NCBI GenBank assembly: GCA_014879445.1
Contig: JACSSC010000036.1
Coordinates: forward strand, 1 to 64,000
Source: Candidatus Competibacteraceae bacterium
Lineage (GTDB): Bacteria; Bacteroidota; Bacteroidia; CAIKAF01
Length of the DNA: 64,000 bases
Reading direction: 5' to 3'
Shown: positions 1 through 64,000 of the stretch, piece by piece
Numbering within the stretch: the stretch's first letter is position 1
Layout: every line of letters begins with the position of its first letter
The notes under the pieces: generated by a model
The model's database searches: none
The model's input: the letters and a program-made list of their open reading frames with translations, nothing else
What the model was told of the DNA's origin: nothing
Program-made: the position numbers and the translations under genes

Positions 1-172
1 TTATTCTCTTAAAATGGAAATATTTATCTATTTTTGAAAATCTAATAACAAAAATATAGGTTATTAGACAAACTGACGTTATAGCCAAGCAGAAAAAACG
101 GCAGTGCGGAGATTAATGGCTGTAATCCAAGCAAATTTTGCGGAGAAAGTTTCGTTTACGGAGAATATGATG

Positions 173-180
173 TATATTTG
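173..180 (+). promoter_or_regulatory. -7 promoter element of fic
   Basis: TATATTTG matches the Bacteroidota -7 consensus TAnnTTTG exactly. It lies 9-18 bp before the possible fic ATG codons at 190 and 199, so the transcript would be leaderless or nearly so. No good -33 TTTG is visible at the usual spacing. Confidence 0.5.
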
Positions 181-195
181 CCGCATAATATGCGG
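181..195. promoter_or_regulatory. palindromic operator candidate at fic start
   Basis: CCGCATA-A-TATGCGG is a perfect 7-bp inverted repeat with a one-base centre. It sits directly behind the -7 element and over the expected transcription start. The position suits a repressor site. Which protein binds it is unknown; the Fic protein has a C-terminal winged-helix-like segment and could be autoregulatory (inference). Confidence 0.45.
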
Positions 196-198
196 AGA

Positions 199-1308
199 AT
201 GAAAATTTATATACACGAAAAAGAGAATTGGACAGATTTCACCTGGGACAATAAGAAAGTGATGCTAAAACTTGGTAAAGCAAGAAATCAACAGGGCAGA
301 CTTCTTGGTAAAATGGAATCGCTCGGTTTTGATTTGCAAAATGAAGCTTTATTAAACACGCTGACTTTAGATATTGTTAAATCATCAGAGATTGAAGGGG
401 AATTTTTGGATGTTGAACAAGTACGTTCTTCAATTGCTCGTCGATTAGGAATTGACTATGCAGGCGCTGTAGAATCGGAACGCCACGTTGACGGGATAGT
501 TGAAATGATGCTCGACGCTACTCAAAGATATGATGCGCCTTTGACCAAAGATAGATTGTTTGGTTGGCACGCAGCACTTTTCCCTTCAGGATGGAGTAAT
601 CTTTATAAAATCACAGTTGCCGACTGGAGAAAAGATACGACTGGGCCTATGCAAGTTGTGTCAGGGCCAATGGGAAAAGAGAAGGTTCACTATCAAGCCC
701 CAAGTTCTGACAGAGTAGAATCAGAAATGACAAGATTCTTAGACTGGTTTGAAACCGAGCAAGAAATAGATTTGGTTCTTAAAGCAGCTATTGCTCATTT
801 TTGGTTCGTTACAATTCATCCATTCGACGACGGAAACGGAAGAATTACAAGAGCAATTACAGATATGATGTTAGCACGTTCTGACAAAAGTATCAGGCGG
901 TTCTATAGTATGTCCGCACAAATTAGAGTTGAAAGGAAGCAATATTATGAAAAACTTGAAAAAACACAAAAAGGAAATTCAGATATTACAGAATGGATTT
1001 TATGGTTTTTGCAATGTTTAATAAATGCGATTGACTCCACCGAAGAAATTTTATCGAAAATACTTCATAAAGCAGAATTTTGGAAATTCCATTCCACTAA
1101 AATTCTCAATGATAGACAACAAAAAATAATAAACAGATTGCTTGATGGATTTGATGGAAAATTGACAACATCAAAATGGGCGAAAATCAACAAGTGTTCA
1201 CAAGATACAGCCCTTCGGGATATCCAAGATTTAATAAAGAAGAATATTTTACGAAAGGAAGCAAGCGGTGGAAGAAGTACAAATTATGAATTGAAAATTC
1301 TAAAGTGA
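199..1308 (+). CDS. Fic family protein (DUF4172 N-terminus, HTH C-terminus)
   Basis: Fic-domain protein, expected to transfer AMP or another nucleotide part to a target protein. The signature HPFDDGNGRITR (about residues 207-218) is complete, with the catalytic His and the anion-binding DGNGR. Upstream, SSEIEG (about 62-67) fits the inhibitory-helix motif [S/T]xxxE[G/N], so this is probably a self-inhibited class II Fic. The N-terminal part resembles DUF4172. The C-terminus (about 320-369) looks like a winged helix (SKWAKINKCSQDTALRDIQD). The frame is open from a TTG at 178, with ATGs at 190 and 199; 199 (MKIYIHEKENW) fits family N-termini best. No antitoxin gene is adjacent. The target is unknown. 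Confidence 0.88.
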   Translation: MKIYIHEKENWTDFTWDNKKVMLKLGKARNQQGRLLGKMESLGFDLQNEALLNTLTLDIVKSSEIEGEFLDVEQVRSSIARRLGIDYAGAVESERHVDGIVEMMLDATQRYDAPLTKDRLFGWHAALFPSGWSNLYKITVADWRKDTTGPMQVVSGPMGKEKVHYQAPSSDRVESEMTRFLDWFETEQEIDLVLKAAIAHFWFVTIHPFDDGNGRITRAITDMMLARSDKSIRRFYSMSAQIRVERKQYYEKLEKTQKGNSDITEWILWFLQCLINAIDSTEEILSKILHKAEFWKFHSTKILNDRQQKIINRLLDGFDGKLTTSKWAKINKCSQDTALRDIQDLIKKNILRKEASGGRSTNYELKILK

Positions 1309-1346
1309 ATAATCGAATTATTAACAATCAAAAAATAGAATGAACA

Positions 1347-1781
1347 ATGAGCGCAAAAGAGAAACACAAACAGGTAGTACGACAATTTTACGAAGAGGGT
1401 TGGAATAATCGGAATTTTGAGATTGTCCGTCAAACTCATGCTGAAAACTGGATTCATCATGATAATTCTAACCCCAATGATATTGGAGGTGGCCCCGAAG
1501 GCAATATTAAAAGAATGAAAGAATTAGTTCAGACATTTCCGGATTTAAAATTTACCATTGAGGAAATGGTTGCAGAAGACGATAAAGTTGTTGTTCGTTT
1601 CAGTGCCACTGGAACGCATAAAGGACAATTTGGGGCACTTTCACCGACAGATAAACAGGTTAAAATGTTAGGATATATTACTCACAGGGTTGAAAATGGA
1701 CAAATCATTGAAGACTGGGTAGTAAGAGATACTTATGGTCTTCTGATACAGCTTGGAGTAATTAATACAGGGAAAAAATAG
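1347..1781 (+). CDS. ester cyclase / SnoaL-like NTF2-fold protein
   Basis: A 144-residue protein of the SnoaL-like polyketide cyclase (ester cyclase) group in the NTF2-like superfamily. Family features are the opening helix with FYEEGWNNRN, the central HRVENGQIIEDW strand-turn and a compact single domain without signal peptide. These proteins form small alpha+beta cone-shaped enzymes or binding proteins of varied function, and no biosynthetic cluster is nearby, so no substrate can be named. It starts 38 bp after fic on the same strand and may be cotranscribed with it. Confidence 0.75.
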   Translation: MSAKEKHKQVVRQFYEEGWNNRNFEIVRQTHAENWIHHDNSNPNDIGGGPEGNIKRMKELVQTFPDLKFTIEEMVAEDDKVVVRFSATGTHKGQFGALSPTDKQVKMLGYITHRVENGQIIEDWVVRDTYGLLIQLGVINTGKK

Positions 1782-1857
1782 AAAAAACGGCAGGCCTTTT
1801 GTGGCTTTTACAATTATTATATTTATTACATTTGTACAAACCAATAATAATTAAGTT

Positions 1858-3132
1858 ATGAAATCTTTATTCGTTATTTTTCTTAGTGCAATTTGCAATC
1901 TTGCTTTTTCACAGGCATGGCAACAACTGATGGTCAACACCTCAAGCAATTTACATTCTGTATTTTTTTTGGATGCCGATACGGGATATACGGTCGGGCA
2001 GAATGGCGTTATTTTTAAGACAACTGATGGAGGTGCAAACTGGGATGGTCAAACAAGTGGTGTTAGTTCACAACTAAACGCAGTATATTTTGTTGACGCA
2101 TTAACAGGTTTTGCAGTAGGAGATGATGGCGTAATACTTAATACGCAAGATGGTGGCGCCAATTGGTCAACTCAGTTGTCGGGAACAACCTTGGAACTAT
2201 TATCGGTATATTTTGTGGATAGTTCGAACGGCTATATTGGCAAAAGGGCTACAGGCGCAGAACCATCATCCATATTAAAAACCACTAATGGAGGCACAAC
2301 ATGGACACCAATAAGTACGGGCTATGTAACTGATTTATATTCAATTTTTTTCACATCTACCAACGTAGGATTTGGGTGTGGTGAAACACCTATGTCGCTG
2401 AACACCTATTTGCTGAATACAAATGATGGCGGGGCAAACTGGAGCAATCAGAATTCCAACACTACAAACATTATGAATTCAATTTTTTTCCCAACTGCCC
2501 TAACTGGATATGCCTGTGGATTTGGGTCAACATTTATAAAGACGATAGATGGTGGAACAAATTGGGTGGCTACCGTGCTGCCTGTTAACGGCACCTACAT
2601 GTCCACCTTTTTCACTTCTGAACAAACAGGATTTATAGTAGGCGCAGGCGTAGGTAATTATCCCGTAATAATGAAAACTACCGACGGTGGAGCAAATTGG
2701 GTTGAGCCATCTGAATCATTTGTAGGCACATTAAATTCGGTTCACTTTCCGGATGCACAAACAGGGTATGCCTGTGGTACCGTTGGTTTAATGATAAAAA
2801 CCAATAACGGTGGGTTAACCCATATTGAAAACATGAATGAAAGTTCACCAGGTTTTAAATTGCATCAAAATTTTCCTAACCCATTTACTGCAGAAACTAC
2901 TATCCATTTTCAGCTTTCTGAAAACTCTGATGTTGAGTTGAAATTATATGATGTGAACGGCAGGGAAGTGAAAACTTTAATTTCTGAAAAGCTTATAACA
3001 GGAGAGTATAGTATACATTTTTCGGCAAAGGATGAATTGGTAAGCGGAGTTTACTATTATAAACTAATACTAAACTCAGAAAGCGATGGCAAATATTATA
3101 CAGGAGTAAGAAAAATGATTTATCAGCAATAA
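1858..3132 (+). CDS. T9SS-secreted protein with Ycf48-like repeats
   Basis: 424 residues. An N-terminal signal peptide (MKSLFVIFLSAICNLAFSQ) is followed by about seven repeats of the type VYFVDALTGFAVGDDG...TTDGGANW, the BNR/Ycf48-like beta-propeller pattern. The last 85 or so residues form a T9SS type A sorting domain (HQNFPNPFTAETTIHFQLSE, VELKLYDVNGREVKTL, GVYYYKL). It is therefore expected outside the cell or on its surface. The repeat resembles plant Ycf48, but that photosystem role does not apply here; the likely role is binding or adhesion. A TACATTTG -7 element at 1827-1834 could drive it. Confidence 0.85.
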   Translation: MKSLFVIFLSAICNLAFSQAWQQLMVNTSSNLHSVFFLDADTGYTVGQNGVIFKTTDGGANWDGQTSGVSSQLNAVYFVDALTGFAVGDDGVILNTQDGGANWSTQLSGTTLELLSVYFVDSSNGYIGKRATGAEPSSILKTTNGGTTWTPISTGYVTDLYSIFFTSTNVGFGCGETPMSLNTYLLNTNDGGANWSNQNSNTTNIMNSIFFPTALTGYACGFGSTFIKTIDGGTNWVATVLPVNGTYMSTFFTSEQTGFIVGAGVGNYPVIMKTTDGGANWVEPSESFVGTLNSVHFPDAQTGYACGTVGLMIKTNNGGLTHIENMNESSPGFKLHQNFPNPFTAETTIHFQLSENSDVELKLYDVNGREVKTLISEKLITGEYSIHFSAKDELVSGVYYYKLILNSESDGKYYTGVRKMIYQQ

Positions 3133-3356
3133 CAACTAACAAAGACGAAGCAGGAAGAAAGAAAAATAGATGCGTTGAAATAGTGTTGAAATTACATGTG
3201 AAATTACAAAAGAATCTGCTTATAAGGTTTCGATGTGTGCGGATAGTTGTTGTATGCTTTGTCCGGATTATTAATAGAAAAAGTTTTGGATTAATATGAT
3301 TCCACAAGAAGTGTTTGCAGAAAATCGACAATGGTATTATTCATAGTCCATATGCG

Positions 3357-3465
3357 ACAGGGATAGGAAGGGCGCTGCCCTATGGCAGCGGTGCGAAGCA
3401 CCGGAGCGAAGCGCAGCCCTGTATAGCCCGGCGACCCGCAGCTGCAAGTGCGGGGCGGGCGCCCC
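3357..3465. repeat. GC-rich multi-hairpin element
   Basis: A strongly GC-rich island within AT-rich intergenic DNA. Stems visible: ACAGGG (3357-3362) with CCCTGT (3417-3422) as closing helix; inside it CGCTGCC/GGCAGCG (3373-3379/3384-3390) and GGTGC/GCACC (3390-3394/3398-3402); outside it CCCGCA/TGCGGG (3435-3440/3449-3454) and a GGGGC/GCCCC stem (3453-3457/3462-3466 approximately). The rest of the gene-free stretch 3133-3501 shows nothing else I recognise. It resembles REP-like or other dispersed intergenic elements of Bacteroidota, but only one copy is in this window, so the class is inferred. Confidence 0.55.
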
Positions 3466-3501
3466 AATAATGGAAATAGGAGAAAAGGGTTGAGTGATGC
3501 A

Positions 3502-4566
3502 TTAGTTGTGTAGGGCGTGTGTGTAATTGCGCCATTTATTAATTAGTTGTAAGAAATTGTCGGGCAATGGGACTTCGAAAAATAGTTGATTGCCGGATGT
3601 TGGATGCTGAAATCCGAGGGTGGCGGCATGAAGGGCCTGCCCGGGAAGGAGGGCGAAGCAGTTTTGGACAAATTGTTTGTATTTGGCAGTATCCATGCCT
3701 TTGATGATACGTGTGCCACCATATACCGGATCGTTAAACAAGGGATGTCCTACATGCTTCATGTGAACACGAATTTGGTGAGTGCGACCAGTTTCGAGCT
3801 TGCAACGTATAACACTAACGAATCGCAGGCGTTCGACAACGGTATAATGGGTGATGGCATGTTTGGCATCGGGGTCGTTTTCGTAGACGGCCATTCCTTT
3901 TCGGTCTCTTTTATCGCGACCGATGGCGGCATTAATTAGGCCGTTATCGTTGGCAGGGTCGCCCCAAACTAGGGCTAGATAATTGCGTTGGATGGTACGT
4001 TCGAAAAACTGACGAGCCAAGTGGGTCATGGCAAATTCGTTTTTTGCGATTACCATAACTCCGGAAGTATCTTTATCTATACGGTGAACTAATCCGGGAC
4101 GCATTTCGTCGTATTTGCCTGCCTGTGGATGAGAAGATACGGGTAAATGTTGCAAATGCCATAACAGCCCGTTAACCAATGTGCCTGTATAGTTTCCATG
4201 ACCGGGATGTACAACAAGTCCGGCGGGTTTGTTTACCACAAGTACATGTTCGTCTTCAAAAATAATATGCAAAGTCATTTGCTCAGGCAGGAGAAGGTTT
4301 TCGTGAGGAGGGTGTGCAAAAACCAACGTGATAACATCCAAAGGTTTTACGCGGTAGTTGCTTTTGACGGGCTTTCCGTTAACCTTTACTGATTCGGCTT
4401 CGATGGCTTTTTGAATGCGATTTCGAGATGTTTTTTCGAGTTTATAACCGAGGTATTTATCAATACGCAACAACCCTTGACCGGGATCGACCACAAAGCG
4501 GTGGTGTTCGTATAGGTCGCTGTCTTCCGACAATTCGTTGTCATCGGCTTGCAGATTGGAGGTCAT
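3502..4566 (-). CDS. rluD: RluA-family 23S rRNA pseudouridine synthase
   Basis: Converts specific uridines to pseudouridine, most likely in helix 69 of 23S rRNA as RluD does. 354 residues: an S4 RNA-binding domain (about 32-80, LRIDKYLGYKLEKTSRNRIQ), then the catalytic domain with HRIDKDTSGVMVIAKN (about 161-176), where Asp164 is the catalytic residue, and the late GRTHQIRVHMKHVGHPLFND motif. The gene begins 2 bp after the T9SS gene ends and belongs to an operon with the PASTA protein, a common Bacteroidota arrangement. The assignment as RluD rather than another RluA paralogue rests on the S4 domain and context. Confidence 0.9.
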   Translation of the reverse strand: MTSNLQADDNELSEDSDLYEHHRFVVDPGQGLLRIDKYLGYKLEKTSRNRIQKAIEAESVKVNGKPVKSNYRVKPLDVITLVFAHPPHENLLLPEQMTLHIIFEDEHVLVVNKPAGLVVHPGHGNYTGTLVNGLLWHLQHLPVSSHPQAGKYDEMRPGLVHRIDKDTSGVMVIAKNEFAMTHLARQFFERTIQRNYLALVWGDPANDNGLINAAIGRDKRDRKGMAVYENDPDAKHAITHYTVVERLRFVSVIRCKLETGRTHQIRVHMKHVGHPLFNDPVYGGTRIIKGMDTAKYKQFVQNCFALLPGQALHAATLGFQHPTSGNQLFFEVPLPDNFLQLINKWRNYTHALHN

Positions 4567-4568
4567 TG

Positions 4569-6881
4569 TTATTGAAGAATCAATTTGTGGGTAGCGTGTT
4601 TGGCGCCATTGTGGTCAAAGAAGTGTAATAAATAAATTCCGGGAGCAAAACCTTGAACCGAAAGATAGTTGTCGCCATTCCATACTTTACTGATGATAGA
4701 TTTGCCTGAGATATCAGTAAGCAATATAGCGTGTAGCGGAGTGGATGCTGGGATATCGAAAAACACCATATCGGATGCTGGATTTGGATAGATACGAATG
4801 AGTGGTGGCGAATTAATATTTTCTATACCGATTTGAGCTTTGGAAATGGCAGGGCCGACAACGGGTCGAATCATGGGAGTCCCCGACAGAGAGAGTGTAT
4901 CCCATTGGTTGGTAGTTTTATAAAAGGTATAGCCACTATTGTTGGTATTTTTATCAAATCCGAGGTGAATTTTGAAAGATTGATTTTGATACCATCCCAC
5001 ATAAAAATCGCCAACAGGGAGAGGAACGGGGTTTTCGAGAATATAGGTAGAGAATCCGTTATTGACGGGGTTGAGATGAGCGGTGGGGTCGTCGGGCAGA
5101 ATGCGTATTTGACGGGTTTCGGAATAAATGGGTTGTGGGTCGGTTAAAGAGGTCCAAACGCGTAAATCAATAAATCGTGAGCTTTCATCTTCTCTTACGG
5201 GATTGAAATAGAACTGAATGGCGCGCAGTGTATCGGGGAAGTTCAGACGAAATTTGAGGGCCATACTTCCAAGTGTTCCGAGCCAAATAGATTCTTCGGC
5301 AGTGCCGTCGTCGTATGCATAGTGCGAATAGAAATTTTGTTTGAGGAGGAAAGTATCATTTTCGGCTCTGACATCGGTATCAAATTGTATGATGTGATTT
5401 TTGACATAAAAAGAGGTACTATCAGTTAGAGGGAGCCAGGCCGAAGATTGAAAATTGTAGTTAAAGTCGGGCTGAATAAAGCGTGAATAACTGGCATAGC
5501 CGGAAGTGATGTAAGGAGCGATATAGTTGGTATCGGAAGGCACGGGCATATAATCTTCGGTATATCGATTGAGAACATTCCAGTTTTGGTCGTAGAAAAC
5601 GAATTTATAGCAAATTTCTTTGGTCAGGGTATCGAGGTTTCGCATATAATTTTCCCATTTGGAATCTACTTCGCTTTGAGTAAACTGCGTAAATGGCATT
5701 TCGCGATAACGGCGTAAGATACTGAAAGGGGGATATACAAAAGCCACATCGGCTATCAGGGTATCGGCATGGTTTCGGGATTTGTCGAGACGAATATAAT
5801 CGAGATTCCAGTGGTCGAGATTTCCGGATTGATTGCCCCAGTTTTTGAAACGGAATTGAAACCCTTTTTTTAGGAATCGGGTGTCGGTAATGGGCACAAT
5901 ACGTTGTTTGAAAGCATGCATATTGGCGCCGGGGATGTTAAGAACATGATGCCATGAACGATTGTCCACATCATAAAATTCGAGTACTAAAGAATCTTTG
6001 GCAGCTGGCGCATATCCCAATCCTTGAGGTTGATAAAAGAAGCTAAGATAAATACTATCGGAAGCAGGAAAATTAAGGTCAATGGGTTTGGATGTTAGAT
6101 AATCGTTGATACCATAACTGCCTGTAACTCCAGGTTGATAGGCCTTACCAAACTCATTGGTGCCATCGAAAGTAACCACGCCCAAGGTGGGAGGGTGAAC
6201 GCCCATAGAAAAATTCCTGTAAGCATAATTATCAATCCATAGAGCGTTATCGTTGGCGGGCGGAAAATACACATGAAAAATAGAAGTTGAGTCGTCGGTA
6301 ATGATGCCGTCGGGGTAATAAGAAGAAGAGTCAATGGTAGAAGTAAGGGTATTAAAGAAGTATCTTTTGGTGATTACAGGCCAAATGGTATATGAATCAA
6401 CGGGGATAAAAGGATTGAGCGGGTTACCGTATGTAGTATAGAGATAAGCTGTATTGATTACTGAATCAATTTGAGGAGGCGTGATACTGGTGATTGAAAA
6501 ACTGTAAGTAGGTGTAATGCAATAGCTCATGGGGAATGAAGGAGGAAGGGGGGTGATTCGATATTTGGGAGCAACAGAATCGACAGGCGTTCCAAGCGAC
6601 CACATATCGTAATTTTTGAAGCGATAGGTAGAGAAGTCGTCAATGAAAGGGATGGTAACGGTATCGTGAATGTAATAATCTTGAGAGCCGAGAGGATAAA
6701 TATCTTTGGGAGCTCCATAATCCGTCATGGTTTTGAATGTGTTGAAAAAGCGTTCGGGGTTGTAGGGTATTGGGCTGGTTCCGATATTCTGAGCGCTGAT
6801 GATAACAACAGGGCTAAGAAGAGTCAATAACAGGATTTTTGATTTCATGAAAAGCATATTTATCTGTTTTGAGCGTATCAT
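4569..6881 (-). CDS. large T9SS type A cargo protein, function unknown
   Basis: 770 residues. The start at 6881 overlaps the PASTA stop codon by 4 nt (ATGA), suggesting translational coupling; the hydrophobic signal segment MKSKILLLTLLSPVVIISAQ follows after 11 residues, so an internal ATG is also possible. The body is rich in Tyr, Asn, Asp and Pro and has no enzyme motif I recognise. A segment around residues 230-370 looks like a jelly-roll or MAM-like beta region (SIYLSFFYQPQGLG, LDHWNLDYIRLDK). The C-terminus is a T9SS sorting domain (IRIYPNPASDMVFFDI ... GIYLLHFFD). Probably an extracellular or surface protein. Confidence 0.82.
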   Translation of the reverse strand: MIRSKQINMLFMKSKILLLTLLSPVVIISAQNIGTSPIPYNPERFFNTFKTMTDYGAPKDIYPLGSQDYYIHDTVTIPFIDDFSTYRFKNYDMWSLGTPVDSVAPKYRITPLPPSFPMSYCITPTYSFSITSITPPQIDSVINTAYLYTTYGNPLNPFIPVDSYTIWPVITKRYFFNTLTSTIDSSSYYPDGIITDDSTSIFHVYFPPANDNALWIDNYAYRNFSMGVHPPTLGVVTFDGTNEFGKAYQPGVTGSYGINDYLTSKPIDLNFPASDSIYLSFFYQPQGLGYAPAAKDSLVLEFYDVDNRSWHHVLNIPGANMHAFKQRIVPITDTRFLKKGFQFRFKNWGNQSGNLDHWNLDYIRLDKSRNHADTLIADVAFVYPPFSILRRYREMPFTQFTQSEVDSKWENYMRNLDTLTKEICYKFVFYDQNWNVLNRYTEDYMPVPSDTNYIAPYITSGYASYSRFIQPDFNYNFQSSAWLPLTDSTSFYVKNHIIQFDTDVRAENDTFLLKQNFYSHYAYDDGTAEESIWLGTLGSMALKFRLNFPDTLRAIQFYFNPVREDESSRFIDLRVWTSLTDPQPIYSETRQIRILPDDPTAHLNPVNNGFSTYILENPVPLPVGDFYVGWYQNQSFKIHLGFDKNTNNSGYTFYKTTNQWDTLSLSGTPMIRPVVGPAISKAQIGIENINSPPLIRIYPNPASDMVFFDIPASTPLHAILLTDISGKSIISKVWNGDNYLSVQGFAPGIYLLHFFDHNGAKHATHKLILQ

Positions 6882-7630
6882 GGATTACTAAACCATAGGT
6901 CAATATCGCTTCCTTCGCTGATGGTGGGTTCGGCCGTAGCAGAAGGAGATTGTCGAATAACGACGGCTTTGGAAGAATCTTTAACGGCATCCGTATAGAT
7001 TTCGGCTCCGAGGTTTAGGTTACTTGTACTTAATATCATCATGGCTTCGCTACGCGATTTTCCGATGAGATTGGGTACACCAATTTTCACGTCGCTGCCA
7101 CCTTGGCCAATCCAAACATCTACTGTAGAACCTTTAGGAATTTTTGTACCGGGTTTAATGGATTCGCCTTTATAAAATTGTTTCATAACAGGCGGCATGC
7201 CGGGTTTTTTGATGGCTTTACCGAGTTTTAAACCTTTGGATTCGAGAATACCGATAGCTTGGCGCAGAGAAAGATCTATCAGATCTGGCATATCTACCAT
7301 TGGGGGCGAAAAGGAGCGAATGACAATATAAAAACGTCGATTTCGCTTTACTTTTTCACCTGGTTTGGGATTTTGATCCACCACTTCGCCATGCGAAATA
7401 TTCTTTTTTTCTTTAGGCACCTCATATACTGAATCTACAACAGCAAGACGCAAATTTTTTTCTTGCAGCAATTTTCTTGCATCGTTCAGTTGTAGACCAG
7501 TGAGGTCGGGAACTTCGATAGATTCATTATGATGGGTGTACCACCCAAATGATTTAAAAACAAGCACTGTAACGGCAACAAATGCCAGGATAGCCAGAAG
7601 CAGATTTATCCAAAAATATTTACTAAACAT
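6878..7630 (-). CDS. PASTA-domain membrane protein
   Basis: About 250 residues when started at the ATG at 7630 (MFSKYFWINLLLA); the frame is open further upstream to 7735 but that extension lacks a family match. One membrane helix (about residues 9-28) is followed by three PASTA domains outside the membrane, each opening with a V/M-P-D/N-L motif (EVPDLTGLQL, DMPDLIDLSL, GVPNLIGKSR). PASTA modules bind muropeptides or the transpeptidase region of PBPs. There is no kinase or PBP domain attached. Bacteroidota often pair this gene with rluD, as here, but its role is not known. Confidence 0.85.
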   Translation of the reverse strand: MFSKYFWINLLLAILAFVAVTVLVFKSFGWYTHHNESIEVPDLTGLQLNDARKLLQEKNLRLAVVDSVYEVPKEKKNISHGEVVDQNPKPGEKVKRNRRFYIVIRSFSPPMVDMPDLIDLSLRQAIGILESKGLKLGKAIKKPGMPPVMKQFYKGESIKPGTKIPKGSTVDVWIGQGGSDVKIGVPNLIGKSRSEAMMILSTSNLNLGAEIYTDAVKDSSKAVVIRQSPSATAEPTISEGSDIDLWFSNP

Positions 7631-7740
7631 GAACCGGGTTATTGACCTTATTCTATTATTATAGTTGCTAACAAAGCGTAAAGATAAGGAATATCTGCCA
7701 TAATTCAGCAAGCATTTTAGGGGGTAAATAAACAAGTTAA

Positions 7741-8292
7741 TTACTGAAGATGCGTTAAGCGAGCATACTGATAGAAACCGGTTGTGTATGAATGAACGAT
7801 AGGTATCTGAGGCATTCCGCCAGAAGAAGATGTAGGCAAAACGTGTCCGCCAAATATTTCGTAAAGAATATCATTTTCCTCAAAACTAATTTTACAGATG
7901 ATATGCTGTTCCTGAATATCAAACCAGCAGAATAGAGAATTAGCGTACCAATTGCATGACAAAACAATACCATTTTGTTCATCAATAGCCCATGCACCAT
8001 TTATGTTTTTCAGCAAATAGGCCCTGATATCAGCATGATCGCCTTCACCGTAATGAATCGTATATTGGGTGATATAAGAAGAATCGCCGGGTGCTAAGTG
8101 GAGTTGCATGGTAAAAGAGCTAGGATATCCGCTAACAGGAGGAAACATATGCATGGTGCCTTGCCATTTTCCATACCATTTTTGCGGAAATTGTGTGGGC
8201 TGTGCATCTGCTGAAGAGCTGAGCAGAACGATATTAAAACAAAGCAGTAATAACGAAGTGCTAAGGTTCGGTAACTGTTTGCTTATCCACAT
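7741..8292 (-). CDS. small secreted protein, function unknown
   Basis: 183 residues with an N-terminal signal sequence (LSTSLLLLCFNIVLLSSSADAQ). The mature part begins QKWYGKWQGTMHMFPPVSG and is Trp/Tyr-rich with alternating beta-type pattern, like a lipocalin-sized or heme-lyase-like beta barrel, though I recognise no family. Its start lies 32 bp inside the 3-prime end of the upstream gene, which implies translational coupling; no later ATG preserves the signal peptide. Confidence 0.65.
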   Translation of the reverse strand: MWISKQLPNLSTSLLLLCFNIVLLSSSADAQPTQFPQKWYGKWQGTMHMFPPVSGYPSSFTMQLHLAPGDSSYITQYTIHYGEGDHADIRAYLLKNINGAWAIDEQNGIVLSCNWYANSLFCWFDIQEQHIICKISFEENDILYEIFGGHVLPTSSSGGMPQIPIVHSYTTGFYQYARLTHLQ

Positions 8293-8665
8293 CGAACACT
8301 ATTTTAAATGCGTTGTTGCCCTTTTTCAATGTCATTTGTTTGTCATACATCCAGTCGAAGCTATAGTCATTAGCAAGGGTACGAACTTCCCACACACCAT
8401 CATATTTGGCCCATAAGCTGCAATGTATGAGATGATCTCCGGAAGGCACTTTTACTTTTACTTTGTTGGGCAACGATTGTTTCTTCTCTTTGCTTTCACC
8501 AACCTTCTCACCATCACAATACACAATGAGCTTGGATATATGGTCGTAACCTTCAATGGTATTAATAGCTTTAAAACTAACTTGTAATGTTGATTGCGCA
8601 TTGGCAGCAGATAGTACCAGCACAAAGCATATTATCAGCATCGGGATAATTCGGGTATGTTTCAT
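8261..8665 (-). CDS. small secreted protein, function unknown
   Basis: 134 residues: signal peptide MKHTRIIPMLIICFVLVLSAANAQ, then a beta-rich domain of about 110 residues (LQVSFKAINTIEGYDHISKL ... KVPSGDHLIHCSLWAKYDGVWEVRT) that could be a small Ig- or PEGA-like sandwich. It is the first gene of the minus-strand run that continues to rluD. No enzyme residues are evident. A T-rich stretch precedes the ATG. Confidence 0.65.
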   Translation of the reverse strand: MKHTRIIPMLIICFVLVLSAANAQSTLQVSFKAINTIEGYDHISKLIVYCDGEKVGESKEKKQSLPNKVKVKVPSGDHLIHCSLWAKYDGVWEVRTLANDYSFDWMYDKQMTLKKGNNAFKIVFDVDKQTVTEP

Positions 8666-8742
8666 AATTTTTTTTTTGTAAAAGTAACGATTTTGTAATT
8701 ATCGTGCATATTGATATCGATTTTTCTTAAGGTAATTTAGAA

Positions 8743-8750
8743 TACCTTTG
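8743..8750 (+). promoter_or_regulatory. -7 promoter element of the DUF3109 gene
   Basis: TACCTTTG, a perfect TAnnTTTG match, ends only 5 bases before the ATG at 8756. If used, the mRNA would be leaderless. Confidence 0.45.
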
Positions 8751-8755
8751 TTGCT

Positions 8756-9337
8756 ATGATTGAGATAGAAGGAAAAATTGTTTCGTCGCAGATTTTTGAA
8801 CGAAAGTTTGTATGTAATTTGAAGGCATGCAAAGGCATTTGTTGTGTGGAGGGAGATAGTGGAGCGCCATTGGATGATGAAGAAATAAAGTTAATGCCTA
8901 TTGTATTTGAAGAGGCAAAATCATGCATGGATGCCGAAGGGATTCGGGCCATTGAGAAACAGGGAGCATGGATACGTGATGAAGATGGAGATGCTGTAAC
9001 ACCCTTGGTAGATGGTCGCCAATGTGCCTATGTCATTTTTGAAGACGGCATAGCATCATGTGCCATAGAAAAGGCCTGGAAAAATGGACTGATATCATTT
9101 CGCAAACCTATCAGTTGTCATTTATATCCCATACGCATAAACAAAACTGCAAGGATAGAGGCATTGAATTATGACGAGTGGAAAGTATGTGCGCCTGCAT
9201 GCGCTAAGGGTGAGCAACTGAATGTTCCGGTCTATGTATTCTTGAAAGAACCCATCGTTCGAAAATATGGAGAAGCGTTTTATGCTATGCTGGAGAATGC
9301 AGCATTACTTTGGGAGGACGAAAAGAAAAAAGGATAA
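8756..9337 (+). CDS. DUF3109 family cysteine-rich protein
   Basis: 193 residues, cytoplasmic. The N-terminal CNLKACKGICC and later Cys residues (C in GRQCAYV, ASCAIEKAW, ISCHLYP, KVCAPAC) match DUF3109, a Bacteroidota family related to the YkgJ/CxxCxxCC putative zinc- or iron-sulfur-binding proteins. The regular spacing of eight or more Cys suggests a metal site. The biological role is not established. It stands alone between divergent and same-strand neighbours. Confidence 0.85.
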   Translation: MIEIEGKIVSSQIFERKFVCNLKACKGICCVEGDSGAPLDDEEIKLMPIVFEEAKSCMDAEGIRAIEKQGAWIRDEDGDAVTPLVDGRQCAYVIFEDGIASCAIEKAWKNGLISFRKPISCHLYPIRINKTARIEALNYDEWKVCAPACAKGEQLNVPVYVFLKEPIVRKYGEAFYAMLENAALLWEDEKKKG

Positions 9338-9450
9338 GATATCATCGCCCAATACGTTTAAATTGAGAAATCGCATATATACCGGAAGCATAAAGAAGTA
9401 TATTGGCTATTGTGTAGCATGATAAATTACTGAATAATACATACAGATAT

Positions 9451-10173
9451 ATGAAAACAACGTGTGTGATAATTTGCATTTATTTTGCAATTCATTCTGT
9501 TGCACTTGGGCAGCATGGCAATCATGTTAAGATTGTAGGGCAAATGAAAGATGTGATGTGGAATGGCCAACTTAATGGGAAAATTTTTCTTGATACAATA
9601 GCAGATAAAACCAACTTGTATGGCATAGGTCCTGTTGAATATTTAACCGGCGAGATATTAATTATTGATGGGCGTTGTTATCGCTCAACAGTTGAAACTG
9701 AAACAAGCATGAGGATGGAAGAAACCTATGATATTCATGCGGCATTTTTTGGCTATGCTCAAATTAAAGAATGGCACAAACAAGTGTTGCCGGACAGCAT
9801 ACAAACGCTACATCAACTTGAAGCATATATCAATAAGATAACATCTACTTCATCTCGACCTTTCATATTCAAAATAACGGGAAAAATAGATCAAGCCATG
9901 ATTCATGTAGTGAATTTGCCTGGTGGAACAAAAGTGAAATCACCAACAGATGCACATAAAGGAAAAGTAAATTATGAAATCAATAATGAATGGGTTGAAA
10001 TGGTCGGATTTTTTTCCACTTCACATCAAGCGATATTTACGCATCACGATACTTATTTGCATATCCACTTAATCACAGCCGACAGAATGAAAATGGGGCA
10101 TTTGGATGAATTGAACATGAGCAAAGATCCTGCTTTTTTGTATTTGCCGGTTGAGAAGAATTATCTTGATTAA
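9451..10173 (+). CDS. exported acetolactate decarboxylase
   Basis: Alpha-acetolactate decarboxylase family: turns 2-acetolactate into acetoin. 240 residues. An N-terminal hydrophobic signal (residues 1-20, cleavage near ALGQ) precedes the domain. Metal ligands are visible as His204-x-His206 and His217 (HIH...GH), the 2- and 11-residue spacing of the known zinc site; a Glu in PVEYLTGEI fits the conserved active-site Glu. Gram-positive AlsD proteins are usually cytosolic, so export is unusual; no acetolactate synthase or alsR-type gene is adjacent. The fold assignment is firm, the substrate in vivo less so. Confidence 0.82.
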   Translation: MKTTCVIICIYFAIHSVALGQHGNHVKIVGQMKDVMWNGQLNGKIFLDTIADKTNLYGIGPVEYLTGEILIIDGRCYRSTVETETSMRMEETYDIHAAFFGYAQIKEWHKQVLPDSIQTLHQLEAYINKITSTSSRPFIFKITGKIDQAMIHVVNLPGGTKVKSPTDAHKGKVNYEINNEWVEMVGFFSTSHQAIFTHHDTYLHIHLITADRMKMGHLDELNMSKDPAFLYLPVEKNYLD

Positions 10174-10251
10174 TAGAAATACCGTTTTAAAGATTTTTAT
10201 TTAATCTCAATTTAATGATACTTTTATACCCAATCAAACAAATATCGTCAT

Positions 10252-10668
10252 ATGAAAATGATAAAAGAATTCAGAGAATTTGCCATGCGTGGCAATGTGA
10301 TAGATTTAGCAGTCGGCGTTATCATCGGAGGTGCATTCGGGAAGATTGTCAATTCATTAGTAAATGACATTATCATGCCGCCTTTTGGAGCACTGATTGG
10401 TGGTGTTAAGTTTTCGGATTTATCATTAATAATCAAGGAAAAAATAATAGATGCTTCCGGTGTTGAAATAGCGCCTGCTGTAACGCTTAATTATGGAAAT
10501 TTTATTCAGATGACATTTGAGTTTTTGATTATCGCCTTTGCAATTTTTATGATGATAAAAGCTATAAATGTGGTAAGACGCAAGAAGGAGGAAACACCGG
10601 CTTCGCCGCCAGAGCCGTCGGCTCAGGAGAAACTTCTGATGGAGATTCGCGATTTGCTAAAGAAGTGA
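10252..10668 (+). CDS. mscL: large-conductance mechanosensitive channel
   Basis: MscL, a homopentameric inner-membrane channel that opens under osmotic downshock. 138 residues, the family's usual size. Signature N-terminus [20 protein letters not shown] and the gate-lining first helix with [19 protein letters not shown], a second helix [16 protein letters not shown], and a charged C-terminal bundle helix ([11 protein letters not shown]). The gene stands alone and converges with pabA 3 bp downstream. Confidence 0.97.
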
Positions 10669-10671
10669 TTC

Positions 10672-11277
10672 TTAATTTTTGATAGATCGAAGCGTAAAAA
10701 TCTCATGCTTCAGCCAGTTGGCAATAATTTTATTTCCGAGAGGTGTAAGTATGGATTCTGGATGAAATTGTAGTCCGACGAGTGGGAGTGTGCAATGGCG
10801 TAATGCCATAATATCATCATTTTCATCTTTAGCTATTATACTAAAATGCAAAGGAAGTGTAGCAGCATCAACCATCCAAGAATGATATCTTCCTGCCTGA
10901 AACTGTTTGGGCAGGTCAACAAAAAGCGGATCATTCTCAGCCGTAATGTGAATTGGGGTAGCGATACCATGATAAAGAATCGGCGATTGATAAAGTATTG
11001 CATCATTTGCTTCAGCAATGGCTTGATGCCCTAAGCAAATTCCCAGCATAGGTTTGGCATGCATATATTTTTGTATGATACTGGGCATGCTTCCGGCTTC
11101 GGATGGCAGACCAGGCCCGGGTGATAATACTACAGCATCACATTTCTTGAGAACTTGTTCATCAACCTTATCGTTGAAAAACACATCAACACTTACGCCA
11201 CTAACAGATAAAAGGGCATGAAGTAGGTTGTAAGTAAAAGAATCGTAATTATCTATCAGCACCAGGTTGTATGTCAT
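10672..11277 (-). CDS. pabA: glutamine amidotransferase of aminodeoxychorismate/anthranilate synthase
   Basis: Class I glutamine amidotransferase that passes ammonia to chorismate-using synthases. 201 residues, with IDNYDSFTYNL at the N-terminus, the nucleophile motif GICLGHQAI (Cys) and the late QFHPES (His, Glu) completing the triad. No trpE or pabB lies nearby, so it may serve folate, tryptophan or both; pabA is chosen because the gene is outside a trp cluster. It follows pntB by 24 bp and may be the last gene of that transcript. Confidence 0.82.
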   Translation of the reverse strand: MTYNLVLIDNYDSFTYNLLHALLSVSGVSVDVFFNDKVDEQVLKKCDAVVLSPGPGLPSEAGSMPSIIQKYMHAKPMLGICLGHQAIAEANDAILYQSPILYHGIATPIHITAENDPLFVDLPKQFQAGRYHSWMVDAATLPLHFSIIAKDENDDIMALRHCTLPLVGLQFHPESILTPLGNKIIANWLKHEIFTLRSIKN

Positions 11278-11300
11278 ATCACCTGAAGAACTGAGATCAA

Positions 11301-12743
11301 TTAACTAAGATTTTTTATTTCATTTACCAGTTCAGTAAGTGCTTTTTTGGCATCGCCAAAAAACATACTGCATTTGGTATCATAGAATAACAGGTTGTCA
11401 ATACCTGCATATCCAGCGCTCATGCTTCGTTTGTTTACGATAATATTTTTTGCTCTATCCACTTCTAAAATAGGCATTCCGTAGATAGGCGATGATGGAT
11501 CGGTTTTGGCTGCCGGATTTACAACATCGTTGGCTCCTACCACTAACACTACATCTGTTTGGTCGAATTCAGGATTGATATCCTCCATTTCAACTAATTT
11601 TTCGTAAGCCACATTACTTTCGGCCAACAATACATTCATGTGTCCTGGCATGCGTCCTGCTACAGGGTGAATGGCATATTTAACTTCAACACCACGGTCT
11701 TCCAGCAATTGTTCAAGCTCATGAATAACGTGTTGGGCCTGGGCAACAGCCAATCCATAACCAGGTACAATCACTACTTTCTTCGAATAATTCATGAGAA
11801 TAGCGATATCAGTTGCCGATGAATCTTTAATAGAACCTTTCACTTCGGTACCGCTTGCGGCAGAAGAAGAACCGCCAAATGCGCCAAAAATCACATTGCT
11901 TAATGGCCTGTTCATGGCTTTACACATTACCAAAGTAAGTAATGTACCGGCCGAACCCACCAAAATACCACCTGTGAGCATAATTTTGTTATCATAAAGA
12001 AACCCACCGAAGGCAGCCGCAAGCCCTGTGAATGAGTTAAGCAAAGAAATCACGACGGGCATATCTGCTCCACCAATAGGCACGGTAAACAGTATACCAT
12101 ATATGATTGCAACAGCAAAAAGAATATAGATAAATAGCATGGCTCCGTGGGCCAGTTCGGGGCCTGCAGCACTTTGCATCCACAGAGAACCACCATTTGC
12201 AGAAGCAGCGTAAACAACCCATCCTGAAAAGATGAGAACTCCAGCCATCATAATCGTATTGATGATGTTATATGAAGGAAGACGTATTGGCTTGTTCATT
12301 GTGCCATTTAGTTTGAGAAAGGCGATAATAGACCCTGAGAATGAAATGGAGCCAATAACAGTACCGGCGACGATAGCAATCATAGCACCTGTGCTGCCTG
12401 CATTATGTTCAAATTCCATCAGTCCGATTAAAGCAGCACAAGCACCTCCCATTCCGTTAAACATTGATACCAGTTCGGGCATTTTGGTCATCTGCACCCT
12501 TTTGGCGGTCATCCAGCCAACAACTGTTCCTAATCCGATAGCGCCAAAAATCAATGCATATACAACAGGTTGCACTTCGCCTTCGTGTAAAAAGATAGTT
12601 CCGAAAATAGCAGCAATCATACCGGCAGCAGCAATCAAATTACCATTACGAGCCGAGCGTGCATTCCCCATCATTTTCAAACCAATAATAAATGTAACAG
12701 ACCCGATAAGGTATATAATCTCAAGTAAAGCAAACTTTTCCAT
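11301..12743 (-). CDS. pntB: NAD(P) transhydrogenase subunit beta
   Basis: Beta subunit of the proton-translocating Re/Si-specific transhydrogenase, which makes NADPH from NADH at the cost of proton-motive force. 480 residues: about nine membrane helices (domain II) in the first 290 residues and the NADP-binding domain III at the end, with VPGYGLAVAQAQH, HPVAGRMPGHMNVLLAE and VGANDVVNPAA as family motifs. It is 9 bp behind the small membrane subunit gene. Confidence 0.97.
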   Translation of the reverse strand: MEKFALLEIIYLIGSVTFIIGLKMMGNARSARNGNLIAAAGMIAAIFGTIFLHEGEVQPVVYALIFGAIGLGTVVGWMTAKRVQMTKMPELVSMFNGMGGACAALIGLMEFEHNAGSTGAMIAIVAGTVIGSISFSGSIIAFLKLNGTMNKPIRLPSYNIINTIMMAGVLIFSGWVVYAASANGGSLWMQSAAGPELAHGAMLFIYILFAVAIIYGILFTVPIGGADMPVVISLLNSFTGLAAAFGGFLYDNKIMLTGGILVGSAGTLLTLVMCKAMNRPLSNVIFGAFGGSSSAASGTEVKGSIKDSSATDIAILMNYSKKVVIVPGYGLAVAQAQHVIHELEQLLEDRGVEVKYAIHPVAGRMPGHMNVLLAESNVAYEKLVEMEDINPEFDQTDVVLVVGANDVVNPAAKTDPSSPIYGMPILEVDRAKNIIVNKRSMSAGYAGIDNLLFYDTKCSMFFGDAKKALTELVNEIKNLS

Positions 12744-12752
12744 AGTAATCCT

Positions 12753-13061
12753 TTATTTTTTCTTTTTAAACATTTCTAACATGCGATCAGTAACCACAAA
12801 ACCACCCACCACATTGAGAGTGCCAAGAAAAACGGCCAGTGTACCGAGTATTAAGGCGAGTACATTTGAGGTATCAACATGCAACATAACGAAAATAGCT
12901 CCGACAATGACAACACCGTGAATGGCATTGGCCCCACTCATCAAAGGAGTATGCAAAACGGTAGGCACACCACCGATGACTTCGACACCAACAAATACAG
13001 CTAATATTACGAAATAAAGAATTTCTTTATTCTCAATGACAAATTTCCAAATTTCTTCCAT
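12753..13061 (-). CDS. pntAB: NAD(P) transhydrogenase alpha subunit, membrane part
   Basis: 102 residues with three predicted helices (ILYFVILAVFVGVEVIG; ANAIHGVVIVGAIFVMLH; VLALILGTLAVFLGTLNVVGGF) and the conserved TPLMSGANAIHGVV. It corresponds to the C-terminal membrane part of E. coli PntA, here as a separate polypeptide, as in Rhodospirillum and many Bacteroidota. Forms domain II together with PntB. Confidence 0.95.
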   Translation of the reverse strand: MEEIWKFVIENKEILYFVILAVFVGVEVIGGVPTVLHTPLMSGANAIHGVVIVGAIFVMLHVDTSNVLALILGTLAVFLGTLNVVGGFVVTDRMLEMFKKKK

Positions 13062-13096
13062 AATTATTTTTTTTAAACGTCAATTACAATAAAACT

Positions 13097-14224
13097 TTAT
13101 GCTGGTTGAGTAGAGGCAACACTCGGATGAACGGCAACACCATTGTGAACGATGAGTGAACCTTTGGTAATTTCTTCATCCATTTCCCATTTAAACCCTG
13201 ATGAGTCGGTAAGATGAAGCAAAAAAGCAACAATATTTTTTGCATACAAATCGCTGGCATTCATAGGCAGCAACGACGGTATATTACTTTCTCCGATGAT
13301 GGTAGTACCGTGTTTCTGAACTGTAGAATTTAATTCACTACCAACAACATTTCCGCCTTGTTCAACGGCCATATCTACGATAACTGAACCAAATCGCATG
13401 CTTGCCACCATTTCATCGCTAACCAAAACAGGCGCCTTTTTGCCCGGAATAAGTGCTGTTGTAATCACAATGTCGGCATCTTTAACGTGGCGAGCAACTG
13501 TTTCCTGTTGTTTACGCAAAAAATCTTCAGATACACCCTTTACATATCCACCTTCAATTTTTATAGAATCATCTCCTTCTACAGTAATAAATTTGCCTCC
13601 TAATGATTCAACTTGTTCTTTAGTTTCAGGTCGAATGTCTGTAACTTCTACAACCGCACCCAAACGCTTGGCGGTTGCTAATGCCTGTAACCCTGCCACA
13701 CCGGCTCCGAAAATAACAACTTTGGCCGGACGGATAGTACCGGCAGCAGTCGTCATCATGGGCAATATTTTACCTATCTTATCAGCAGCCATCAAAACAG
13801 CTTTATATCCGGCCAAATTAGCTTGCGATGAAAGAGCATCCATTTTCTGTGCACGCGAAATACGGGGTATGGCATCCATCGAAAATGCGCTTATTCCGGC
13901 ATCACAGCAGGCCGATACAAATGATTGATTAGTGGCCGCCCACATGAATGAAAGGATTGATGAGCCCTTTTTCATACTTCTGATTTCTTCGGGAGCAGGG
14001 GCATTTACTTTCAAAACAATGTCCGACTCTTTATAAATCTCGTCTTTTGTGTGAAGCGTAGCTCCAGCTTCTGCATATGACTCGTCTGTTAAAAATGATT
14101 TCATACCTGCACCTTTTTCTACTCGCAAAACATAACCTTTCTTAACAAGATCTTTCACAGTAACAGGGGTAAGTGCTACCCTGTTTTCGCCTGGCTTTAA
14201 TTCTTTGGGGATTCCTATAATCAT
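13097..14224 (-). CDS. pntAA: NAD(P) transhydrogenase alpha subunit, NAD-binding part
   Basis: 375 residues, soluble domain I of the transhydrogenase and homologous to alanine dehydrogenase. N-terminal MIIGIPKELKPGENRVALTP, the Rossmann GAGVAGLQALATAKRLGA and the mobile-loop region are all present. First gene of pntAA-pntAB-pntB(-pabA). The 134-bp gap 14225-14358 separates it from the end of the molybdoenzyme operon and should hold its promoter. Confidence 0.96.
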   Translation of the reverse strand: MIIGIPKELKPGENRVALTPVTVKDLVKKGYVLRVEKGAGMKSFLTDESYAEAGATLHTKDEIYKESDIVLKVNAPAPEEIRSMKKGSSILSFMWAATNQSFVSACCDAGISAFSMDAIPRISRAQKMDALSSQANLAGYKAVLMAADKIGKILPMMTTAAGTIRPAKVVIFGAGVAGLQALATAKRLGAVVEVTDIRPETKEQVESLGGKFITVEGDDSIKIEGGYVKGVSEDFLRKQQETVARHVKDADIVITTALIPGKKAPVLVSDEMVASMRFGSVIVDMAVEQGGNVVGSELNSTVQKHGTTIIGESNIPSLLPMNASDLYAKNIVAFLLHLTDSSGFKWEMDEEITKGSLIVHNGVAVHPSVASTQPA

Positions 14225-14358
14225 ACAATGAAAATTACATATTCTACATATTCAGAAAGCATTATAAACTTCCAAATCAGTGGTGAAAAATAGATATTTA
14301 TTTAGAGTTTGCCAACCCTCCCCAAAAAAATGAATGAAAAATAAGTTGAATAAATGCG

Positions 14359-15252
14359 CTACAACCGGTTGAAAATATGCATAACTGCTGGGAAAATTGC
14401 ATCAATTGATTCGGCAGCACCCTGTGTTGAGCCCGGCAATCCTATAATTAAGGATTTGTTAAGCATACCTGCAACACTTCTCGAAAACATGGCATGGGGT
14501 GTACGTTGTTGTCCATAGCTTCGCATAGTTTCAGCAATACCCGGCACCTCCCTGTCAAAAAGCAGTGTTAGGGTTTCGGGCGTTCGGTCGGTTGGTGTCA
14601 AACCCGTTCCTCCTACTACTAATATTATTTCTATGCCCTCATTACTATATTTTTCAACAAGCGTTCGAAGTTGATTCATATCATCAGGAATGACTTCATA
14701 AGCCTTTATAGTGGCGCCTAAGGTTTCTATTTTGTGCTTTACGGCCCTACCTGCCGTATCCTCTTTTTTTCCTGATGTTATCGCATTAGAACAAACTACC
14801 ACAACAGCACTTATCTCTTTAATAAGGGGCTTTTGAAATGATGATTTCCCACCTGTTTTTTCTACCAGTCGAATATGTGAAATTTCTATGGACTTTTCTA
14901 TAGGTTTCAACATGTCATACATTGTCAAAGCAGCAATGCTTACCGCATGCATGGCCTCAACCTCTACTCCGGTTTTGTAGATTGTAGCCACATCCACACG
15001 AATATGAATTTCAAGCCCCCTTATTTCAAAATGAAATGCGGTATATTCAACAGGCAATGGATGGCAATCGGGTATAACGTCACTGGTTCTTTTTACCGCA
15101 AACAATCCGGCTGTCTTAGCCATTTCCAGCACATCGCCTTTAGGAACCCTTCTCGACTGAATGGCATCAATGGTGCTGGAATTTCCTACTTTTACTGTTG
15201 CTTCAGCAGTAGCGCGTCGAAGTGTATGAGATTTATGAAGAATGTTTACCAT
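14359..15252 (-). CDS. moaCB: bifunctional MoaC-MoaB, molybdopterin synthesis
   Basis: Fusion of cyclic pyranopterin monophosphate synthase (MoaC) with a MoaB/MogA-type domain; about 297 residues from the ATG at 15252. The open frame continues upstream to 15372 inside moaE, but MVNILHKSHTLRRATAEATV fits the MoaC start. MoaC part: AKTAGLFAVKRTSDVIPDCHPL with the catalytic Lys and VEKTGGKSSF. MoaB part from about residue 155: VVVCSNAI, VVGGTGLTPTDRTPET, LPGSTQGAAES. With MoaA it forms cPMP from GTP. Last gene of the operon. A separate mogA is also present, so the MoaB half may be redundant. Confidence 0.93.
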   Translation of the reverse strand: MVNILHKSHTLRRATAEATVKVGNSSTIDAIQSRRVPKGDVLEMAKTAGLFAVKRTSDVIPDCHPLPVEYTAFHFEIRGLEIHIRVDVATIYKTGVEVEAMHAVSIAALTMYDMLKPIEKSIEISHIRLVEKTGGKSSFQKPLIKEISAVVVVCSNAITSGKKEDTAGRAVKHKIETLGATIKAYEVIPDDMNQLRTLVEKYSNEGIEIILVVGGTGLTPTDRTPETLTLLFDREVPGIAETMRSYGQQRTPHAMFSRSVAGMLNKSLIIGLPGSTQGAAESIDAIFPAVMHIFNRL

Positions 15253-15268
15253 AACTCTTTTAATATTT

Positions 15269-15715
15269 TTAGTTTTTGTTTTCTTTCCAACTATGTGTTT
15301 GATCTGAAAATATTTCACGACCCCACACAGGCAGCTCTGCCTTAATTCGTTCAACCAATTCTGTGCAAGCATCTACTGCAGCACGTCGGTGTTTGGCTGA
15401 AGTAAACACAAACAAACAAATCTCTCCAGCATTCACAATGCCTAAACTATGATTTACTTGTATAGCATCTAAAGCGTATTTCTTTTCAAGCTCTGTACAC
15501 ATCAATTGTAATGCATCAATAGCCATCTCAGTATAAGTAGTGTACTCAATGGCCTCAACAGGTTTATTATCTATTATATCCATACGTACTTGACCAAGAA
15601 ATATACTGTGCCCACCAGTATGCTTTTGTGTATGGTGCGATTGAATAGCGTTAGCAATCCACGCTGGGCTAATAGCTCCATTTATAAAAACAGTGTTTGG
15701 ATGTATTTTTATCAT
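15269..15715 (-). CDS. moaE: molybdopterin synthase catalytic subunit
   Basis: MoaE takes sulfur from MoaD thiocarboxylate and inserts it into cPMP to make molybdopterin. 148 residues, usual length, with GGHSIFLGQVR, IEYTTYTEMA and the SAKHRRAAVDACTELVERIK region. Odd point: where E. coli has the active-site pair Lys119/Lys126 (in KxxxPxWKRE), this protein reads KAELPVWGRE, keeping the first Lys but having Gly at the second. The start overlaps moeB by 4 nt. Confidence 0.93.
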   Translation of the reverse strand: MIKIHPNTVFINGAISPAWIANAIQSHHTQKHTGGHSIFLGQVRMDIIDNKPVEAIEYTTYTEMAIDALQLMCTELEKKYALDAIQVNHSLGIVNAGEICLFVFTSAKHRRAAVDACTELVERIKAELPVWGREIFSDQTHSWKENKN

Positions 15716-16839
15716 AACGCTTTATTATAAAGGGTTGTACATTGAATTATACCACCTAATAGAGAATACGCAACTGCTTTCGGACGTTGAGATAAATAAA
15801 GCCCGACAGCATCTCGACTTCGTTTTCCGCTTTGACAAATAAAAATTACAGATATATCTTTAGAAATTTCCTCCATGCGATTCATCAATTCTGAAAGCGG
15901 TATTTGTGTGCAAGGCAAAGTAGAAACAGGGGGCAATTCATGGAGTTCTCTTACATCAATAAGCTGAAATTTATGGGGTTTCCGTGTATATTGTTGCATA
16001 AATTCTTCAAATGAAAGCTCAGGAATCATTGAATGTGAACAAAAATCAGGATAAGAAAATGAGCAAAGCTCATCAAGGGTTTCGGGCATGTATCCGGGTG
16101 GAATCATATATGGTAAAACATTCAGTTCGTACCATCTGTTTTGCAATATATCATAAGTAAGTAGCGTATTGTATAACGGTTTACCAATACCTGTTAACAC
16201 TTTAATGGCCTCGGTGGCTTGCATGATTCCAATCATACCCGGAAGCACCCCTATCACGCCGGCTTCACTACAATTGGGAACTTCATTTTTGCCGGGTGGC
16301 AATGGGAAAAAATGACGATAGTGAGAAGTATTTCCATCGGATAACTTCAGATTAAATACGCCTACTTGTCCTTCAAAACGATAAATAGAACCATAAATAA
16401 GAGGTTTATTAAGCAAAACACATGCATCATTAACCAAATAACGAGTAAAGAAATTATCCGAACCGTCAATAACCAAATCAACCTGTTCAATTAAGTCGAA
16501 TACGTTTGATTGATTAATCGCCGCATTTATCGGTACAATATGAATATGTGGATGCAAAACTTTAATGCGCTCAGCAGCTACAATTGCTTTGGGTTGGCCA
16601 ACATCAGCTGCACCAAAAAGTATTTGACGGTGCAAGTTTGATTGTTCTACATTGTCAAAATCAATGAGGGTAATATGGCCTACACCTGCAGCTGCTAAGT
16701 ATTGCAATATAGGACACCCAAGACCGCCTGCACCAATTATTAGGACATGAGCATCGAGCAACCTTGCCTGAGCTTCGATGCCAAATCCAGGCAAGTTAAT
16801 CTGCCGCTGATAAATCTGATATGTATCGTTATGAATCAT
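15712..16839 (-). CDS. moeB: MoeB/ThiF-type adenylyltransferase with rhodanese domain
   Basis: Activates the C-terminal Gly-Gly of MoaD by adenylation and may also transfer sulfur through its rhodanese domain. 375 residues. The N-terminal E1-like domain shows LIIGAGGLGCPILQYLAAAG (ATP site) and VIDGSDNFFTRYLVND; the C-terminal rhodanese domain (about 275-375) has the active-site loop ICQSGKRSRD. The usual MoeB zinc ligands are changed: the first CxxC reads HYRH before FFPLPP, and no second CxxC is evident. Sits between moaD and moaE, supporting MoeB rather than ThiF. Confidence 0.9.
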   Translation of the reverse strand: MIHNDTYQIYQRQINLPGFGIEAQARLLDAHVLIIGAGGLGCPILQYLAAAGVGHITLIDFDNVEQSNLHRQILFGAADVGQPKAIVAAERIKVLHPHIHIVPINAAINQSNVFDLIEQVDLVIDGSDNFFTRYLVNDACVLLNKPLIYGSIYRFEGQVGVFNLKLSDGNTSHYRHFFPLPPGKNEVPNCSEAGVIGVLPGMIGIMQATEAIKVLTGIGKPLYNTLLTYDILQNRWYELNVLPYMIPPGYMPETLDELCSFSYPDFCSHSMIPELSFEEFMQQYTRKPHKFQLIDVRELHELPPVSTLPCTQIPLSELMNRMEEISKDISVIFICQSGKRSRDAVGLYLSQRPKAVAYSLLGGIIQCTTLYNKAL

Positions 16840-16842
16840 TAT

Positions 16843-17076
16843 TTATCCTCCTGAAAAAGGTGGCAACAAAGCAATTTCACATGAAGATTGAATGGGTTGA
16901 TTGCAATGAATGATTTGCTTGTTAATGGCTATACGATAGCTCATATTTTGCAATGCTGGAAAATCATTTTCTAATTTTTTGCGCAATGAATCTGTATCCT
17001 GTACAGGAATTTCTTCCCATTGACTCTTGCCGGCAATCTCTGCAATTTTACCAAATGCCAGTATGGATATTTTCAT
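16843..17076 (-). CDS. moaD: molybdopterin synthase sulfur carrier subunit
   Basis: 77-residue ubiquitin-fold protein ending in ALLPPFSGG, the Gly-Gly tail that becomes the thiocarboxylate. N-terminus MKISILAFGKIAEIAG is typical. The start lies 29 nt inside the end of mobA, so the two are translated from overlapping frames. Confidence 0.93.
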   Translation of the reverse strand: MKISILAFGKIAEIAGKSQWEEIPVQDTDSLRKKLENDFPALQNMSYRIAINKQIIHCNQPIQSSCEIALLPPFSGG

Positions 17077-17662
17077 ATTTCAATATTTTTTTTGCTTGTA
17101 GATAATCTTCGGGCGTGTTGATATTTCTGAATATATCAAATTCTTGAGCCCATTCATCCATTTTTATTTCTACATACGGAAAATTTTCAATGGCTTTTTG
17201 CAGGCGAATTTGATTGTTTTCAATTTGATTTCTGAAATGATGCTTGGCATGAGTTGGATATAATCCAAAGAGAGGATGCTTTTGATGATTTACGCTAGCA
17301 AAAGAAATGGCGTTGTGTTTGGCATGGCGTATGAGATGAGTGATGGCCTCTGATGTAATAAAAGGTGTGTCGCAACTAACAATCAAGTTGAAGGGTGTGC
17401 AGCTATGGCTAAGCGCTGTGAATATTCCGCCTACTGGCCCAACATTTGGAATTATATCAGGAATTACGGAGATGTTATAATTATGGTATGAAGCATGCCC
17501 TGATACGATAATAATCTCATCGACACAAACATTCATCTGACGTATGATATGTGCCGTCATTGGCAAATCGGCAAGCAAAAGATGGCCTTTGTCTTGCCCC
17601 ATGCGTGAACTTTTTCCCCCTGCAAGGATATAGCCGGTGATATGTTTCTTTTGTATTTTCAT
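17048..17662 (-). CDS. mobA: molybdenum cofactor guanylyltransferase
   Basis: Attaches GMP to molybdopterin to give the MGD form needed by DMSO-reductase-family enzymes such as the alpha subunit of this operon. 204 residues with the nucleotidyltransferase opening YILAGGKSSRMGQDKGHLLL, then PDIIPNVGPVGGI and VSCDTPFI. Overlaps mogA by 4 nt and moaD by 29 nt. Confidence 0.93.
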   Translation of the reverse strand: MKIQKKHITGYILAGGKSSRMGQDKGHLLLADLPMTAHIIRQMNVCVDEIIIVSGHASYHNYNISVIPDIIPNVGPVGGIFTALSHSCTPFNLIVSCDTPFITSEAITHLIRHAKHNAISFASVNHQKHPLFGLYPTHAKHHFRNQIENNQIRLQKAIENFPYVEIKMDEWAQEFDIFRNINTPEDYLQAKKILKYENIHTGIW

Positions 17663-18195
17663 AATGTAGGCCTAAATACTTTGATATGCTCGGTATTAGC
17701 TTCAAGATATGGCCCTCCAATTAAATCAATGCAATATGGAATGGCAGGAAAAACAGCAGTTAGGCATTGACGAATAGCGGCAGGTTTCCCAGGCAAATTG
17801 ACAATCAATGATTGATTGCGAATGCCGGCGGTTTGTCTTGAAAGGATAGCAGTAGGAACGTGTTTCAAACTTTCTGTTCTCATCAATTCGCCAAATCCCG
17901 GGAGGATTTTTTGACAAACAGCTTCGGTAGCTTCAGTTGTAACATCCCTTAACGCCGGCCCTGTACCCCCGGTAGTAACAATCAAACAACATTTTTCAAT
18001 ATCGGCAAGTTCTGTCAATGTTTTTTCAATGATATTCTGCTCGTCGGCAACTAACCGATAAATGGGCTTCCACTGGTTAATTATAAATGAATTTAGTGTA
18101 TGAATAATTTCTTTCCCTGATATATCTTCATACACATGAGCTGCTGCCCTGTCTGAGCTGGTTAGAATGCCGATTTTTATGATTTCATTTTTCAT
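17659..18195 (-). CDS. mogA: molybdopterin adenylyltransferase
   Basis: Adenylates molybdopterin before molybdate insertion by MoeA. About 178 residues from the ATG at 18195, whose ATGA overlaps the stop of the TauE/SafE gene; the frame extends upstream to 18258 but coupling supports the inner start (MKNEIIKIGILTSSDRA). Motifs: TGGTGPALRDVTTEAT, SRQTAGIRNQSLIVNLPGKP. Closer to MogA than MoaB because of TGPALRD and length; the MoaB-like half of moaCB is the second member in this operon. Confidence 0.88.
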   Translation of the reverse strand: MKNEIIKIGILTSSDRAAAHVYEDISGKEIIHTLNSFIINQWKPIYRLVADEQNIIEKTLTELADIEKCCLIVTTGGTGPALRDVTTEATEAVCQKILPGFGELMRTESLKHVPTAILSRQTAGIRNQSLIVNLPGKPAAIRQCLTAVFPAIPYCIDLIGGPYLEANTEHIKVFRPTL

Positions 18196-18929
18196 TTTGC
18201 CATGATGAGTTTTAATGATGCTATGATTAATACAATGGATAGAATGCGTTTCAGCCATTTGTTATGCATACGAAAAGCCCCCGACCAGGCACCCAGCATA
18301 CCTCCGCCAAAAGCTAGCAGTATTAGAAACCAATAGTTATTATCCCATACCATCCCTTTTTGTATAATACCGGCTAGCCCTGCAATAGAATTTACAGCAA
18401 TAAACAACGCACTAATAACGGCTGTTTGTTTGATGTTAGTCCATCGCAACATAAGCAAAACCGGCGTAAGTATAATACCTCCCCCAATGCCAATTAAGCC
18501 GGAAAGAAAACCAATTACACCCCCAAGAAACATCGCTAATGGAATATTGATTTTAGCCGCTCTTTGTTCATTATCTTTTTTAGGTATGGCAAACTGAATG
18601 GCGGGAATTAAAAGCAGTAAGCCGAGAATATTTTTATATAATGAAGGATGAGTAGATATCTGACCACCGATGTATGCAGCCGGGATAGATGTAAGCGCTA
18701 ATAGCATAAATAAATCCCATTTCATGATTTTTAGTCGGTAAAACTGTATAAAGGCAATAAGAGAAACCAGTACATTTAGCATTAATGCTGTAGGTCGCAT
18801 CAGATAAGTGCTTACGCCAAACAATGCCATCAAAGCAAGATAACCGCTAGCACCACCATGCCCAACTGAAGCATACATAAACGCAACAACAGGCAACAGG
18901 ATAAAAAAAATAGGCGATAATTCCTCCAT
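18192..18929 (-). CDS. TauE/SafE (TSUP) family permease
   Basis: Inner-membrane protein of the TSUP family, which exports or imports sulfite, sulfoacetate and related anions. About 245 residues from the ATG at 18929 (MEELSPIFFILLPVVAFMYA), one base after the stop of the ModE-like gene. Seven to eight membrane helices and the two family repeats: VGHGGASGYLALMALFG and FLSGLIGIGGGIILTPVLLM. It lies within molybdenum-cofactor genes where a molybdate transporter might be expected, so transport of an oxyanion related to this pathway is possible (inference only). Confidence 0.88.
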   Translation of the reverse strand: MEELSPIFFILLPVVAFMYASVGHGGASGYLALMALFGVSTYLMRPTALMLNVLVSLIAFIQFYRLKIMKWDLFMLLALTSIPAAYIGGQISTHPSLYKNILGLLLLIPAIQFAIPKKDNEQRAAKINIPLAMFLGGVIGFLSGLIGIGGGIILTPVLLMLRWTNIKQTAVISALFIAVNSIAGLAGIIQKGMVWDNNYWFLILLAFGGGMLGAWSGAFRMHNKWLKRILSIVLIIASLKLIMAK

Positions 18930-18930
18930 G

Positions 18931-19284
18931 CTATGATTCCAATTTCTGAGTAAAATCTTGTTTAAATTCATTAAATTGTGCATGCAAATGATGAAATAAC
19001 TTCAACACTTCTTTGCCATATTCTGTAACAATAGCGCCACCTCCGTTTTTGCCTCCCACAGTTTTTTTAACCAATGCTCGCGGTGCTGACTCATTCATCT
19101 GCTTAATCATGGCCCATGCCTTCCGATACGAAATATCAAGATTATATGCAGCTTGTGAGATAGATCCTGTTTGTGCTATCATTTCAAGCAATTCGGCACG
19201 CCCCTTTCCTAATCGAAAGCCGTTTCCATTTTCAATCCATATATGACCCATCGCTTTCATATCGAAACAGATTAAGTCCAACAA
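18931..19284 (-). CDS. ModE-like winged-helix regulator lacking molbindin domain
   Basis: 117 residues matching the DNA-binding half of ModE: GFRLGKGRAELLEMIAQTGS then SISQAAYNLDISYRKAWAMI (helix-turn-helix) and the wing with GGKNGGGAIVTEYGKEVL. The two C-terminal molybdate-binding TOBE/Mop domains of E. coli ModE are absent, so it cannot sense molybdate the same way. The first in-frame ATG at 19284 overlaps moeA by 13 nt; ATGs at 19260 and 19251 are alternatives. Likely regulates this operon or molybdate uptake. Confidence 0.88.
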   Translation of the reverse strand: MLDLICFDMKAMGHIWIENGNGFRLGKGRAELLEMIAQTGSISQAAYNLDISYRKAWAMIKQMNESAPRALVKKTVGGKNGGGAIVTEYGKEVLKLFHHLHAQFNEFKQDFTQKLES

Positions 19285-20492
19285 TCGTAAAAACGGTGAA
19301 CGGGAACAATTGTGCCTTCTTCAATATGTGTCTGTTCTTCTTCCAAAACAATGAAACAGTCGGATTGAGTAAATGCTGAAAGTTGATATGACTCTTGCGA
19401 TTTCATTGCTTTTACTTTGTTGTTTTGTATTTGTGCCTTCAGAAAATGAGTTAGACCGGGTTTTTTATCTATGGATTCTCCTATCGGCATATAAACTACA
19501 AAAGGTGGCATGGCAGGAAGGCCTGTCATTTGGCGGATACATGGCACTACATATTCATAAAAACAGGTAAGTGCGGCAGCAGGATTTCCGGGCAATCCGA
19601 AGATTATACTAGATTCATGCTTCCCGACATACAGCGGTTTCCCTGGTTTTTGCTTGATTTTATAAAGTAGCTTTTCTACCCCGATTTTTTCCAAAACCGG
19701 TTGCACAAAGTCGTAATCGCCTGCTGATATTCCACCAGTAATCAGCAAAATGTCGCATACCGATATCGCCTTGTTTATACACTGCAATAATGAATCAGGA
19801 TTATCATCCGAAAACAAAGTAAGAATGGGCTCCATTCTGCCTTCCAACAACGCCGAAGTAAGTGTTACTGCATTGCTTTCATATATCTGGCCGTGAAGTA
19901 GTGATGTGCCTGGAAATACAAGTTCTTTTCCGGTAACGATAATGCCTATTCGAGGAGCAGGATACACGGCTACATCTGATATTCCCAAACCTGCCAAATA
20001 TCCTGCTACACCAGGTGTAATACGAGTTCCGGCCTGTGCCGCAACCTCTCCCTTTGCAATTTGTGATGCCTTGAATCGGATGTGCTGTCCTTTAAATATC
20101 TTTTCATCTGATATTTGGATGTATGAACCGTTGCGTGATGTTAGTTCTTGCATGATAACGGTGTCAGCTCCTTCAGGAATGGGTGCACCTGTGAATATTC
20201 GCGCTGCCGAATTTTCATATAATATTTTTTCACCAGTACTGCCCGCCTGAATTTCATCTTTTACTTCAATGTCTTGTATTTTTTTCAATGTGTCAAATGC
20301 AACAGCATATCCATCCATAGCCGATTGGTCAAATGGCGGTGAGTCAATGTTTGATATTACATCTTCGGCCAAAACACAGCCGGAGGCATCAAGCAACGAC
20401 ATGATAACAGGCCTGGTTCTACTTGTATGTGTCTGAATAATTTTACGGGCTTCATTAACTCCAATCATATTTCGATATGTTTTAAATGTCAT
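19272..20492 (-). CDS. moeA: molybdopterin molybdotransferase
   Basis: MoeA inserts molybdate into adenylated molybdopterin. About 406 residues from the ATG at 20492 (MTFKTY); 20519 and 20468 are other in-frame starts, but 20492 clears the moaA stop by 16 bp. Motifs: SPPFDQSAMDGYAV, RIFTGAPIPEGADTVIMQE, ITGGISAGDYDFV and FGLPGNPAAALTCFYEYV. Complete, with the C-terminal domain IV. Confidence 0.95.
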   Translation of the reverse strand: MTFKTYRNMIGVNEARKIIQTHTSRTRPVIMSLLDASGCVLAEDVISNIDSPPFDQSAMDGYAVAFDTLKKIQDIEVKDEIQAGSTGEKILYENSAARIFTGAPIPEGADTVIMQELTSRNGSYIQISDEKIFKGQHIRFKASQIAKGEVAAQAGTRITPGVAGYLAGLGISDVAVYPAPRIGIIVTGKELVFPGTSLLHGQIYESNAVTLTSALLEGRMEPILTLFSDDNPDSLLQCINKAISVCDILLITGGISAGDYDFVQPVLEKIGVEKLLYKIKQKPGKPLYVGKHESSIIFGLPGNPAAALTCFYEYVVPCIRQMTGLPAMPPFVVYMPIGESIDKKPGLTHFLKAQIQNNKVKAMKSQESYQLSAFTQSDCFIVLEEEQTHIEEGTIVPVHRFYDCWT

Positions 20493-20508
20493 AACGATGG
20501 GTAAAAAA

Positions 20509-21495
20509 CTACCCCCCAATTTTTATCATACTTCGGTTATTTATCCGAGCTGTATCTGTATATTCATAGTTAGATGGGAATTGCCCTCCACGCTCCTTAT
20601 GTTTTTCTGCAAAATGCATTTGTATCATGCCGGTAATATCATCTCCGTTACGAAATGCCTTCAATAAATCAACTTCGCCGGAGGAGAAAAGACAATTTTT
20701 CACTTTCCCATCTGCTGTTAGTCGAATCCGATTACATGTATTGCAAAAGGGCTGACTCATGGTTGTAATGATAGCAAACGTACCTTCGTGATTCAAGGGT
20801 TTAAACTTTTTTGCGGTATCGTTTATTTCATCTTTTATTTTAATAAAAGAGAATGACTCTTCAACATTTTGCAATATATCTGAAGCCGGTAGCACTTTAT
20901 CCTTATTCCAATAATTTCCGTCGAATGGCATAAATTCGATAAAGCGAACGTGCAATGGAAGATCTTTCGTGATAGAGACAAAATCATTGATTTCGTCATC
21001 ATTAATCCCTTTCATTGCAACAACATTAAGCTTCACATAAATTCCTTTGTTTAGTAAAAGAAGAATGTTGTTCCAAACTTTATTAAATGCATCTCTGCGG
21101 GTCAGTTTCAGAAATTTTTCGGGTTGAAGCGTATCCAAACTGATATTAATTGATCGGATGTCAGAATCAGCAAAAACATCAATGAATCGGTCAATCAAAA
21201 ATCCGTTTGAGGTAAGTGTAAGTTCAACTGGTAATGTTGAAAGACGTTTAATTATCTCAGCCCCATCAGTACGAACGAGTGGTTCACCGCCTGTGAGTCG
21301 AATTTTTTTTACACCCATTTTTACGAATGTAGTAGATATTGCCACTATCTCATCTACCGACATTAACTTGTTATGTGGTAGAAATGAAATATCTTCCTGA
21401 GGCATACAATACGAACAGCGAAAATTGCAGTTGTCTGTTATTGCAACTCGTAAATAATCGTGAATTCTGTTGTAACTGTCTGCAATCATAATCAC
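20509..21495 (-). CDS. moaA: GTP 3',8-cyclase (radical SAM)
   Basis: First enzyme of molybdenum cofactor synthesis: radical-SAM conversion of GTP to 3',8-cyclo-H2GTP. 328 residues. The SAM cluster motif CNFRCSYC (Cys 23, 27, 30), RLTGGEPLVR, the second cluster CNTCNRIRLTADGKVKNC and the C-terminal Gly-Gly that enters the active site are all present. Starts 9 bp after the TorD-like gene. Confidence 0.96.
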   Translation of the reverse strand: MIMIADSYNRIHDYLRVAITDNCNFRCSYCMPQEDISFLPHNKLMSVDEIVAISTTFVKMGVKKIRLTGGEPLVRTDGAEIIKRLSTLPVELTLTSNGFLIDRFIDVFADSDIRSINISLDTLQPEKFLKLTRRDAFNKVWNNILLLLNKGIYVKLNVVAMKGINDDEINDFVSITKDLPLHVRFIEFMPFDGNYWNKDKVLPASDILQNVEESFSFIKIKDEINDTAKKFKPLNHEGTFAIITTMSQPFCNTCNRIRLTADGKVKNCLFSSGEVDLLKAFRNGDDITGMIQMHFAEKHKERGGQFPSNYEYTDTARINNRSMIKIGG

Positions 21496-21504
21496 AAATC
21501 AGGA

Positions 21505-22101
21505 TTAATTTTCCCCTTCTGCTAGCATAGCTTCACCCTCAACAAAGATAACAAGCAATTCGCATAAAAGTTTAAAGTATGGAATGGCATCGCCTGACAA
21601 GATTTTCTTAGAAAATTTTTGAGAAAATTCAAGCAGATGTTCTTTCAGAAAATCATGATACGCTTCAAAAGTAACGCTACGAGCCTCTTGATTGGGGGCA
21701 ATGGCAATCTTGATATTTAGTAATGCCATAAATTCTAACTCATACATTATGGAGTCAGGCGACTCTCCTGATTTGGCTTCAAATCCGAAAGCAGCATAAA
21801 AGGCCGCTACATCACTCACACTATTGAAGCTTGTAACCGTATGACTTTCTGTAACCGGCACGCCACCCTGAATGAAAATGCGTGAATACTCAGCTGCAAT
21901 TCGTTCATCATTCAACTCACCAGCAAATGCCTGAAGTTTGGCAATCACACCTGCAGGCAATTCATTTTCTTTCAGTAATTCTGTGGTTAATGACTCAACG
22001 GATTTAAGCATTTCATTATCCGGATACGATAATCCGGCACTAAGCAGCCGATACATATCGGCTGCCAATAAGTGCGAACGAGATTCATTTGTTATAACCA
22101 T
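21505..22101 (-). CDS. TorD/DmsD-family molybdoenzyme chaperone
   Basis: About 198 residues, all-helical, with AEYSRIFIQGGVPVTESH and a Tyr/Phe-rich middle, matching TorD/DmsD/NarJ-like chaperones that hold the apo-alpha subunit and its Tat signal until molybdopterin is inserted. It lies between the subunit genes and moaA, so its client is surely the alpha subunit of this operon (inference). The ATG at 22101 avoids overlap with the gamma gene; 22116 is an alternative. Confidence 0.85.
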   Translation of the reverse strand: MVITNESRSHLLAADMYRLLSAGLSYPDNEMLKSVESLTTELLKENELPAGVIAKLQAFAGELNDERIAAEYSRIFIQGGVPVTESHTVTSFNSVSDVAAFYAAFGFEAKSGESPDSIMYELEFMALLNIKIAIAPNQEARSVTFEAYHDFLKEHLLEFSQKFSKKILSGDAIPYFKLLCELLVIFVEGEAMLAEGEN

Positions 22102-22105
22102 GATA

Positions 22106-23356
22106 TTATTTTTCAAGTATTAAATCAGCCCACTGTGCATAATGTTTGCGACCGCCGATATTTTCTTTATTGCCATCCCAAACAGCAAAAGCAATTTTAG
22201 TTTTATCTTTCATGGCTGCTTTATATTTGTTACCCGAATTTACATCAAATATAATACAAACTGTCCATTTACCATTTTGATGACGTGCCCAACCGGTAGC
22301 TGTTTGGTCTTCCATTGATGTAAGTGTGCCAAATCCAACTGCTGATGCTTCTTCAACGGGCTGTTGGCGTTTGATCTTACTCATAAAGTTTCCGCTAGCT
22401 GTGCCTGGCATATTAAATGTCGTTCCTTTTTCAACCATCTCTTCAGCACGAATATTTATTGATTGCAATTTGCGACTACGGTCAAGTTGCGATTCCTGTC
22501 CGGGATAAATATCAACGGTTGCGTTGGGATATGCATCTTTAACATCGCGGAATCCATTTTCGCAATCTTCCTGCCATACAGCTTTCCAGTGGATGATGTG
22601 TACATATCCGCCTGCATTCCCCATCATATAGCTAGGAATGTTGTTAACATCAACAGGCAATTGTATAGCTACCTGATCAGAGAATTGATCAACTTCAACA
22701 AACACATCTTTTGAAGTATCGTTCCATTCCATCCATATCGCTACTTTATTTCCATTATAAACACTCTTTACGGACATCTGAGCAAGACTGGTTTCGTGCA
22801 AATTGGGATACACGATGTTTTGTGCGGCAAGTGGAATGTTAGTTGCAGATACTGTTTGCCACATGCTATTATCCAAATCACGGGCATTCAACTCTGTTGC
22901 TACTTTCTTAGAAGTAATTGAAATGTCAGACGGTGTCCATGGAGCTACTTTTGTTTCCTTAACAGTTTCTGTTTTGGTTTCTGTTTTGGTTTCTGTAGTT
23001 ACAGTTGTTGTAGTTTTAACTGTACTGTTTTGTTTTATGTAATTAATTACATTTTTTATTTCGGCATCCGTCAGGTTATTATCTGGCATGGGTATCTTGT
23101 TATACTCATTGAAGATTTTAACCGCTTTGGCATCACCTTTCTTTACCATGGTTTGTGAGGAACGGATAAAACTAATCAACCACGACTCAGGATACTTTGC
23201 GTGTACACCATTCAAATCAGGTCCAACTAATTTACCTTTTCCAATGGTATGACATGCAGAACAAACTGATTTGAAAATCTGGTCACCGCTTTTTTGAGCC
23301 AGCGTTAAAGCCGGTAAACTCATCAGCGCTATGGAGAAAATGATAATTTTTTTCAT
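22106..23356 (-). CDS. gamma subunit: cytochrome c fused to ethylbenzene-dehydrogenase-type heme domain
   Basis: About 416 residues from the ATG at 23356 (MKKIIIFSIALM); the frame is open to 23494 but the signal peptide MKKIIIFSIALMSLPALTLAQ fixes the start. Residues 22-105 are a class I cytochrome c: CSACH heme site and Met in NKIPMPD. A Thr/Glu/Lys linker with TETK repeats follows (about 107-130). The rest is an EB_dh-type domain (PF09459 type), which in EbdC, DdhC, SerC and ClrC holds heme b through Met and Lys; the GGYVHIIHWKAVW segment is typical. It would pass electrons between the Fe-S beta subunit and periplasmic or membrane carriers. Similar fusions are known for some NXR gamma candidates. 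Confidence 0.88.
   Translation of the reverse strand: MKKIIIFSIALMSLPALTLAQKSGDQIFKSVCSACHTIGKGKLVGPDLNGVHAKYPESWLISFIRSSQTMVKKGDAKAVKIFNEYNKIPMPDNNLTDAEIKNVINYIKQNSTVKTTTTVTTETKTETKTETVKETKVAPWTPSDISITSKKVATELNARDLDNSMWQTVSATNIPLAAQNIVYPNLHETSLAQMSVKSVYNGNKVAIWMEWNDTSKDVFVEVDQFSDQVAIQLPVDVNNIPSYMMGNAGGYVHIIHWKAVWQEDCENGFRDVKDAYPNATVDIYPGQESQLDRSRKLQSINIRAEEMVEKGTTFNMPGTASGNFMSKIKRQQPVEEASAVGFGTLTSMEDQTATGWARHQNGKWTVCIIFDVNSGNKYKAAMKDKTKIAFAVWDGNKENIGGRKHYAQWADLILEK
22965..22995 (-). repeat. 12-bp tandem repeat coding the TETK linker
   Basis: The unit gtttctgttttg (plus strand) occurs twice in tandem (22965-22976, 22977-22988) with a partial third copy to 22995. On the minus strand it codes the repeated Thr-Glu-Thr-Lys linker between the cytochrome c and heme b domains. 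Confidence 0.8.
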
Positions 23357-23390
23357 CTTTTCGTTTTTTAATGATTTACATGTTTGCTTG

Positions 23391-24521
23391 TTATGGAGTA
23401 TTATGTCTGAAAGTAGATGCATTGGGATCCCAGTGCGGACGAGCAAATACAGGTTCGGTATAAGGTACACGTACAATTTCGTCGCCGGCTTCATTGTATC
23501 CTACGGCATGCTTATCTTCGGCTTTGTATGAATGAATAATCCGAGGCGAGTTGCCAAATAACAGGAATGCTGCTAACAATTCCTTATCATCTTTCATGTT
23601 GCGGTATGTTTCAATCGTTTTATCAACACCTGGACCAAACATTTGATAAAGAAAATCCTTAGGAACATGAACAGGTGGTACATAATATACATTAGGTTGT
23701 GTACCATATTGAGGATACAATGGTAATGCAACTTTTTTGATGTGCACAATTTGATCCATCGGATTGTCTTTACGTATTTTTTCGGGTTCACCCAAAAATC
23801 CTTGCATACGAATTTTTCCAATGCAGGTAGTTACGCAACGTGGCTGTTCGCCTTTTTCAATCAGCGGATAGCATCCGATACATTTTTCGGATACTCTTGT
23901 TACCATATTAAAGAATGTTTTTTTGTATGGACAGGCCTTAATACATTCTTTATATCCACGACAACGTGATTGGTCAATCAGTACAATACCATCTTCTTCT
24001 CTTTTGTAAATCGCTTTACGTGGGCAAGCAGCCAAACAGGCAGGATATGAGCAATGATTACATATACGAGCTAAATAAAACATCCATACATCGTGCATGC
24101 CATTAAAAAATGCGCCTTTGTCCATCAATCCTTTTACTTCATCTTCGCCGATATTTGGATATGCATAATCTCTTTCTTCTGGCCTCCACCCTCTTACGCG
24201 TTCGCCATTTTCGGTATTTTCAAAAATCGTGCTTCCCTTGTATTCTCCTGATGCACTCCATTGCTGATCTTTGATATTTTTCAGTGTATTCACATCCCAA
24301 CGAAGCGGATACCCTCCGTATGGTTTTGTTTCTACATTATTGAAGAAAATGGTTTCCTCTCCTTTTCCTGATGTCCATGTAGTTTTACAAGCAACAGTAC
24401 ATGTTTGACAGGCAATACATTTATTGGTGTCAAAAACATATGCAATTTGCTTTTTGGGTTTAGCAGCTTCGTATGGATATTCCATCTCTCTTTTCAACTG
24501 CCAGTTATTTACTTTTGCCAT
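23391..24521 (-). CDS. molybdoenzyme beta subunit with four Fe-S clusters (NarH/NXR-B type)
   Basis: 376 residues. Electron-transfer subunit of a type II DMSO reductase complex. Cluster motifs in order: CIACQTCTVAC (35-45), CNHCSYPACLAACP, CRGYKECIKACP, and CIGCYPLIEKGEQPRCVTTC. The third has Tyr where the fourth Cys would be (CxxYxxC), the same place where NarH has Trp, so that cluster is probably [3Fe-4S]. No signal peptide: it would be carried through the Tat pore with the alpha subunit. KPYGGYP and GKIRMQGFLG are shared with EbdB/SerB/ClrB/NxrB. Located between alpha and gamma genes. Confidence 0.93.
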   Translation of the reverse strand: MAKVNNWQLKREMEYPYEAAKPKKQIAYVFDTNKCIACQTCTVACKTTWTSGKGEETIFFNNVETKPYGGYPLRWDVNTLKNIKDQQWSASGEYKGSTIFENTENGERVRGWRPEERDYAYPNIGEDEVKGLMDKGAFFNGMHDVWMFYLARICNHCSYPACLAACPRKAIYKREEDGIVLIDQSRCRGYKECIKACPYKKTFFNMVTRVSEKCIGCYPLIEKGEQPRCVTTCIGKIRMQGFLGEPEKIRKDNPMDQIVHIKKVALPLYPQYGTQPNVYYVPPVHVPKDFLYQMFGPGVDKTIETYRNMKDDKELLAAFLLFGNSPRIIHSYKAEDKHAVGYNEAGDEIVRVPYTEPVFARPHWDPNASTFRHNTP

Positions 24522-24557
24522 AGCTCTGTTTATTAAATTCTTCTTTTATATCAATAT

Positions 24558-27500
24558 TTATTTTACAAATCCACCATTGAGGAAAGTTTTGAAGTCATTA
24601 TCCTCATATGTAGGACGCATGCCTTTTTCTACACCTTCCCAAAGACCTGTTCCATCAAGTCCGCCTTTTTCAGCAAGTGTAATTTTTACGAATGATTCAC
24701 GAGGATTTCCTGTTGCACCATGTACATCAATCTCAAATCCCTTGTCAATGCCCTGTCCAAAGTTATTCTTACGAACTAATGAATCAGTTAGCAAAGTGGG
24801 TTTAAGCCATGCACGTGTACAACTTTGATGAGACCCGTTTCTGAATAGTGCCTGATATCCGGTTGTAGGATTTTTAGCTAGCCCGTCTGTATTTACCTTT
24901 GCGCCTCTTACAGAACCGTATGTTGAACCATAGGCATTGTGCCACATACGTGTTACGCCTTTAGGAGTACCCGGATAGTAACGTGCACGTGCCTTCAGTC
25001 GCGCCAATTCATATTCTTCTCCCTCTTTCTTTTGCTGCCAGCCACGGAAAGGACGATCTGATGGGTCGGCATCAATCCACACATAATCTCCATCTTCTAC
25101 ACCCAATGATTTGGCATCGTCTGGATTGATATCTACATATAATTCGGTAACGAATGGCTTACGCTTATCTTTACGGTGCATGTCGCCAAACGGACCAAAC
25201 CAAACCGAAATAATATCGGTATCAACAGGTGTAGTATGAGCCCCATGACGAAATTTAGGTGTGTGAAATACAAATCTGAAATCTTTGTCTTGCGCTTGCA
25301 ACGGATGCTTGGTGTTTTTTACCTCGCTCCATGGTTTTACCACGTTACGTGCCTGACGAGTATCTGTTCCTAGATCGTTAATATCAACGCCATATTTTTG
25401 AGGGCCATCGGGCTTGATACATGGGTGTTCTTTTCCAACAATTACATTGGGCTCATAAAATGTTGAGTCAATCGGTTCACGGAATACAACCATGTTTTCG
25501 CCCGCTTCCAAAAATTCGGGCTCATCTCGATAAAATTCCATTCTGCCCGATTTGGTGTACCATTGTTTCTCTTCATCAACCTGCTCCATTCCCACATATT
25601 TGGGCGTTGTACGAGTCATAAGTAACGCTGGAATACCTTGTTTGGCCTGAGCTTCCAGATCATTAAACTTATATCCTGTTGTACCGTTACTCTTATCCAA
25701 AATGCGTTGTAGATATACCTCAGGTTTGTTTTCATGAATGAACTTAAAGTAATCATAGAAGCGCTTATCGTTTGTTAAATCACCAAAAGCTTTGGCCAAC
25801 CCTGCCAATACTTCCACATCTCCCTTAGTGTCGAAAATACGCTTTAACGGAGTGCGTGGAAATACATATAGGAAAGGATTGGTTACTGATATAGTCATAT
25901 CGGGATATTTGAATTCTGACCATGAATCTACAGGGAATACGATATCAGAATATTCGCATGATCCTGTCCACCACCATTCCAAAACACTTATAAACTCAAT
26001 TTTGGGGTACACGTTAATCACGTTTTCATAATGTCCTTTAGCATTAGCCAAGAGTGAATTCCCATTTGAAACAAGAATAGATTTGGTCGGTGTTGGCATA
26101 TGGGTCTTACCTGTCAGGTTCTTCTTTCCCATACGCAGAATTCGATCGCCATTGTTAAAGAAGTGGGCAGATTCGTAATGGAAATACTTCTTAATTTTTG
26201 AATCTTTACTTCCATCCGTCTCAATGTTAAATGGATCCTCGGCAATATAACTGGGTAAGCCGGCAAAATAAGCGCCTCGGTAATTCCCTGCATAGCTGCC
26301 GACATTCCCTCCAACCTTTCCAATATTTCCTGTAATGCTTGCCAGGAATAGTATTGCACGGTCTTTCAAGTCGTTATTGAAGAATTGATTGGGCCCCATA
26401 CCCATGGCAAAAAGAGTTTTCCCGTTATTATTGGCTATCTCATGGGCAATAGATTCGACACCTGCTTTGGGTGCCCAAGTAAGTTCTTCCGTTGTTGCAG
26501 GATCGTAGTTCTCCATAACGTATTCTTTCATCAGATCAAATACGGTTCGAACTTCAATTTCTTTTCCATCTACGGTTTTAACTTTAAACTTGCCCTCCAA
26601 AGCTGGATTTACACCTTTATCAAGCATATATTTTCCATAATCATCACGACTAATCACGGATGTTGAATTTTTGGTGGCATCCCATACTACAAAATCACCC
26701 CATTCTTTTGCCAGTTCTTCATTTACAAAAGGTACTCCTTGTTGTAAATTTGGTTTCCCTTTTTCTCCTTTCTTAATTACTTCGATATAATTTTTCAACT
26801 CCGCTTTCTGATAGTTGGCAATAATATCCGTAGGTTTTAGCATTTTCTGATTATCCATTCTAACTAAGAATGGCAAATCCGTATACTTCTTCATAAATTG
26901 CTCATCATACTTTTTGTCGCGTATGATAACATGAGCAAATCCTAATGCAAGTGCAGGAGTAACACCCGGACGACAAACCAATAAGTTATCAGCTTTATTA
27001 GCCGTTGCACTATATTCGCAAGCAATAACCGTAACCTTTGCTCCTTTCATACGGGCCTCTGTAAGCCAATGCGCATCTGGCATTTTGGTTGTTATCCAGT
27101 TCATCCCCCATACAATGATGTGGTTTGAGTGATCAACACATGCCAAATCAAAATCTACGGTTTGCTGTCCGGTTACCATCGGATGCCCGGGCGGCAAATC
27201 GGTATGCCAAGCATAACTGTCCCAACAACGTGCACCATGAGAATGTGCTGCATCCGTATTGTTCATATGAGCATCCAGCAATGCCAAAGAATTGGCTAAA
27301 CGGTTAACACCAAAAATACGAATGGCGCCAAGTGGAGCCATACCACCACGGAATTTCAATACCTGTGTGCCATGTCCTTCTGTTGCTTCTACCATTAATG
27401 GATCGTAACCTTGTTTAAGGAGTTTTTTCTGACCGTCTTTCCCATTATATGTCTGCGCAATGTTTTGAAGTGAAGAAGCGCCATATTTAAATGCGTCTTC

Positions 27501-28037
27501 CCATGAGATACGAACAAAATGTTCCTTACCTCTTCCTTGCAAATATTCAGCGGGTATGCGTCCGTCTTTTTCACGTGGCATGCCCCGCATAATCCATTTG
27601 AGGTATCCTTCGCGAATAACCGGATATTTTACACGGCGGTCGCCATAAAAACGACGTGTAAGTGCTAATCCTTTTTGGCAACATCTTGGCTCCCATCTAG
27701 CAGTTGCTTGATTGCCCTGCAAATCTTTTGCATTTGAAAATCCAAAGCTAGGGGCAATCCGAATCATCGAACCATTTTTAACATGCGCTTTGAGTAAACA
27801 GTTGTGTGTGTCGTTAGGGGCACAGAGAAAAGTAAATTCTTCATCGTACTTCCATAGATCCCGATATACCTTTTCCCATCCGCGGTTGGGGTATTTGGCC
27901 AATGGATTTTCGATATCCGTCGGGTCGAAATGATTAAATGTGCCGGCAAAACTTTCCAAATGAAACTGCGATAGTACTGCCGTTCCAACCGAAGTGATGA
28001 GCGTGGTTCTGAGAAACTGTCTTCTGTTACTTTTCAT
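24558..28037 (-). CDS. molybdopterin oxidoreductase alpha subunit, NarG/NXR type, Tat-exported
   Basis: 1159 residues, catalytic subunit of a type II DMSO reductase family enzyme. The twin-arginine signal NRRQFLRT is at residues 4-11. The [4Fe-4S] site reads [10 protein letters not shown] ... RCCQKG; aligned to NarG (H-x3-C-x3-C-x34-C) the ligands would be Cys72, Asp76, Cys80 and Cys120. CAPNDTH is, from memory, typical of nitrite oxidoreductases and related periplasmic nitrate reductases. [10 protein letters not shown] (Asp280) aligns with the NarG segment that gives the Asp ligand of Mo. No NarI membrane subunit is encoded, and the Tat signal and cytochrome gamma subunit place the enzyme in the periplasm. 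Nitrate reductase, nitrite oxidoreductase, or chlorate/selenate reductase remain possible; I favour nitrate/nitrite. Confidence 0.9.
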
Positions 28038-28047
28038 GGCTTATGTA

Positions 28048-29412
28048 TTAAAATTTTAATCCTGTAAATTTTCGTTGTTTGCCGGGGCGAATGATTAACA
28101 TCACATAACCCCAATGATTAATATCCATCGCTGTTTCTAACGACCGCAATTTCTTCAGCGACTCCATAGCATACATCATCGAATATCCGGCCTGCAAAGA
28201 AAAAGCATCATTAATCACAAAACCTCCGGCCAAATCTATTTCATATCCCAAATTCCCCGACAGGGTTTGAACATTACCCGGCGTTGAATTTTTATCATAA
28301 ATCGCTGCTGCTGCACGGAAAAAATGTTGATTGAGTGATATAAATCCGCGTGTGCTGAAATCGTATTTTAATCGCACATAAAAATCATGCAGGCCAACAC
28401 TGTTTTCGTGACGTCCTCCTACATAAAAATAATCCATATATCCATTATGGCGATGGTTTGTACCAAATAACGGACTATATGAATTGTTTCGAGTATTAGC
28501 CGAGTCAATCTGACTTGTGCCGGATAACAAATCAGCCCCCACACTTACGGAAATACGGTTCTTTAATGAATCGTTGAAAACATGCGTGTAATTTGCATCT
28601 ATGCCAATATTATACGCATTCATAGGGCGATTGTTTTTATCTGTACCCAACTGATAATAAACCGAAGCTGCCAAAGTAAATCCTTTAATGGTATATGATA
28701 TATTAGGCAACCCAAATGTTTGCATATATTTATATGATTCGGATATTGTGCTATCCGGATTCATGGTTTCGTAAACAACACCGTTATTCCAAAAAATACC
28801 ACTAATCGCAAAATTTTTGATTTTTGATTCAAGTCGAAGAAATTGTGCAATCTTATATGAATTGGTAAGCGAGTTGGGCATGCCAAAAACATCTTTCATT
28901 TGAAAATTATATGCAAAACCTGCTTCTCCAGATATCTTGTCGTAATTCATTTTAAACATAATGGCATCATGCGAACGCGCTTGCAAGGCCCAATCCACAT
29001 TGCCCAAGAAGCGATTGTTGTCAAAATCCAATTCTTGTCTTCCAGTTTTTAATGAAAAGTTCTTGCTAAGGTTAAATTCGCCCCATGCTTCGTGTATGCC
29101 TATGAAATTATCTGTAAGTGCTACTGATGGATTTGTTCCCCATCTCCTAATATCCTGCACAGCCATATAAATATGGTATTTCTCTTTCTTTAATCTGAAC
29201 TCAAGTCGAGCTCTTTGACCAACTAAAAAATCGGGCTCTCTTGTGTCTTTAGCAGGATTGCCAAATCCTTTCAAAACCTCAGCACGCTGTAATAACTCTA
29301 CATTAACGGTAAATTGCGAGAAGGAATCTTGCGTAAATATAATTATGGCGATAAAAACAATTAATACTCTAAACCAAAGCACATCGCTCAAAACATTCAC
29401 GTCAAACCTCAT
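28048..29412 (-). CDS. outer-membrane beta-barrel, alginate-export-like
   Basis: First gene of the molybdoenzyme operon. About 454 residues from the ATG at 29412 (MRFDVNVLS, then a hydrophobic signal segment ending DSFSQ); an ATG at 29460 would add 16 residues. The mature part is a chain of amphipathic beta strands ending in Phe (GRQELDFDNNRFLGNVDWALQ is partly diagnostic), like the alginate export / AlgE-type porin family. In this position it may let nitrate, nitrite or other anions through the outer membrane (inference). It ends 10 bp before the alpha gene. Confidence 0.78.
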   Translation of the reverse strand: MRFDVNVLSDVLWFRVLIVFIAIIIFTQDSFSQFTVNVELLQRAEVLKGFGNPAKDTREPDFLVGQRARLEFRLKKEKYHIYMAVQDIRRWGTNPSVALTDNFIGIHEAWGEFNLSKNFSLKTGRQELDFDNNRFLGNVDWALQARSHDAIMFKMNYDKISGEAGFAYNFQMKDVFGMPNSLTNSYKIAQFLRLESKIKNFAISGIFWNNGVVYETMNPDSTISESYKYMQTFGLPNISYTIKGFTLAASVYYQLGTDKNNRPMNAYNIGIDANYTHVFNDSLKNRISVSVGADLLSGTSQIDSANTRNNSYSPLFGTNHRHNGYMDYFYVGGRHENSVGLHDFYVRLKYDFSTRGFISLNQHFFRAAAAIYDKNSTPGNVQTLSGNLGYEIDLAGGFVINDAFSLQAGYSMMYAMESLKKLRSLETAMDINHWGYVMLIIRPGKQRKFTGLKF

Positions 29413-29485
29413 ATTTTGAGGATGACGTGTTGTGCCGATGCTGCCTTTCTTGTATATCATAGAGTAACAAAGTAAATTATCGACA

Positions 29486-29493
29486 CAAAGGTA
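29486..29493 (-). promoter_or_regulatory. -7 promoter element of the molybdoenzyme operon
   Basis: On the minus strand this reads TACCTTTG, a perfect TAnnTTTG. The transcription start would be near 29483, 22 bp before the first in-frame ATG at 29460. No -33 TTTG is seen at the normal spacing, in keeping with an activator-dependent promoter. Confidence 0.6.
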
Positions 29494-29532
29494 TCTTTGC
29501 TGATTCTACTAGAAGTTGATAATGCTCAGTTT

Positions 29533-29556
29533 ATAATGTGATTTTGCTCACATTAT
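29533..29556. promoter_or_regulatory. CRP/FNR-family binding palindrome
   Basis: ATAATGTGA-ttttgc-TCACATTAT: a perfect 9-bp inverted repeat around 6 bases, containing the full TGTGA-N6-TCACA consensus of the CRP family. The centre (29544.5) is about 61 bp upstream of the predicted start site near 29483, the classic class I activator position. Rest of the gene-free stretch 29461-29845: AT-rich DNA, a second half site TTGTGA near 29564, and a terminator at 29792-29820. Confidence 0.75.
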
Positions 29557-29791
29557 TATTCTTTTGTGAATTTACTTTTTGGATTGCCTATATCTCTATG
29601 TTTATACGATTTACATAATAAAAACAAATAATTTGATTTTATTAATGCTTCAAAGCGTTTTATTCACACTTCAAATCTAACAGTCGTTGAATAATAATTT
29701 TTTTTTGTAATACTTACCACTTTCGTTTAGTACAATTACATATCTGAATTGTATTTTATGTTATACTAATTTTTCTGGTGAAGGTAAAAAA

Positions 29792-29820
29792 AAGAACCGG
29801 AGTAAGATGTTCCGGTTCTT
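29792..29820 (-). terminator. rho-independent terminator of the T9SS/PKD gene
   Basis: Perfect 10-bp stem AAGAACCGGA/TCCGGTTCTT with a 9-base loop, followed on the minus strand by eight T residues (29784-29791). It lies 26 bp behind the stop of the minus-strand T9SS gene. Confidence 0.88.
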
Positions 29821-29845
29821 CTAATTAAGTTGGTATATGGCTATT

Positions 29846-31327
29846 TTATGGCCTTACAATACGCGAATGATATATCTGATCATTAACAGAAATACGTATT
29901 ATGTATGTTCCAGAAGCAAATTCATGCAATGAGATTGGATGATTACTTTGCAACATCTGTGTTTTTATAATCTTTCCATCCATGCCCAAAATTTCTGCAC
30001 GGACTGATGTCTGCAAATTTTCTGAAAACTGTATCATAATATAATCTGTAGCAGGATTGGGAAAAATCAAATAAGGTAATGAAGTTTCATTATCAAGCGA
30101 AAGGAGTGACGTGATTACTTCGCGACAAATGGTTTGTGGACATCCGCTAGCGCTATATACGGTAAGGCAAACGGTAAAAGTATCTGCATAGGCATAAGTA
30201 TGAGTAGGATTTTGCAACATGGAGGTCCCTCCGTCACCAAAATCCCAAAACCAGCTAACAGCACCACTTGAATTGTCAATAAATTGCACAAAAAGCGCAT
30301 TGATGTTTGAATTGAAGTTAGCAACAGGGAATGTACCTACAGAAAGATTAGCTCCATTATCACTACCTGTTACAGCCGGCGTTGAAGAAATCACTCGTAT
30401 GCGATATCCTGTTCCTGCATTCGCAGCAATAGGAATAACTGCATCTATAATACCTGATACAGTTGATGTAATTGTACCGATATTTGTTGGGCTGGCAAAC
30501 GACCCTAATTCATTTGACAGTTGTGCTGTAAATACATTACCTCCCGTAAAAGTGCCACTGGCAGTATATGCAACAGAAACAGAATCGCCCGGACAAAAAC
30601 TGTTTGCAGATACATTATCAGTTGTAATGGTATTCGTAATGGTGGGAGATCCGGTGATATTGATTTCATCAACTGAGAATGGGGGGTCGCTGGCACTCAT
30701 GGTAAAGTTGTTAACAAAACGAAATCCAAATCGAAGCGTGGCCTGATTATCCCATGTAGCATTTGTATAATTTGCCTGTGTCCATGAGTTTTGATTATAT
30801 AAATTTCCTTGATGTAAAAACCAAGTACTGCCTCCATTGGTGCTGTAATAGAGTTCGCCATAGCTAGCAGCCGACCCCGTGCAGAGATAATAGAACGAAA
30901 AACTTACATTATTATAGCCAACTGTAGAAATATCATTGCTCATTTTGGCAAAATTATTCTCATTGTTATAACAAAACCAACCACCATCAGATGCCACAAA
31001 ATTGGCATTTGAAACACCTGCACCATTTGCAGCATTATTTACGATATGGAGATACTTACTGTTGGGTGCCCCTGTAATACCTGCCGTTTGCGCTGGTGTT
31101 GTAGCAATATTTATTGTTGATGAAAGACAGGGTTCAATAAAAGAACCTCCATTATAACTATTGTTGATAATCCAACTGTTCACGCCCGATGTGGTTGAAC
31201 TTTGATCGCTTGTATTTAGCGTAAAAGCAGAAGTCGCTCCATTGAAATTTTCGGTAAACAAAACTGTCTGACCCTGAACTTGCCAAGATATAAACAGGGA
31301 AGAAATAATAAGTAGTTGTTTTTTCAT
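29846..31327 (-). CDS. T9SS-secreted protein with PKD domain
   Basis: 493 residues. Signal peptide MKKQLLIISSLFISWQVQGQ; a jelly-roll-like region with Asn/Tyr/Trp repeats (about 60-230, NVSFSFYYLCTGSAASYGEL); a beta-sandwich region (240-330); a PKD domain (about 335-400, SWFWDFGDGGTS and PTHTYAYADTFTVCL); and a T9SS type A sorting domain (YLIFPNPATDYIMIQF ... SGTYIIRI). No catalytic motif is visible. Probably a surface or extracellular binding protein. Monocistronic, with its own terminator. Confidence 0.85.
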   Translation of the reverse strand: MKKQLLIISSLFISWQVQGQTVLFTENFNGATSAFTLNTSDQSSTTSGVNSWIINNSYNGGSFIEPCLSSTINIATTPAQTAGITGAPNSKYLHIVNNAANGAGVSNANFVASDGGWFCYNNENNFAKMSNDISTVGYNNVSFSFYYLCTGSAASYGELYYSTNGGSTWFLHQGNLYNQNSWTQANYTNATWDNQATLRFGFRFVNNFTMSASDPPFSVDEINITGSPTITNTITTDNVSANSFCPGDSVSVAYTASGTFTGGNVFTAQLSNELGSFASPTNIGTITSTVSGIIDAVIPIAANAGTGYRIRVISSTPAVTGSDNGANLSVGTFPVANFNSNINALFVQFIDNSSGAVSWFWDFGDGGTSMLQNPTHTYAYADTFTVCLTVYSASGCPQTICREVITSLLSLDNETSLPYLIFPNPATDYIMIQFSENLQTSVRAEILGMDGKIIKTQMLQSNHPISLHEFASGTYIIRISVNDQIYHSRIVRP

Positions 31328-31411
31328 AGCATTTATAAATTAATAAATTAGTACTGAAAGCAGTCAGCAAGTTAATAAAAATTGTAATTGATGATATACC
31401 CCAATAAAAAA

Positions 31412-31711
31412 TTAATTCATAGATAGGCGAGGCAGGGCAAACATTGGACTATCGTCAGGTGTCAGCTCATAAATTTGGATATGCATATAATTAAATAGGG
31501 GCAATTTCTGCAAAATTTTATATACAGAATCTTCGTTACCAGCACGCATCACCATCCACAAACGAGAATTATCAGTGCTCATCGCATGTGTGATTATTAC
31601 TTCTTTCTCCATCAACCGAGAGATTGCCATGCGTTGATAAGATTGTTGTGAAATAAAGTCTTCATCATCTGATAAAGAAAAATGCACTTCAATCAAATAA
31701 TTTCTCTTCAT
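31412..31711 (-). CDS. small alpha-beta protein, muconolactone-isomerase-like
   Basis: 99 residues, cytoplasmic. The pattern MKRNYLIEVHFSL ... YQRMAISRLMEKEVIITHAMSTDNSRLWMVMRAG ... VYKILQKLPLFNYMHIQIYEL is a beta-alpha-beta-beta-alpha-beta ferredoxin-like fold of the dimeric alpha-beta barrel type (muconolactone isomerase/YciI-like). Such proteins vary in function and no partner gene is nearby. Role unknown. Confidence 0.65.
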   Translation of the reverse strand: MKRNYLIEVHFSLSDDEDFISQQSYQRMAISRLMEKEVIITHAMSTDNSRLWMVMRAGNEDSVYKILQKLPLFNYMHIQIYELTPDDSPMFALPRLSMN

Positions 31712-31883
31712 AAAACATTTAATTTAGTGTTCATACTTGTAATCTCTCCGTCAATATTAAGGATTGTATTTTAGAGGCCAAGTTGATATTTTTCAATAGT
31801 TATAAACAAAACCAAGTCCATCTTAATTCTTCCAGCATTTTGTTTCTATTCTTGCAGATGAATTCATAGAATAACAGGTTGCA

Positions 31884-33794
31884 ATGCCCGAAAAAAATGT
31901 TTGCGAATATTTAGAGAAGATGAGGCAATTGTTGAAACTCGAAAAGGAAGAAGAGTACCGACAAACTGCTGAATATCTTCGACAAACTTCTTTGACTGAT
32001 CGTATAAAAACAGGATTCAGCTGGTATCCTCTGCAAATAATCGAACAAGGTTACGGGCTGGGCAATTATCCCTTTTTGATTATTGAACGAACACGAAATA
32101 CAGATACCGAGCATCCATTTCAAGGCGGGAAAAAAGTACGTCTATTTTCAGCACATTACAATGATGATGAATTTTTAATCGGAACCGTATATTATGCCGA
32201 CCGTAACAGGATGAAGATTTTATTTATTACAGATGATTTACCCGACTGGATACATGACGGAAAATTAGGCGTTGATTTACTCTTTGATGAACGCACGTAT
32301 GTAGAAATGGAAAAAGCATTAGATATTTGCATACAAGCACGAAACAACCGCACTTCTGATTTGTTGGATATGATTTTTGGCCATATTGCATTAAAACGTA
32401 AAACCATTCCACCTCTTTCCAACACAATGCTCAATGAGTCACAACAGGTTGCAGTAGATAATATGCTTGGAGCATATGATATAGCACTTGTTCATGGCCC
32501 TCCCGGAACAGGAAAAACCACTACATTGGTGGCAGCCACTCATGCCCTTGCCATTACCAATCGGCCACTACTCGTTTCAGCAGCAAGCAATGCCGCAACA
32601 GACCATATTGCCCTACAAATGGCACATTCTGGATTGCGAGTTGTGCGCATTGGCAATCTATCAAGAATTCATGCAGAAATACTGCCCTACACACTCGAAT
32701 CACTCATCAACAATCATGCTGAAAAAGAATCGTGGCACTCTTTAAAATCAAGGGCAGATCAGATGCGTATCATGGCATCAAAGTATAAAAGGAATTTTGG
32801 TCATGATGAAAGGGCGCAACGCAATCTACTTTATGCCGAAGCACGCGATTTAGCTGCTGAAGCCCGAAAAATTGAAGCATTTATGATTCATGATATTCTT
32901 GAAAAAGCCGATGTGATTGCTACTACACCCGTTGGCGCTCAATCGCCCGAGCTGTCAAAATTATCGTTTCATACACTCATTATGGACGAAGCATCTCAGG
33001 CCTTATTACCCGCCACGCTTATACTTTTACTCAAAGTACAGAAAATTGTGCTGGCCGGAGACCCCTGTCAGTTACCACCCACAGTAAAAACCATACAGGC
33101 GCAACGTGAAGGTCTTTCAACTACGCTCATGGATTTGTGCATGCAATATATCCCCGAATCAACTACCATGCTCACCACACAATATCGTATGCACGAAACC
33201 ATTATGGCCTTCCCCAATGCCTGGTTTTATCAAAATCGCCTTAAGGCACATGATACCAATCGCAATCATCTTATTATTGCAAACAATGAGTGCTTGTCTC
33301 CACTCTTATTTATTGATACTGCAGGATGTGGCTTGCATGAATCCGAACACCCGGCTTCAGGCAGCCGATATAATGAAGGTGAAATACAAATCATTATGCA
33401 ATTACTTGAAGAAATTTTCTATGCTGATTTCAAAGATAAAATATCCCCTGATGTTGCTGTTATCTCTCCATATCGAGAACAGGTTCTAAGGATACAACAA
33501 AACACCATTCTCATCTATAAAGATAACAATGTTACAATCGACACGATTGATGCCTTTCAGGGGCAAGAAAGAGATTTCATAATCATCTCACTGGTTCGTA
33601 GTAACAATGATGGAGATATTGGGTTTTTGCAGGATTACAGACGCATGAATGTAGCACTGACGAGAGCTCGTAAGCGACTCATTGTTATAGGCGATAGCGC
33701 CACCATTGGAGCCGATAAGTTTTATGCATCATTCCTCGAATTTGTTGAAAAACATGGCGAATATCGCTCCGCATGGGAGTATACAGATTTTTAA
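31884..33794 (+). CDS. superfamily 1 DNA/RNA helicase (IGHMBP2/Upf1-like)
   Basis: 636 residues. Helicase motifs in order: HGPPGTGKTTTL (Walker A), IMDEASQALLPA (II), AGDPCQLPPTV (III), TTQYRMHETI (IV), IDTIDAFQGQERDFIII (V) and RMNVALTRARKRLIVIGD (VI). The N-terminal 190 residues resemble the beta-barrel/stalk region of Upf1-like helicases. No nuclease domain is attached, so it is not a RecB/AddA or Dna2 fusion. Bacteroidota usually carry one such stand-alone gene, probably for nucleic-acid repair or RNA metabolism. Divergent from the small gene upstream. Confidence 0.92.
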   Translation: MPEKNVCEYLEKMRQLLKLEKEEEYRQTAEYLRQTSLTDRIKTGFSWYPLQIIEQGYGLGNYPFLIIERTRNTDTEHPFQGGKKVRLFSAHYNDDEFLIGTVYYADRNRMKILFITDDLPDWIHDGKLGVDLLFDERTYVEMEKALDICIQARNNRTSDLLDMIFGHIALKRKTIPPLSNTMLNESQQVAVDNMLGAYDIALVHGPPGTGKTTTLVAATHALAITNRPLLVSAASNAATDHIALQMAHSGLRVVRIGNLSRIHAEILPYTLESLINNHAEKESWHSLKSRADQMRIMASKYKRNFGHDERAQRNLLYAEARDLAAEARKIEAFMIHDILEKADVIATTPVGAQSPELSKLSFHTLIMDEASQALLPATLILLLKVQKIVLAGDPCQLPPTVKTIQAQREGLSTTLMDLCMQYIPESTTMLTTQYRMHETIMAFPNAWFYQNRLKAHDTNRNHLIIANNECLSPLLFIDTAGCGLHESEHPASGSRYNEGEIQIIMQLLEEIFYADFKDKISPDVAVISPYREQVLRIQQNTILIYKDNNVTIDTIDAFQGQERDFIIISLVRSNNDGDIGFLQDYRRMNVALTRARKRLIVIGDSATIGADKFYASFLEFVEKHGEYRSAWEYTDF

Positions 33795-33856
33795 AGTTAC
33801 GATGAACCCTTTTACATTCCATGTGTATTAGGATTCAAATCATAAAATTTTATTAC

Positions 33857-34762
33857 ATGAAAACAAAATTCTTAAGTATGCTATGGGTGTTGATGCTATC
33901 AATACAGATATTAAATGCCCAAAATTATTACAACAGATTAGCCGGGGTTAACGCTCCCACAATTGAAGCAACTGACCATACGGGAGAGTTTATTCGTGAT
34001 GAATCTGGTAATATTAAACGAGAAGCTGTAAAGAAAGACCATCATGGAAACGCTCAAGGCAATCAATACGACTTAGCAATAGATGGCGCATTTGAAGGCC
34101 AAACTATTGTTGTACTACAATTATATCATGAAGATCGTTTTGATTTTGAACTGCCCAAAGCTGCGCTGAAAGAAAAGGGATTTTCGGTATATCGCTACAT
34201 TTCAAATCCCCCCTCAGCTCAGCAGCTAAAAAAAGACCTCGATAAGGCCTGTCAGCTTTGGATAATATCAGATTCGTACAGCAAACTGAATGATGAGCAT
34301 TTGGCAGTAATTAAAAAATTCTTTGACTCGGGTCGTGGCGTATATATCTGGGGCGATAACGAACCCTACTATGCTGACGCTAATCGCTTGGCCAAACATT
34401 TGATTGGGGCAGAAATGAATGGGAATTTACTAGGCGACCGGGAAGTTGGACTACAAGAGAATCTACTTTCACCTGGACTGCGACCTAATCACCTGATTAC
34501 AACTGGCTTAGAGTTTGTCTATGAAGGGATTACGATTGCTACGCTGAACGAGCACCAACATCTCGACCCGCTAATTTATGGCTCAGCCGGAAACTTGGTT
34601 ACAGCTGCTTATGAGAAAAATGGCAAACGACTGATTTTGGATGGAGGATTCACCCGACTTTATATCAAATGGGATACAGCCGGCACCGGACGATATGTTA
34701 AGAATGCTGCAGCATGGCTAGTAAATGTTGAACGATTTGGCGAAGAATTAGGGAAAAAATAA
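33857..34762 (+). CDS. exported protein with glutamine-amidotransferase-like fold, unknown role
   Basis: About 301 residues from the ATG at 33857; the frame opens at 33821 but the signal peptide MKTKFLSMLWVLMLSIQILNAQ begins here. The mature domain alternates strands and helices (IVVLQLYHEDRFDFELPKAA, LWIISDSYSKLNDEHLAVIK, GVYIWGDNEPYYADANRLA, KRLILDGGFTRLYI), resembling ThuA/GATase1-like domains of large vWA or chloride-channel-accessory proteins. No catalytic Cys at the nucleophile elbow is seen, so an enzyme role is doubtful. Confidence 0.65.
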   Translation: MKTKFLSMLWVLMLSIQILNAQNYYNRLAGVNAPTIEATDHTGEFIRDESGNIKREAVKKDHHGNAQGNQYDLAIDGAFEGQTIVVLQLYHEDRFDFELPKAALKEKGFSVYRYISNPPSAQQLKKDLDKACQLWIISDSYSKLNDEHLAVIKKFFDSGRGVYIWGDNEPYYADANRLAKHLIGAEMNGNLLGDREVGLQENLLSPGLRPNHLITTGLEFVYEGITIATLNEHQHLDPLIYGSAGNLVTAAYEKNGKRLILDGGFTRLYIKWDTAGTGRYVKNAAAWLVNVERFGEELGKK

Positions 34763-34797
34763 ATTCCTAATATTCTCAATTCCCTTTGGCAAATTCA

Positions 34798-34837
34798 AAC
34801 AGGTTTCTCATCCTAAAGGGGAACCTGTTCTTTTTTT
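34798..34837 (+). terminator. rho-independent terminator
   Basis: AACAGGTT (34798-34805) pairs with AACCTGTT (34822-34829) over a 16-base loop and is followed by c then seven T. It ends the transcript of the exported protein before mreB. Confidence 0.8.
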
Positions 34838-34878
34838 ACAAATTCATTTGTTATTAAATTTGTTTGCAGATATTTTTT

Positions 34879-34886
34879 TAGCTTTG
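34879..34886 (+). promoter_or_regulatory. -7 promoter element of the mre-rod operon
   Basis: TAGCTTTG, a perfect TAnnTTTG, with TTTG motifs 12 and 16 bases upstream (shorter than the usual 19-21). It would start transcription about 44 bases before the mreB TTG codon. Confidence 0.5.
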
Positions 34887-34936
34887 CATAAGCTTAACAA
34901 ACGAAGATTATACGAATCCTTAAATAACATATTACA

Positions 34937-35959
34937 TTGGCATTATTTGATTTTTTAACCCAGGAGATAGCCATTGATTTGGGCACAGCAAATACATTGA
35001 TTATTCATAACGACAAAGTAGTGGTAGATGAACCATCTATTGTTGCTGTTGACCGCAAATCAGGCAAAGTAATTGCCATAGGTAAGGCAGCACTTAAAAT
35101 GCACGGCAAAACCCACTCTGATATAGAAACCATTCGTCCGCTTAGAGACGGAGTTATCGCCGACTTCTATGCCGCTGAAGAAATGATTCGCGGAATGATT
35201 AAAATGATTCATCCTAAACGTACGCTATTGAAGCCCTCTCTGAAAATGGTAATTTGTATTCCCTCTGGTATTACCGAAGTAGAAAAACGTGCAGTAAAAG
35301 ATTCTGCAGAGCATGCCGGAGGAAAAGAAGTGTATATGATTCATGAACCTATGGCTGCTGCAATAGGTATTGGAATTGATGTTGAAGAGCCACAAGGAAA
35401 TATGATTATTGATATCGGTGGAGGGACATCAGAAATTGCCGTTATTGCTTTGGGTGGTATTGTTTGTGATAAATCAATTCGTGTAGCAGGTGATGATCTG
35501 ACACATGACATTGAAGATTACATGCGTCGACAGCATAATATCACTATCGGAGAGCGTACTGCCGAGCGTGTAAAGATTGAAGTAGGTGCTGCAATTCAGG
35601 ATTTGGAAAATCCTCCATCGGACTTTGCAGTACATGGGCGCGATCTTATGACCGGTATTCCAAAAGAAATTATGGTTTCATATCAGGAAATTGCTTACGC
35701 ACTTGATAAAACATTAACCAAAATTGAAGCTGCTATTCTTAGCGCTTTAGAAATGACTCCTCCCGAATTGGCTGCAGATATTTATCGTACCGGTATTTAT
35801 CTGGCCGGTGGTGGCGCTTTATTGAGAGGGCTGGATAAACGTGTTAGCATGAAAACAAAATTACCTGTTCATGTAGCAGAAGACCCACTACGAGCTGTTG
35901 CCAGAGGCACAGGTATTGCTCTTAAAAATATTGACAAATTCGCTTTCTTAATTAAGTAA
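34937..35959 (+). CDS. mreB: rod-shape actin homologue MreB
   Basis: Actin-like ATPase that guides lateral wall synthesis. 340 residues with IAIDLGTANTLI (phosphate 1), INPSxVA-type DEPSIVAVD, IGGGTSEIAVIALGG (phosphate 2) and LAGGGALLRGL (adenosine). The start is unusual: the MALFDFLTQE N-terminus, which matches the family, begins with TTG, and no in-frame ATG lies upstream. First of five genes in the elongasome operon. Confidence 0.96.
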   Translation: MALFDFLTQEIAIDLGTANTLIIHNDKVVVDEPSIVAVDRKSGKVIAIGKAALKMHGKTHSDIETIRPLRDGVIADFYAAEEMIRGMIKMIHPKRTLLKPSLKMVICIPSGITEVEKRAVKDSAEHAGGKEVYMIHEPMAAAIGIGIDVEEPQGNMIIDIGGGTSEIAVIALGGIVCDKSIRVAGDDLTHDIEDYMRRQHNITIGERTAERVKIEVGAAIQDLENPPSDFAVHGRDLMTGIPKEIMVSYQEIAYALDKTLTKIEAAILSALEMTPPELAADIYRTGIYLAGGGALLRGLDKRVSMKTKLPVHVAEDPLRAVARGTGIALKNIDKFAFLIK

Positions 35960-35974
35960 CAGCAATTATATAGA

Positions 35975-36793
35975 ATGCAAAAACTGACAAAACTGCTGAA
36001 AAAGTTTGGCTTGGTCGGTTTTTTTCTGATTCTGGAAATTATTGCTTTCTTATTAGTATATCGTCGAAATGTTTATCATCAAGCTGTTTTTAATAGTGCT
36101 ACTGCCGAGTTCACGGGTCGAATCTTTGAATTTTACGCTCAAACTGCCAACTATTTAATGTTGCGTAAAGAAAATGAACTACTTGCTGAAGAAAATGCAC
36201 GCCTTCGCGCTGAAGTTTCATCCAGCAAGTATCGGTTTTATGATAATAATTCCACAAGTAAAATCCCTAAACAGGCATATGAATTCATGCCATGTCGAGT
36301 TGTGAATAATTCAACAAGAGAATCAAAAAATTATTTCACTATTGATGCAGGATCTCAACAAGGCATCTCTCCCGACATGGGGATTATCTCTCCAAATGGC
36401 ATTGCTGGTGTTGTGGTAGATGTTTCTCCTCATTTTTCACTATGTCTTTCCGTTTTGCATATTGGGTTCCCAGTTTCTGTGCAATTAAGAAAATCCAAAG
36501 ATTTTGGATCATTAGAATGGGATGCTATTTCGCCATTCTATTCCAATTTGATGTACATACCCACTCATGTTGAAGTTAATAAAGGTGATACGGTAGAAAC
36601 ATCCTCCCACTCTACTGTTTTTCCTGAGGGAGTACCTGTAGGTATTGTAGAAAGTTATACCATCAATCCCGATGATGGATATTATATCATTCGCATCAAG
36701 CTTTTTACAAGGTTTACAGCACTTCGTCAGGTGTATGCAGTTGATTATTTGTTTCGCGAAGAACAAAAATTATTAGAAAATTCAAAACCATAA
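35975..36793 (+). CDS. mreC: rod-shape determining protein MreC
   Basis: 272 residues, inner-membrane protein with one N-terminal helix (LVGFFLILEIIAFLLVY), a coiled-coil segment (LMLRKENELLAEENARLRAEV) and the double beta-barrel periplasmic domain (CRVVNNSTRESKNYFTIDAG, ISPNGIAGVVVDVSPHFSL). Links MreB to PBP2/RodA. 15 bp after mreB. Confidence 0.94.
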   Translation: MQKLTKLLKKFGLVGFFLILEIIAFLLVYRRNVYHQAVFNSATAEFTGRIFEFYAQTANYLMLRKENELLAEENARLRAEVSSSKYRFYDNNSTSKIPKQAYEFMPCRVVNNSTRESKNYFTIDAGSQQGISPDMGIISPNGIAGVVVDVSPHFSLCLSVLHIGFPVSVQLRKSKDFGSLEWDAISPFYSNLMYIPTHVEVNKGDTVETSSHSTVFPEGVPVGIVESYTINPDDGYYIIRIKLFTRFTALRQVYAVDYLFREEQKLLENSKP

Positions 36794-36797
36794 CCTA

Positions 36798-37313
36798 ATG
36801 AATATCTCTGCATTTAAACAGTTTTTGATTTTTTTAGGCCTGCTTGTATTTGAAATATTTATTGTAAGTCGCATTCAAATTTCATACTTGATTTCTCCTT
36901 CTGTATATTTGTTTTTTATTCTTCAATTAAGGGTTCGCACTTCAGGATATTGGGTGTTACTTTTTGGATTCTTATCTGGATTATTATTCGATCTGATATT
37001 TCATACTGGTGGCGTGCATGCTGCCAGCACTACGCTTGCGGCATTTTTACGTGTATTGATTCTTCCTGTTTTTTTGTCAACCGAAGATTATGATAACAAT
37101 ATACATCCGGGCATTTATACTATGGGACCCGGACGATTTCTTCTCTTCTCTTTTATTTTGCTTTATGCTCACCATTTGTCTTGGTTTATGCTTGAAATTT
37201 TTAAATTCGATCGCATATGGATAACCTTGCTTAAAGCAGTAATCAGCTCTATGTTGTCGCTTGCGCTGATATATATTATAGGGTTGCTGTTTTATAAGAA
37301 GAAGCGAATATAA
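36798..37313 (+). CDS. mreD: rod-shape determining protein MreD
   Basis: 171 residues with five or six predicted membrane helices (FLIFLGLLVFEIFIVSRIQI first). Low sequence conservation is usual in the family; identity rests on size, topology and its place between mreC and the PBP2 gene, 4 bp after mreC and ending on the base where mrdA starts. Confidence 0.9.
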   Translation: MNISAFKQFLIFLGLLVFEIFIVSRIQISYLISPSVYLFFILQLRVRTSGYWVLLFGFLSGLLFDLIFHTGGVHAASTTLAAFLRVLILPVFLSTEDYDNNIHPGIYTMGPGRFLLFSFILLYAHHLSWFMLEIFKFDRIWITLLKAVISSMLSLALIYIIGLLFYKKKRI

Positions 37314-39148
37314 TGGAAAAAGGGGCAGGCATTAAGTATATTTATTTCTTTATTTTTGGCTCAGTTGCCATTAGTTTTGTTGCTAAATTATTTTTGCTTC
37401 AAGTACCCGAAAATGCCTATAAGCAATATGCAAGCATCTATGCCATCCGTCGTGTTGTTAAATATCCTGCACGAGGAAATATTCTTGATCGCAATGGGGA
37501 ACTCCTAGTCAGCAATGAATTTGCTTACGATCTGCTTATGGTTCCAGCCGAAGCACAGCCCATTGACACTTTAGGATTGTGTACTTTAATTGATATTAGA
37601 AAAGAAGAGTTTGTTAAGATTACTTCTCAGGTATGGGAAAAAATTAAAGAAAAAAAACAAAGCAAAACACAACCGATTCCGATTGTTAAAGATTTAAATA
37701 AAGATTATTTTTCTTCTCTACAGGAAAAAATGTATAAGTTCCCGGGCTATTTTCTTGAGAAGAAAGCTTTGCGCAAATATCCACAACCTATCGCTGCTCA
37801 TATACTCGGATATGTGGGTGAAGTAGACACTTCTATTACACGCTCTAATCCTTATTATCAATCTGGTGATAATATTGGTATTAGTGGGATTGAAAAATCA
37901 TATGAAGAAGTACTAAGAGGAATTAAGGGCGTAAAAAAAGTATTTGTTGATGTATATAACAACGAAAAAGGCAGTTTTATGGATGGGCTCTATGATACTG
38001 CATCGGTACAAGGCGATAATCTGACTACTACATTAGATATGAAGTTGCAGTTATATGGCGAACAACTTATGCAAAATAAAAAAGGGGCGATTGTTGCTAT
38101 TGAGCCAAAGACCGGTGAAGTATTAGCTATGGTTTCATCTCCAAGTTATGACCCAAATCAAATGGTAGGCAGAAATAAAAAGAAATATTATCCTGATTTG
38201 TTATTGGATAAAGACAAGCCGCTATATAATAGAGCAATCATGGACGGATATCCTCCTGGCTCAACATTCAAAGTAATGGAAGCGTTGGTAGGCCAACAGG
38301 AAAGAGTTTTATTTCCAACAACCGTTCATCCATGTGGTGGAGGTTTTCGCATTAGTGCTGCTCACCGTGTTGGATGTCATGGCCATCCAAATGCAGATTT
38401 GCGATATTCTATCCAAACATCATGCAATGCATATTATTGTGCCGTTTTTAATAGCATTGTAAAAAAGTATAAAACAGCGAAAGAGGGCTACAATGTATGG
38501 CGAAATTATTGTATAAAGTTTGGGTTCGGTCAAAACTTTGAAGGTTCTGATATACCCAATATCAAAAAGGGCAATGTTCCTACTTCCGATTTCTATGATA
38601 AGCGTTACGGTAAGGGGGGATGGCGTGGTTTAACCGTTATATCATTGGGTATTGGCCAAGGTGAACTTCAGGCCAATGCATTACAAATTGCCAATTTAGC
38701 TTGTATTGTGGCCAACAGAGGTTATTATATTACCCCCCATATCGGAAAAAAAGTGAATCATCGTGACCTGCTATCTGAAGGTCGTTTTGTTAAACATGAA
38801 ACTGGCATTGATGACACCTATTTTGATGTGGTAATTGAAGGCATGTATGGTGCAGTAAATGTTCCGGGTGGAACAGCCCTCATTGGGAAGCTAAATCATA
38901 TTGTTATTTGTGGCAAAACAGGAACTGCTCAAAACCCACACGGCGAAGATCACTCTGTATTCATGGCCTATGCCCCTCGTGAAAATCCCAAGATTGCAAT
39001 TGGTTTATTAGTTGAAAATGCCGGATTCGGCTCAACATGGGCCGCTCCCATTGCCAGCTTAATGATTGAACTTTATCTTACTGACACCATTACTCGACCC
39101 TCTCTTGAACAACGAATTTTAGAGGGCAATCTAATGAATCCAAAATGA
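37313..39148 (+). CDS. mrdA: penicillin-binding protein 2 (peptidoglycan transpeptidase)
   Basis: 611 residues; one N-terminal membrane helix, the PBP dimer (pedestal) domain with PARGNILDRNGELLVSNEFA, then the transpeptidase domain with all three active-site motifs: STFK (in PPGSTFKVME), SCN (QTSCNAYY) and KTG (ICGKTGTAQN). Class B PBP of the elongasome; partner of RodA encoded next, with a 4-nt overlap. Confidence 0.96.
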   Translation: MEKGAGIKYIYFFIFGSVAISFVAKLFLLQVPENAYKQYASIYAIRRVVKYPARGNILDRNGELLVSNEFAYDLLMVPAEAQPIDTLGLCTLIDIRKEEFVKITSQVWEKIKEKKQSKTQPIPIVKDLNKDYFSSLQEKMYKFPGYFLEKKALRKYPQPIAAHILGYVGEVDTSITRSNPYYQSGDNIGISGIEKSYEEVLRGIKGVKKVFVDVYNNEKGSFMDGLYDTASVQGDNLTTTLDMKLQLYGEQLMQNKKGAIVAIEPKTGEVLAMVSSPSYDPNQMVGRNKKKYYPDLLLDKDKPLYNRAIMDGYPPGSTFKVMEALVGQQERVLFPTTVHPCGGGFRISAAHRVGCHGHPNADLRYSIQTSCNAYYCAVFNSIVKKYKTAKEGYNVWRNYCIKFGFGQNFEGSDIPNIKKGNVPTSDFYDKRYGKGGWRGLTVISLGIGQGELQANALQIANLACIVANRGYYITPHIGKKVNHRDLLSEGRFVKHETGIDDTYFDVVIEGMYGAVNVPGGTALIGKLNHIVICGKTGTAQNPHGEDHSVFMAYAPRENPKIAIGLLVENAGFGSTWAAPIASLMIELYLTDTITRPSLEQRILEGNLMNPK

Positions 39149-40464
39149 CTAGCAGAAAACAACAAATCATAGGTAATGTGGACTGGTGGTTACTGCTGGG
39201 ATACCTTCTGCTGGTTTTCTTTGGTTGGATTAATATTTATTCTGCATCCTATTCCGAAACTCATACATCCATTTTTGATATGTCGGCAGAACAAGGGAAA
39301 CAATTTGTTTGGATATGTATCAGTTTGGGCATGGGCTTGTTTTTGTTATTGTTTGATGCTAGAATCTATCATGTGCTCAGCTTTATTATTTATGGTTTGG
39401 TGATGGTAGGTTTAGTGCTTGTTTTATTGTTTGGTCAAACAGTGGCCGGCAACAAATCATGGTTTGTAATTACATCCAGCATAAAAATTCAACCTTCCGA
39501 ATTTGCAAAGTTCGCCACTGCTCTTGTTATGGGGAGAATTATGAGCGACCCTAAATTTTCATTCAGCCCTGGCACATCATTGGCTAATCGATTTCACATC
39601 GGCCCGCTTTCTTTCAACATATCCAAGAATGGCATGTGGGCGATTATTTTTGTACTCATTCCTGCTATTCTTATTCTCCTCGAAAATGATACCGGAACGA
39701 CTTTGGTTTTCTTATCTTTTTTTCTTGCGTTTTTTCGTTTTGGATTCAATTGGCTCTTTCTCATTACTGGTGTTTTGTCTGTTATCATATTTTTTTCTAC
39801 TATTCTTTATCCAATTTACTATGTGCTCGCTTGTTTAGCTTTTATTGGCGGAATTGCTTTACTTTTTACACGACAGCTATTGGGTGGGTGGAAAGTATGG
39901 TTACTAATGATGGTATTCTTTACTGGATTTACATTAACTGTAAAACCAATTTACGATAAAGTACTGAAAGAACACCATCGAAAACGTATTATGGTACTGC
40001 TTGGACAAGAAAAAGATATGAAAGGCAGTGGATGGAATGTCAATAACTCTAAAATGGCCATTGGATCGGGCGGTGTTGCCGGAAAAGGTTTCTTAAAAGG
40101 CACACTGACTAAACTTAAATTTGTACCTAAGCAACATACTGATTTTATTTTTTCGACTGTTGGCGAAGAGTGGGGCTTTATAGGAAGTACTGCCTTAGTG
40201 TTGCTTTATTTATTTTTTATTATGCGACTCATCTGGGTTTCTGAGCGACAACGATCCATGTTTAGTAAAGTATATGGTTATTGCTTGGCCTGTATTTTCT
40301 TCTTTCATTTCTTCATGAATATAGGAACAGCTATCGGGATGGCTCCGGCAGTCGGAATTCCTCTTCCTCTGGTTAGTTATGGAGGATCTTCTTTGTTAGG
40401 ATTTACACTTCTAATTTTTGTCTTCCTGAAATTTGATTCTCAAAATATGCATATCCTGAGATAG
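39145..40464 (+). CDS. rodA: rod-shape SEDS glycosyltransferase RodA
   Basis: 439 residues, about ten membrane helices. Polymerises lipid II into glycan strands with PBP2. SEDS features: SWFVITSSIKIQPSEFAKFA, LLENDTGTTLVFLSFF, and HTDFIFSTVGEEWGFIGS followed by GMAPAVGIPLPLVSYGGSS. Somewhat longer than the usual 370-420 because of an extended central region. Last gene of the operon, converging on the ABC exporter gene. Confidence 0.95.
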   Translation: MTSRKQQIIGNVDWWLLLGYLLLVFFGWINIYSASYSETHTSIFDMSAEQGKQFVWICISLGMGLFLLLFDARIYHVLSFIIYGLVMVGLVLVLLFGQTVAGNKSWFVITSSIKIQPSEFAKFATALVMGRIMSDPKFSFSPGTSLANRFHIGPLSFNISKNGMWAIIFVLIPAILILLENDTGTTLVFLSFFLAFFRFGFNWLFLITGVLSVIIFFSTILYPIYYVLACLAFIGGIALLFTRQLLGGWKVWLLMMVFFTGFTLTVKPIYDKVLKEHHRKRIMVLLGQEKDMKGSGWNVNNSKMAIGSGGVAGKGFLKGTLTKLKFVPKQHTDFIFSTVGEEWGFIGSTALVLLYLFFIMRLIWVSERQRSMFSKVYGYCLACIFFFHFFMNIGTAIGMAPAVGIPLPLVSYGGSSLLGFTLLIFVFLKFDSQNMHILR

Positions 40465-40489
40465 AATTCAGAATCTATTTAATTCTATC
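40460..40489. terminator. inverted repeat at convergent gene ends
   Basis: GATAGAATT/AATTCTATC, a perfect 9-bp stem with a 12-base loop, spans the rodA stop and the end of the ABC exporter gene. It could slow transcription from both sides, but it is AT-rich and has no clear T run, so terminator activity is uncertain. Confidence 0.35.
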
Positions 40490-42279
40490 ATTCTTGAATA
40501 TAAGCCATTTAATGTAAGTAACGCATCGTGTGCGCCTTTTTCAATAATATTACCCTGATCAAGTACAACAATAAGGTCGGCTCCCTGTATGGTGCTTAAG
40601 CGATGGGCTATGATTATCACTGTACGGTTTTTCATTAGATTTTGAATGGCTTTCTGTACAATTTTTTCACTCTCTGCATCAAGAGCTGAAGTAGCTTCAT
40701 CTAAAATAAGTATGGGTGCATTTTTGTATAAAGCCCTTGCAATGGCAATACGTTGGCGTTGTCCGCCACTTAACTTCCCTCCCTGATCGCCAATGATGCA
40801 GTTGTATCCATCAGGCAAATCTTTAATAAATTCATCCGCATATGCCATGCGAGCCGATTCTTTCATACGGTCTTCGTCGGGTTGTGTATCGCCAAAGGTA
40901 ATATTGGCTGCAATTGTATCATTGAAAAGTACTGGCTGTTGAGGAACAATAGAAAGCAAAGATCGGATACTTTGAAGTGTACAATTTCGTACATCTTCAT
41001 TATCTATAAGAACAGCACCTTGTTGTACGTCATAATATCTGGCAATCAAATCAGCAAGTGTTGATTTTCCTGCACCAGAAGCCCCAACGAGTGCAATCGT
41101 TTTTCCTTTTGGAATAATAAGTGATACATTTTGTAAAACGGGCTGTTGTGCATAAGCAAAGCTAATATCGCTCAGTTCTATTTGCTCACTAAATCCTGAT
41201 AGATTAATGGCATTGGGCTTTTCAGTCAAATGATTTTCAGCATCTAATATTTCTTCAATACGATTAATGGATGCAATCCCTTTCTGCATATTATAAAAAG
41301 TGGCTGATACAGCTTTTGCAGGAGAGATGATCTGACTGAACATTGCAATGTAAGTAATAAATACTTCAGGATCGAGCTTGAAGTCCAAAACTAAATTACC
41401 ACCAAACCATATAACAACTGCAATAACAACGCTTCCAAGAAATTCGCTGAGCGGTGATGATAATGAACGCTTGCGAAATATTGAATTCCCAAGTGTTTTG
41501 AACCTGTCATTTTTTTCATGAAACGATTCACGAAGTTGCGCTTCTGCGCTAAATGCTTTAACAACACGAATTCCACCTAGGGTTTCTTCAATAAGCACCA
41601 TCAAATCGGAAAGGATCTTTTGACCAGAAAATGAAGCTCTCTTCAAGCTTCTGCCAATACGACTAATGATAAATGCGCTGATGGGAAGTAAAATAAATGA
41701 GAATATAGTGAGCGTCGGACTGAATACAAACATCATAGTAAGATATGCAATGATAAGCAAGGGGTCTCGCATGAATGATATAATTGAGTTCATAATACTC
41801 CACTCTACCTCCACCACGTCTGCTGACATACGTGTAAGCACATCTCCTTTTTTTTGCTCAGAAAAATAGGATAAAGGCAATGAAAGAATTTTGTCATACA
41901 TTTTTTTTCTCAGATCGTAAATTACACCTGTACGCATCGGGGCCAACACATGTAACGAGAGATAAACTGTAAAATTTTTAAGAAAAAAAAGCAAAATCAT
42001 CCCGCCACATATAGCAGCAAGCATTTGATTTTTTTCATTTCCTCCCATCGCTTTACCCATGTAAAAATATAGTGTTTGCATGATGCTATCAACTGATAAG
42101 CTGAATGTGGGTAACTCAGCAGGAGGAACGGCCCTATCAAAAAGTATCTGAAGAAATGGTATGGCTAAAGTGATAGAAATTACCCCAAGCAAAATCGAAA
42201 AGATTGTAAGAATGGCAAATCCGGCAATGTGGCGCCGGTATGGTTTCATGTGTTTAAGCAGCCGGAATATGCTCTTCAT
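40468..42279 (-). CDS. MsbA-like ABC exporter (fused permease-ATPase)
   Basis: 603 residues. The N-terminal half holds six membrane helices (ABC type I exporter fold), the C-terminal half one ATPase: Walker A GASGAGKST, Q-loop SIVPQQPVLFND, signature LSGGQRQRIAIARAL, Walker B ILILDEATSALD and the H-loop IAHRLST. Works as a homodimer; a lipid A/lipid flippase (MsbA) role is the common guess in Bacteroidota, but drug or peptide export cannot be excluded. It starts 2 bp after purB. Confidence 0.9.
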   Translation of the reverse strand: MKSIFRLLKHMKPYRRHIAGFAILTIFSILLGVISITLAIPFLQILFDRAVPPAELPTFSLSVDSIMQTLYFYMGKAMGGNEKNQMLAAICGGMILLFFLKNFTVYLSLHVLAPMRTGVIYDLRKKMYDKILSLPLSYFSEQKKGDVLTRMSADVVEVEWSIMNSIISFMRDPLLIIAYLTMMFVFSPTLTIFSFILLPISAFIISRIGRSLKRASFSGQKILSDLMVLIEETLGGIRVVKAFSAEAQLRESFHEKNDRFKTLGNSIFRKRSLSSPLSEFLGSVVIAVVIWFGGNLVLDFKLDPEVFITYIAMFSQIISPAKAVSATFYNMQKGIASINRIEEILDAENHLTEKPNAINLSGFSEQIELSDISFAYAQQPVLQNVSLIIPKGKTIALVGASGAGKSTLADLIARYYDVQQGAVLIDNEDVRNCTLQSIRSLLSIVPQQPVLFNDTIAANITFGDTQPDEDRMKESARMAYADEFIKDLPDGYNCIIGDQGGKLSGGQRQRIAIARALYKNAPILILDEATSALDAESEKIVQKAIQNLMKNRTVIIIAHRLSTIQGADLIVVLDQGNIIEKGAHDALLTLNGLYSRMIELNRF

Positions 42280-42281
42280 AT

Positions 42282-43637
42282 TTAAAAAGTATGAATGCCG
42301 GTATAATTATCTGGTCGGAGTTGCAGCAATTCGTTTTTTATTTTGTCGCTAACATCAAGTTGGTGGATAAATGCATGAATGTCTTCGGTTGTCAGTAATT
42401 CATTTTTACGTGTCAATTCCTTAAGTTTTTCATAAGGATTAGGATATCCTTCACGTCTGAGTATAGTTTGAATGGCTTCTGCCAATACAGCTGCATTTTT
42501 TTGCAAATCGTGCTGAATGGCATTTTCATTGAGCAGAAGTTTATCAAAACCTTTTTGCATGGAAGCAAAAGCAATCAGCGTATGTGATATGGGTAGCCCA
42601 ATGTTGCGTAATACAGTGGAGTCGGTAAGGTCGCGTTGTAATCTTGAAATAGGAAGTTTAGCTGAAAAGAATTCAAAAAGAGCATTGGCAAATCCAAGAT
42701 TTCCTTCTGCATTTTCAAAATCTATAGGATTAACTTTATGTGGCATAGCTGACGATCCCACCTCCCCTACTGCTATCTTTTGTTTGAAATAATCCATAGA
42801 GATATACGTCCAGACATCTCTGCACAAATCAATTAGAATGGTATTGATGCGCTTCATGCCATCGCACCAAGCGGCTAAATTGTCGTAATGTTCTATTTGT
42901 GTAGTCGTACGACTTCTATGCAAGCCCAAATTGTTATTCACAAAATTATCAGCAAATTGTATCCAGTTTTCCTGTGAGAAAGCAATATGATGTGCATTGA
43001 AATTACCTGTGGCCCCTCCAAATTTAGCAGAGTATGGCACTTCAAGTAAAAGCTCAAATTGTTTCAAAATTCGCTCAAAGAATACGTAAAACTCCTTTCC
43101 CAAACGCGTTGGAGATGCGGGCTGACCATGTGTTCGAGCTAGCATTGGTACATGTTTCCATTCTTCCGACAATACCCTGATTTTATTCATCAGATTTTGC
43201 AATGCTGGATACATGAGATTTTCATTGGCTTCACGAATAGAAAGCGGAAGTGCTGTATTATTGATATCTTGTGATGTTAGCCCGAAATGTATAAATTCTT
43301 TGTAGGCATCCAAACCCAACTGATCAAATTTTTCTTTGATGAAATACTCAACGGCCTTTACATCATGATTGGTTATTTTCTCAATTTCCTTTATGCGCAA
43401 TGTATCTTCTGTCGTATATTCGGTGTACAATTTTCGTAAATCGCCATAATGCATTTGAGGGAAATTCTTAAGCGGATCAATGGGTAATTCGCAAAGGGCA
43501 ATAAAATATTCTACCTCTATCCGAACGCGATAATAGAAAAGAGCATGTTCGGAAAAATAAGTGGTGAGCGACCGCGCTTTTCCGAAGTATCGTCCATCTA
43601 CAGGAGAAATAGCTGTAAGCTCACAGAGTTGTACCAT
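42282..43637 (-). CDS. purB: adenylosuccinate lyase
   Basis: Purine synthesis: cleaves SAICAR and adenylosuccinate, releasing fumarate. About 451 residues from the ATG at 43637 (MVQLCELTAISPVDGRY); the frame extends to 43664. Motifs: ARTHGQPASPTRLGKEF, TTQIEHYDNLA and the signature GSSAMPHKVNPIDFENAEGN. The long PurB type with the C-terminal extension, as in E. coli. Confidence 0.96.
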   Translation of the reverse strand: MVQLCELTAISPVDGRYFGKARSLTTYFSEHALFYYRVRIEVEYFIALCELPIDPLKNFPQMHYGDLRKLYTEYTTEDTLRIKEIEKITNHDVKAVEYFIKEKFDQLGLDAYKEFIHFGLTSQDINNTALPLSIREANENLMYPALQNLMNKIRVLSEEWKHVPMLARTHGQPASPTRLGKEFYVFFERILKQFELLLEVPYSAKFGGATGNFNAHHIAFSQENWIQFADNFVNNNLGLHRSRTTTQIEHYDNLAAWCDGMKRINTILIDLCRDVWTYISMDYFKQKIAVGEVGSSAMPHKVNPIDFENAEGNLGFANALFEFFSAKLPISRLQRDLTDSTVLRNIGLPISHTLIAFASMQKGFDKLLLNENAIQHDLQKNAAVLAEAIQTILRREGYPNPYEKLKELTRKNELLTTEDIHAFIHQLDVSDKIKNELLQLRPDNYTGIHTF

Positions 43638-43695
43638 ACTGTAAATTATAGACCGAAAATACAAATAATACCGGGATATCTATACTGATTAATTC

Positions 43696-45252
43696 TCAAA
43701 CCAATTCATTTCCGTCCGGCCCAAAGAACCTGAACTCAAGAAACTGATAAGAATCACGGCTTTCAAGCGTAAACTGCTTTTTGAATTCTTTGCGCCATTT
43801 CTTATAAGTCGAACCGAAAAGTCCTTTTTTAAGATAGGCCTCCACATAAGGGTGTACGATCAATCGCAATGGTTTGGTACTGGCTGATCTAAGCATATTG
43901 TTGAGACGAATATGAATTTCATCAATCAGCACAATGGATGCATTGGTTTTGCCTGTTCCAGCACAGGTAGGACAAACTTCCTTTGTTTCGATATTGATCT
44001 GAGGACGAACCCGTTCACGTGTTATTTGAATCAATCCGATTTTAGAAGGAGGAAGGACGTTATGTTTGGCCTTATCATCTTTCATCGCTTCTTTCATTTT
44101 TTTGTACAGTGTTTTTTTGTTTTCCAATCTGTACATATCAATAAAATCAACCACAATGATACCGCCCATATCACGAAGCCGAAGCTGTCTTGCAATTTCC
44201 TCGGCGGCTTCCATATTGATTGCTAATGCGCTGCTTTCTTGAGATTCTCCGCTTTTAATGTTGTTGCCACTATTCACATCAATTACATGCAGTGCTTCTG
44301 TATGTTCAATAATTAGATATGCGCCACTTTTCATGGGCACATTTCGTCCAAAAAGTGATTTGATTTGTTTATTGATACCATAATGTTCAAATATCGGAAG
44401 TTTGCCCTGATAAAGTTTTACGTCCTTTTCCTTATTGGTAAAGTTGGCTTGAATGTATGAGCGAATCTCCTCAAAATATTTTTTGTCATTTACAAAAATA
44501 TGGTCAAACGTAAAGTTCTTGTTTACCATGTCACGCAGAATAGTAGTAGCTCTATTGAGTTCTCCAAGCACTTTTTCGGGTGGTTGGGCTGATTTGATAT
44601 GCTCAAACATATTGTCCCACCTATTTATCAGGTCATTGACATCTTTTTCAAGATCGGAGACCGATTGATTTTCTGCTGCGGTGCGAACAATGGCTCCAAA
44701 GTTCTTTGGAATAAGCGCCTGCAGCGTTTTTCTGAGGCGGTCACGTTCTGAGTAGTCCTTTATTTTGCTAGAAACAGATATTTTGTCGGCAAAAGGCACC
44801 AGTACAACAAATCGTCCGGGAAAGGATAATTCACAACTCAATCTAGGCCCTTTCTGAGAAATGGGCTCTTTAGCAATTTTTACAAGCACATGGGAGCCGG
44901 CTTTCAGCACATCTCCTATTTTTCCATCTTTTTGTATCTCCGGATCAAATTTGAAATACATCAAATTTGAGGACTTCTGCTTTCCATTTATGGTATCTTG
45001 AATATACTTATTGAGTGATCGAATCTGAGGCCCCAAATCTAAATAATGAAGAAAGGCATCCTTTTCGTATCCAACATCAACAAAAGCTGCATTCAAATTA
45101 GGTATAACCCTCGAAACCTTAGCAAAATAATAATCACCTACATTAAAGGCGTAATTGTTCTTTTCTTTATTGATTTCTATAAGGTCTTTCCCCCTTAGCA
45201 GCGCAATGGAAACTTCATCCGGAGAAACGTTAACTATTAAATCGTTGCTCAC
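43696..45252 (-). CDS. rng: ribonuclease E/G family endonuclease
   Basis: 518 residues, length of RNase G. An N-terminal S1 domain (DYYFAKVSRVIPNLNAAFVD), the RNase H-like/5-prime-sensor region, catalytic acidic residues in HVIDVNSGNN and IIVVDFIDMYRLENK, and the zinc-link ETKEVCPTCAGTGK. No C-terminal degradosome scaffold, so RNase G type. Likely matures 16S rRNA and starts mRNA decay. It sits in the conserved rng-COX24-TPR-HU run. Confidence 0.95.
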   Translation of the reverse strand: MSNDLIVNVSPDEVSIALLRGKDLIEINKEKNNYAFNVGDYYFAKVSRVIPNLNAAFVDVGYEKDAFLHYLDLGPQIRSLNKYIQDTINGKQKSSNLMYFKFDPEIQKDGKIGDVLKAGSHVLVKIAKEPISQKGPRLSCELSFPGRFVVLVPFADKISVSSKIKDYSERDRLRKTLQALIPKNFGAIVRTAAENQSVSDLEKDVNDLINRWDNMFEHIKSAQPPEKVLGELNRATTILRDMVNKNFTFDHIFVNDKKYFEEIRSYIQANFTNKEKDVKLYQGKLPIFEHYGINKQIKSLFGRNVPMKSGAYLIIEHTEALHVIDVNSGNNIKSGESQESSALAINMEAAEEIARQLRLRDMGGIIVVDFIDMYRLENKKTLYKKMKEAMKDDKAKHNVLPPSKIGLIQITRERVRPQINIETKEVCPTCAGTGKTNASIVLIDEIHIRLNNMLRSASTKPLRLIVHPYVEAYLKKGLFGSTYKKWRKEFKKQFTLESRDSYQFLEFRFFGPDGNELV

Positions 45253-45281
45253 GGTTTTTGTAGTTTAAATTAAAAACCGGC

Positions 45282-45377
45282 TTATCGGTTCTTCTTTTTA
45301 TGACGGTTCTTACGAAGGCGTTTTTTTCGTTTGTGGGTGTTCATTTTGTGCCTTTTTCTTTTTTTACCGCTTGGCAT
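45282..45377 (-). CDS. 31-residue AURKAIP1/COX24-like basic protein
   Basis: A very short gene: MPSGKKRKRHKMNTHKRKKR then LRKNRHKKKNR, 31 residues of which about 20 are Lys, Arg or His. It matches the AURKAIP1/COX24 (mS38-like) domain proteins found throughout Bacteroidota, thought to be part of the ribosome. It lies between rng and the TPR gene on the same strand, as in related genomes. The composition and the KRKRHKM..HKRKKRLRKNRHK core make a chance ORF unlikely. Confidence 0.85.
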   Translation of the reverse strand: MPSGKKRKRHKMNTHKRKKRLRKNRHKKKNR

Positions 45378-45388
45378 GTTCTGTTTTT

Positions 45389-46243
45389 TTAATGGTTTGA
45401 CAATATATTAATTTCTTTCATGTATGCTTCTAATTCATTAACAACGGTCTGATCTTTTTGCAGCGCCTTGAACCGATTAAGATACGAAAACGCTGAGTCG
45501 AGCTGGCCTGATTTGGCAAACCCATCGCCTATGTAAAAAAGCGCTTCATCTAGTGTTGTATCAACATTCCACGCCTGTTTATAACGCTCTATGGCTTTAT
45601 CAAACTGGCCCGAAAGTAATGAAAAATGTCCTAATTGTAAAATTGCCCTCGTATTTGTTGGGTCTTCATCAACAACCTGACGGATGAGTTCTATTCCTTC
45701 CATGGGGATGCCTCTACCTGATTCAACAATGCATATGCCTTTTCCTATCCTTGCATCCGCATGCTTAGGTTGAATCAACAAAATCTTATCAAATAATGCC
45801 AAGCCACGATCGTATGCCCATGCTTTATCCTGCGCATCCATAAATGTAGCAATCTGCACATAACGATTAGCCGCTTCTACCAAATGGTTTAAATCCTGAG
45901 TCAATTCTGCCTTTTCTTCAACATATAGAGCCGAAACTGCAGGCCGCATTTGCGTATCCCAAAAGCGAATAATTGAATCCAAAAATTGAACCTTGCTTGA
46001 CCCTTGAGATGTGGCATATAGAGTTTCAAATCCATTTAAACGAGTAGCTTGAATGGGGTCAAGTGTTCCTTTTATCTCTTGAACCTGAATATTAATCTCT
46101 TTCCGGGTTTCTTCAATCTGGCGTTGATTAATTTTTTCTAATGGCTCTGTTTTTGGAGCTGCATACATCAAAACGAATACTGCAGAGGATAAGATAATTA
46201 CCATACCCTGCAGTATTCGAGATTTATGCTTAATATTTGACAT
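45389..46243 (-). CDS. membrane-anchored TPR protein
   Basis: 284 residues. A membrane helix or signal anchor (about 11-29, MVIILSSAVFVLMYAA), then helical linker, then several TPR-type repeats (about 120-280: AWAYDRGLALFDKILLIQPK, TRAILQLGHFSLLSGQFDKA, DEALFYIGDGFAKSGQLDSA). A scaffold for protein binding; its partner is unknown. 23 bp after the HU gene, and a conserved neighbour of rng in Bacteroidota. Confidence 0.82.
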   Translation of the reverse strand: MSNIKHKSRILQGMVIILSSAVFVLMYAAPKTEPLEKINQRQIEETRKEINIQVQEIKGTLDPIQATRLNGFETLYATSQGSSKVQFLDSIIRFWDTQMRPAVSALYVEEKAELTQDLNHLVEAANRYVQIATFMDAQDKAWAYDRGLALFDKILLIQPKHADARIGKGICIVESGRGIPMEGIELIRQVVDEDPTNTRAILQLGHFSLLSGQFDKAIERYKQAWNVDTTLDEALFYIGDGFAKSGQLDSAFSYLNRFKALQKDQTVVNELEAYMKEINILSNH

Positions 46244-46266
46244 GCGTCAACCCAACTATTCAAACA

Positions 46267-46551
46267 TTACTTAGTTTTTCGCTTCACTTGATTGGCAAAT
46301 GACTTTGCCGGTTTAAATGCCGGAATATTGTGTTCAGGGATAACAATGGTTGTGTTTTTGGAAATATTGCGCCCCTTCTTCTCTGCTCGCTTCTTGATAA
46401 TGAAGCTACCAAACCCTCTCAGGTACACATTGTTTCCATTTACCATAGATTCCTTCACGGTCTTCATGAAGGCCTCAACAGTTGTCTGCACAGCCAACTT
46501 TTCAATGCCTGTGGTCTCGGCAATTTGATTTACGATATCAGCTTTTGTCAT
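46267..46551 (-). CDS. HU/IHF-family DNA-binding protein
   Basis: 94 residues from the ATG at 46551 (MTKADIVNQIAETTGIEKLA); the longer frame to 46614 runs through the promoter. The DNA-binding arm reads RGFGSFIIKKRAEKKGRNISKN, the HU signature, and the protein ends in a Lys/Arg tail (QVKRKTK). Bends DNA and compacts the nucleoid as a dimer. Confidence 0.95.
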   Translation of the reverse strand: MTKADIVNQIAETTGIEKLAVQTTVEAFMKTVKESMVNGNNVYLRGFGSFIIKKRAEKKGRNISKNTTIVIPEHNIPAFKPAKSFANQVKRKTK

Positions 46552-46578
46552 AAGGATAACTATTAATGGTTTATAATT

Positions 46579-46594
46579 TACTTTTGCAAAGTTA
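46579..46594. promoter_or_regulatory. head-to-head -7 elements of mutY and HU
   Basis: TACTTTTG (plus, 46579-46586) is directly followed by CAAAGTTA (46587-46594), which on the minus strand reads TAACTTTG. Both are perfect TAnnTTTG -7 elements. For HU a TTTA sits 20 bases upstream as -33; none is clear for mutY. Transcription starts would be about 55 bases before mutY and 40 before HU. Confidence 0.6.
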
Positions 46595-46647
46595 AGATTT
46601 TCATAATAATACACTAAACACTAGGATATTTATTTTGTTCTATCAAT

Positions 46648-47685
46648 ATGTCGTTTTCTTCTGATATTATAGAATGGTATAATAAGCATCATCGCCATTT
46701 ACCCTGGCGGGAAACGGACAACCCGTATTATATATGGATTTCTGAGATAATTCTTCAACAAACACGCGTTGTGCAAGCCATTTCCTATTATCACGATTTG
46801 ATTACACATTTCCCATCGGTTGAAGATATGGCTCAAGCTTCTGAAGAATCTATTTTGCAACTTTGGCAGGGTTTGGGATATTATTCTAGAGCCCGTAACC
46901 TGCACGCAACAGCCCGCGAAATTGCACATAAGCACCATGGCACATTCCCAGCTTCATATCATGATTTACTTGCCCTAAAAGGCGTTGGTCCATACACGGC
47001 TGCAGCCATTGCTAGTTTTGCTTTCAATCTTCCACATCCTGTAATTGACGGAAATGTAATGCGTGTTCTATCTAGATATATTGGGATTTCAGACCCCATT
47101 AACTCATCAAAAGGCAAAAAGCTAATTCATGATGCGCTTTCTGCCCTGTTTGATAACAATAATCCAGCAAATTTTAATCAGGCAATCATGGAATTGGGGG
47201 CATTAATTTGCAAACCCACTTCTCCAGATTGTGATTATTGCCCTGTTCGATCCGAATGTTTTGCTCGAAATCATGGCTGTGTGGATATTTTACCTGTTAA
47301 ATCAAAAAAAAAACCTGCACGAAACCGATATTTACACTATTGGGTAATAGAAAACCAGGGAAACTATTTATTGCATCGCCGAACGGCTAATGATATTTGG
47401 AAAAATTTGCATGAATTTTTGTTAATTGAATCGCCTGTCCCATTAACCGAGTTTGATATTTTAAATGCAAATCCCATTCATCCTGACATTGTATTATCAA
47501 AACCTGATTTTGTACATCATCAAATTCATCAACTTACACACCAAACACTTTATGTTCAATTTTATCATCTGCATACAATGCACTTCGAACCTAAAAATGA
47601 TTTTTTCTGGGTAAAGGAATATGAACTGAAAAACTATTCTATGCCAATATTACTTAGGCGATTCACTGATAAATACTTAATCTGA
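46648..47685 (+). CDS. mutY: A/G-specific adenine DNA glycosylase
   Basis: Removes adenine mispaired with 8-oxoguanine. 345 residues: HLPWRETDNPYYIWISEIIL with QQTRV, the helix-hairpin-helix LKGVGPYTAAAIASFAF with the catalytic Asp in VIDGNVMRVLSR, the [4Fe-4S] loop CKPTSPDCDYCPVRSEC (C-x6-C-x2-C-x5-C), and a C-terminal NUDIX-like 8-oxoG recognition domain. Divergent from HU. Confidence 0.96.
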   Translation: MSFSSDIIEWYNKHHRHLPWRETDNPYYIWISEIILQQTRVVQAISYYHDLITHFPSVEDMAQASEESILQLWQGLGYYSRARNLHATAREIAHKHHGTFPASYHDLLALKGVGPYTAAAIASFAFNLPHPVIDGNVMRVLSRYIGISDPINSSKGKKLIHDALSALFDNNNPANFNQAIMELGALICKPTSPDCDYCPVRSECFARNHGCVDILPVKSKKKPARNRYLHYWVIENQGNYLLHRRTANDIWKNLHEFLLIESPVPLTEFDILNANPIHPDIVLSKPDFVHHQIHQLTHQTLYVQFYHLHTMHFEPKNDFFWVKEYELKNYSMPILLRRFTDKYLI

Positions 47686-50070
47686 CTAGAAATCCACGAT
47701 AATTCCAATAGACGGCAATACCGTTCCGGTTTTGTTTTCTAGCATCTGAGTTAAGTACCTTGACGGGTCTGTAGGATTGTCAATAGGATTGCCCTGTTTA
47801 TCCAATGATGTCGTAAGATATGGCCTACCAACGGCTTTGAAATTATAAACATTTTGAACATCCAGATAAAGATTGAGCGACCATTTCTTAAAATACCAGG
47901 ACTTGTCTAAGCGAATATCAAGCTGATGAAACGCATCAATCCTTTCAGTATTCAGGCGACTAATGTCTTCAATTCCACGTCCGGTTATATCCCAAACTGC
48001 TTTTATTGATGAGGTGGCAATATCATAGGGTGTGAAGGGCTGTCCATCAACAAATCGCCAGCGGGCACCTATTTCCCAGTTATACTTAAATTTATATCCT
48101 GCGGTAAGTGTGATTATATGACGGCTGTCCCAAGATGATGGAACATAGTTTCCGTTCTTATCTTCAAATTCACTTCGAACAAATGTGTAGGCCAAAATTC
48201 CATAAAATCCTTTCCAAAGTTTTTGTTGTGCCAAAAACTCAAACCCATAGGCACGACCATCAGCACGCGAATCTGCCGGAACATTACCCACTACACCATA
48301 GTCGGCACCGGCATTTGCTATGTTGATAGAATCGCGAAGCGAGAATGGATATTGTGCATAAAACTTGACAAATCCTTCTGCTGTAATTTTTGTGTTGGGT
48401 GTTGGAGTCCATTCCAAACCTGCTACTATATGGTCTGAACGAATATACTTCATGCGATCTGCATTCTCAAGCTCTCCATTTTGATTACGATAACCAAGCA
48501 AAGTATAAGCTGGGCGCTGAAAATATCGCCCAATATTAAAATTAATGGCAAATGATTTAATGAATTGATAGGAAATACTAACACGTGGCGAAAACTGATT
48601 GAGTGGGTTAGCCATATAGGTATTAAAACTACTATTATCGAATCGCAAACCTGCCGAAATGGATAGCTTCTCTTTAAAAAATTTCTTGCTTGCTTGTGCA
48701 AAAATACCCCCGTTAAACAGATGAAGTGTCGTATTGAATTCAATGGTGTCGATACCTAAAGGTGTATTTATTCGGTTATATGTTGAATTGTAATATCGAG
48801 CATGTTCTGCGTTTATTCCAGCATTTACCTTCCATCCTGATTTGCGCCAAGTAAATTCATACCGCAATTTATTTTCGCTTTCCTGCGAACGGTAATCCAG
48901 TATTTTTTTGCCTGATGATGATTCATCGTTGTTCTGATATTTGTATATGTTATTGTCAAGAAAGTTTCGACTTAACACAACCATGTGCGAAGAATGTGCC
49001 GTATAGTATTTATAAACGCCCCCAAGTGTGTAGTTCAACTGATTGTTTACAGGAAGAAAGTTCAAGATATAGCGTTGAGATGGCGTTTCATTGGCATCAA
49101 GATTAAGCTTTGATCTGTCAATACCTCCGAGTCCGATAAAAATGAGTTCATGTTTTTCGTTGAACTTAATTTTATACTTAAACTGCCAATCATAATAAGT
49201 TGGAAGAAAAGGGAGTTTGAGTGCTGTGAATAATAGTTGCAAATAGGATGCCCGTGCTGAAACAATGAGTGTTGATTTTTTCCCAATCGGACCATCTGCT
49301 TTTATGCCGGCATCCGAGCTGCCAATAGCTGCTCGGAATCGCCACTTTTCATTGTTCCCATCTACTTGTTTAAACTCAAGTACTGAACTTAACGCATTTC
49401 CTCTGTTGGATGGGAAAGCTCCTGACAAAAAATCCACTTCACGAATTAAATTAACATTTATCAGCCCCACCGGACCGCCCGATGCCCCCTGTGTTTGAAA
49501 ATGATTAATGACAGGAACCTCAATGCCATCTAGATAAAAGCGGTTTTCTCCAGGCGACCCTCCACGGATAATGATATCATTTCGAAATGCAGGAGTGGAT
49601 GTAACACCTGGAAACGAACGAATAACACTCGATATATCACGATTCCCGCCAGGATTTCGCTCAATCTCGGCAATGCCGATTGTCCGCAATGAAATCGGGC
49701 TCTCGGATGTTTTGTTGAATGGGTCGGCTTGAATTGATACTTCTTTGAGTTCTAAACTTTCTTCCTCCATCTTGATTTGAACAACTGCAGGAATAGCATT
49801 TGTTACCATTACATCACGATATATAATCGGCTTAAACCCTAGACAACTTATATTCAAATTTCTAAATCCGGGCTCTACACCTTTTATCTCAAAATAGCCG
49901 TCTATATCAGTACTACTTCCCAATGTGGTACCATCAACCGTTAAATTGGCAAACGGAACCGGCTCATTACTGATGCTGTTTGTAATTCTTCCTCTGATGA
50001 TGCCATTATTTTGACTAATCCCTGATATGGTAGTCAGTAAGCATATAAAAAAAAGTATTTGTTGTCGCAT
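47686..50070 (-). CDS. TonB-dependent receptor with carboxypeptidase regulatory-like domain
   Basis: 794 residues. Signal peptide, a CarboxypepD_reg-like domain (about 23-105, GRITNSISNEPVPFANLTVD), the plug domain (DISSVIRSFPGVTSTPAFRNDIIIRGG) and a 22-strand outer-membrane barrel ending in VDF. Takes up a substrate using TonB energy. No SusD partner follows, so it is not a classical polysaccharide (Sus) pair; iron, cobalamin or other cargo is possible. Converges tail to tail with mutY. Confidence 0.92.
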   Translation of the reverse strand: MRQQILFFICLLTTISGISQNNGIIRGRITNSISNEPVPFANLTVDGTTLGSSTDIDGYFEIKGVEPGFRNLNISCLGFKPIIYRDVMVTNAIPAVVQIKMEEESLELKEVSIQADPFNKTSESPISLRTIGIAEIERNPGGNRDISSVIRSFPGVTSTPAFRNDIIIRGGSPGENRFYLDGIEVPVINHFQTQGASGGPVGLINVNLIREVDFLSGAFPSNRGNALSSVLEFKQVDGNNEKWRFRAAIGSSDAGIKADGPIGKKSTLIVSARASYLQLLFTALKLPFLPTYYDWQFKYKIKFNEKHELIFIGLGGIDRSKLNLDANETPSQRYILNFLPVNNQLNYTLGGVYKYYTAHSSHMVVLSRNFLDNNIYKYQNNDESSSGKKILDYRSQESENKLRYEFTWRKSGWKVNAGINAEHARYYNSTYNRINTPLGIDTIEFNTTLHLFNGGIFAQASKKFFKEKLSISAGLRFDNSSFNTYMANPLNQFSPRVSISYQFIKSFAINFNIGRYFQRPAYTLLGYRNQNGELENADRMKYIRSDHIVAGLEWTPTPNTKITAEGFVKFYAQYPFSLRDSINIANAGADYGVVGNVPADSRADGRAYGFEFLAQQKLWKGFYGILAYTFVRSEFEDKNGNYVPSSWDSRHIITLTAGYKFKYNWEIGARWRFVDGQPFTPYDIATSSIKAVWDITGRGIEDISRLNTERIDAFHQLDIRLDKSWYFKKWSLNLYLDVQNVYNFKAVGRPYLTTSLDKQGNPIDNPTDPSRYLTQMLENKTGTVLPSIGIIVDF

Positions 50071-50144
50071 TGGATGATTTTTGCATGAAACAATACATTG
50101 ATAATATAGTTCAATTAGAAAGCAAAAAAAGGGTTAACGTCATA

Positions 50145-51095
50145 TTAATATACGTCGTGAATGCGAATCAATCCTTTCACAATACCATGCTCTAATACAG
50201 GCAATACGGATATGGGGGATTTTCTTTTCTCCATCAACTCTATCGCTTGTATGAGTGTGTCGTTAGGTGCAACAGTAATTGGATTTTCTGTCATGATTTC
50301 ACGGGCTGTTCTTCCTGAAATTTCATCCCATTCAACTAATTTTCTTCTGATATCTCCATCGGTTATCAGCCCTATGAGTTGCTGATGTTCATTCACTACA
50401 CAAGCTGCGCCAAGTGGATATTGTGTCATTTGAATGATCACTTCTTTTACAGAAGTATGTGAAAAAACACATGCAACTCGTTGCATGGGATGCATTACCT
50501 GATACACTTTCCACAGAAGATTTTTGCCTAATTGACCACCCGGATGATATTTAGCGAAATCATCTTTAGAAAAGCTACGATTCTCCATTAAGCTGATGGC
50601 TAAGGCATCTCCAATAGCCAAAGCCAGTGTGCTGCTGGCTGTAGGAACCAAGTTAAGAGAATCAGATTCCCTTTCAACTGATGCGTCAATAGTGAAATCT
50701 GCATCACGAGCAACAGGCGAATCTGGATGTCCAACAATAGCAATGATTTTCATTCCAAATGAGCGTAGAACAGGTATTAGACGAACCAATTCAACCGTTG
50801 TTCCTGAATGTGTAATGAGCAAAGCGAGATCGTCGGAAGCGCACACCCCCAAATCCCCATGAAATGCCTCGCCTGCATGCATAAATATAGAGGGGGTGCC
50901 AGTACTCGACAACGTGGCACTTATTTTTCTACCAATTAACCCTGATTTTCCAACACCGCAAACAATAATCTTACCGCCACATGTACTCATCATCTCAATC
51001 ACAGGATCGATTATAGGTGCAAGTCGTTGAGCAGCTTCGTGTATGGCTGCTGACTCTATTTCCATCGAGCGTAAAAAATGGGCAGAGTGCAACAT
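50145..51095 (-). CDS. kdsD: D-arabinose 5-phosphate isomerase
   Basis: Makes arabinose 5-phosphate from ribulose 5-phosphate, first step to Kdo of LPS. 316 residues: SIS domain (about 35-180, VCGVGKSGLIGRKISATLSS and ITHSGTTVELVRLIP) and a pair of CBS domains (about 200-316, VMHPMQRVACVF, IMTENPITVAPNDT). KdsD/KpsF/GutQ family; no capsule genes nearby, so KdsD is preferred. Confidence 0.93.
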   Translation of the reverse strand: MLHSAHFLRSMEIESAAIHEAAQRLAPIIDPVIEMMSTCGGKIIVCGVGKSGLIGRKISATLSSTGTPSIFMHAGEAFHGDLGVCASDDLALLITHSGTTVELVRLIPVLRSFGMKIIAIVGHPDSPVARDADFTIDASVERESDSLNLVPTASSTLALAIGDALAISLMENRSFSKDDFAKYHPGGQLGKNLLWKVYQVMHPMQRVACVFSHTSVKEVIIQMTQYPLGAACVVNEHQQLIGLITDGDIRRKLVEWDEISGRTAREIMTENPITVAPNDTLIQAIELMEKRKSPISVLPVLEHGIVKGLIRIHDVY

Positions 51096-51098
51096 CTA

Positions 51099-51506
51099 TT
51101 AACGGTATCTTTGGTTTAAGGGAACATATCCCGTTTTGCGCTTTTTGTTTTTTGTCGGAGATATCAATATATTTCTAAATGCGTTCCCTGTAAGGCCGCC
51201 AATTCCAGCAGACAAGCCACCTATTGCACCTGTTACCAATAATAAAATATTAGCATTGCCTCCAAGCGGTAAAACATGAGCCATACGTGATGTAAGAATA
51301 TCTCCAGAATCTGCATGAATAAGATAGGCCTGAATTATCCATAACAGAAAAACAGCAATAAATGCGCTAAAAAAGGAGCTTGCTCCATTCGTCTTAATAA
51401 AAATACTAAGTATAAATGGAACCATCATGATAACATACCAAGGTATGTAATATTGAGCGGCCAATACCATAGCAGCAGTAAGTAATATTTTTATAAAAAA
51501 TTTCAT
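51099..51506 (-). CDS. small membrane protein, function unknown
   Basis: 135 residues with about four hydrophobic helices (FFIKILLTAAMVLAAQYYI; VIMMVPFILSIFI; FFSAFIAVFLLWIIQAYLI; ILLLVTGAIGGLSAGIGGLTG) and a basic tail (PTKNKKRKTGYVPLNQRYR). The start overlaps the penicillin acylase stop by 4 nt, so the two are cotranslated. I do not recognise a characterised family. Confidence 0.75.
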   Translation of the reverse strand: MKFFIKILLTAAMVLAAQYYIPWYVIMMVPFILSIFIKTNGASSFFSAFIAVFLLWIIQAYLIHADSGDILTSRMAHVLPLGGNANILLLVTGAIGGLSAGIGGLTGNAFRNILISPTKNKKRKTGYVPLNQRYR

Positions 51507-53920
51507 GGCTTTATTGCTTGTAAGGTTTGTGTAATCATGCCCTGACGTACATCGGAAGCATTATTCATAAAGTGAAGTTCGAAATATTCTCCTTTGCTCC
51601 ATTTTTCAATTCCTGTTGTGTAATAATGGCTCCCAGGATTTCCGGATTGGCCACCTGGATATACGCCATACGCACGAATGGGATTTTCCATCGAAACAAT
51701 CATACGCCACGACGGTCCCCATCGGCTATCGCAAGCATTCACTATACGCTTGTTTCCACCTATCTCAATTTCAGTTATCGAAAAAGGCATGATACGCGCC
51801 AAATGTTGCACCGATGTTGACTTGTATGCATACCAAGTCAACGGCTTGTTATTCTTTTGCTTCCAAGCATCGAGTAACTGCATTGCTTTTTCAAATGATT
51901 GATTGATTAAATCATTAAGCGTTTCTTTTTTATCAGTGGTTTGTTTGATATCGAAAACTGCATGCGTTGGATATTTGTGCATAATGCGAATGGTTGTAAA
52001 TTCGAGTGGGGTCTCAGTCATTTTCCCCTCTACATACAATTCATCCCAAATCAAAGTGTCCAAACAATAATACCATGTCTCGAATACGGCGGCTGCTTCT
52101 GAGTTTGCATCATTTACATAATTCCACTGCGATAAAGTATTAATATATGCACTTTGATGATGTTGTGATGAAAGGAGTCGTAACATCAAAGGTAAACATT
52201 CAGATGCTTGCTGGTTGAAGTTGTCGTTTTGCAATCCCATCATATCTTCTATGGTGATGTTAGTCATCAAGGTCAAGCGCTCATTAATCCTTCTGTTTCG
52301 GTAATGCTCAAAAAAACCGTTATAGTAGAATGGATAAGCTGAATCAGTTGGATGTTGATTGGCTGAGCTGACAAAGTTTCTTGAAGGATTCAGAACATGT
52401 GGATTTTCGGATTGAGGAATGTATTGTTGCCATTGATATACAGATGATGAACCATCCATTACGTATTTACCTTGTTTGGGCCATTTCAAAGGGAACTTTC
52501 CCTGTTGCCAAATGGCAATATCGCCACTCCCCGAAGCAAATACAAAATTTTGACCAGGACATTGAAAGGTTTTAATAGCATTTACATATTCATCATAGTT
52601 GCGAGCACTATTCAAATGATAAAATGACATTAGCTCATTCGATGGTTCAAGACCTACCCATGCGTATGCTAAGTGATAAGCACTAGTATCATCCGATAAT
52701 CCCTCTTCGTAAGTGATAGTACCATAGTGTGTAAATAAAACCGTATCTGCAAATGGCTTTTTCCCTTTGATTCGAATTTCTTCAACTCTTTTTGTAACGG
52801 GTTTCCATTCTCCGTCAAACAGGTATTCATTGCGTGTTTGGTCTTTAAAAACAACCTTATACCAATCTTTTACGTCCTGTGTGCCATTCGTAACTCCCCA
52901 AGCAATATAATTATTAAATCCGATGATAACAGCAGGTGAGCCGGGTAAACTTACCCCATATACATTATGACTTGGCATAGCTAGTTGAATCTCATACCAA
53001 ATTGATGGTAAATTGAGCTGAAGGTGCGGATCATTACAAAGAATTGGAGCACCAGATTTTGTTTTGGCACCCGCTACAGCCCAATTATTGCTTCCAATGT
53101 TGTCGGATGTTTTTTCTGGAGTTACGTTGAATCGCTGATGTATCCCTACTGTTTGAGGTGTATCAAGACGTGCTGAGGACTGGCTAAATGTTGTACCAAC
53201 GGGTACAATAGGGTCGTTGAGTGTATCAGGAAAATCAGGATAAATAAGTTCTGTAATTTCTTCGCCAAGTAAAGCAACGGCATTGCTGAGCTCGATATCA
53301 TTTGATTTGCCGGTAAGCATATCAGCCATATATTTCAAAAGCAATGCTGATTTTAGCTTACTCCAAGGCTCCGGCTGATAGTTGAGCAGTTTGTATTCTA
53401 TTGGCAATGTTTTGTATGTAAGTGATGAAATGAAGGCATTAACTCCATCTGAATATGATTGAAGTATTTGATTGGCTAATGTATCGCTCTCAAATGCTTC
53501 TACGGTAAGCTCCGCAGCATACATGAGTCCTTTACGGCGTTGCATTCTATCTAGATTCAGCGTTTTTTCTCCAACAATTTCGCTAACTCTGCCAGCCGCA
53601 AAATGGGTTTGAAATTCCATTTGCCATAGGCGGTGCGATGCGGTAATATACCCCTGTGCAAAATACAAATCGTGTTCGTTATTGGCAAAAATATGTGGCA
53701 CCATGCGATCATCATACACTACAGTAACTTCTTCGAAAAGTCCGGGGATGGATAACTTATCTTTAATTTTGAGTTTTGAGGATTCCGCATTTGACCAAAA
53801 TCCGGAATACGGATTAAGGAGTTTCCCTGCAGGAGGAATGCTACCTATGCCAAATTGAAGCACATGAAATACTCCGGCTGACAAACCGGCCAATAAAATA
53901 AACCATAGAAATCTCCGCAT
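51503..53920 (-). CDS. penicillin acylase family Ntn-hydrolase
   Basis: 805 residues, exported. N-terminal signal segment (FLWFILLAGLSAGVFHVLQ), alpha-chain region with VVYDDRMVPHIFANNEHDLYFAQGY and HRLWQMEFQ, then the autocleavage site NIGSNNWAVAG where Ser277 becomes the N-terminal nucleophile of the beta chain, and CNDPHLQLNLPSIWYE. Hydrolyses amide bonds; natural substrates may be N-acyl homoserine lactones, peptides or other acyl amides. Typical length for the family. Confidence 0.92.
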   Translation of the reverse strand: MRRFLWFILLAGLSAGVFHVLQFGIGSIPPAGKLLNPYSGFWSNAESSKLKIKDKLSIPGLFEEVTVVYDDRMVPHIFANNEHDLYFAQGYITASHRLWQMEFQTHFAAGRVSEIVGEKTLNLDRMQRRKGLMYAAELTVEAFESDTLANQILQSYSDGVNAFISSLTYKTLPIEYKLLNYQPEPWSKLKSALLLKYMADMLTGKSNDIELSNAVALLGEEITELIYPDFPDTLNDPIVPVGTTFSQSSARLDTPQTVGIHQRFNVTPEKTSDNIGSNNWAVAGAKTKSGAPILCNDPHLQLNLPSIWYEIQLAMPSHNVYGVSLPGSPAVIIGFNNYIAWGVTNGTQDVKDWYKVVFKDQTRNEYLFDGEWKPVTKRVEEIRIKGKKPFADTVLFTHYGTITYEEGLSDDTSAYHLAYAWVGLEPSNELMSFYHLNSARNYDEYVNAIKTFQCPGQNFVFASGSGDIAIWQQGKFPLKWPKQGKYVMDGSSSVYQWQQYIPQSENPHVLNPSRNFVSSANQHPTDSAYPFYYNGFFEHYRNRRINERLTLMTNITIEDMMGLQNDNFNQQASECLPLMLRLLSSQHHQSAYINTLSQWNYVNDANSEAAAVFETWYYCLDTLIWDELYVEGKMTETPLEFTTIRIMHKYPTHAVFDIKQTTDKKETLNDLINQSFEKAMQLLDAWKQKNNKPLTWYAYKSTSVQHLARIMPFSITEIEIGGNKRIVNACDSRWGPSWRMIVSMENPIRAYGVYPGGQSGNPGSHYYTTGIEKWSKGEYFELHFMNNASDVRQGMITQTLQAIKP

Positions 53921-53971
53921 ATAAATATATTGGATTTATGCGGTGAAATTGATAAAAAAAAACCAGAAAAC

Positions 53972-54892
53972 CTACTCTGTTGTTTCTTTCTGATTTTGTC
54001 TGTAACAAGCTGCTTGTTTGAGAATGAAATCACCAATTTCCTTAATGGCCATATCGGCCTGAGGCAAAAACCCGCCAAATGTTTGAAATACATGAACCAT
54101 ATCAGGATATTCGTGATAAGTAAAATCAATCTTTTCTCCTATCGCTTTTTGATGAAATGCACGATTTTCAAAAAGCAATATTTCTGCAGTTCCTATCTGA
54201 ACAATCATGGGAGCCAACTGATGGAGCTGAGCATTAATAGGACTGGCAAGTGGATTTTTTAAATCATTCCCTGCATAGCGTTTCCCCCATATCTCAATAC
54301 TTTTCTTATCAATAAATGGATCATTCTTTTGATACATATCCATTTCTTGAGATGAAGCACTAAGATCGAGCCACGGAGATAAACAGAACGCCGCAAGCGG
54401 TTGTTGTATTTTTTTTTCGCGTATATACAACAAAGTAGATATGGTTAGTCCTCCTCCAGCAGAATCACCACCTATTACAATTTTTTCGGGACGAAAACCT
54501 TTAGCCAAAAGCCAACTGTAGGCATAATAAGCATCGTGTAATGCTGCAGGAAAAGGGTGCTCGGGTGCAAGGCGATATTCAATAATCAAACTCTGAGATT
54601 TACAAGATCGGGCAATTCTTCCACAGAGCTTTTTGTGCGACCGTATTGAGCCCATACCATATCCGCCTCCATGCAGATAAAGAATCACACTGTCATTGTC
54701 AATATTCTTTGGCTTAATCCATAAGGCATCCATGTTACCAACCCGTTCATGTTCGTATGTAACGCCTTTGGGTTTGGGTAAAAACCAGGTAAAAAAGTCC
54801 ATACCTTTACGGTATTTATCTGGCGTGTAGTCGTGTCGGTATAGTACAAATTTTGTTATCCGGAAGAATAACTTAACTATGAAATTGCGCAT
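53972..54892 (-). CDS. alpha/beta hydrolase, hormone-sensitive-lipase type
   Basis: 306 residues. Oxyanion-hole motif YLHGGGYGMGS, nucleophile elbow GGDSAGGGLT (Ser), then Asp and His of the triad (His in DMVHVFQTFG). Matches the HSL/GDXG esterase family. Acts on short-chain esters as a rule. No clear signal peptide, though the first helix is amphipathic and basic. Preceded by a TATATTTG -7 element. Confidence 0.9.
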   Translation of the reverse strand: MRNFIVKLFFRITKFVLYRHDYTPDKYRKGMDFFTWFLPKPKGVTYEHERVGNMDALWIKPKNIDNDSVILYLHGGGYGMGSIRSHKKLCGRIARSCKSQSLIIEYRLAPEHPFPAALHDAYYAYSWLLAKGFRPEKIVIGGDSAGGGLTISTLLYIREKKIQQPLAAFCLSPWLDLSASSQEMDMYQKNDPFIDKKSIEIWGKRYAGNDLKNPLASPINAQLHQLAPMIVQIGTAEILLFENRAFHQKAIGEKIDFTYHEYPDMVHVFQTFGGFLPQADMAIKEIGDFILKQAACYRQNQKETTE

Positions 54893-54931
54893 GGAAGGAA
54901 TGCCTTACTAAATTCTTAATAATCGTTCGTG

Positions 54932-54939
54932 CAAATATA
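54932..54939 (-). promoter_or_regulatory. -7 promoter element of the esterase gene
   Basis: TATATTTG on the minus strand, exact TAnnTTTG, about 40 bp before the ATG at 54892. No good -33 element. Confidence 0.45.
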
Positions 54940-54995
54940 CTATCATTTTTTTAGTTACCTTGCTATATGCAAGATTTTTCAAAGGATTTAAAAAA

Positions 54996-55029
54996 GGAAG
55001 GGAACCGCACTGAGTGACAGTTCCCCTCC
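54996..55029 (-). terminator. terminator of the small secreted protein gene
   Basis: GGAAGGGAAC and GTTCCCCTCC form a 10-bp stem with one mismatch around a 14-base loop. On the minus strand it is followed by TTTTTT. It lies 20 bp after the gene ending at 55049. Confidence 0.7.
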
Positions 55030-55048
55030 CCCTTGCAGCGTTATTTTA

Positions 55049-55420
55049 TTATTTTTCTTTCCCTTTTTTTTCTCTTTTCTTCTCATTAATCTTGGGCTGT
55101 GGCTCCGGATTCTTTAGATTATGATTTACGCCTTTCCCTTTTCCGCTGAATGCATGGCCATTTGATCGTTCTTCTGCTTTACTCCGCTTTTCCAATGAAG
55201 GTCCTTTTTCGGTTTTATTCTCCTTTATTTCATGCTGATTATTATGTTTTACAGAACCTTTTTGGCCTCCATCTTGAGTTTTTCCATCTATATTCTGTGT
55301 GGAAACTCCCGTTATTTGTTGATTGGGTGTAATCTTTTGTTTTTCTGTTGGAGCTTTTTGTGCTTGCAATCCCATAGCTAATGTTAAAGCTAATAGTGTG
55401 AAAATGAATTTAGTTTTCAT
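55049..55420 (-). CDS. small secreted Lys/Glu-rich protein, unknown
   Basis: 123 residues: signal peptide MKTKFIFTLLALTLAMGLQAQ, then a highly charged, probably disordered region rich in Lys, Glu, Gln and Gly with no hydrophobic core (KHNNQHEIKENKTEKGPSLE, KGKGVNHNLKNPEP). No family recognised. Own terminator downstream, so it is a separate transcription unit. Confidence 0.65.
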   Translation of the reverse strand: MKTKFIFTLLALTLAMGLQAQKAPTEKQKITPNQQITGVSTQNIDGKTQDGGQKGSVKHNNQHEIKENKTEKGPSLEKRSKAEERSNGHAFSGKGKGVNHNLKNPEPQPKINEKKREKKGKEK

Positions 55421-55512
55421 ATGCGTATAATTTTACGTTGTTATGGCAAAGTCAATACATATGCCAAGAAAAATAAAATAGTAAATTTTAACAGGGGATT
55501 AACACCCTGCTT

Positions 55513-57372
55513 TTATTTACGAATGATTGTGGTGCTTAGCGTTATCTTGTTATCTTGCATCAATTGCACAACATAAGTGCCGACTGATAATTGCAAAGGT
55601 ATATATATAGCTCGAATACCTGTAATCTCATTTTCGTAAGACCCCGCAAAAACGGTTTTCCCTTGCATGTCAAGAACACGGCTATGAATTATTCCAGGTT
55701 TGTTTACTTGATACTGAATATACACGCCATGTTCAAATGGATTTGGATAAACTGACAAACAAATCATGTCATCCTGACTTTGTAATCCGGTAGGATCTAC
55801 TGGAATATAATTACGCGGCCATATAGGAGCTTGTTGATGATTTAGTTCATTTCTTGGAAACGAAGCAGTAGATGTACTACGCAAATGACGCTCGTTATGA
55901 TTAACATACCAGGATGCGCCCCAGTTATATTGATCACTAGGTGTATCAAGCGTATTTACATAAAAGTAATCGGACTGCGCTCTATTTTGGTTAATGTCTA
56001 ATACAAAGAATCCGTGATCCACCAAATTAATATATTTGATATGATTGTTGGCAGCTTGAATCACGCTTGAACCAACCGAAAAAGGGAATCCAGGTGATGT
56101 TACACTGGTTCCGACAAATTCAACAAAGGCAGACCCTGTTCCATTGCTTTGATAATTAGCTGTGGGCACATCGTTGGCCCAGGCAGTATGTATATCACCT
56201 GTGATAACAACAACACCGGTAATACTGTTTGCCAAAACAAAGCTGATGATTTTTGTTCGTTCAGCCGGATAACCATCCCATTGATCACCATTAACGCCAA
56301 TACCAAATACACTAAGTGGGGCAAACATAACTTGTTGTCCAAGAATTTTCCATTGTGAAGTTGAATTAAACATGCCATTGGAGAGCCATGTATATTGGTC
56401 GGCACCAAGAATAGTTCGGTTTGCGTCATTTACAGTTGATCCGGTTGTTCCGGCTTGTTCCTGTCGGCCATAAAGACGAGTGTCGAGCATGAATAATTCT
56501 ACCAAATTACCATACCGAATATTCCGATAAATGCGGTTGTTGTTGCCAGAGGATGCAGGACGAATAGGCAACCATTCAAAATAGGCCTGTTGTGCATTGG
56601 ATTTTCTATCAGCCCAAGGGCCTTCGCCTGAGTTATGATTTTCAGCACCATCCATCCATGAATCGTTTGCACTTTCATGGTCGTCCCAAACTGTAATAAA
56701 AGGGTATTGTTGATGAAGCCGCATTAAATCTTGATCTAAGCGAATTTGAGAATAGCGTGTGCGATAATCAGATAGAGTAATAATTTCATGTGCAGGATCA
56801 AAAAGTGTATTAACAGATGAATTAAGTGCATATCCCCCCGTTTCGTATTCATAAATATAATCTCCAAGATGAACTACAGCATCCAAATCATTTCTATTTA
56901 GCATCACTTTGTATGCATTAAAATAACCTGATTCATAATTAGCACACGATACTACACCAAACCGCAGCGAATCTTTCATGTTTTGGGGAGCAGTTTTTGT
57001 TCGCCCACGAATTGAATGTCTGTTTTGATTTGTAAACTCATAATAATACCAAGTATTGGGCTGAAGGCCTGTTACATCAACCTTTACAGTAAAATCCTGC
57101 GCCATACCGGTAGTATAAATACCTTGCTGCACAACCTGGCTCATACCTGTATCTGTAGCTACACGCCACTCCACATCATGTAGAGCCGTGAAATTAGAAT
57201 CTGGTGTTAGTCGCGTCCAAATAATTACCCTATCAAAAAGTGGATCCCCAGATGCCACCCCATGATAAAATGGTTTGAGCTGTGGAATCAATGTCAATGG
57301 ACGAGGATTCTGAGATTGAATTACTAAAGAAAATAGGGTGATACTGCAAATAAAAGTCAACTTTTTCATCAT
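55513..57372 (-). CDS. T9SS-secreted PhoD-family alkaline phosphatase
   Basis: 619 residues. Signal peptide, PhoD N-terminal Ig-like domain (FYHGVASGDPLFDRVIIWTR, about 35-135), catalytic domain with SCANYESGYFNAYK, VVHLGDYIYEY, VWDDHESANDSW and VVITGDIHTAW, which carry the metal ligands, and a C-terminal T9SS sorting domain (LSVYPNPFEHGVYIQY ... VGTYVVQLM). PhoD enzymes hydrolyse phosphate mono- and diesters. Last of three cargo genes; 4 bp from the glycine-rich gene. Confidence 0.92.
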   Translation of the reverse strand: MMKKLTFICSITLFSLVIQSQNPRPLTLIPQLKPFYHGVASGDPLFDRVIIWTRLTPDSNFTALHDVEWRVATDTGMSQVVQQGIYTTGMAQDFTVKVDVTGLQPNTWYYYEFTNQNRHSIRGRTKTAPQNMKDSLRFGVVSCANYESGYFNAYKVMLNRNDLDAVVHLGDYIYEYETGGYALNSSVNTLFDPAHEIITLSDYRTRYSQIRLDQDLMRLHQQYPFITVWDDHESANDSWMDGAENHNSGEGPWADRKSNAQQAYFEWLPIRPASSGNNNRIYRNIRYGNLVELFMLDTRLYGRQEQAGTTGSTVNDANRTILGADQYTWLSNGMFNSTSQWKILGQQVMFAPLSVFGIGVNGDQWDGYPAERTKIISFVLANSITGVVVITGDIHTAWANDVPTANYQSNGTGSAFVEFVGTSVTSPGFPFSVGSSVIQAANNHIKYINLVDHGFFVLDINQNRAQSDYFYVNTLDTPSDQYNWGASWYVNHNERHLRSTSTASFPRNELNHQQAPIWPRNYIPVDPTGLQSQDDMICLSVYPNPFEHGVYIQYQVNKPGIIHSRVLDMQGKTVFAGSYENEITGIRAIYIPLQLSVGTYVVQLMQDNKITLSTTIIRK

Positions 57373-57376
57373 GAGA

Positions 57377-58954
57377 TTACTGAATAATAAAAGGATAATT
57401 TTTTACGAGATAATTGTTCTTTACCAGTAAGGTGTATATGCCGGCGGACAAATGTCCAACAGGCAATGTAATAACTTGTCCGTTAAATAATGGGTGTTGA
57501 GATGCTGACAGGATTCGACCCGTTGCATCGATGAGTTGTAATTCGATGGATGACATACCTACTGAATAAGCATTAATACGAAAAGAAAGTTGATCTGATG
57601 CAGGGTTAGGGAATAAAACTGCATTGATTTCACCTTCAAACTCAATGCCAGCATATTGGCAAGGGATGGTTGCTTCATACATCGAACCATTTTCGGCTCC
57701 TGTGCCGCCGTTTACTGTAATCGTAGGGCTTATGATGTTGGTTGGGCAATCCGTTGTTTTGATTTTTACCCGACCTCCACTTCCTGATCCGCCTGAGCTA
57801 CCTTGTGAGCCATTAGCGGTTGTAACATTTTGTGTGCCACAACCAAAAGTATCGTAGTTGCAACTTACTCCAGTTCCGGCATTACCAGGATTTCCTCCTT
57901 CTCCTCCATTAGCTGATAGCGTTGCATTAATATGCGCATATTTTCCTGATTCAAGATAAATGCCACCTCCTGAACCAGCACCACTTCCGCCGCCACCTCC
58001 GGCACCTGCACTAAAAGTACGTTCTCCGCAATCGTTGCAAAGATCGCTGCAGCAATCTGGAGATTTGTCACCATTGCCACCTTTACCACCTTGTTTTCCA
58101 TTTTCTCCATTAACAGATATTATACCGGTTACAATCAATGTGTCAGAGGCAACCAACTTAACCATTCCACCTCCATTTCCACCTTTTAGTCCCGCCTCTC
58201 CTGCATAGTAAGATCGACCACCGCCACCTGCGCCACCGCCACCTGATCCAAGGTCTATATCAGTTCCTGAAATTGTACCATATGTTGTACTCGTACTACC
58301 TCCCATGCCTCCGTTACCGGCCAAAGGTGTATAAGCAGAAGAAAAACTAAAACCATTAATTGTTGCGGTAGCCGCACCATTTCCTCCTGATAGTCCATTT
58401 GTGCCTAATCCTCCATAACTGCCTCCTGCACCTCCGCCTGCTCCACCACTTCCGGCCACCATCCCCCCTTTGTCACCAGATGTTTGGCATTCTTGTTTGC
58501 TACCCGATCCAGCAGTACCATTACCTCCTGCACTACCGCCACCTGGGCCGCTACCTGCCATTCCGAATTGGCCTCCTCCAACTGTAATCTGCCCGGGATT
58601 GTCTTTATCGTTACAAGTTGTTAGTGATGCCGAATGCCCTGTAATGGAAGTAACAGAAGTTGCCCCAGCTCCACCACTTCCGCCCGGATATCCAGCATTG
58701 TCACCATTGATCATTCCAATGATTTCAATCTTTTTAGCATTGATAGTAAGCGAACCGCAACTATCTGTTGTAAATGGCGAAACTGTTATAGTAACTCCTG
58801 CTGGAAGCAGATATGTACCCGTTACATTAATTACTCCGCTAAGTATAATATCTGAACTTTGCGTGTAATTACCATTAATGTTTGTGGTAATACACTGGCT
58901 GTATCCCATTTGAATATAAATCAGCATTCCGGTAAGTGTAGCTATTCTTCTCAT
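57377..58954 (-). CDS. T9SS-secreted glycine-rich protein
   Basis: 525 residues. Signal segment (MRRIATLTGMLIYIQMGYSQ), a beta-helix-like N-terminal part, then residues 85-415 packed with Gly (runs such as GSGGAGGGAGGSYGGLG and GSGGGGAGGGGRSYY) with Ser, Ala and Asn, several Cys pairs (CCSDLCNDC), and a T9SS type A sorting domain (AVLFPNPASDQLSFRI ... GIYTLLV). Gly-rich domains with GxxGGxGG rhythm form polyglycine-II bundles in some adhesins and antifreeze proteins; that fold is an inference here. Likely a surface adhesin or matrix protein. Confidence 0.85.
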   Translation of the reverse strand: MRRIATLTGMLIYIQMGYSQCITTNINGNYTQSSDIILSGVINVTGTYLLPAGVTITVSPFTTDSCGSLTINAKKIEIIGMINGDNAGYPGGSGGAGATSVTSITGHSASLTTCNDKDNPGQITVGGGQFGMAGSGPGGGSAGGNGTAGSGSKQECQTSGDKGGMVAGSGGAGGGAGGSYGGLGTNGLSGGNGAATATINGFSFSSAYTPLAGNGGMGGSTSTTYGTISGTDIDLGSGGGGAGGGGRSYYAGEAGLKGGNGGGMVKLVASDTLIVTGIISVNGENGKQGGKGGNGDKSPDCCSDLCNDCGERTFSAGAGGGGGSGAGSGGGIYLESGKYAHINATLSANGGEGGNPGNAGTGVSCNYDTFGCGTQNVTTANGSQGSSGGSGSGGRVKIKTTDCPTNIISPTITVNGGTGAENGSMYEATIPCQYAGIEFEGEINAVLFPNPASDQLSFRINAYSVGMSSIELQLIDATGRILSASQHPLFNGQVITLPVGHLSAGIYTLLVKNNYLVKNYPFIIQ

Positions 58955-58965
58955 AGTATATCGCT

Positions 58966-60780
58966 TTATGGATTAATAATTATTTGCTTTGTAAAATAAT
59001 GTTTCTGAGTAAATACTTTAATTGAGTAGATGCCTGATTTAAGTGTAACGGGTAACACAAACTCAGACGAATTTACATAAAATTGTGATAATACACGTCC
59101 ATGCATATCAAAAATCATAACCTCTACATTCTCACCTAAAGACAATGGCAGAGCAAGTTGAATAGGTTGCCCCGAATGAGCAGGATTGGGAAAAATCAAG
59201 AAGTCATTGGATGTATCTTGAGATAGCAATGAAGCTGTTTGTCCACATGTATCTGAAGGCGATCCTGGTATAATACCCACTAGCTGAAATGTATCTTTGA
59301 TACAGCCCATCGCATCTCCTCCAAAATAAACTGAATTGAAAAAAGGTTGCAGCGTGAGTGATTCTGATTGTGTATTGGTTGGTTGCCAGAAGTAATTAGT
59401 ATGAGGAAATGATGAATGTAGAACAAGTTCTTCTCCCTGACAAAAAGGAATGGTCTTCTTTCCGCCGGCATTTTTTATGATGGCAAATTGATCGAAAACA
59501 GTTTGATTACTGGTTAAAAATTTTGCATCTAAGCGATTATGATTAACTGTAAGTATCAATGAGCCATAGTGCGAAATGGATGAAGAAACCATAGCCGGAT
59601 GTGGCCATCCTGAAGATGTATCACCAACTTTACCCGATACGCCTACTACGGCATATACAGTACCTTTGTTGGCTTTCGATGCAAGGGTTTTTTTATGATA
59701 AGGACAATCCGTCACAAAATCACCTTTCCCTGCATCCAACTTATGTGAAGCAGAGAGTGTGGTTGATTTCCCGTAATGTCCATTAAGTAAATAAGAACGC
59801 TCATAGGAGTGACTGTGACCACAGAGAATCAAATCCACGCCATAGCGTTCGAGAATGGGAACAATATGTTCACGAATTTGTGGTAATTCATAATCAAGAT
59901 AAGGGAAAGGATTGTCAGAATTGTGTGAGCCCTTAGTATAAGGTGCATGATGCCAAAATGCAACAGTCCACTCTTGTTGGTTTTGTTGCAAATCTTGCTT
60001 TAGCCAGTTCGCCATAGCACTTGTCGAATCGCGTGATGAGTCATATGAATCGAGAGAAACAAAGTGAATATTGCCGATATTGAATGAATAATATGCTTTA
60101 GTGTTGGATGGCACTCCTCCCAATTCTGCCTGAGTAGGCATAGAGAAGATTTCGTAATAAGGACCTGTTTGAGTTGTAGCATCTGCACCACTATAATAAT
60201 CATGATTGCCAGGTGTTGGCCACATCACCGTATTACTTATAATATTTTCATACATATTATTAAACAACGCCTCTTGATATTGCCCATCGGTGCCAAAATC
60301 ATAAGCATTGTCGCCCAATAATATCATGCCATCTATAGGTTTGCTATTGTTGTAGCTTAGAAATGCATCTCTAACTGCTCGCTGATTGTTATCGGCTGTG
60401 CCACAATCGCCCAAAACCCAAAACGAATATTCCTTTTTTGTATTTGCCGGCACAAGCGTGTTGAAAAACAAATGAGAACCTGTACTTAATATGTTGTCGG
60501 CGTTGCCTACTGCATAATAATATTTAGTATTGGCTTGCAAGCCCGTAAGCTTAATTTGGTGCTCTGTTGTAGTGTTTGAAGATTGTGCTACCTGAGTCAG
60601 CGCTAGTGGATCAGTACCGTATAAAACACGACTGGTTGTTGCAGTATTGGTTCGCCAACGAATAATAATGCTATTTTGTGTAGCAACCTGTAAGTATGGC
60701 CCTCTAACTGTATAAACCTGAGCAGTTCCAATGATAGAGCATACAAATAAAAAATACAGATAGAGTACTTGTTTTTTCAT
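58966..60780 (-). CDS. T9SS-secreted purple acid phosphatase-type metallophosphoesterase
   Basis: 604 residues. Signal peptide, fibronectin-like N-terminal domain (about 22-115, VRGPYLQVATQNSIIIRW), then the calcineurin-like catalytic domain with LGDCGTADNN, ILLGDNAYDFG, WPTPGNHDYY, FWHHAPY and LCGHSHSYERS, giving the metal-binding Asp, Asn and His set of purple acid phosphatases. The last 80 residues are a T9SS sorting domain (FLIFPNPAHSGQPIQLALP ... GIYSIKV). First gene of the phosphatase operon, with a -7 element at 60805-60812. Confidence 0.93.
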   Translation of the reverse strand: MKKQVLYLYFLFVCSIIGTAQVYTVRGPYLQVATQNSIIIRWRTNTATTSRVLYGTDPLALTQVAQSSNTTTEHQIKLTGLQANTKYYYAVGNADNILSTGSHLFFNTLVPANTKKEYSFWVLGDCGTADNNQRAVRDAFLSYNNSKPIDGMILLGDNAYDFGTDGQYQEALFNNMYENIISNTVMWPTPGNHDYYSGADATTQTGPYYEIFSMPTQAELGGVPSNTKAYYSFNIGNIHFVSLDSYDSSRDSTSAMANWLKQDLQQNQQEWTVAFWHHAPYTKGSHNSDNPFPYLDYELPQIREHIVPILERYGVDLILCGHSHSYERSYLLNGHYGKSTTLSASHKLDAGKGDFVTDCPYHKKTLASKANKGTVYAVVGVSGKVGDTSSGWPHPAMVSSSISHYGSLILTVNHNRLDAKFLTSNQTVFDQFAIIKNAGGKKTIPFCQGEELVLHSSFPHTNYFWQPTNTQSESLTLQPFFNSVYFGGDAMGCIKDTFQLVGIIPGSPSDTCGQTASLLSQDTSNDFLIFPNPAHSGQPIQLALPLSLGENVEVMIFDMHGRVLSQFYVNSSEFVLPVTLKSGIYSIKVFTQKHYFTKQIIINP

Positions 60781-60804
60781 GTGTGAGGCGTTCTTTCAAC
60801 ACTC

Positions 60805-60812
60805 CAAATATA
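60805..60812 (-). promoter_or_regulatory. -7 promoter element of the phosphatase operon
   Basis: TATATTTG on the minus strand, exact TAnnTTTG, 24 bp before the purple acid phosphatase ATG at 60780. It should drive the three-gene T9SS cargo operon. No Pho-box-like repeat is seen. Confidence 0.5.
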
Positions 60813-60940
60813 AAGATTATATTAATTTGTTATGCATGCAGAGTAAAATTTATCAATCTGAAAATACTGTATCTATCATAGAAGAAAAAATTTGAATAAA
60901 AATTTTTTATAATTTAGTATTCAAATAAATATGAAATAAC

Positions 60941-61579
60941 ATGACTAAAAGAGTTCTGTGGATGCTGTTGGCATTATTGATTCCAGTAGGGATATATGCC
61001 CAGAAGAAAGAAAAAACGCCCAAGCTAGCTGATGGATTATATGCCCAAATCATCACACCAACCGGTAATATTTTAATTCGATTGCATTACGAAAAAGCGC
61101 CAATGACTACAGCAAATTTTGTAGGGCTTGCTGAAGGCAAGATTCCAAATAAAGCCAAACCACTTGGCTCACCGTATTTCGATGGGATTAAATTTCATCG
61201 TGTTGTGAAAGATTTTGTGATTCAAGGTGGCGATCCTTCGGGAAATGGTTCCGGTGGACCTGGCTATGCATTTAAAGATGAATTTCATCCTGATCTCAAA
61301 CATAACGGACCGGGTATTTTGTCAATGGCTAATGCCGGACCTGCTACCAATGGTAGTCAGTTTTTTATCACCCACAAAGCAACACCACATCTTGATAACA
61401 AACATTCTGTCTTTGGCAAAGTGGTAGAGGGTCAGGATGTCGTTGATAAAATTGAACAAGGCACTGTAATCACACAAATTAAGATTATCCGTATGGGTAG
61501 TGCTGCCAAAAAATTCAAAGCCGAAAAAGTATTCCGTGAAATGAGCGGTATTGATTTGGGTGCCGAGCAAAAAAAATAA
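60941..61579 (+). CDS. exported peptidyl-prolyl isomerase (cyclophilin)
   Basis: 212 residues: signal peptide (MTKRVLWMLLALLIPVGIYAQ), then a cyclophilin domain with KFHRVVKDFVIQGGDPSGNG, GPGILSMANAGPATNGSQFF and KHSVFGKVVEGQDVVD. The active-site Arg (FHR), Phe and Gln residues are present. Helps fold periplasmic or outer-membrane proteins. Lys-rich insertion before the domain (KKEKTPKLADG). Confidence 0.94.
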   Translation: MTKRVLWMLLALLIPVGIYAQKKEKTPKLADGLYAQIITPTGNILIRLHYEKAPMTTANFVGLAEGKIPNKAKPLGSPYFDGIKFHRVVKDFVIQGGDPSGNGSGGPGYAFKDEFHPDLKHNGPGILSMANAGPATNGSQFFITHKATPHLDNKHSVFGKVVEGQDVVDKIEQGTVITQIKIIRMGSAAKKFKAEKVFREMSGIDLGAEQKK

Positions 61580-61622
61580 TTCCTGCTTCAAGCAGGTTCA
61601 ATATTTTAAATATTAGCTTTTC

Positions 61623-63113
61623 ATGTACCGTGTATATATAAAATACACATCTAGTTTTCATCTGCTTTTTATTCTCATTTTTTTGTGGCTTACCCGCATT
61701 CCGCAATGTGTAAGTCCTTATCTCTTCCTCGATGGCGATGAAGCCATCTTGGGTTTAATGGCAAAGCACTTTATCGAGTATGGTGAGCTTTCATTATATT
61801 TTTGGGGGCAACAATATGGATTTTCTGCTATCGAAACCTCCTGTATTGCTCTTTTTTATTGGATAAGAGGGATAGATGCATGGAGTGTAAAGTTTGCCAT
61901 GCTCTCGTTATGGTCAATTGGTATCGTATTTTTCTATCTTACAATCGAAGATTGGCTGAAAGAGCGCAAAATCGTAGCATTATTGATTATACTCCTTTTT
62001 ATTTGTGCTCCATTTTGGGGCATTTGGTCTATGAAGGCAAGAGGTGGTTATGTTACAGCATTTGTACTTCTGAGCATCATTTTATACATCTTGCGTGATC
62101 CGACAAAACATTTACGCTCATTTCAGATTGGTTTGTTGTCGTTTTTTTGTGTGCTGTGCTTTCATGCACAGCCATTATTTTTGATTGGCATTTTGCCATT
62201 GTTGTTATTTGTTTTTTCTCGAAAATCTAACCTTATGGGTTCGCTGATTTTTCTTGGAACAGCTATTGGATTTCAACTGTTGCTTATCACTTATCAATCA
62301 CAACAACCCAATTTCTGGATGCCTGGCACATTTTCTTTAAACGCATTTTCCTTTCGTCGTTTGTTGGATCTGCCCAATTTTCTTTATGTGGCAGCAACAT
62401 CTCATTACTTCTACTCTATGATTATTCATCCTGACTTCGCAACACGTTGGGTGGGTATAGGTCTGGTTTCGCTCATTCCTATTGTTTGTGGATTTGCCAT
62501 TTTTACAGTCATAAGAAAGAAAGATGTGCTGGTATTAATCTTATTGATGGCTATTTGTTTTACTATAGGTTATTTATTTTTTCTTTCTGAATGGGCACAT
62601 CGATATATTTTGCCATTGTGGATTTGGCTATTTATCCTGACGGCGCGAATGATGGGTATTTGGCGATTACACAAACGAATAACAATTATTATTATTTTGT
62701 TGCTGCTTGTCATATTTTTGCTGCCTTCGGTTTATGGTTTGCGTCATTACCGAAGCAACTGGATGCCCATTGTGCATTCGGAGGAAAAGGATATTCAATC
62801 AGTAATTAACATTTTGCTATCAAGAAATGTCTCTCATGTATTTTGTTTAGATCCTTTGTTGCAATGGCAACTGATGTTTTATTCAAACGAAAATTTGATT
62901 TGTCGTTATATTTCATCAACCGATAGGCGTATGAGCTATGTTCAAAATGTAAATAACATACATACATCCGATATCAACAAAACTGCTGTTGTGGGGTATA
63001 ATGTAGGACCTGATTATCGCCTTGACATATCAAGGCAGGAGCAAATTAATAAATACTATTTTATACTTCATCCCACTAAAGAGGAATTGAAGATAATGGG
63101 TTTTGAATTTTGA
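61623..63113 (+). CDS. GT-C-like multi-spanning membrane protein
   Basis: 496 residues with about 11 predicted membrane helices and a soluble C-terminal tail of about 110 residues. The first periplasmic loop has LDGDEAILGLMAKHFIEYGE, an acidic motif placed like the catalytic Asp/Glu of GT39/ArnT-type glycosyltransferases that use lipid-linked sugars. No other glycosylation genes are adjacent and the sequence is poorly conserved, so the function is tentative. 43 bp after the cyclophilin gene. Confidence 0.68.
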   Translation: MYRVYIKYTSSFHLLFILIFLWLTRIPQCVSPYLFLDGDEAILGLMAKHFIEYGELSLYFWGQQYGFSAIETSCIALFYWIRGIDAWSVKFAMLSLWSIGIVFFYLTIEDWLKERKIVALLIILLFICAPFWGIWSMKARGGYVTAFVLLSIILYILRDPTKHLRSFQIGLLSFFCVLCFHAQPLFLIGILPLLLFVFSRKSNLMGSLIFLGTAIGFQLLLITYQSQQPNFWMPGTFSLNAFSFRRLLDLPNFLYVAATSHYFYSMIIHPDFATRWVGIGLVSLIPIVCGFAIFTVIRKKDVLVLILLMAICFTIGYLFFLSEWAHRYILPLWIWLFILTARMMGIWRLHKRITIIIILLLLVIFLLPSVYGLRHYRSNWMPIVHSEEKDIQSVINILLSRNVSHVFCLDPLLQWQLMFYSNENLICRYISSTDRRMSYVQNVNNIHTSDINKTAVVGYNVGPDYRLDISRQEQINKYYFILHPTKEELKIMGFEF

Positions 63114-63126
63114 GGTAAAAGAAAAA

Positions 63127-64000
63127 TTAGGTTAGCATTAAAATCGGATTTTCGAGCATCAAGCGAAAGGTTCGGAGGAATGCTGCACCTGTGGCGCCAT
63201 CTACAACACGATGATCACAACTAAGTGTAACTTTCATAATATGGCCTGGTTGTACAATTCCATTCTTTGCAACCGGAATTTGTTTTACAGCACCAACTGC
63301 CATTATGCATGCATCTGGCGGATTGATGATAGCCGTAAATTCATCTATATCATACATTCCCAAATTAGAAATAGAGAACGTATTTCCCTGCATATCTTCA
63401 GGCATTATCTTTTTGTCTTTGGCCTTGAGAGCTAATTGTTTCACATCAGCATTGATATCACTAAGAGATTTTGTATCGGCAAAACGAATCACTGGCACAA
63501 CGAGCCCTTCTGGGACAGCCACAGCCACACCAATATGTACATGATGATTGTATCTGATTTTATCTCCCAACCATGATGCATTAACAGCCGGATGTTTTTG
63601 TAAAGCCATGGCTGACGCCTTAATCACAAAGTCGTTTACTGATAATTTAGAATCTTTCTCCTCATTCCAAACTTTTCGAGTACTCACCACCTGATCCATA
63701 TCAATTTCAATAGTAAGATAGAAATGTGGTGCTGAGAATTTGCTTTCTCCCAATCGTCGAGCAATGGTTTTGCGCATTTGAGAAACCGTTTCCTCAGTAT
63801 AAGATTCCTGACGATGTGCGGTTGGTGCTGCCCAATTTTCAATATCACGTTTGATAATTCTGCCGTTATCACCACTACCGGAAATTCTGCCTAAATCAAT
63901 TCCTTTTTCTTTAGCCAGCGAGCGTGCTAATGGAGATGCTTTAATACGGCTGTGATCCGATGTAACAGATACTTGCAATTCGGGAGTTTGAGTTGTGGCA
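63127..64000 (-). CDS. dihydrolipoamide acyltransferase (E2), C-terminal part
   Basis: E2 core of pyruvate (or branched-chain/2-oxo acid) dehydrogenase, cut by the window edge: the frame runs on past base 64000 and the lipoyl domain is not seen. Visible: the E3-binding domain (ASPLARSLAKEKGIDLGRIS), an Ala/Pro-poor linker, and the catalytic domain with the signature DHRVVDGATGAAFL near the end and VAVPEGLVVPVIR. Most like the pyruvate dehydrogenase E2 of Bacteroidota. Converges with the GT-C-like gene. Confidence 0.93.
   Translation of the reverse strand, partial: ATTQTPELQVSVTSDHSRIKASPLARSLAKEKGIDLGRISGSGDNGRIIKRDIENWAAPTAHRQESYTEETVSQMRKTIARRLGESKFSAPHFYLTIEIDMDQVVSTRKVWNEEKDSKLSVNDFVIKASAMALQKHPAVNASWLGDKIRYNHHVHIGVAVAVPEGLVVPVIRFADTKSLSDINADVKQLALKAKDKKIMPEDMQGNTFSISNLGMYDIDEFTAIINPPDACIMAVGAVKQIPVAKNGIVQPGHIMKVTLSCDHRVVDGATGAAFLRTFRLMLENPILMLT

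Follow-up and report, generated by a model that had tools for sequence, protein, structure and literature searches.

Which regulator acts on the perfect palindrome in front of a molybdoenzyme operon, and from which promoter position, is the question raised by this locus. The stretch of DNA analysed here, hereafter the window, comprises 64 kb and carries the operon on its minus strand. The first operon gene (28048-29460) encodes an outer-membrane beta-barrel protein, an alginate-export-like porin. It is followed by genes for a molybdopterin catalytic subunit of 1159 aa with a Tat signal from the type II DMSO reductase family (24558-28037), an Fe-S subunit resembling the DMSO reductase type II beta subunit and NarH/NxrB (23391-24521), a gamma-like cytochrome c and heme-b-binding (EB_dh) subunit, the true start of which is probably downstream of the listed ATG (22106-23494), and a TorD/NarJ-like maturation chaperone (21505-22116). 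Downstream on the same strand are molybdenum-cofactor genes (14359-21495), namely moaA, moeA, a ModE-like regulator gene, a TauE-like gene, mog, mobA, moeB, moaE and moaC/mog; these names were read from the translations, and the ModE domain alone was identified by profile search. The 117-aa protein encoded at 18931-19284 within this Mo-cofactor operon contains only the ModE HTH domain and is possibly a DNA-binding-only ModE.

The preceding gene (29846-31327, minus strand) ends in an intrinsic terminator detected by folding (29785-29827, minus strand; -17.5 kcal/mol, z -6.3), a strong hairpin with a 9-nt loop followed by T's. With the preceding gene closed off in this way, a separate promoter is required for the operon. 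From that gene to the start of the porin gene at 29460 the gap measures 385 bp, and it holds two dyads and a -7 box.

The distal operator is predicted at 29533-29556 and is a perfect palindrome without strand, ATAATGTGA-N6-TCACATTAT, which reads ATAATGTGA-GCAAAA-TCACATTAT on the operon strand (29556-29533). With its core at 29537-29552, its centre at 29544.5 and two perfectly matching 9-bp arms (29533-29541 and 29548-29556), it is indeed the inverted repeat with TGTGA-N6-TCACA described in the initial annotation. Within the window TGTGA-N6-TCACA is present only once, even with one mismatch allowed. In shuffles of the 64 kb 2.6 one-mismatch matches to the 10-base core are expected, so the bare palindrome is only mildly improbable. 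Genome-wide site statistics were obtained by pattern searches of the 2.69-Mb genome, where the exact core is found in two places, at 29537-29552 and at C39:79177, where it falls some 18 nt into a coding region. The genome scan proposed in the initial annotation did not find the palindrome scattered at random positions, the other exact copy being intragenic. That the palindrome is not a chance occurrence is shown by its being conserved in front of orthologous operons whose promoters cannot be aligned. Upstream of the operator, at 29616-29644, the window contains a 14-nt A/T-rich inverted repeat with a 1-nt loop.

A -7 promoter element, TACCTTTG (TAnnTTTG), is located at 29486-29493 on the minus strand, and the distance from its G to the palindrome centre is 58.5 bp. 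In Flavobacterium psychrophilum (Bacteroidota) TAnnTTTG occupies -12 to -5 of mapped transcription starts (PMC9723704). With the box placed at -12 to -5 accordingly, the start (+1) is predicted at 29481 on the minus strand, five bases downstream of the G, and the palindrome centre is shifted from the earlier estimate near -61 to about -63.5. At the -33 position TTC is found instead of TTG, as expected from the reported absence of a -33 box, and scanning the region for the sigma-70 consensus yielded no hit better than those in shuffles. A second dyad, CTGAGCATTATCAA on the operon strand, was overlooked in the initial annotation. It is weaker than the palindrome, lies exactly 22 bp downstream of it and has a TGA-N6-TCA core at 29528-29517. 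The corresponding weak proximal operator is predicted at 29515-29530 (ACTGAGCATTATCAAC, read on the minus strand), with the core at 29517-29528 and the centre at 29522.5, about -41.5. Counted from the start predicted with the -7 box, this dyad would fall exactly at the class II position of -41.5, and nowhere else in the 64-kb window is a perfect TAnnTTTG accompanied by a perfect TGA-N6-TCA core at a distance of 36.5 bp. A lone class I site, as originally assumed, was rejected because of this second dyad and the conserved 22-bp spacing; the layout found is a tandem pair with a strong site at -63.5 and a weak one at -41.5.

For comparison, 13 promoters of orthologous NXR/type-II DMSO-reductase operons, covering other families and one other class, were analysed. 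Three orthologous operons originated from a contig search, one from another class (G247) and more from the class; for some operons the choice of the first gene was made by eye, in an ORF table in which sites were listed as well. The distances of 36.5 and 58.5 bp between dyad centre and the G of the -7 box were derived from the window, L016, L017 and L018, and both were set before the class promoter set was obtained. Perfect TGTGA-N6-TCACA sites were found in 4 of the 13 promoters (window, L017, G247 and G708; shuffle mean 0.003), sites with at least 9 of 10 matches in seven (0.16 in shuffles) and sites with at least 8 of 10 matches in nine (1.9 in shuffles); G476 and G608 had no site with at least 8 of 10 matches in the stretch examined. 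Other similarity between the compared promoters was not detectable. In a scan of 60 distances with none fixed beforehand, the mean combined score was highest at 58.5 bp and second highest at 36.5 bp. In six of the nine promoters with a site of at least 8 of 10, a -7 box with at least 5 of 6 matches was located at exactly one of these two distances (null mean 0.2; six reached in 0 of 3000 shuffles), and five remain without the window. The distance is 58.5 bp in the window and in L017, G708 and G444, the latter three boxes having one mismatch each, and 36.5 bp in G483 and G465. Moreover, L016 has a perfect -7 box 36.5 bp from a 7 of 10 site, and L018 has a perfect -7 box at 37.5 bp. A second TGA-N6-TCA-like dyad 22 bp further on matches 6, 6, 5, 4 and 4 of 6 core positions in the window, L017, G708, G444 and G247, respectively, giving a mean of 5.0 of 6 at this spacing versus an average of 1.7 at other spacings. 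The operator of L017 (2094-2119) has 13-bp perfect arms (CACTAAAGTGTGA-N6-TCACACTTTAGTG) and is unusually long for a CRP/FNR site.

Taken together with the regulator analysis below, the distal palindrome is probably the high-affinity half of a tandem CRP/FNR activator pair on the NXR-like operon, with a protein encoded on contig C3 as the likely activator. In both L017 and G247 a CRP/FNR regulator gene is located directly upstream of the operon; in G247 the perfect palindrome lies between this gene and a porin gene, which precedes the alpha subunit gene there as well. The best match in this genome to the two regulators is encoded at C3:1793-2509 (48% and 43%, respectively). The C3 protein is a member of the CRP/FNR superfamily, scoring 79.5 bits with PF00027 (cNMP-binding fold; cut-off 27.5) and 56.8 bits with PF13545 (Crp-type HTH; cut-off 27), and among the genomes of the family it is found almost exclusively in this one and the congener G002 (95%). 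In a maximum-likelihood tree the regulators of C3, G002, G708, L017 and G247 form one clade (96/95). Four of the five clade genomes have the operon, and these are exactly the four genomes with a perfect site.

All of these regulators have R180-E181 and an R or K at 185; the recognition helix of C3 is of the CRP type R-E-x-x-x-R (R180-E181-(R185)). The residue numbering follows the E. coli sequences. Residue 180 of CRP/FNR proteins has been linked to the third base of the half-site, with R180 accompanying TGTGA (PMC1274295). In accordance with this published link, the L016 regulator has T180 and its site is AATGAT-N4-ATCATA, and the G508 regulator has V180 and its site is TTGAC-N4-GTCAA. A sister clade with R180 is present in G483 and G465, the promoters of which contain single TGTGA-type sites at -41.5. 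G444 (L090) and G538 (L092) depart from this link, as they have TGTGA-type sites and no R180 regulator was found in them at E<=1e-25, and for L018 (G425) the regulator search found a receiver-type homologue only.

At the FNR cysteine columns C20, C23, C29 and C122 the C3 protein has C, C, S and C, i.e. three of four, and another cysteine is close by (CNHC-x8-C). The CxxC motif and the cysteine matching FNR C122 make an Fe-S cluster reading O2 or NO plausible in this protein. An assignment as FNR proper is not made, since the fourth cysteine column holds Ser and the best NCBIfam Fnr model, NF008365, scored 96.6 bits, below its cut-off of 228.

It is unlikely, though the alternative comes nearest to the preferred reading, that the tandem sites are real and bound by another regulator of this genome, either the protein designated C55 or the one designated C13a. 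C55 is the second R-E-x-x-x-R regulator of the genome (helix REVISR) and shares R180/E181/R185; it has no cysteines and falls outside the clade of operon-linked regulators, the best match to which is C3. C13a is FNR-like and adjoins a gene for a FixI/CcoI-type ATPase, but its T180 leads one to expect a preference for TTGAT/TGAT over TGTGA (PMC1274295). On C13 (L042, 6442-7921) two adjacent CRP/FNR genes are located beside a FixI/CcoI-type ATPase gene, and the second of this pair has an odd recognition helix (KTNLYR).

Much less probable is that the palindrome serves as operator of the redox repressor Rex, which responds to NADH/NAD+ and controls anaerobic genes (PMC2883068). The Rex consensus TTGTGAA-N4-TTCACAA also contains TGTGA-N6-TCACA, and its core is identical to that of the palindrome, but in the window, L017 and G708 the flanking positions carry A or G where the Rex consensus has T, and the inner bases are different as well. 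Furthermore, in several relatives the half-site changes with residue 180 of the CRP/FNR protein, the regulator genes adjacent in L017 and G247 belong to the CRP/FNR family, and a spacing of -41.5/-63.5 is the geometry of an activator. A chance palindrome or a DNA or RNA hairpin with no regulatory role is hardly credible: with one mismatch allowed the 10-base core is frequent (74 copies in the genome versus 43 for the reversed control), but presence, spacing and regulator match are conserved across 13 operons and recur at a second target in the same genome.

With the tandem activator pair preferred, the suggestion of control by an anaerobic or NO-responsive CRP/FNR protein is upheld by the comparative evidence as far as an anaerobic activator of this family is concerned, and only its lone class I reading is given up. 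According to the model, two CRP/FNR dimers would bind the same face of the DNA two helical turns (22 bp) apart, centred at -63.5 and -41.5. The distal dimer would load first and may help to fill the weak proximal site cooperatively. From its class II position the proximal dimer could then contact RNA polymerase and replace the missing -33 element. The predicted outcome is a steep anaerobic switch for the operon.

A second target in the same genome emerged from a pattern search in which the distance to the -7 box was allowed to vary. This region (C39:123896-123939), which is conserved in G002, is located between the divergent genes bcrC and a gene for a MocA-like Mo-cofactor cytidylyltransferase. 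bcrC is followed by bcrB, bcrA and bcrD, and BcrC, BcrB and BcrD scored above cut-off. The bcrC/mocA gap contains four dyads (8 to 9 of 10 matches), which are spaced 33, 22 and 22 bp apart. On the mocA side, the -7 box AATGTTTG is at distances of 58.5 and 36.5 bp from the last two dyads, the layout being that of the window; toward bcrC, the outer dyad lies 36.5 bp from TACTTTTG. In G002 three of the four dyads are kept, one of them as perfect TGTGA-N6-TCACA. This congener has the regulator and the bcrC/mocA target, and the NXR-like operon was not detected in it, which argues for a wider role of the regulator in the genus than the window operon. The genes at L145 (C39:113823-123839) and L140 make up a cluster for an ATP-dependent benzoyl-CoA reductase of the bcrCBAD type, here in a genome of the Bacteroidota.

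Several known systems share parts of this arrangement. As at E. coli FNR class II promoters, a dyad predicted at -41.5 lies over a missing -33/-35 box, the target is an anaerobic respiratory operon and the likely regulator combines CxxC with a central cysteine. The differences are the half-site TGTGA instead of TTGAT, R180 instead of V, Ser in the fourth cysteine column, a Bacteroidota -7 box and an additional dyad located 22 bp upstream. Promoters of E. coli with tandem CRP sites (class III) have two dyads on one face with the downstream one at the class II position, as is predicted here; unlike there, no sign of cAMP use is seen here, the spacing is 22 bp and the stronger site is upstream. 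AadR/AcpR-type FNR regulators control benzoyl-CoA reductase genes in anaerobic aromatic degradation and in this respect resemble the candidate, which belongs to another phylum and regulator clade and would share its regulon with a nitrate-reductase-like operon. An FNR-type regulator with the CRP-like TGTGA-N6-TCACA motif is Fnr of Bacillus subtilis, the cysteines of which are C-terminal, whereas those found here are N-terminal and central. The same combination of FNR-type regulator and CRP-like TGTGA-N6-TCACA motif, also comparable to the present one, has been described for Crp2 of T. tengcongensis (PMC1274295). HcpR of Desulfovibrio recognizes wTGTGAnnnnnnTCACAw with the specificity residues R180/E181 (PMC1274295), both as observed here, but HcpR has no FNR-type cysteine motif and controls hcp, while regulators of the present clade have the cysteines and, in L017 and G247, adjoin the NXR-like operon. 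The C3 protein is not assigned to HcpR because of its FNR-type cysteines and the other target operon, even though R180/E181 with the CRP-like motif does match. In the literature searched no FNR-type regulon of this layout was found in Bacteroidota.

With regard to the enzyme, the closest solved structure of the catalytic subunit is nitrite oxidoreductase subunit A (NxrA, 7b04), matched over nearly the full length (E 7e-260), with NarG and ethylbenzene dehydrogenase matching far less well. The cut-offs of the NCBIfam type II models were not reached, and the subunit is therefore described as an NXR-like relative without assigned direction. The anaerobic control deduced here favours a reductase role, and the predicted operon product is most likely an anaerobic reductase of nitrate or a similar oxyanion; control of this type also argues that these NXR-like enzymes act as nitrate reductases rather than nitrite oxidases. 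The operon is present in 1 of 16 genomes of its own family, namely this one, and, in a sample of 395 genomes from the class, in 13, counting this one; the family of G247 was searched and had no further copy. Such a patchily distributed operon has likely moved horizontally among Bacteroidota. Our tentative view, held with slightly less than even confidence, is that an Fe-S-type FNR clade with CRP-like specificity shares the -63.5/-41.5 code at scattered NXR-like operons of Bacteroidota and in this genus has recruited the ATP-dependent benzoyl-CoA reductase/mocA region. If true, one sensor would couple nitrate respiration to anaerobic aromatic degradation, and nitrate respiration and benzoyl-CoA reduction would be linked in one organism. 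The conserved 36.5/58.5 bp code relative to the -7 box offers a specific rule, open to testing, by which class II promoters could be sought in Bacteroidota.

The single-mismatch sites retrieved from this genome are mostly intragenic, apart from one before an MbnP/MbnH pair and a few others, and are not claimed as targets; the norC promoter of the genome contains a weak half-site only. At L138 (C22:129026-129069) TGTGATTTTTGTCATA, a site with a single mismatch that has the -7 box TACTTTTG 35.5 bp away, precedes the genes for an MbnP/MbnH-like copper protein and di-heme enzyme, a pair that, judged from this arrangement, is a possible further member of the regulon.
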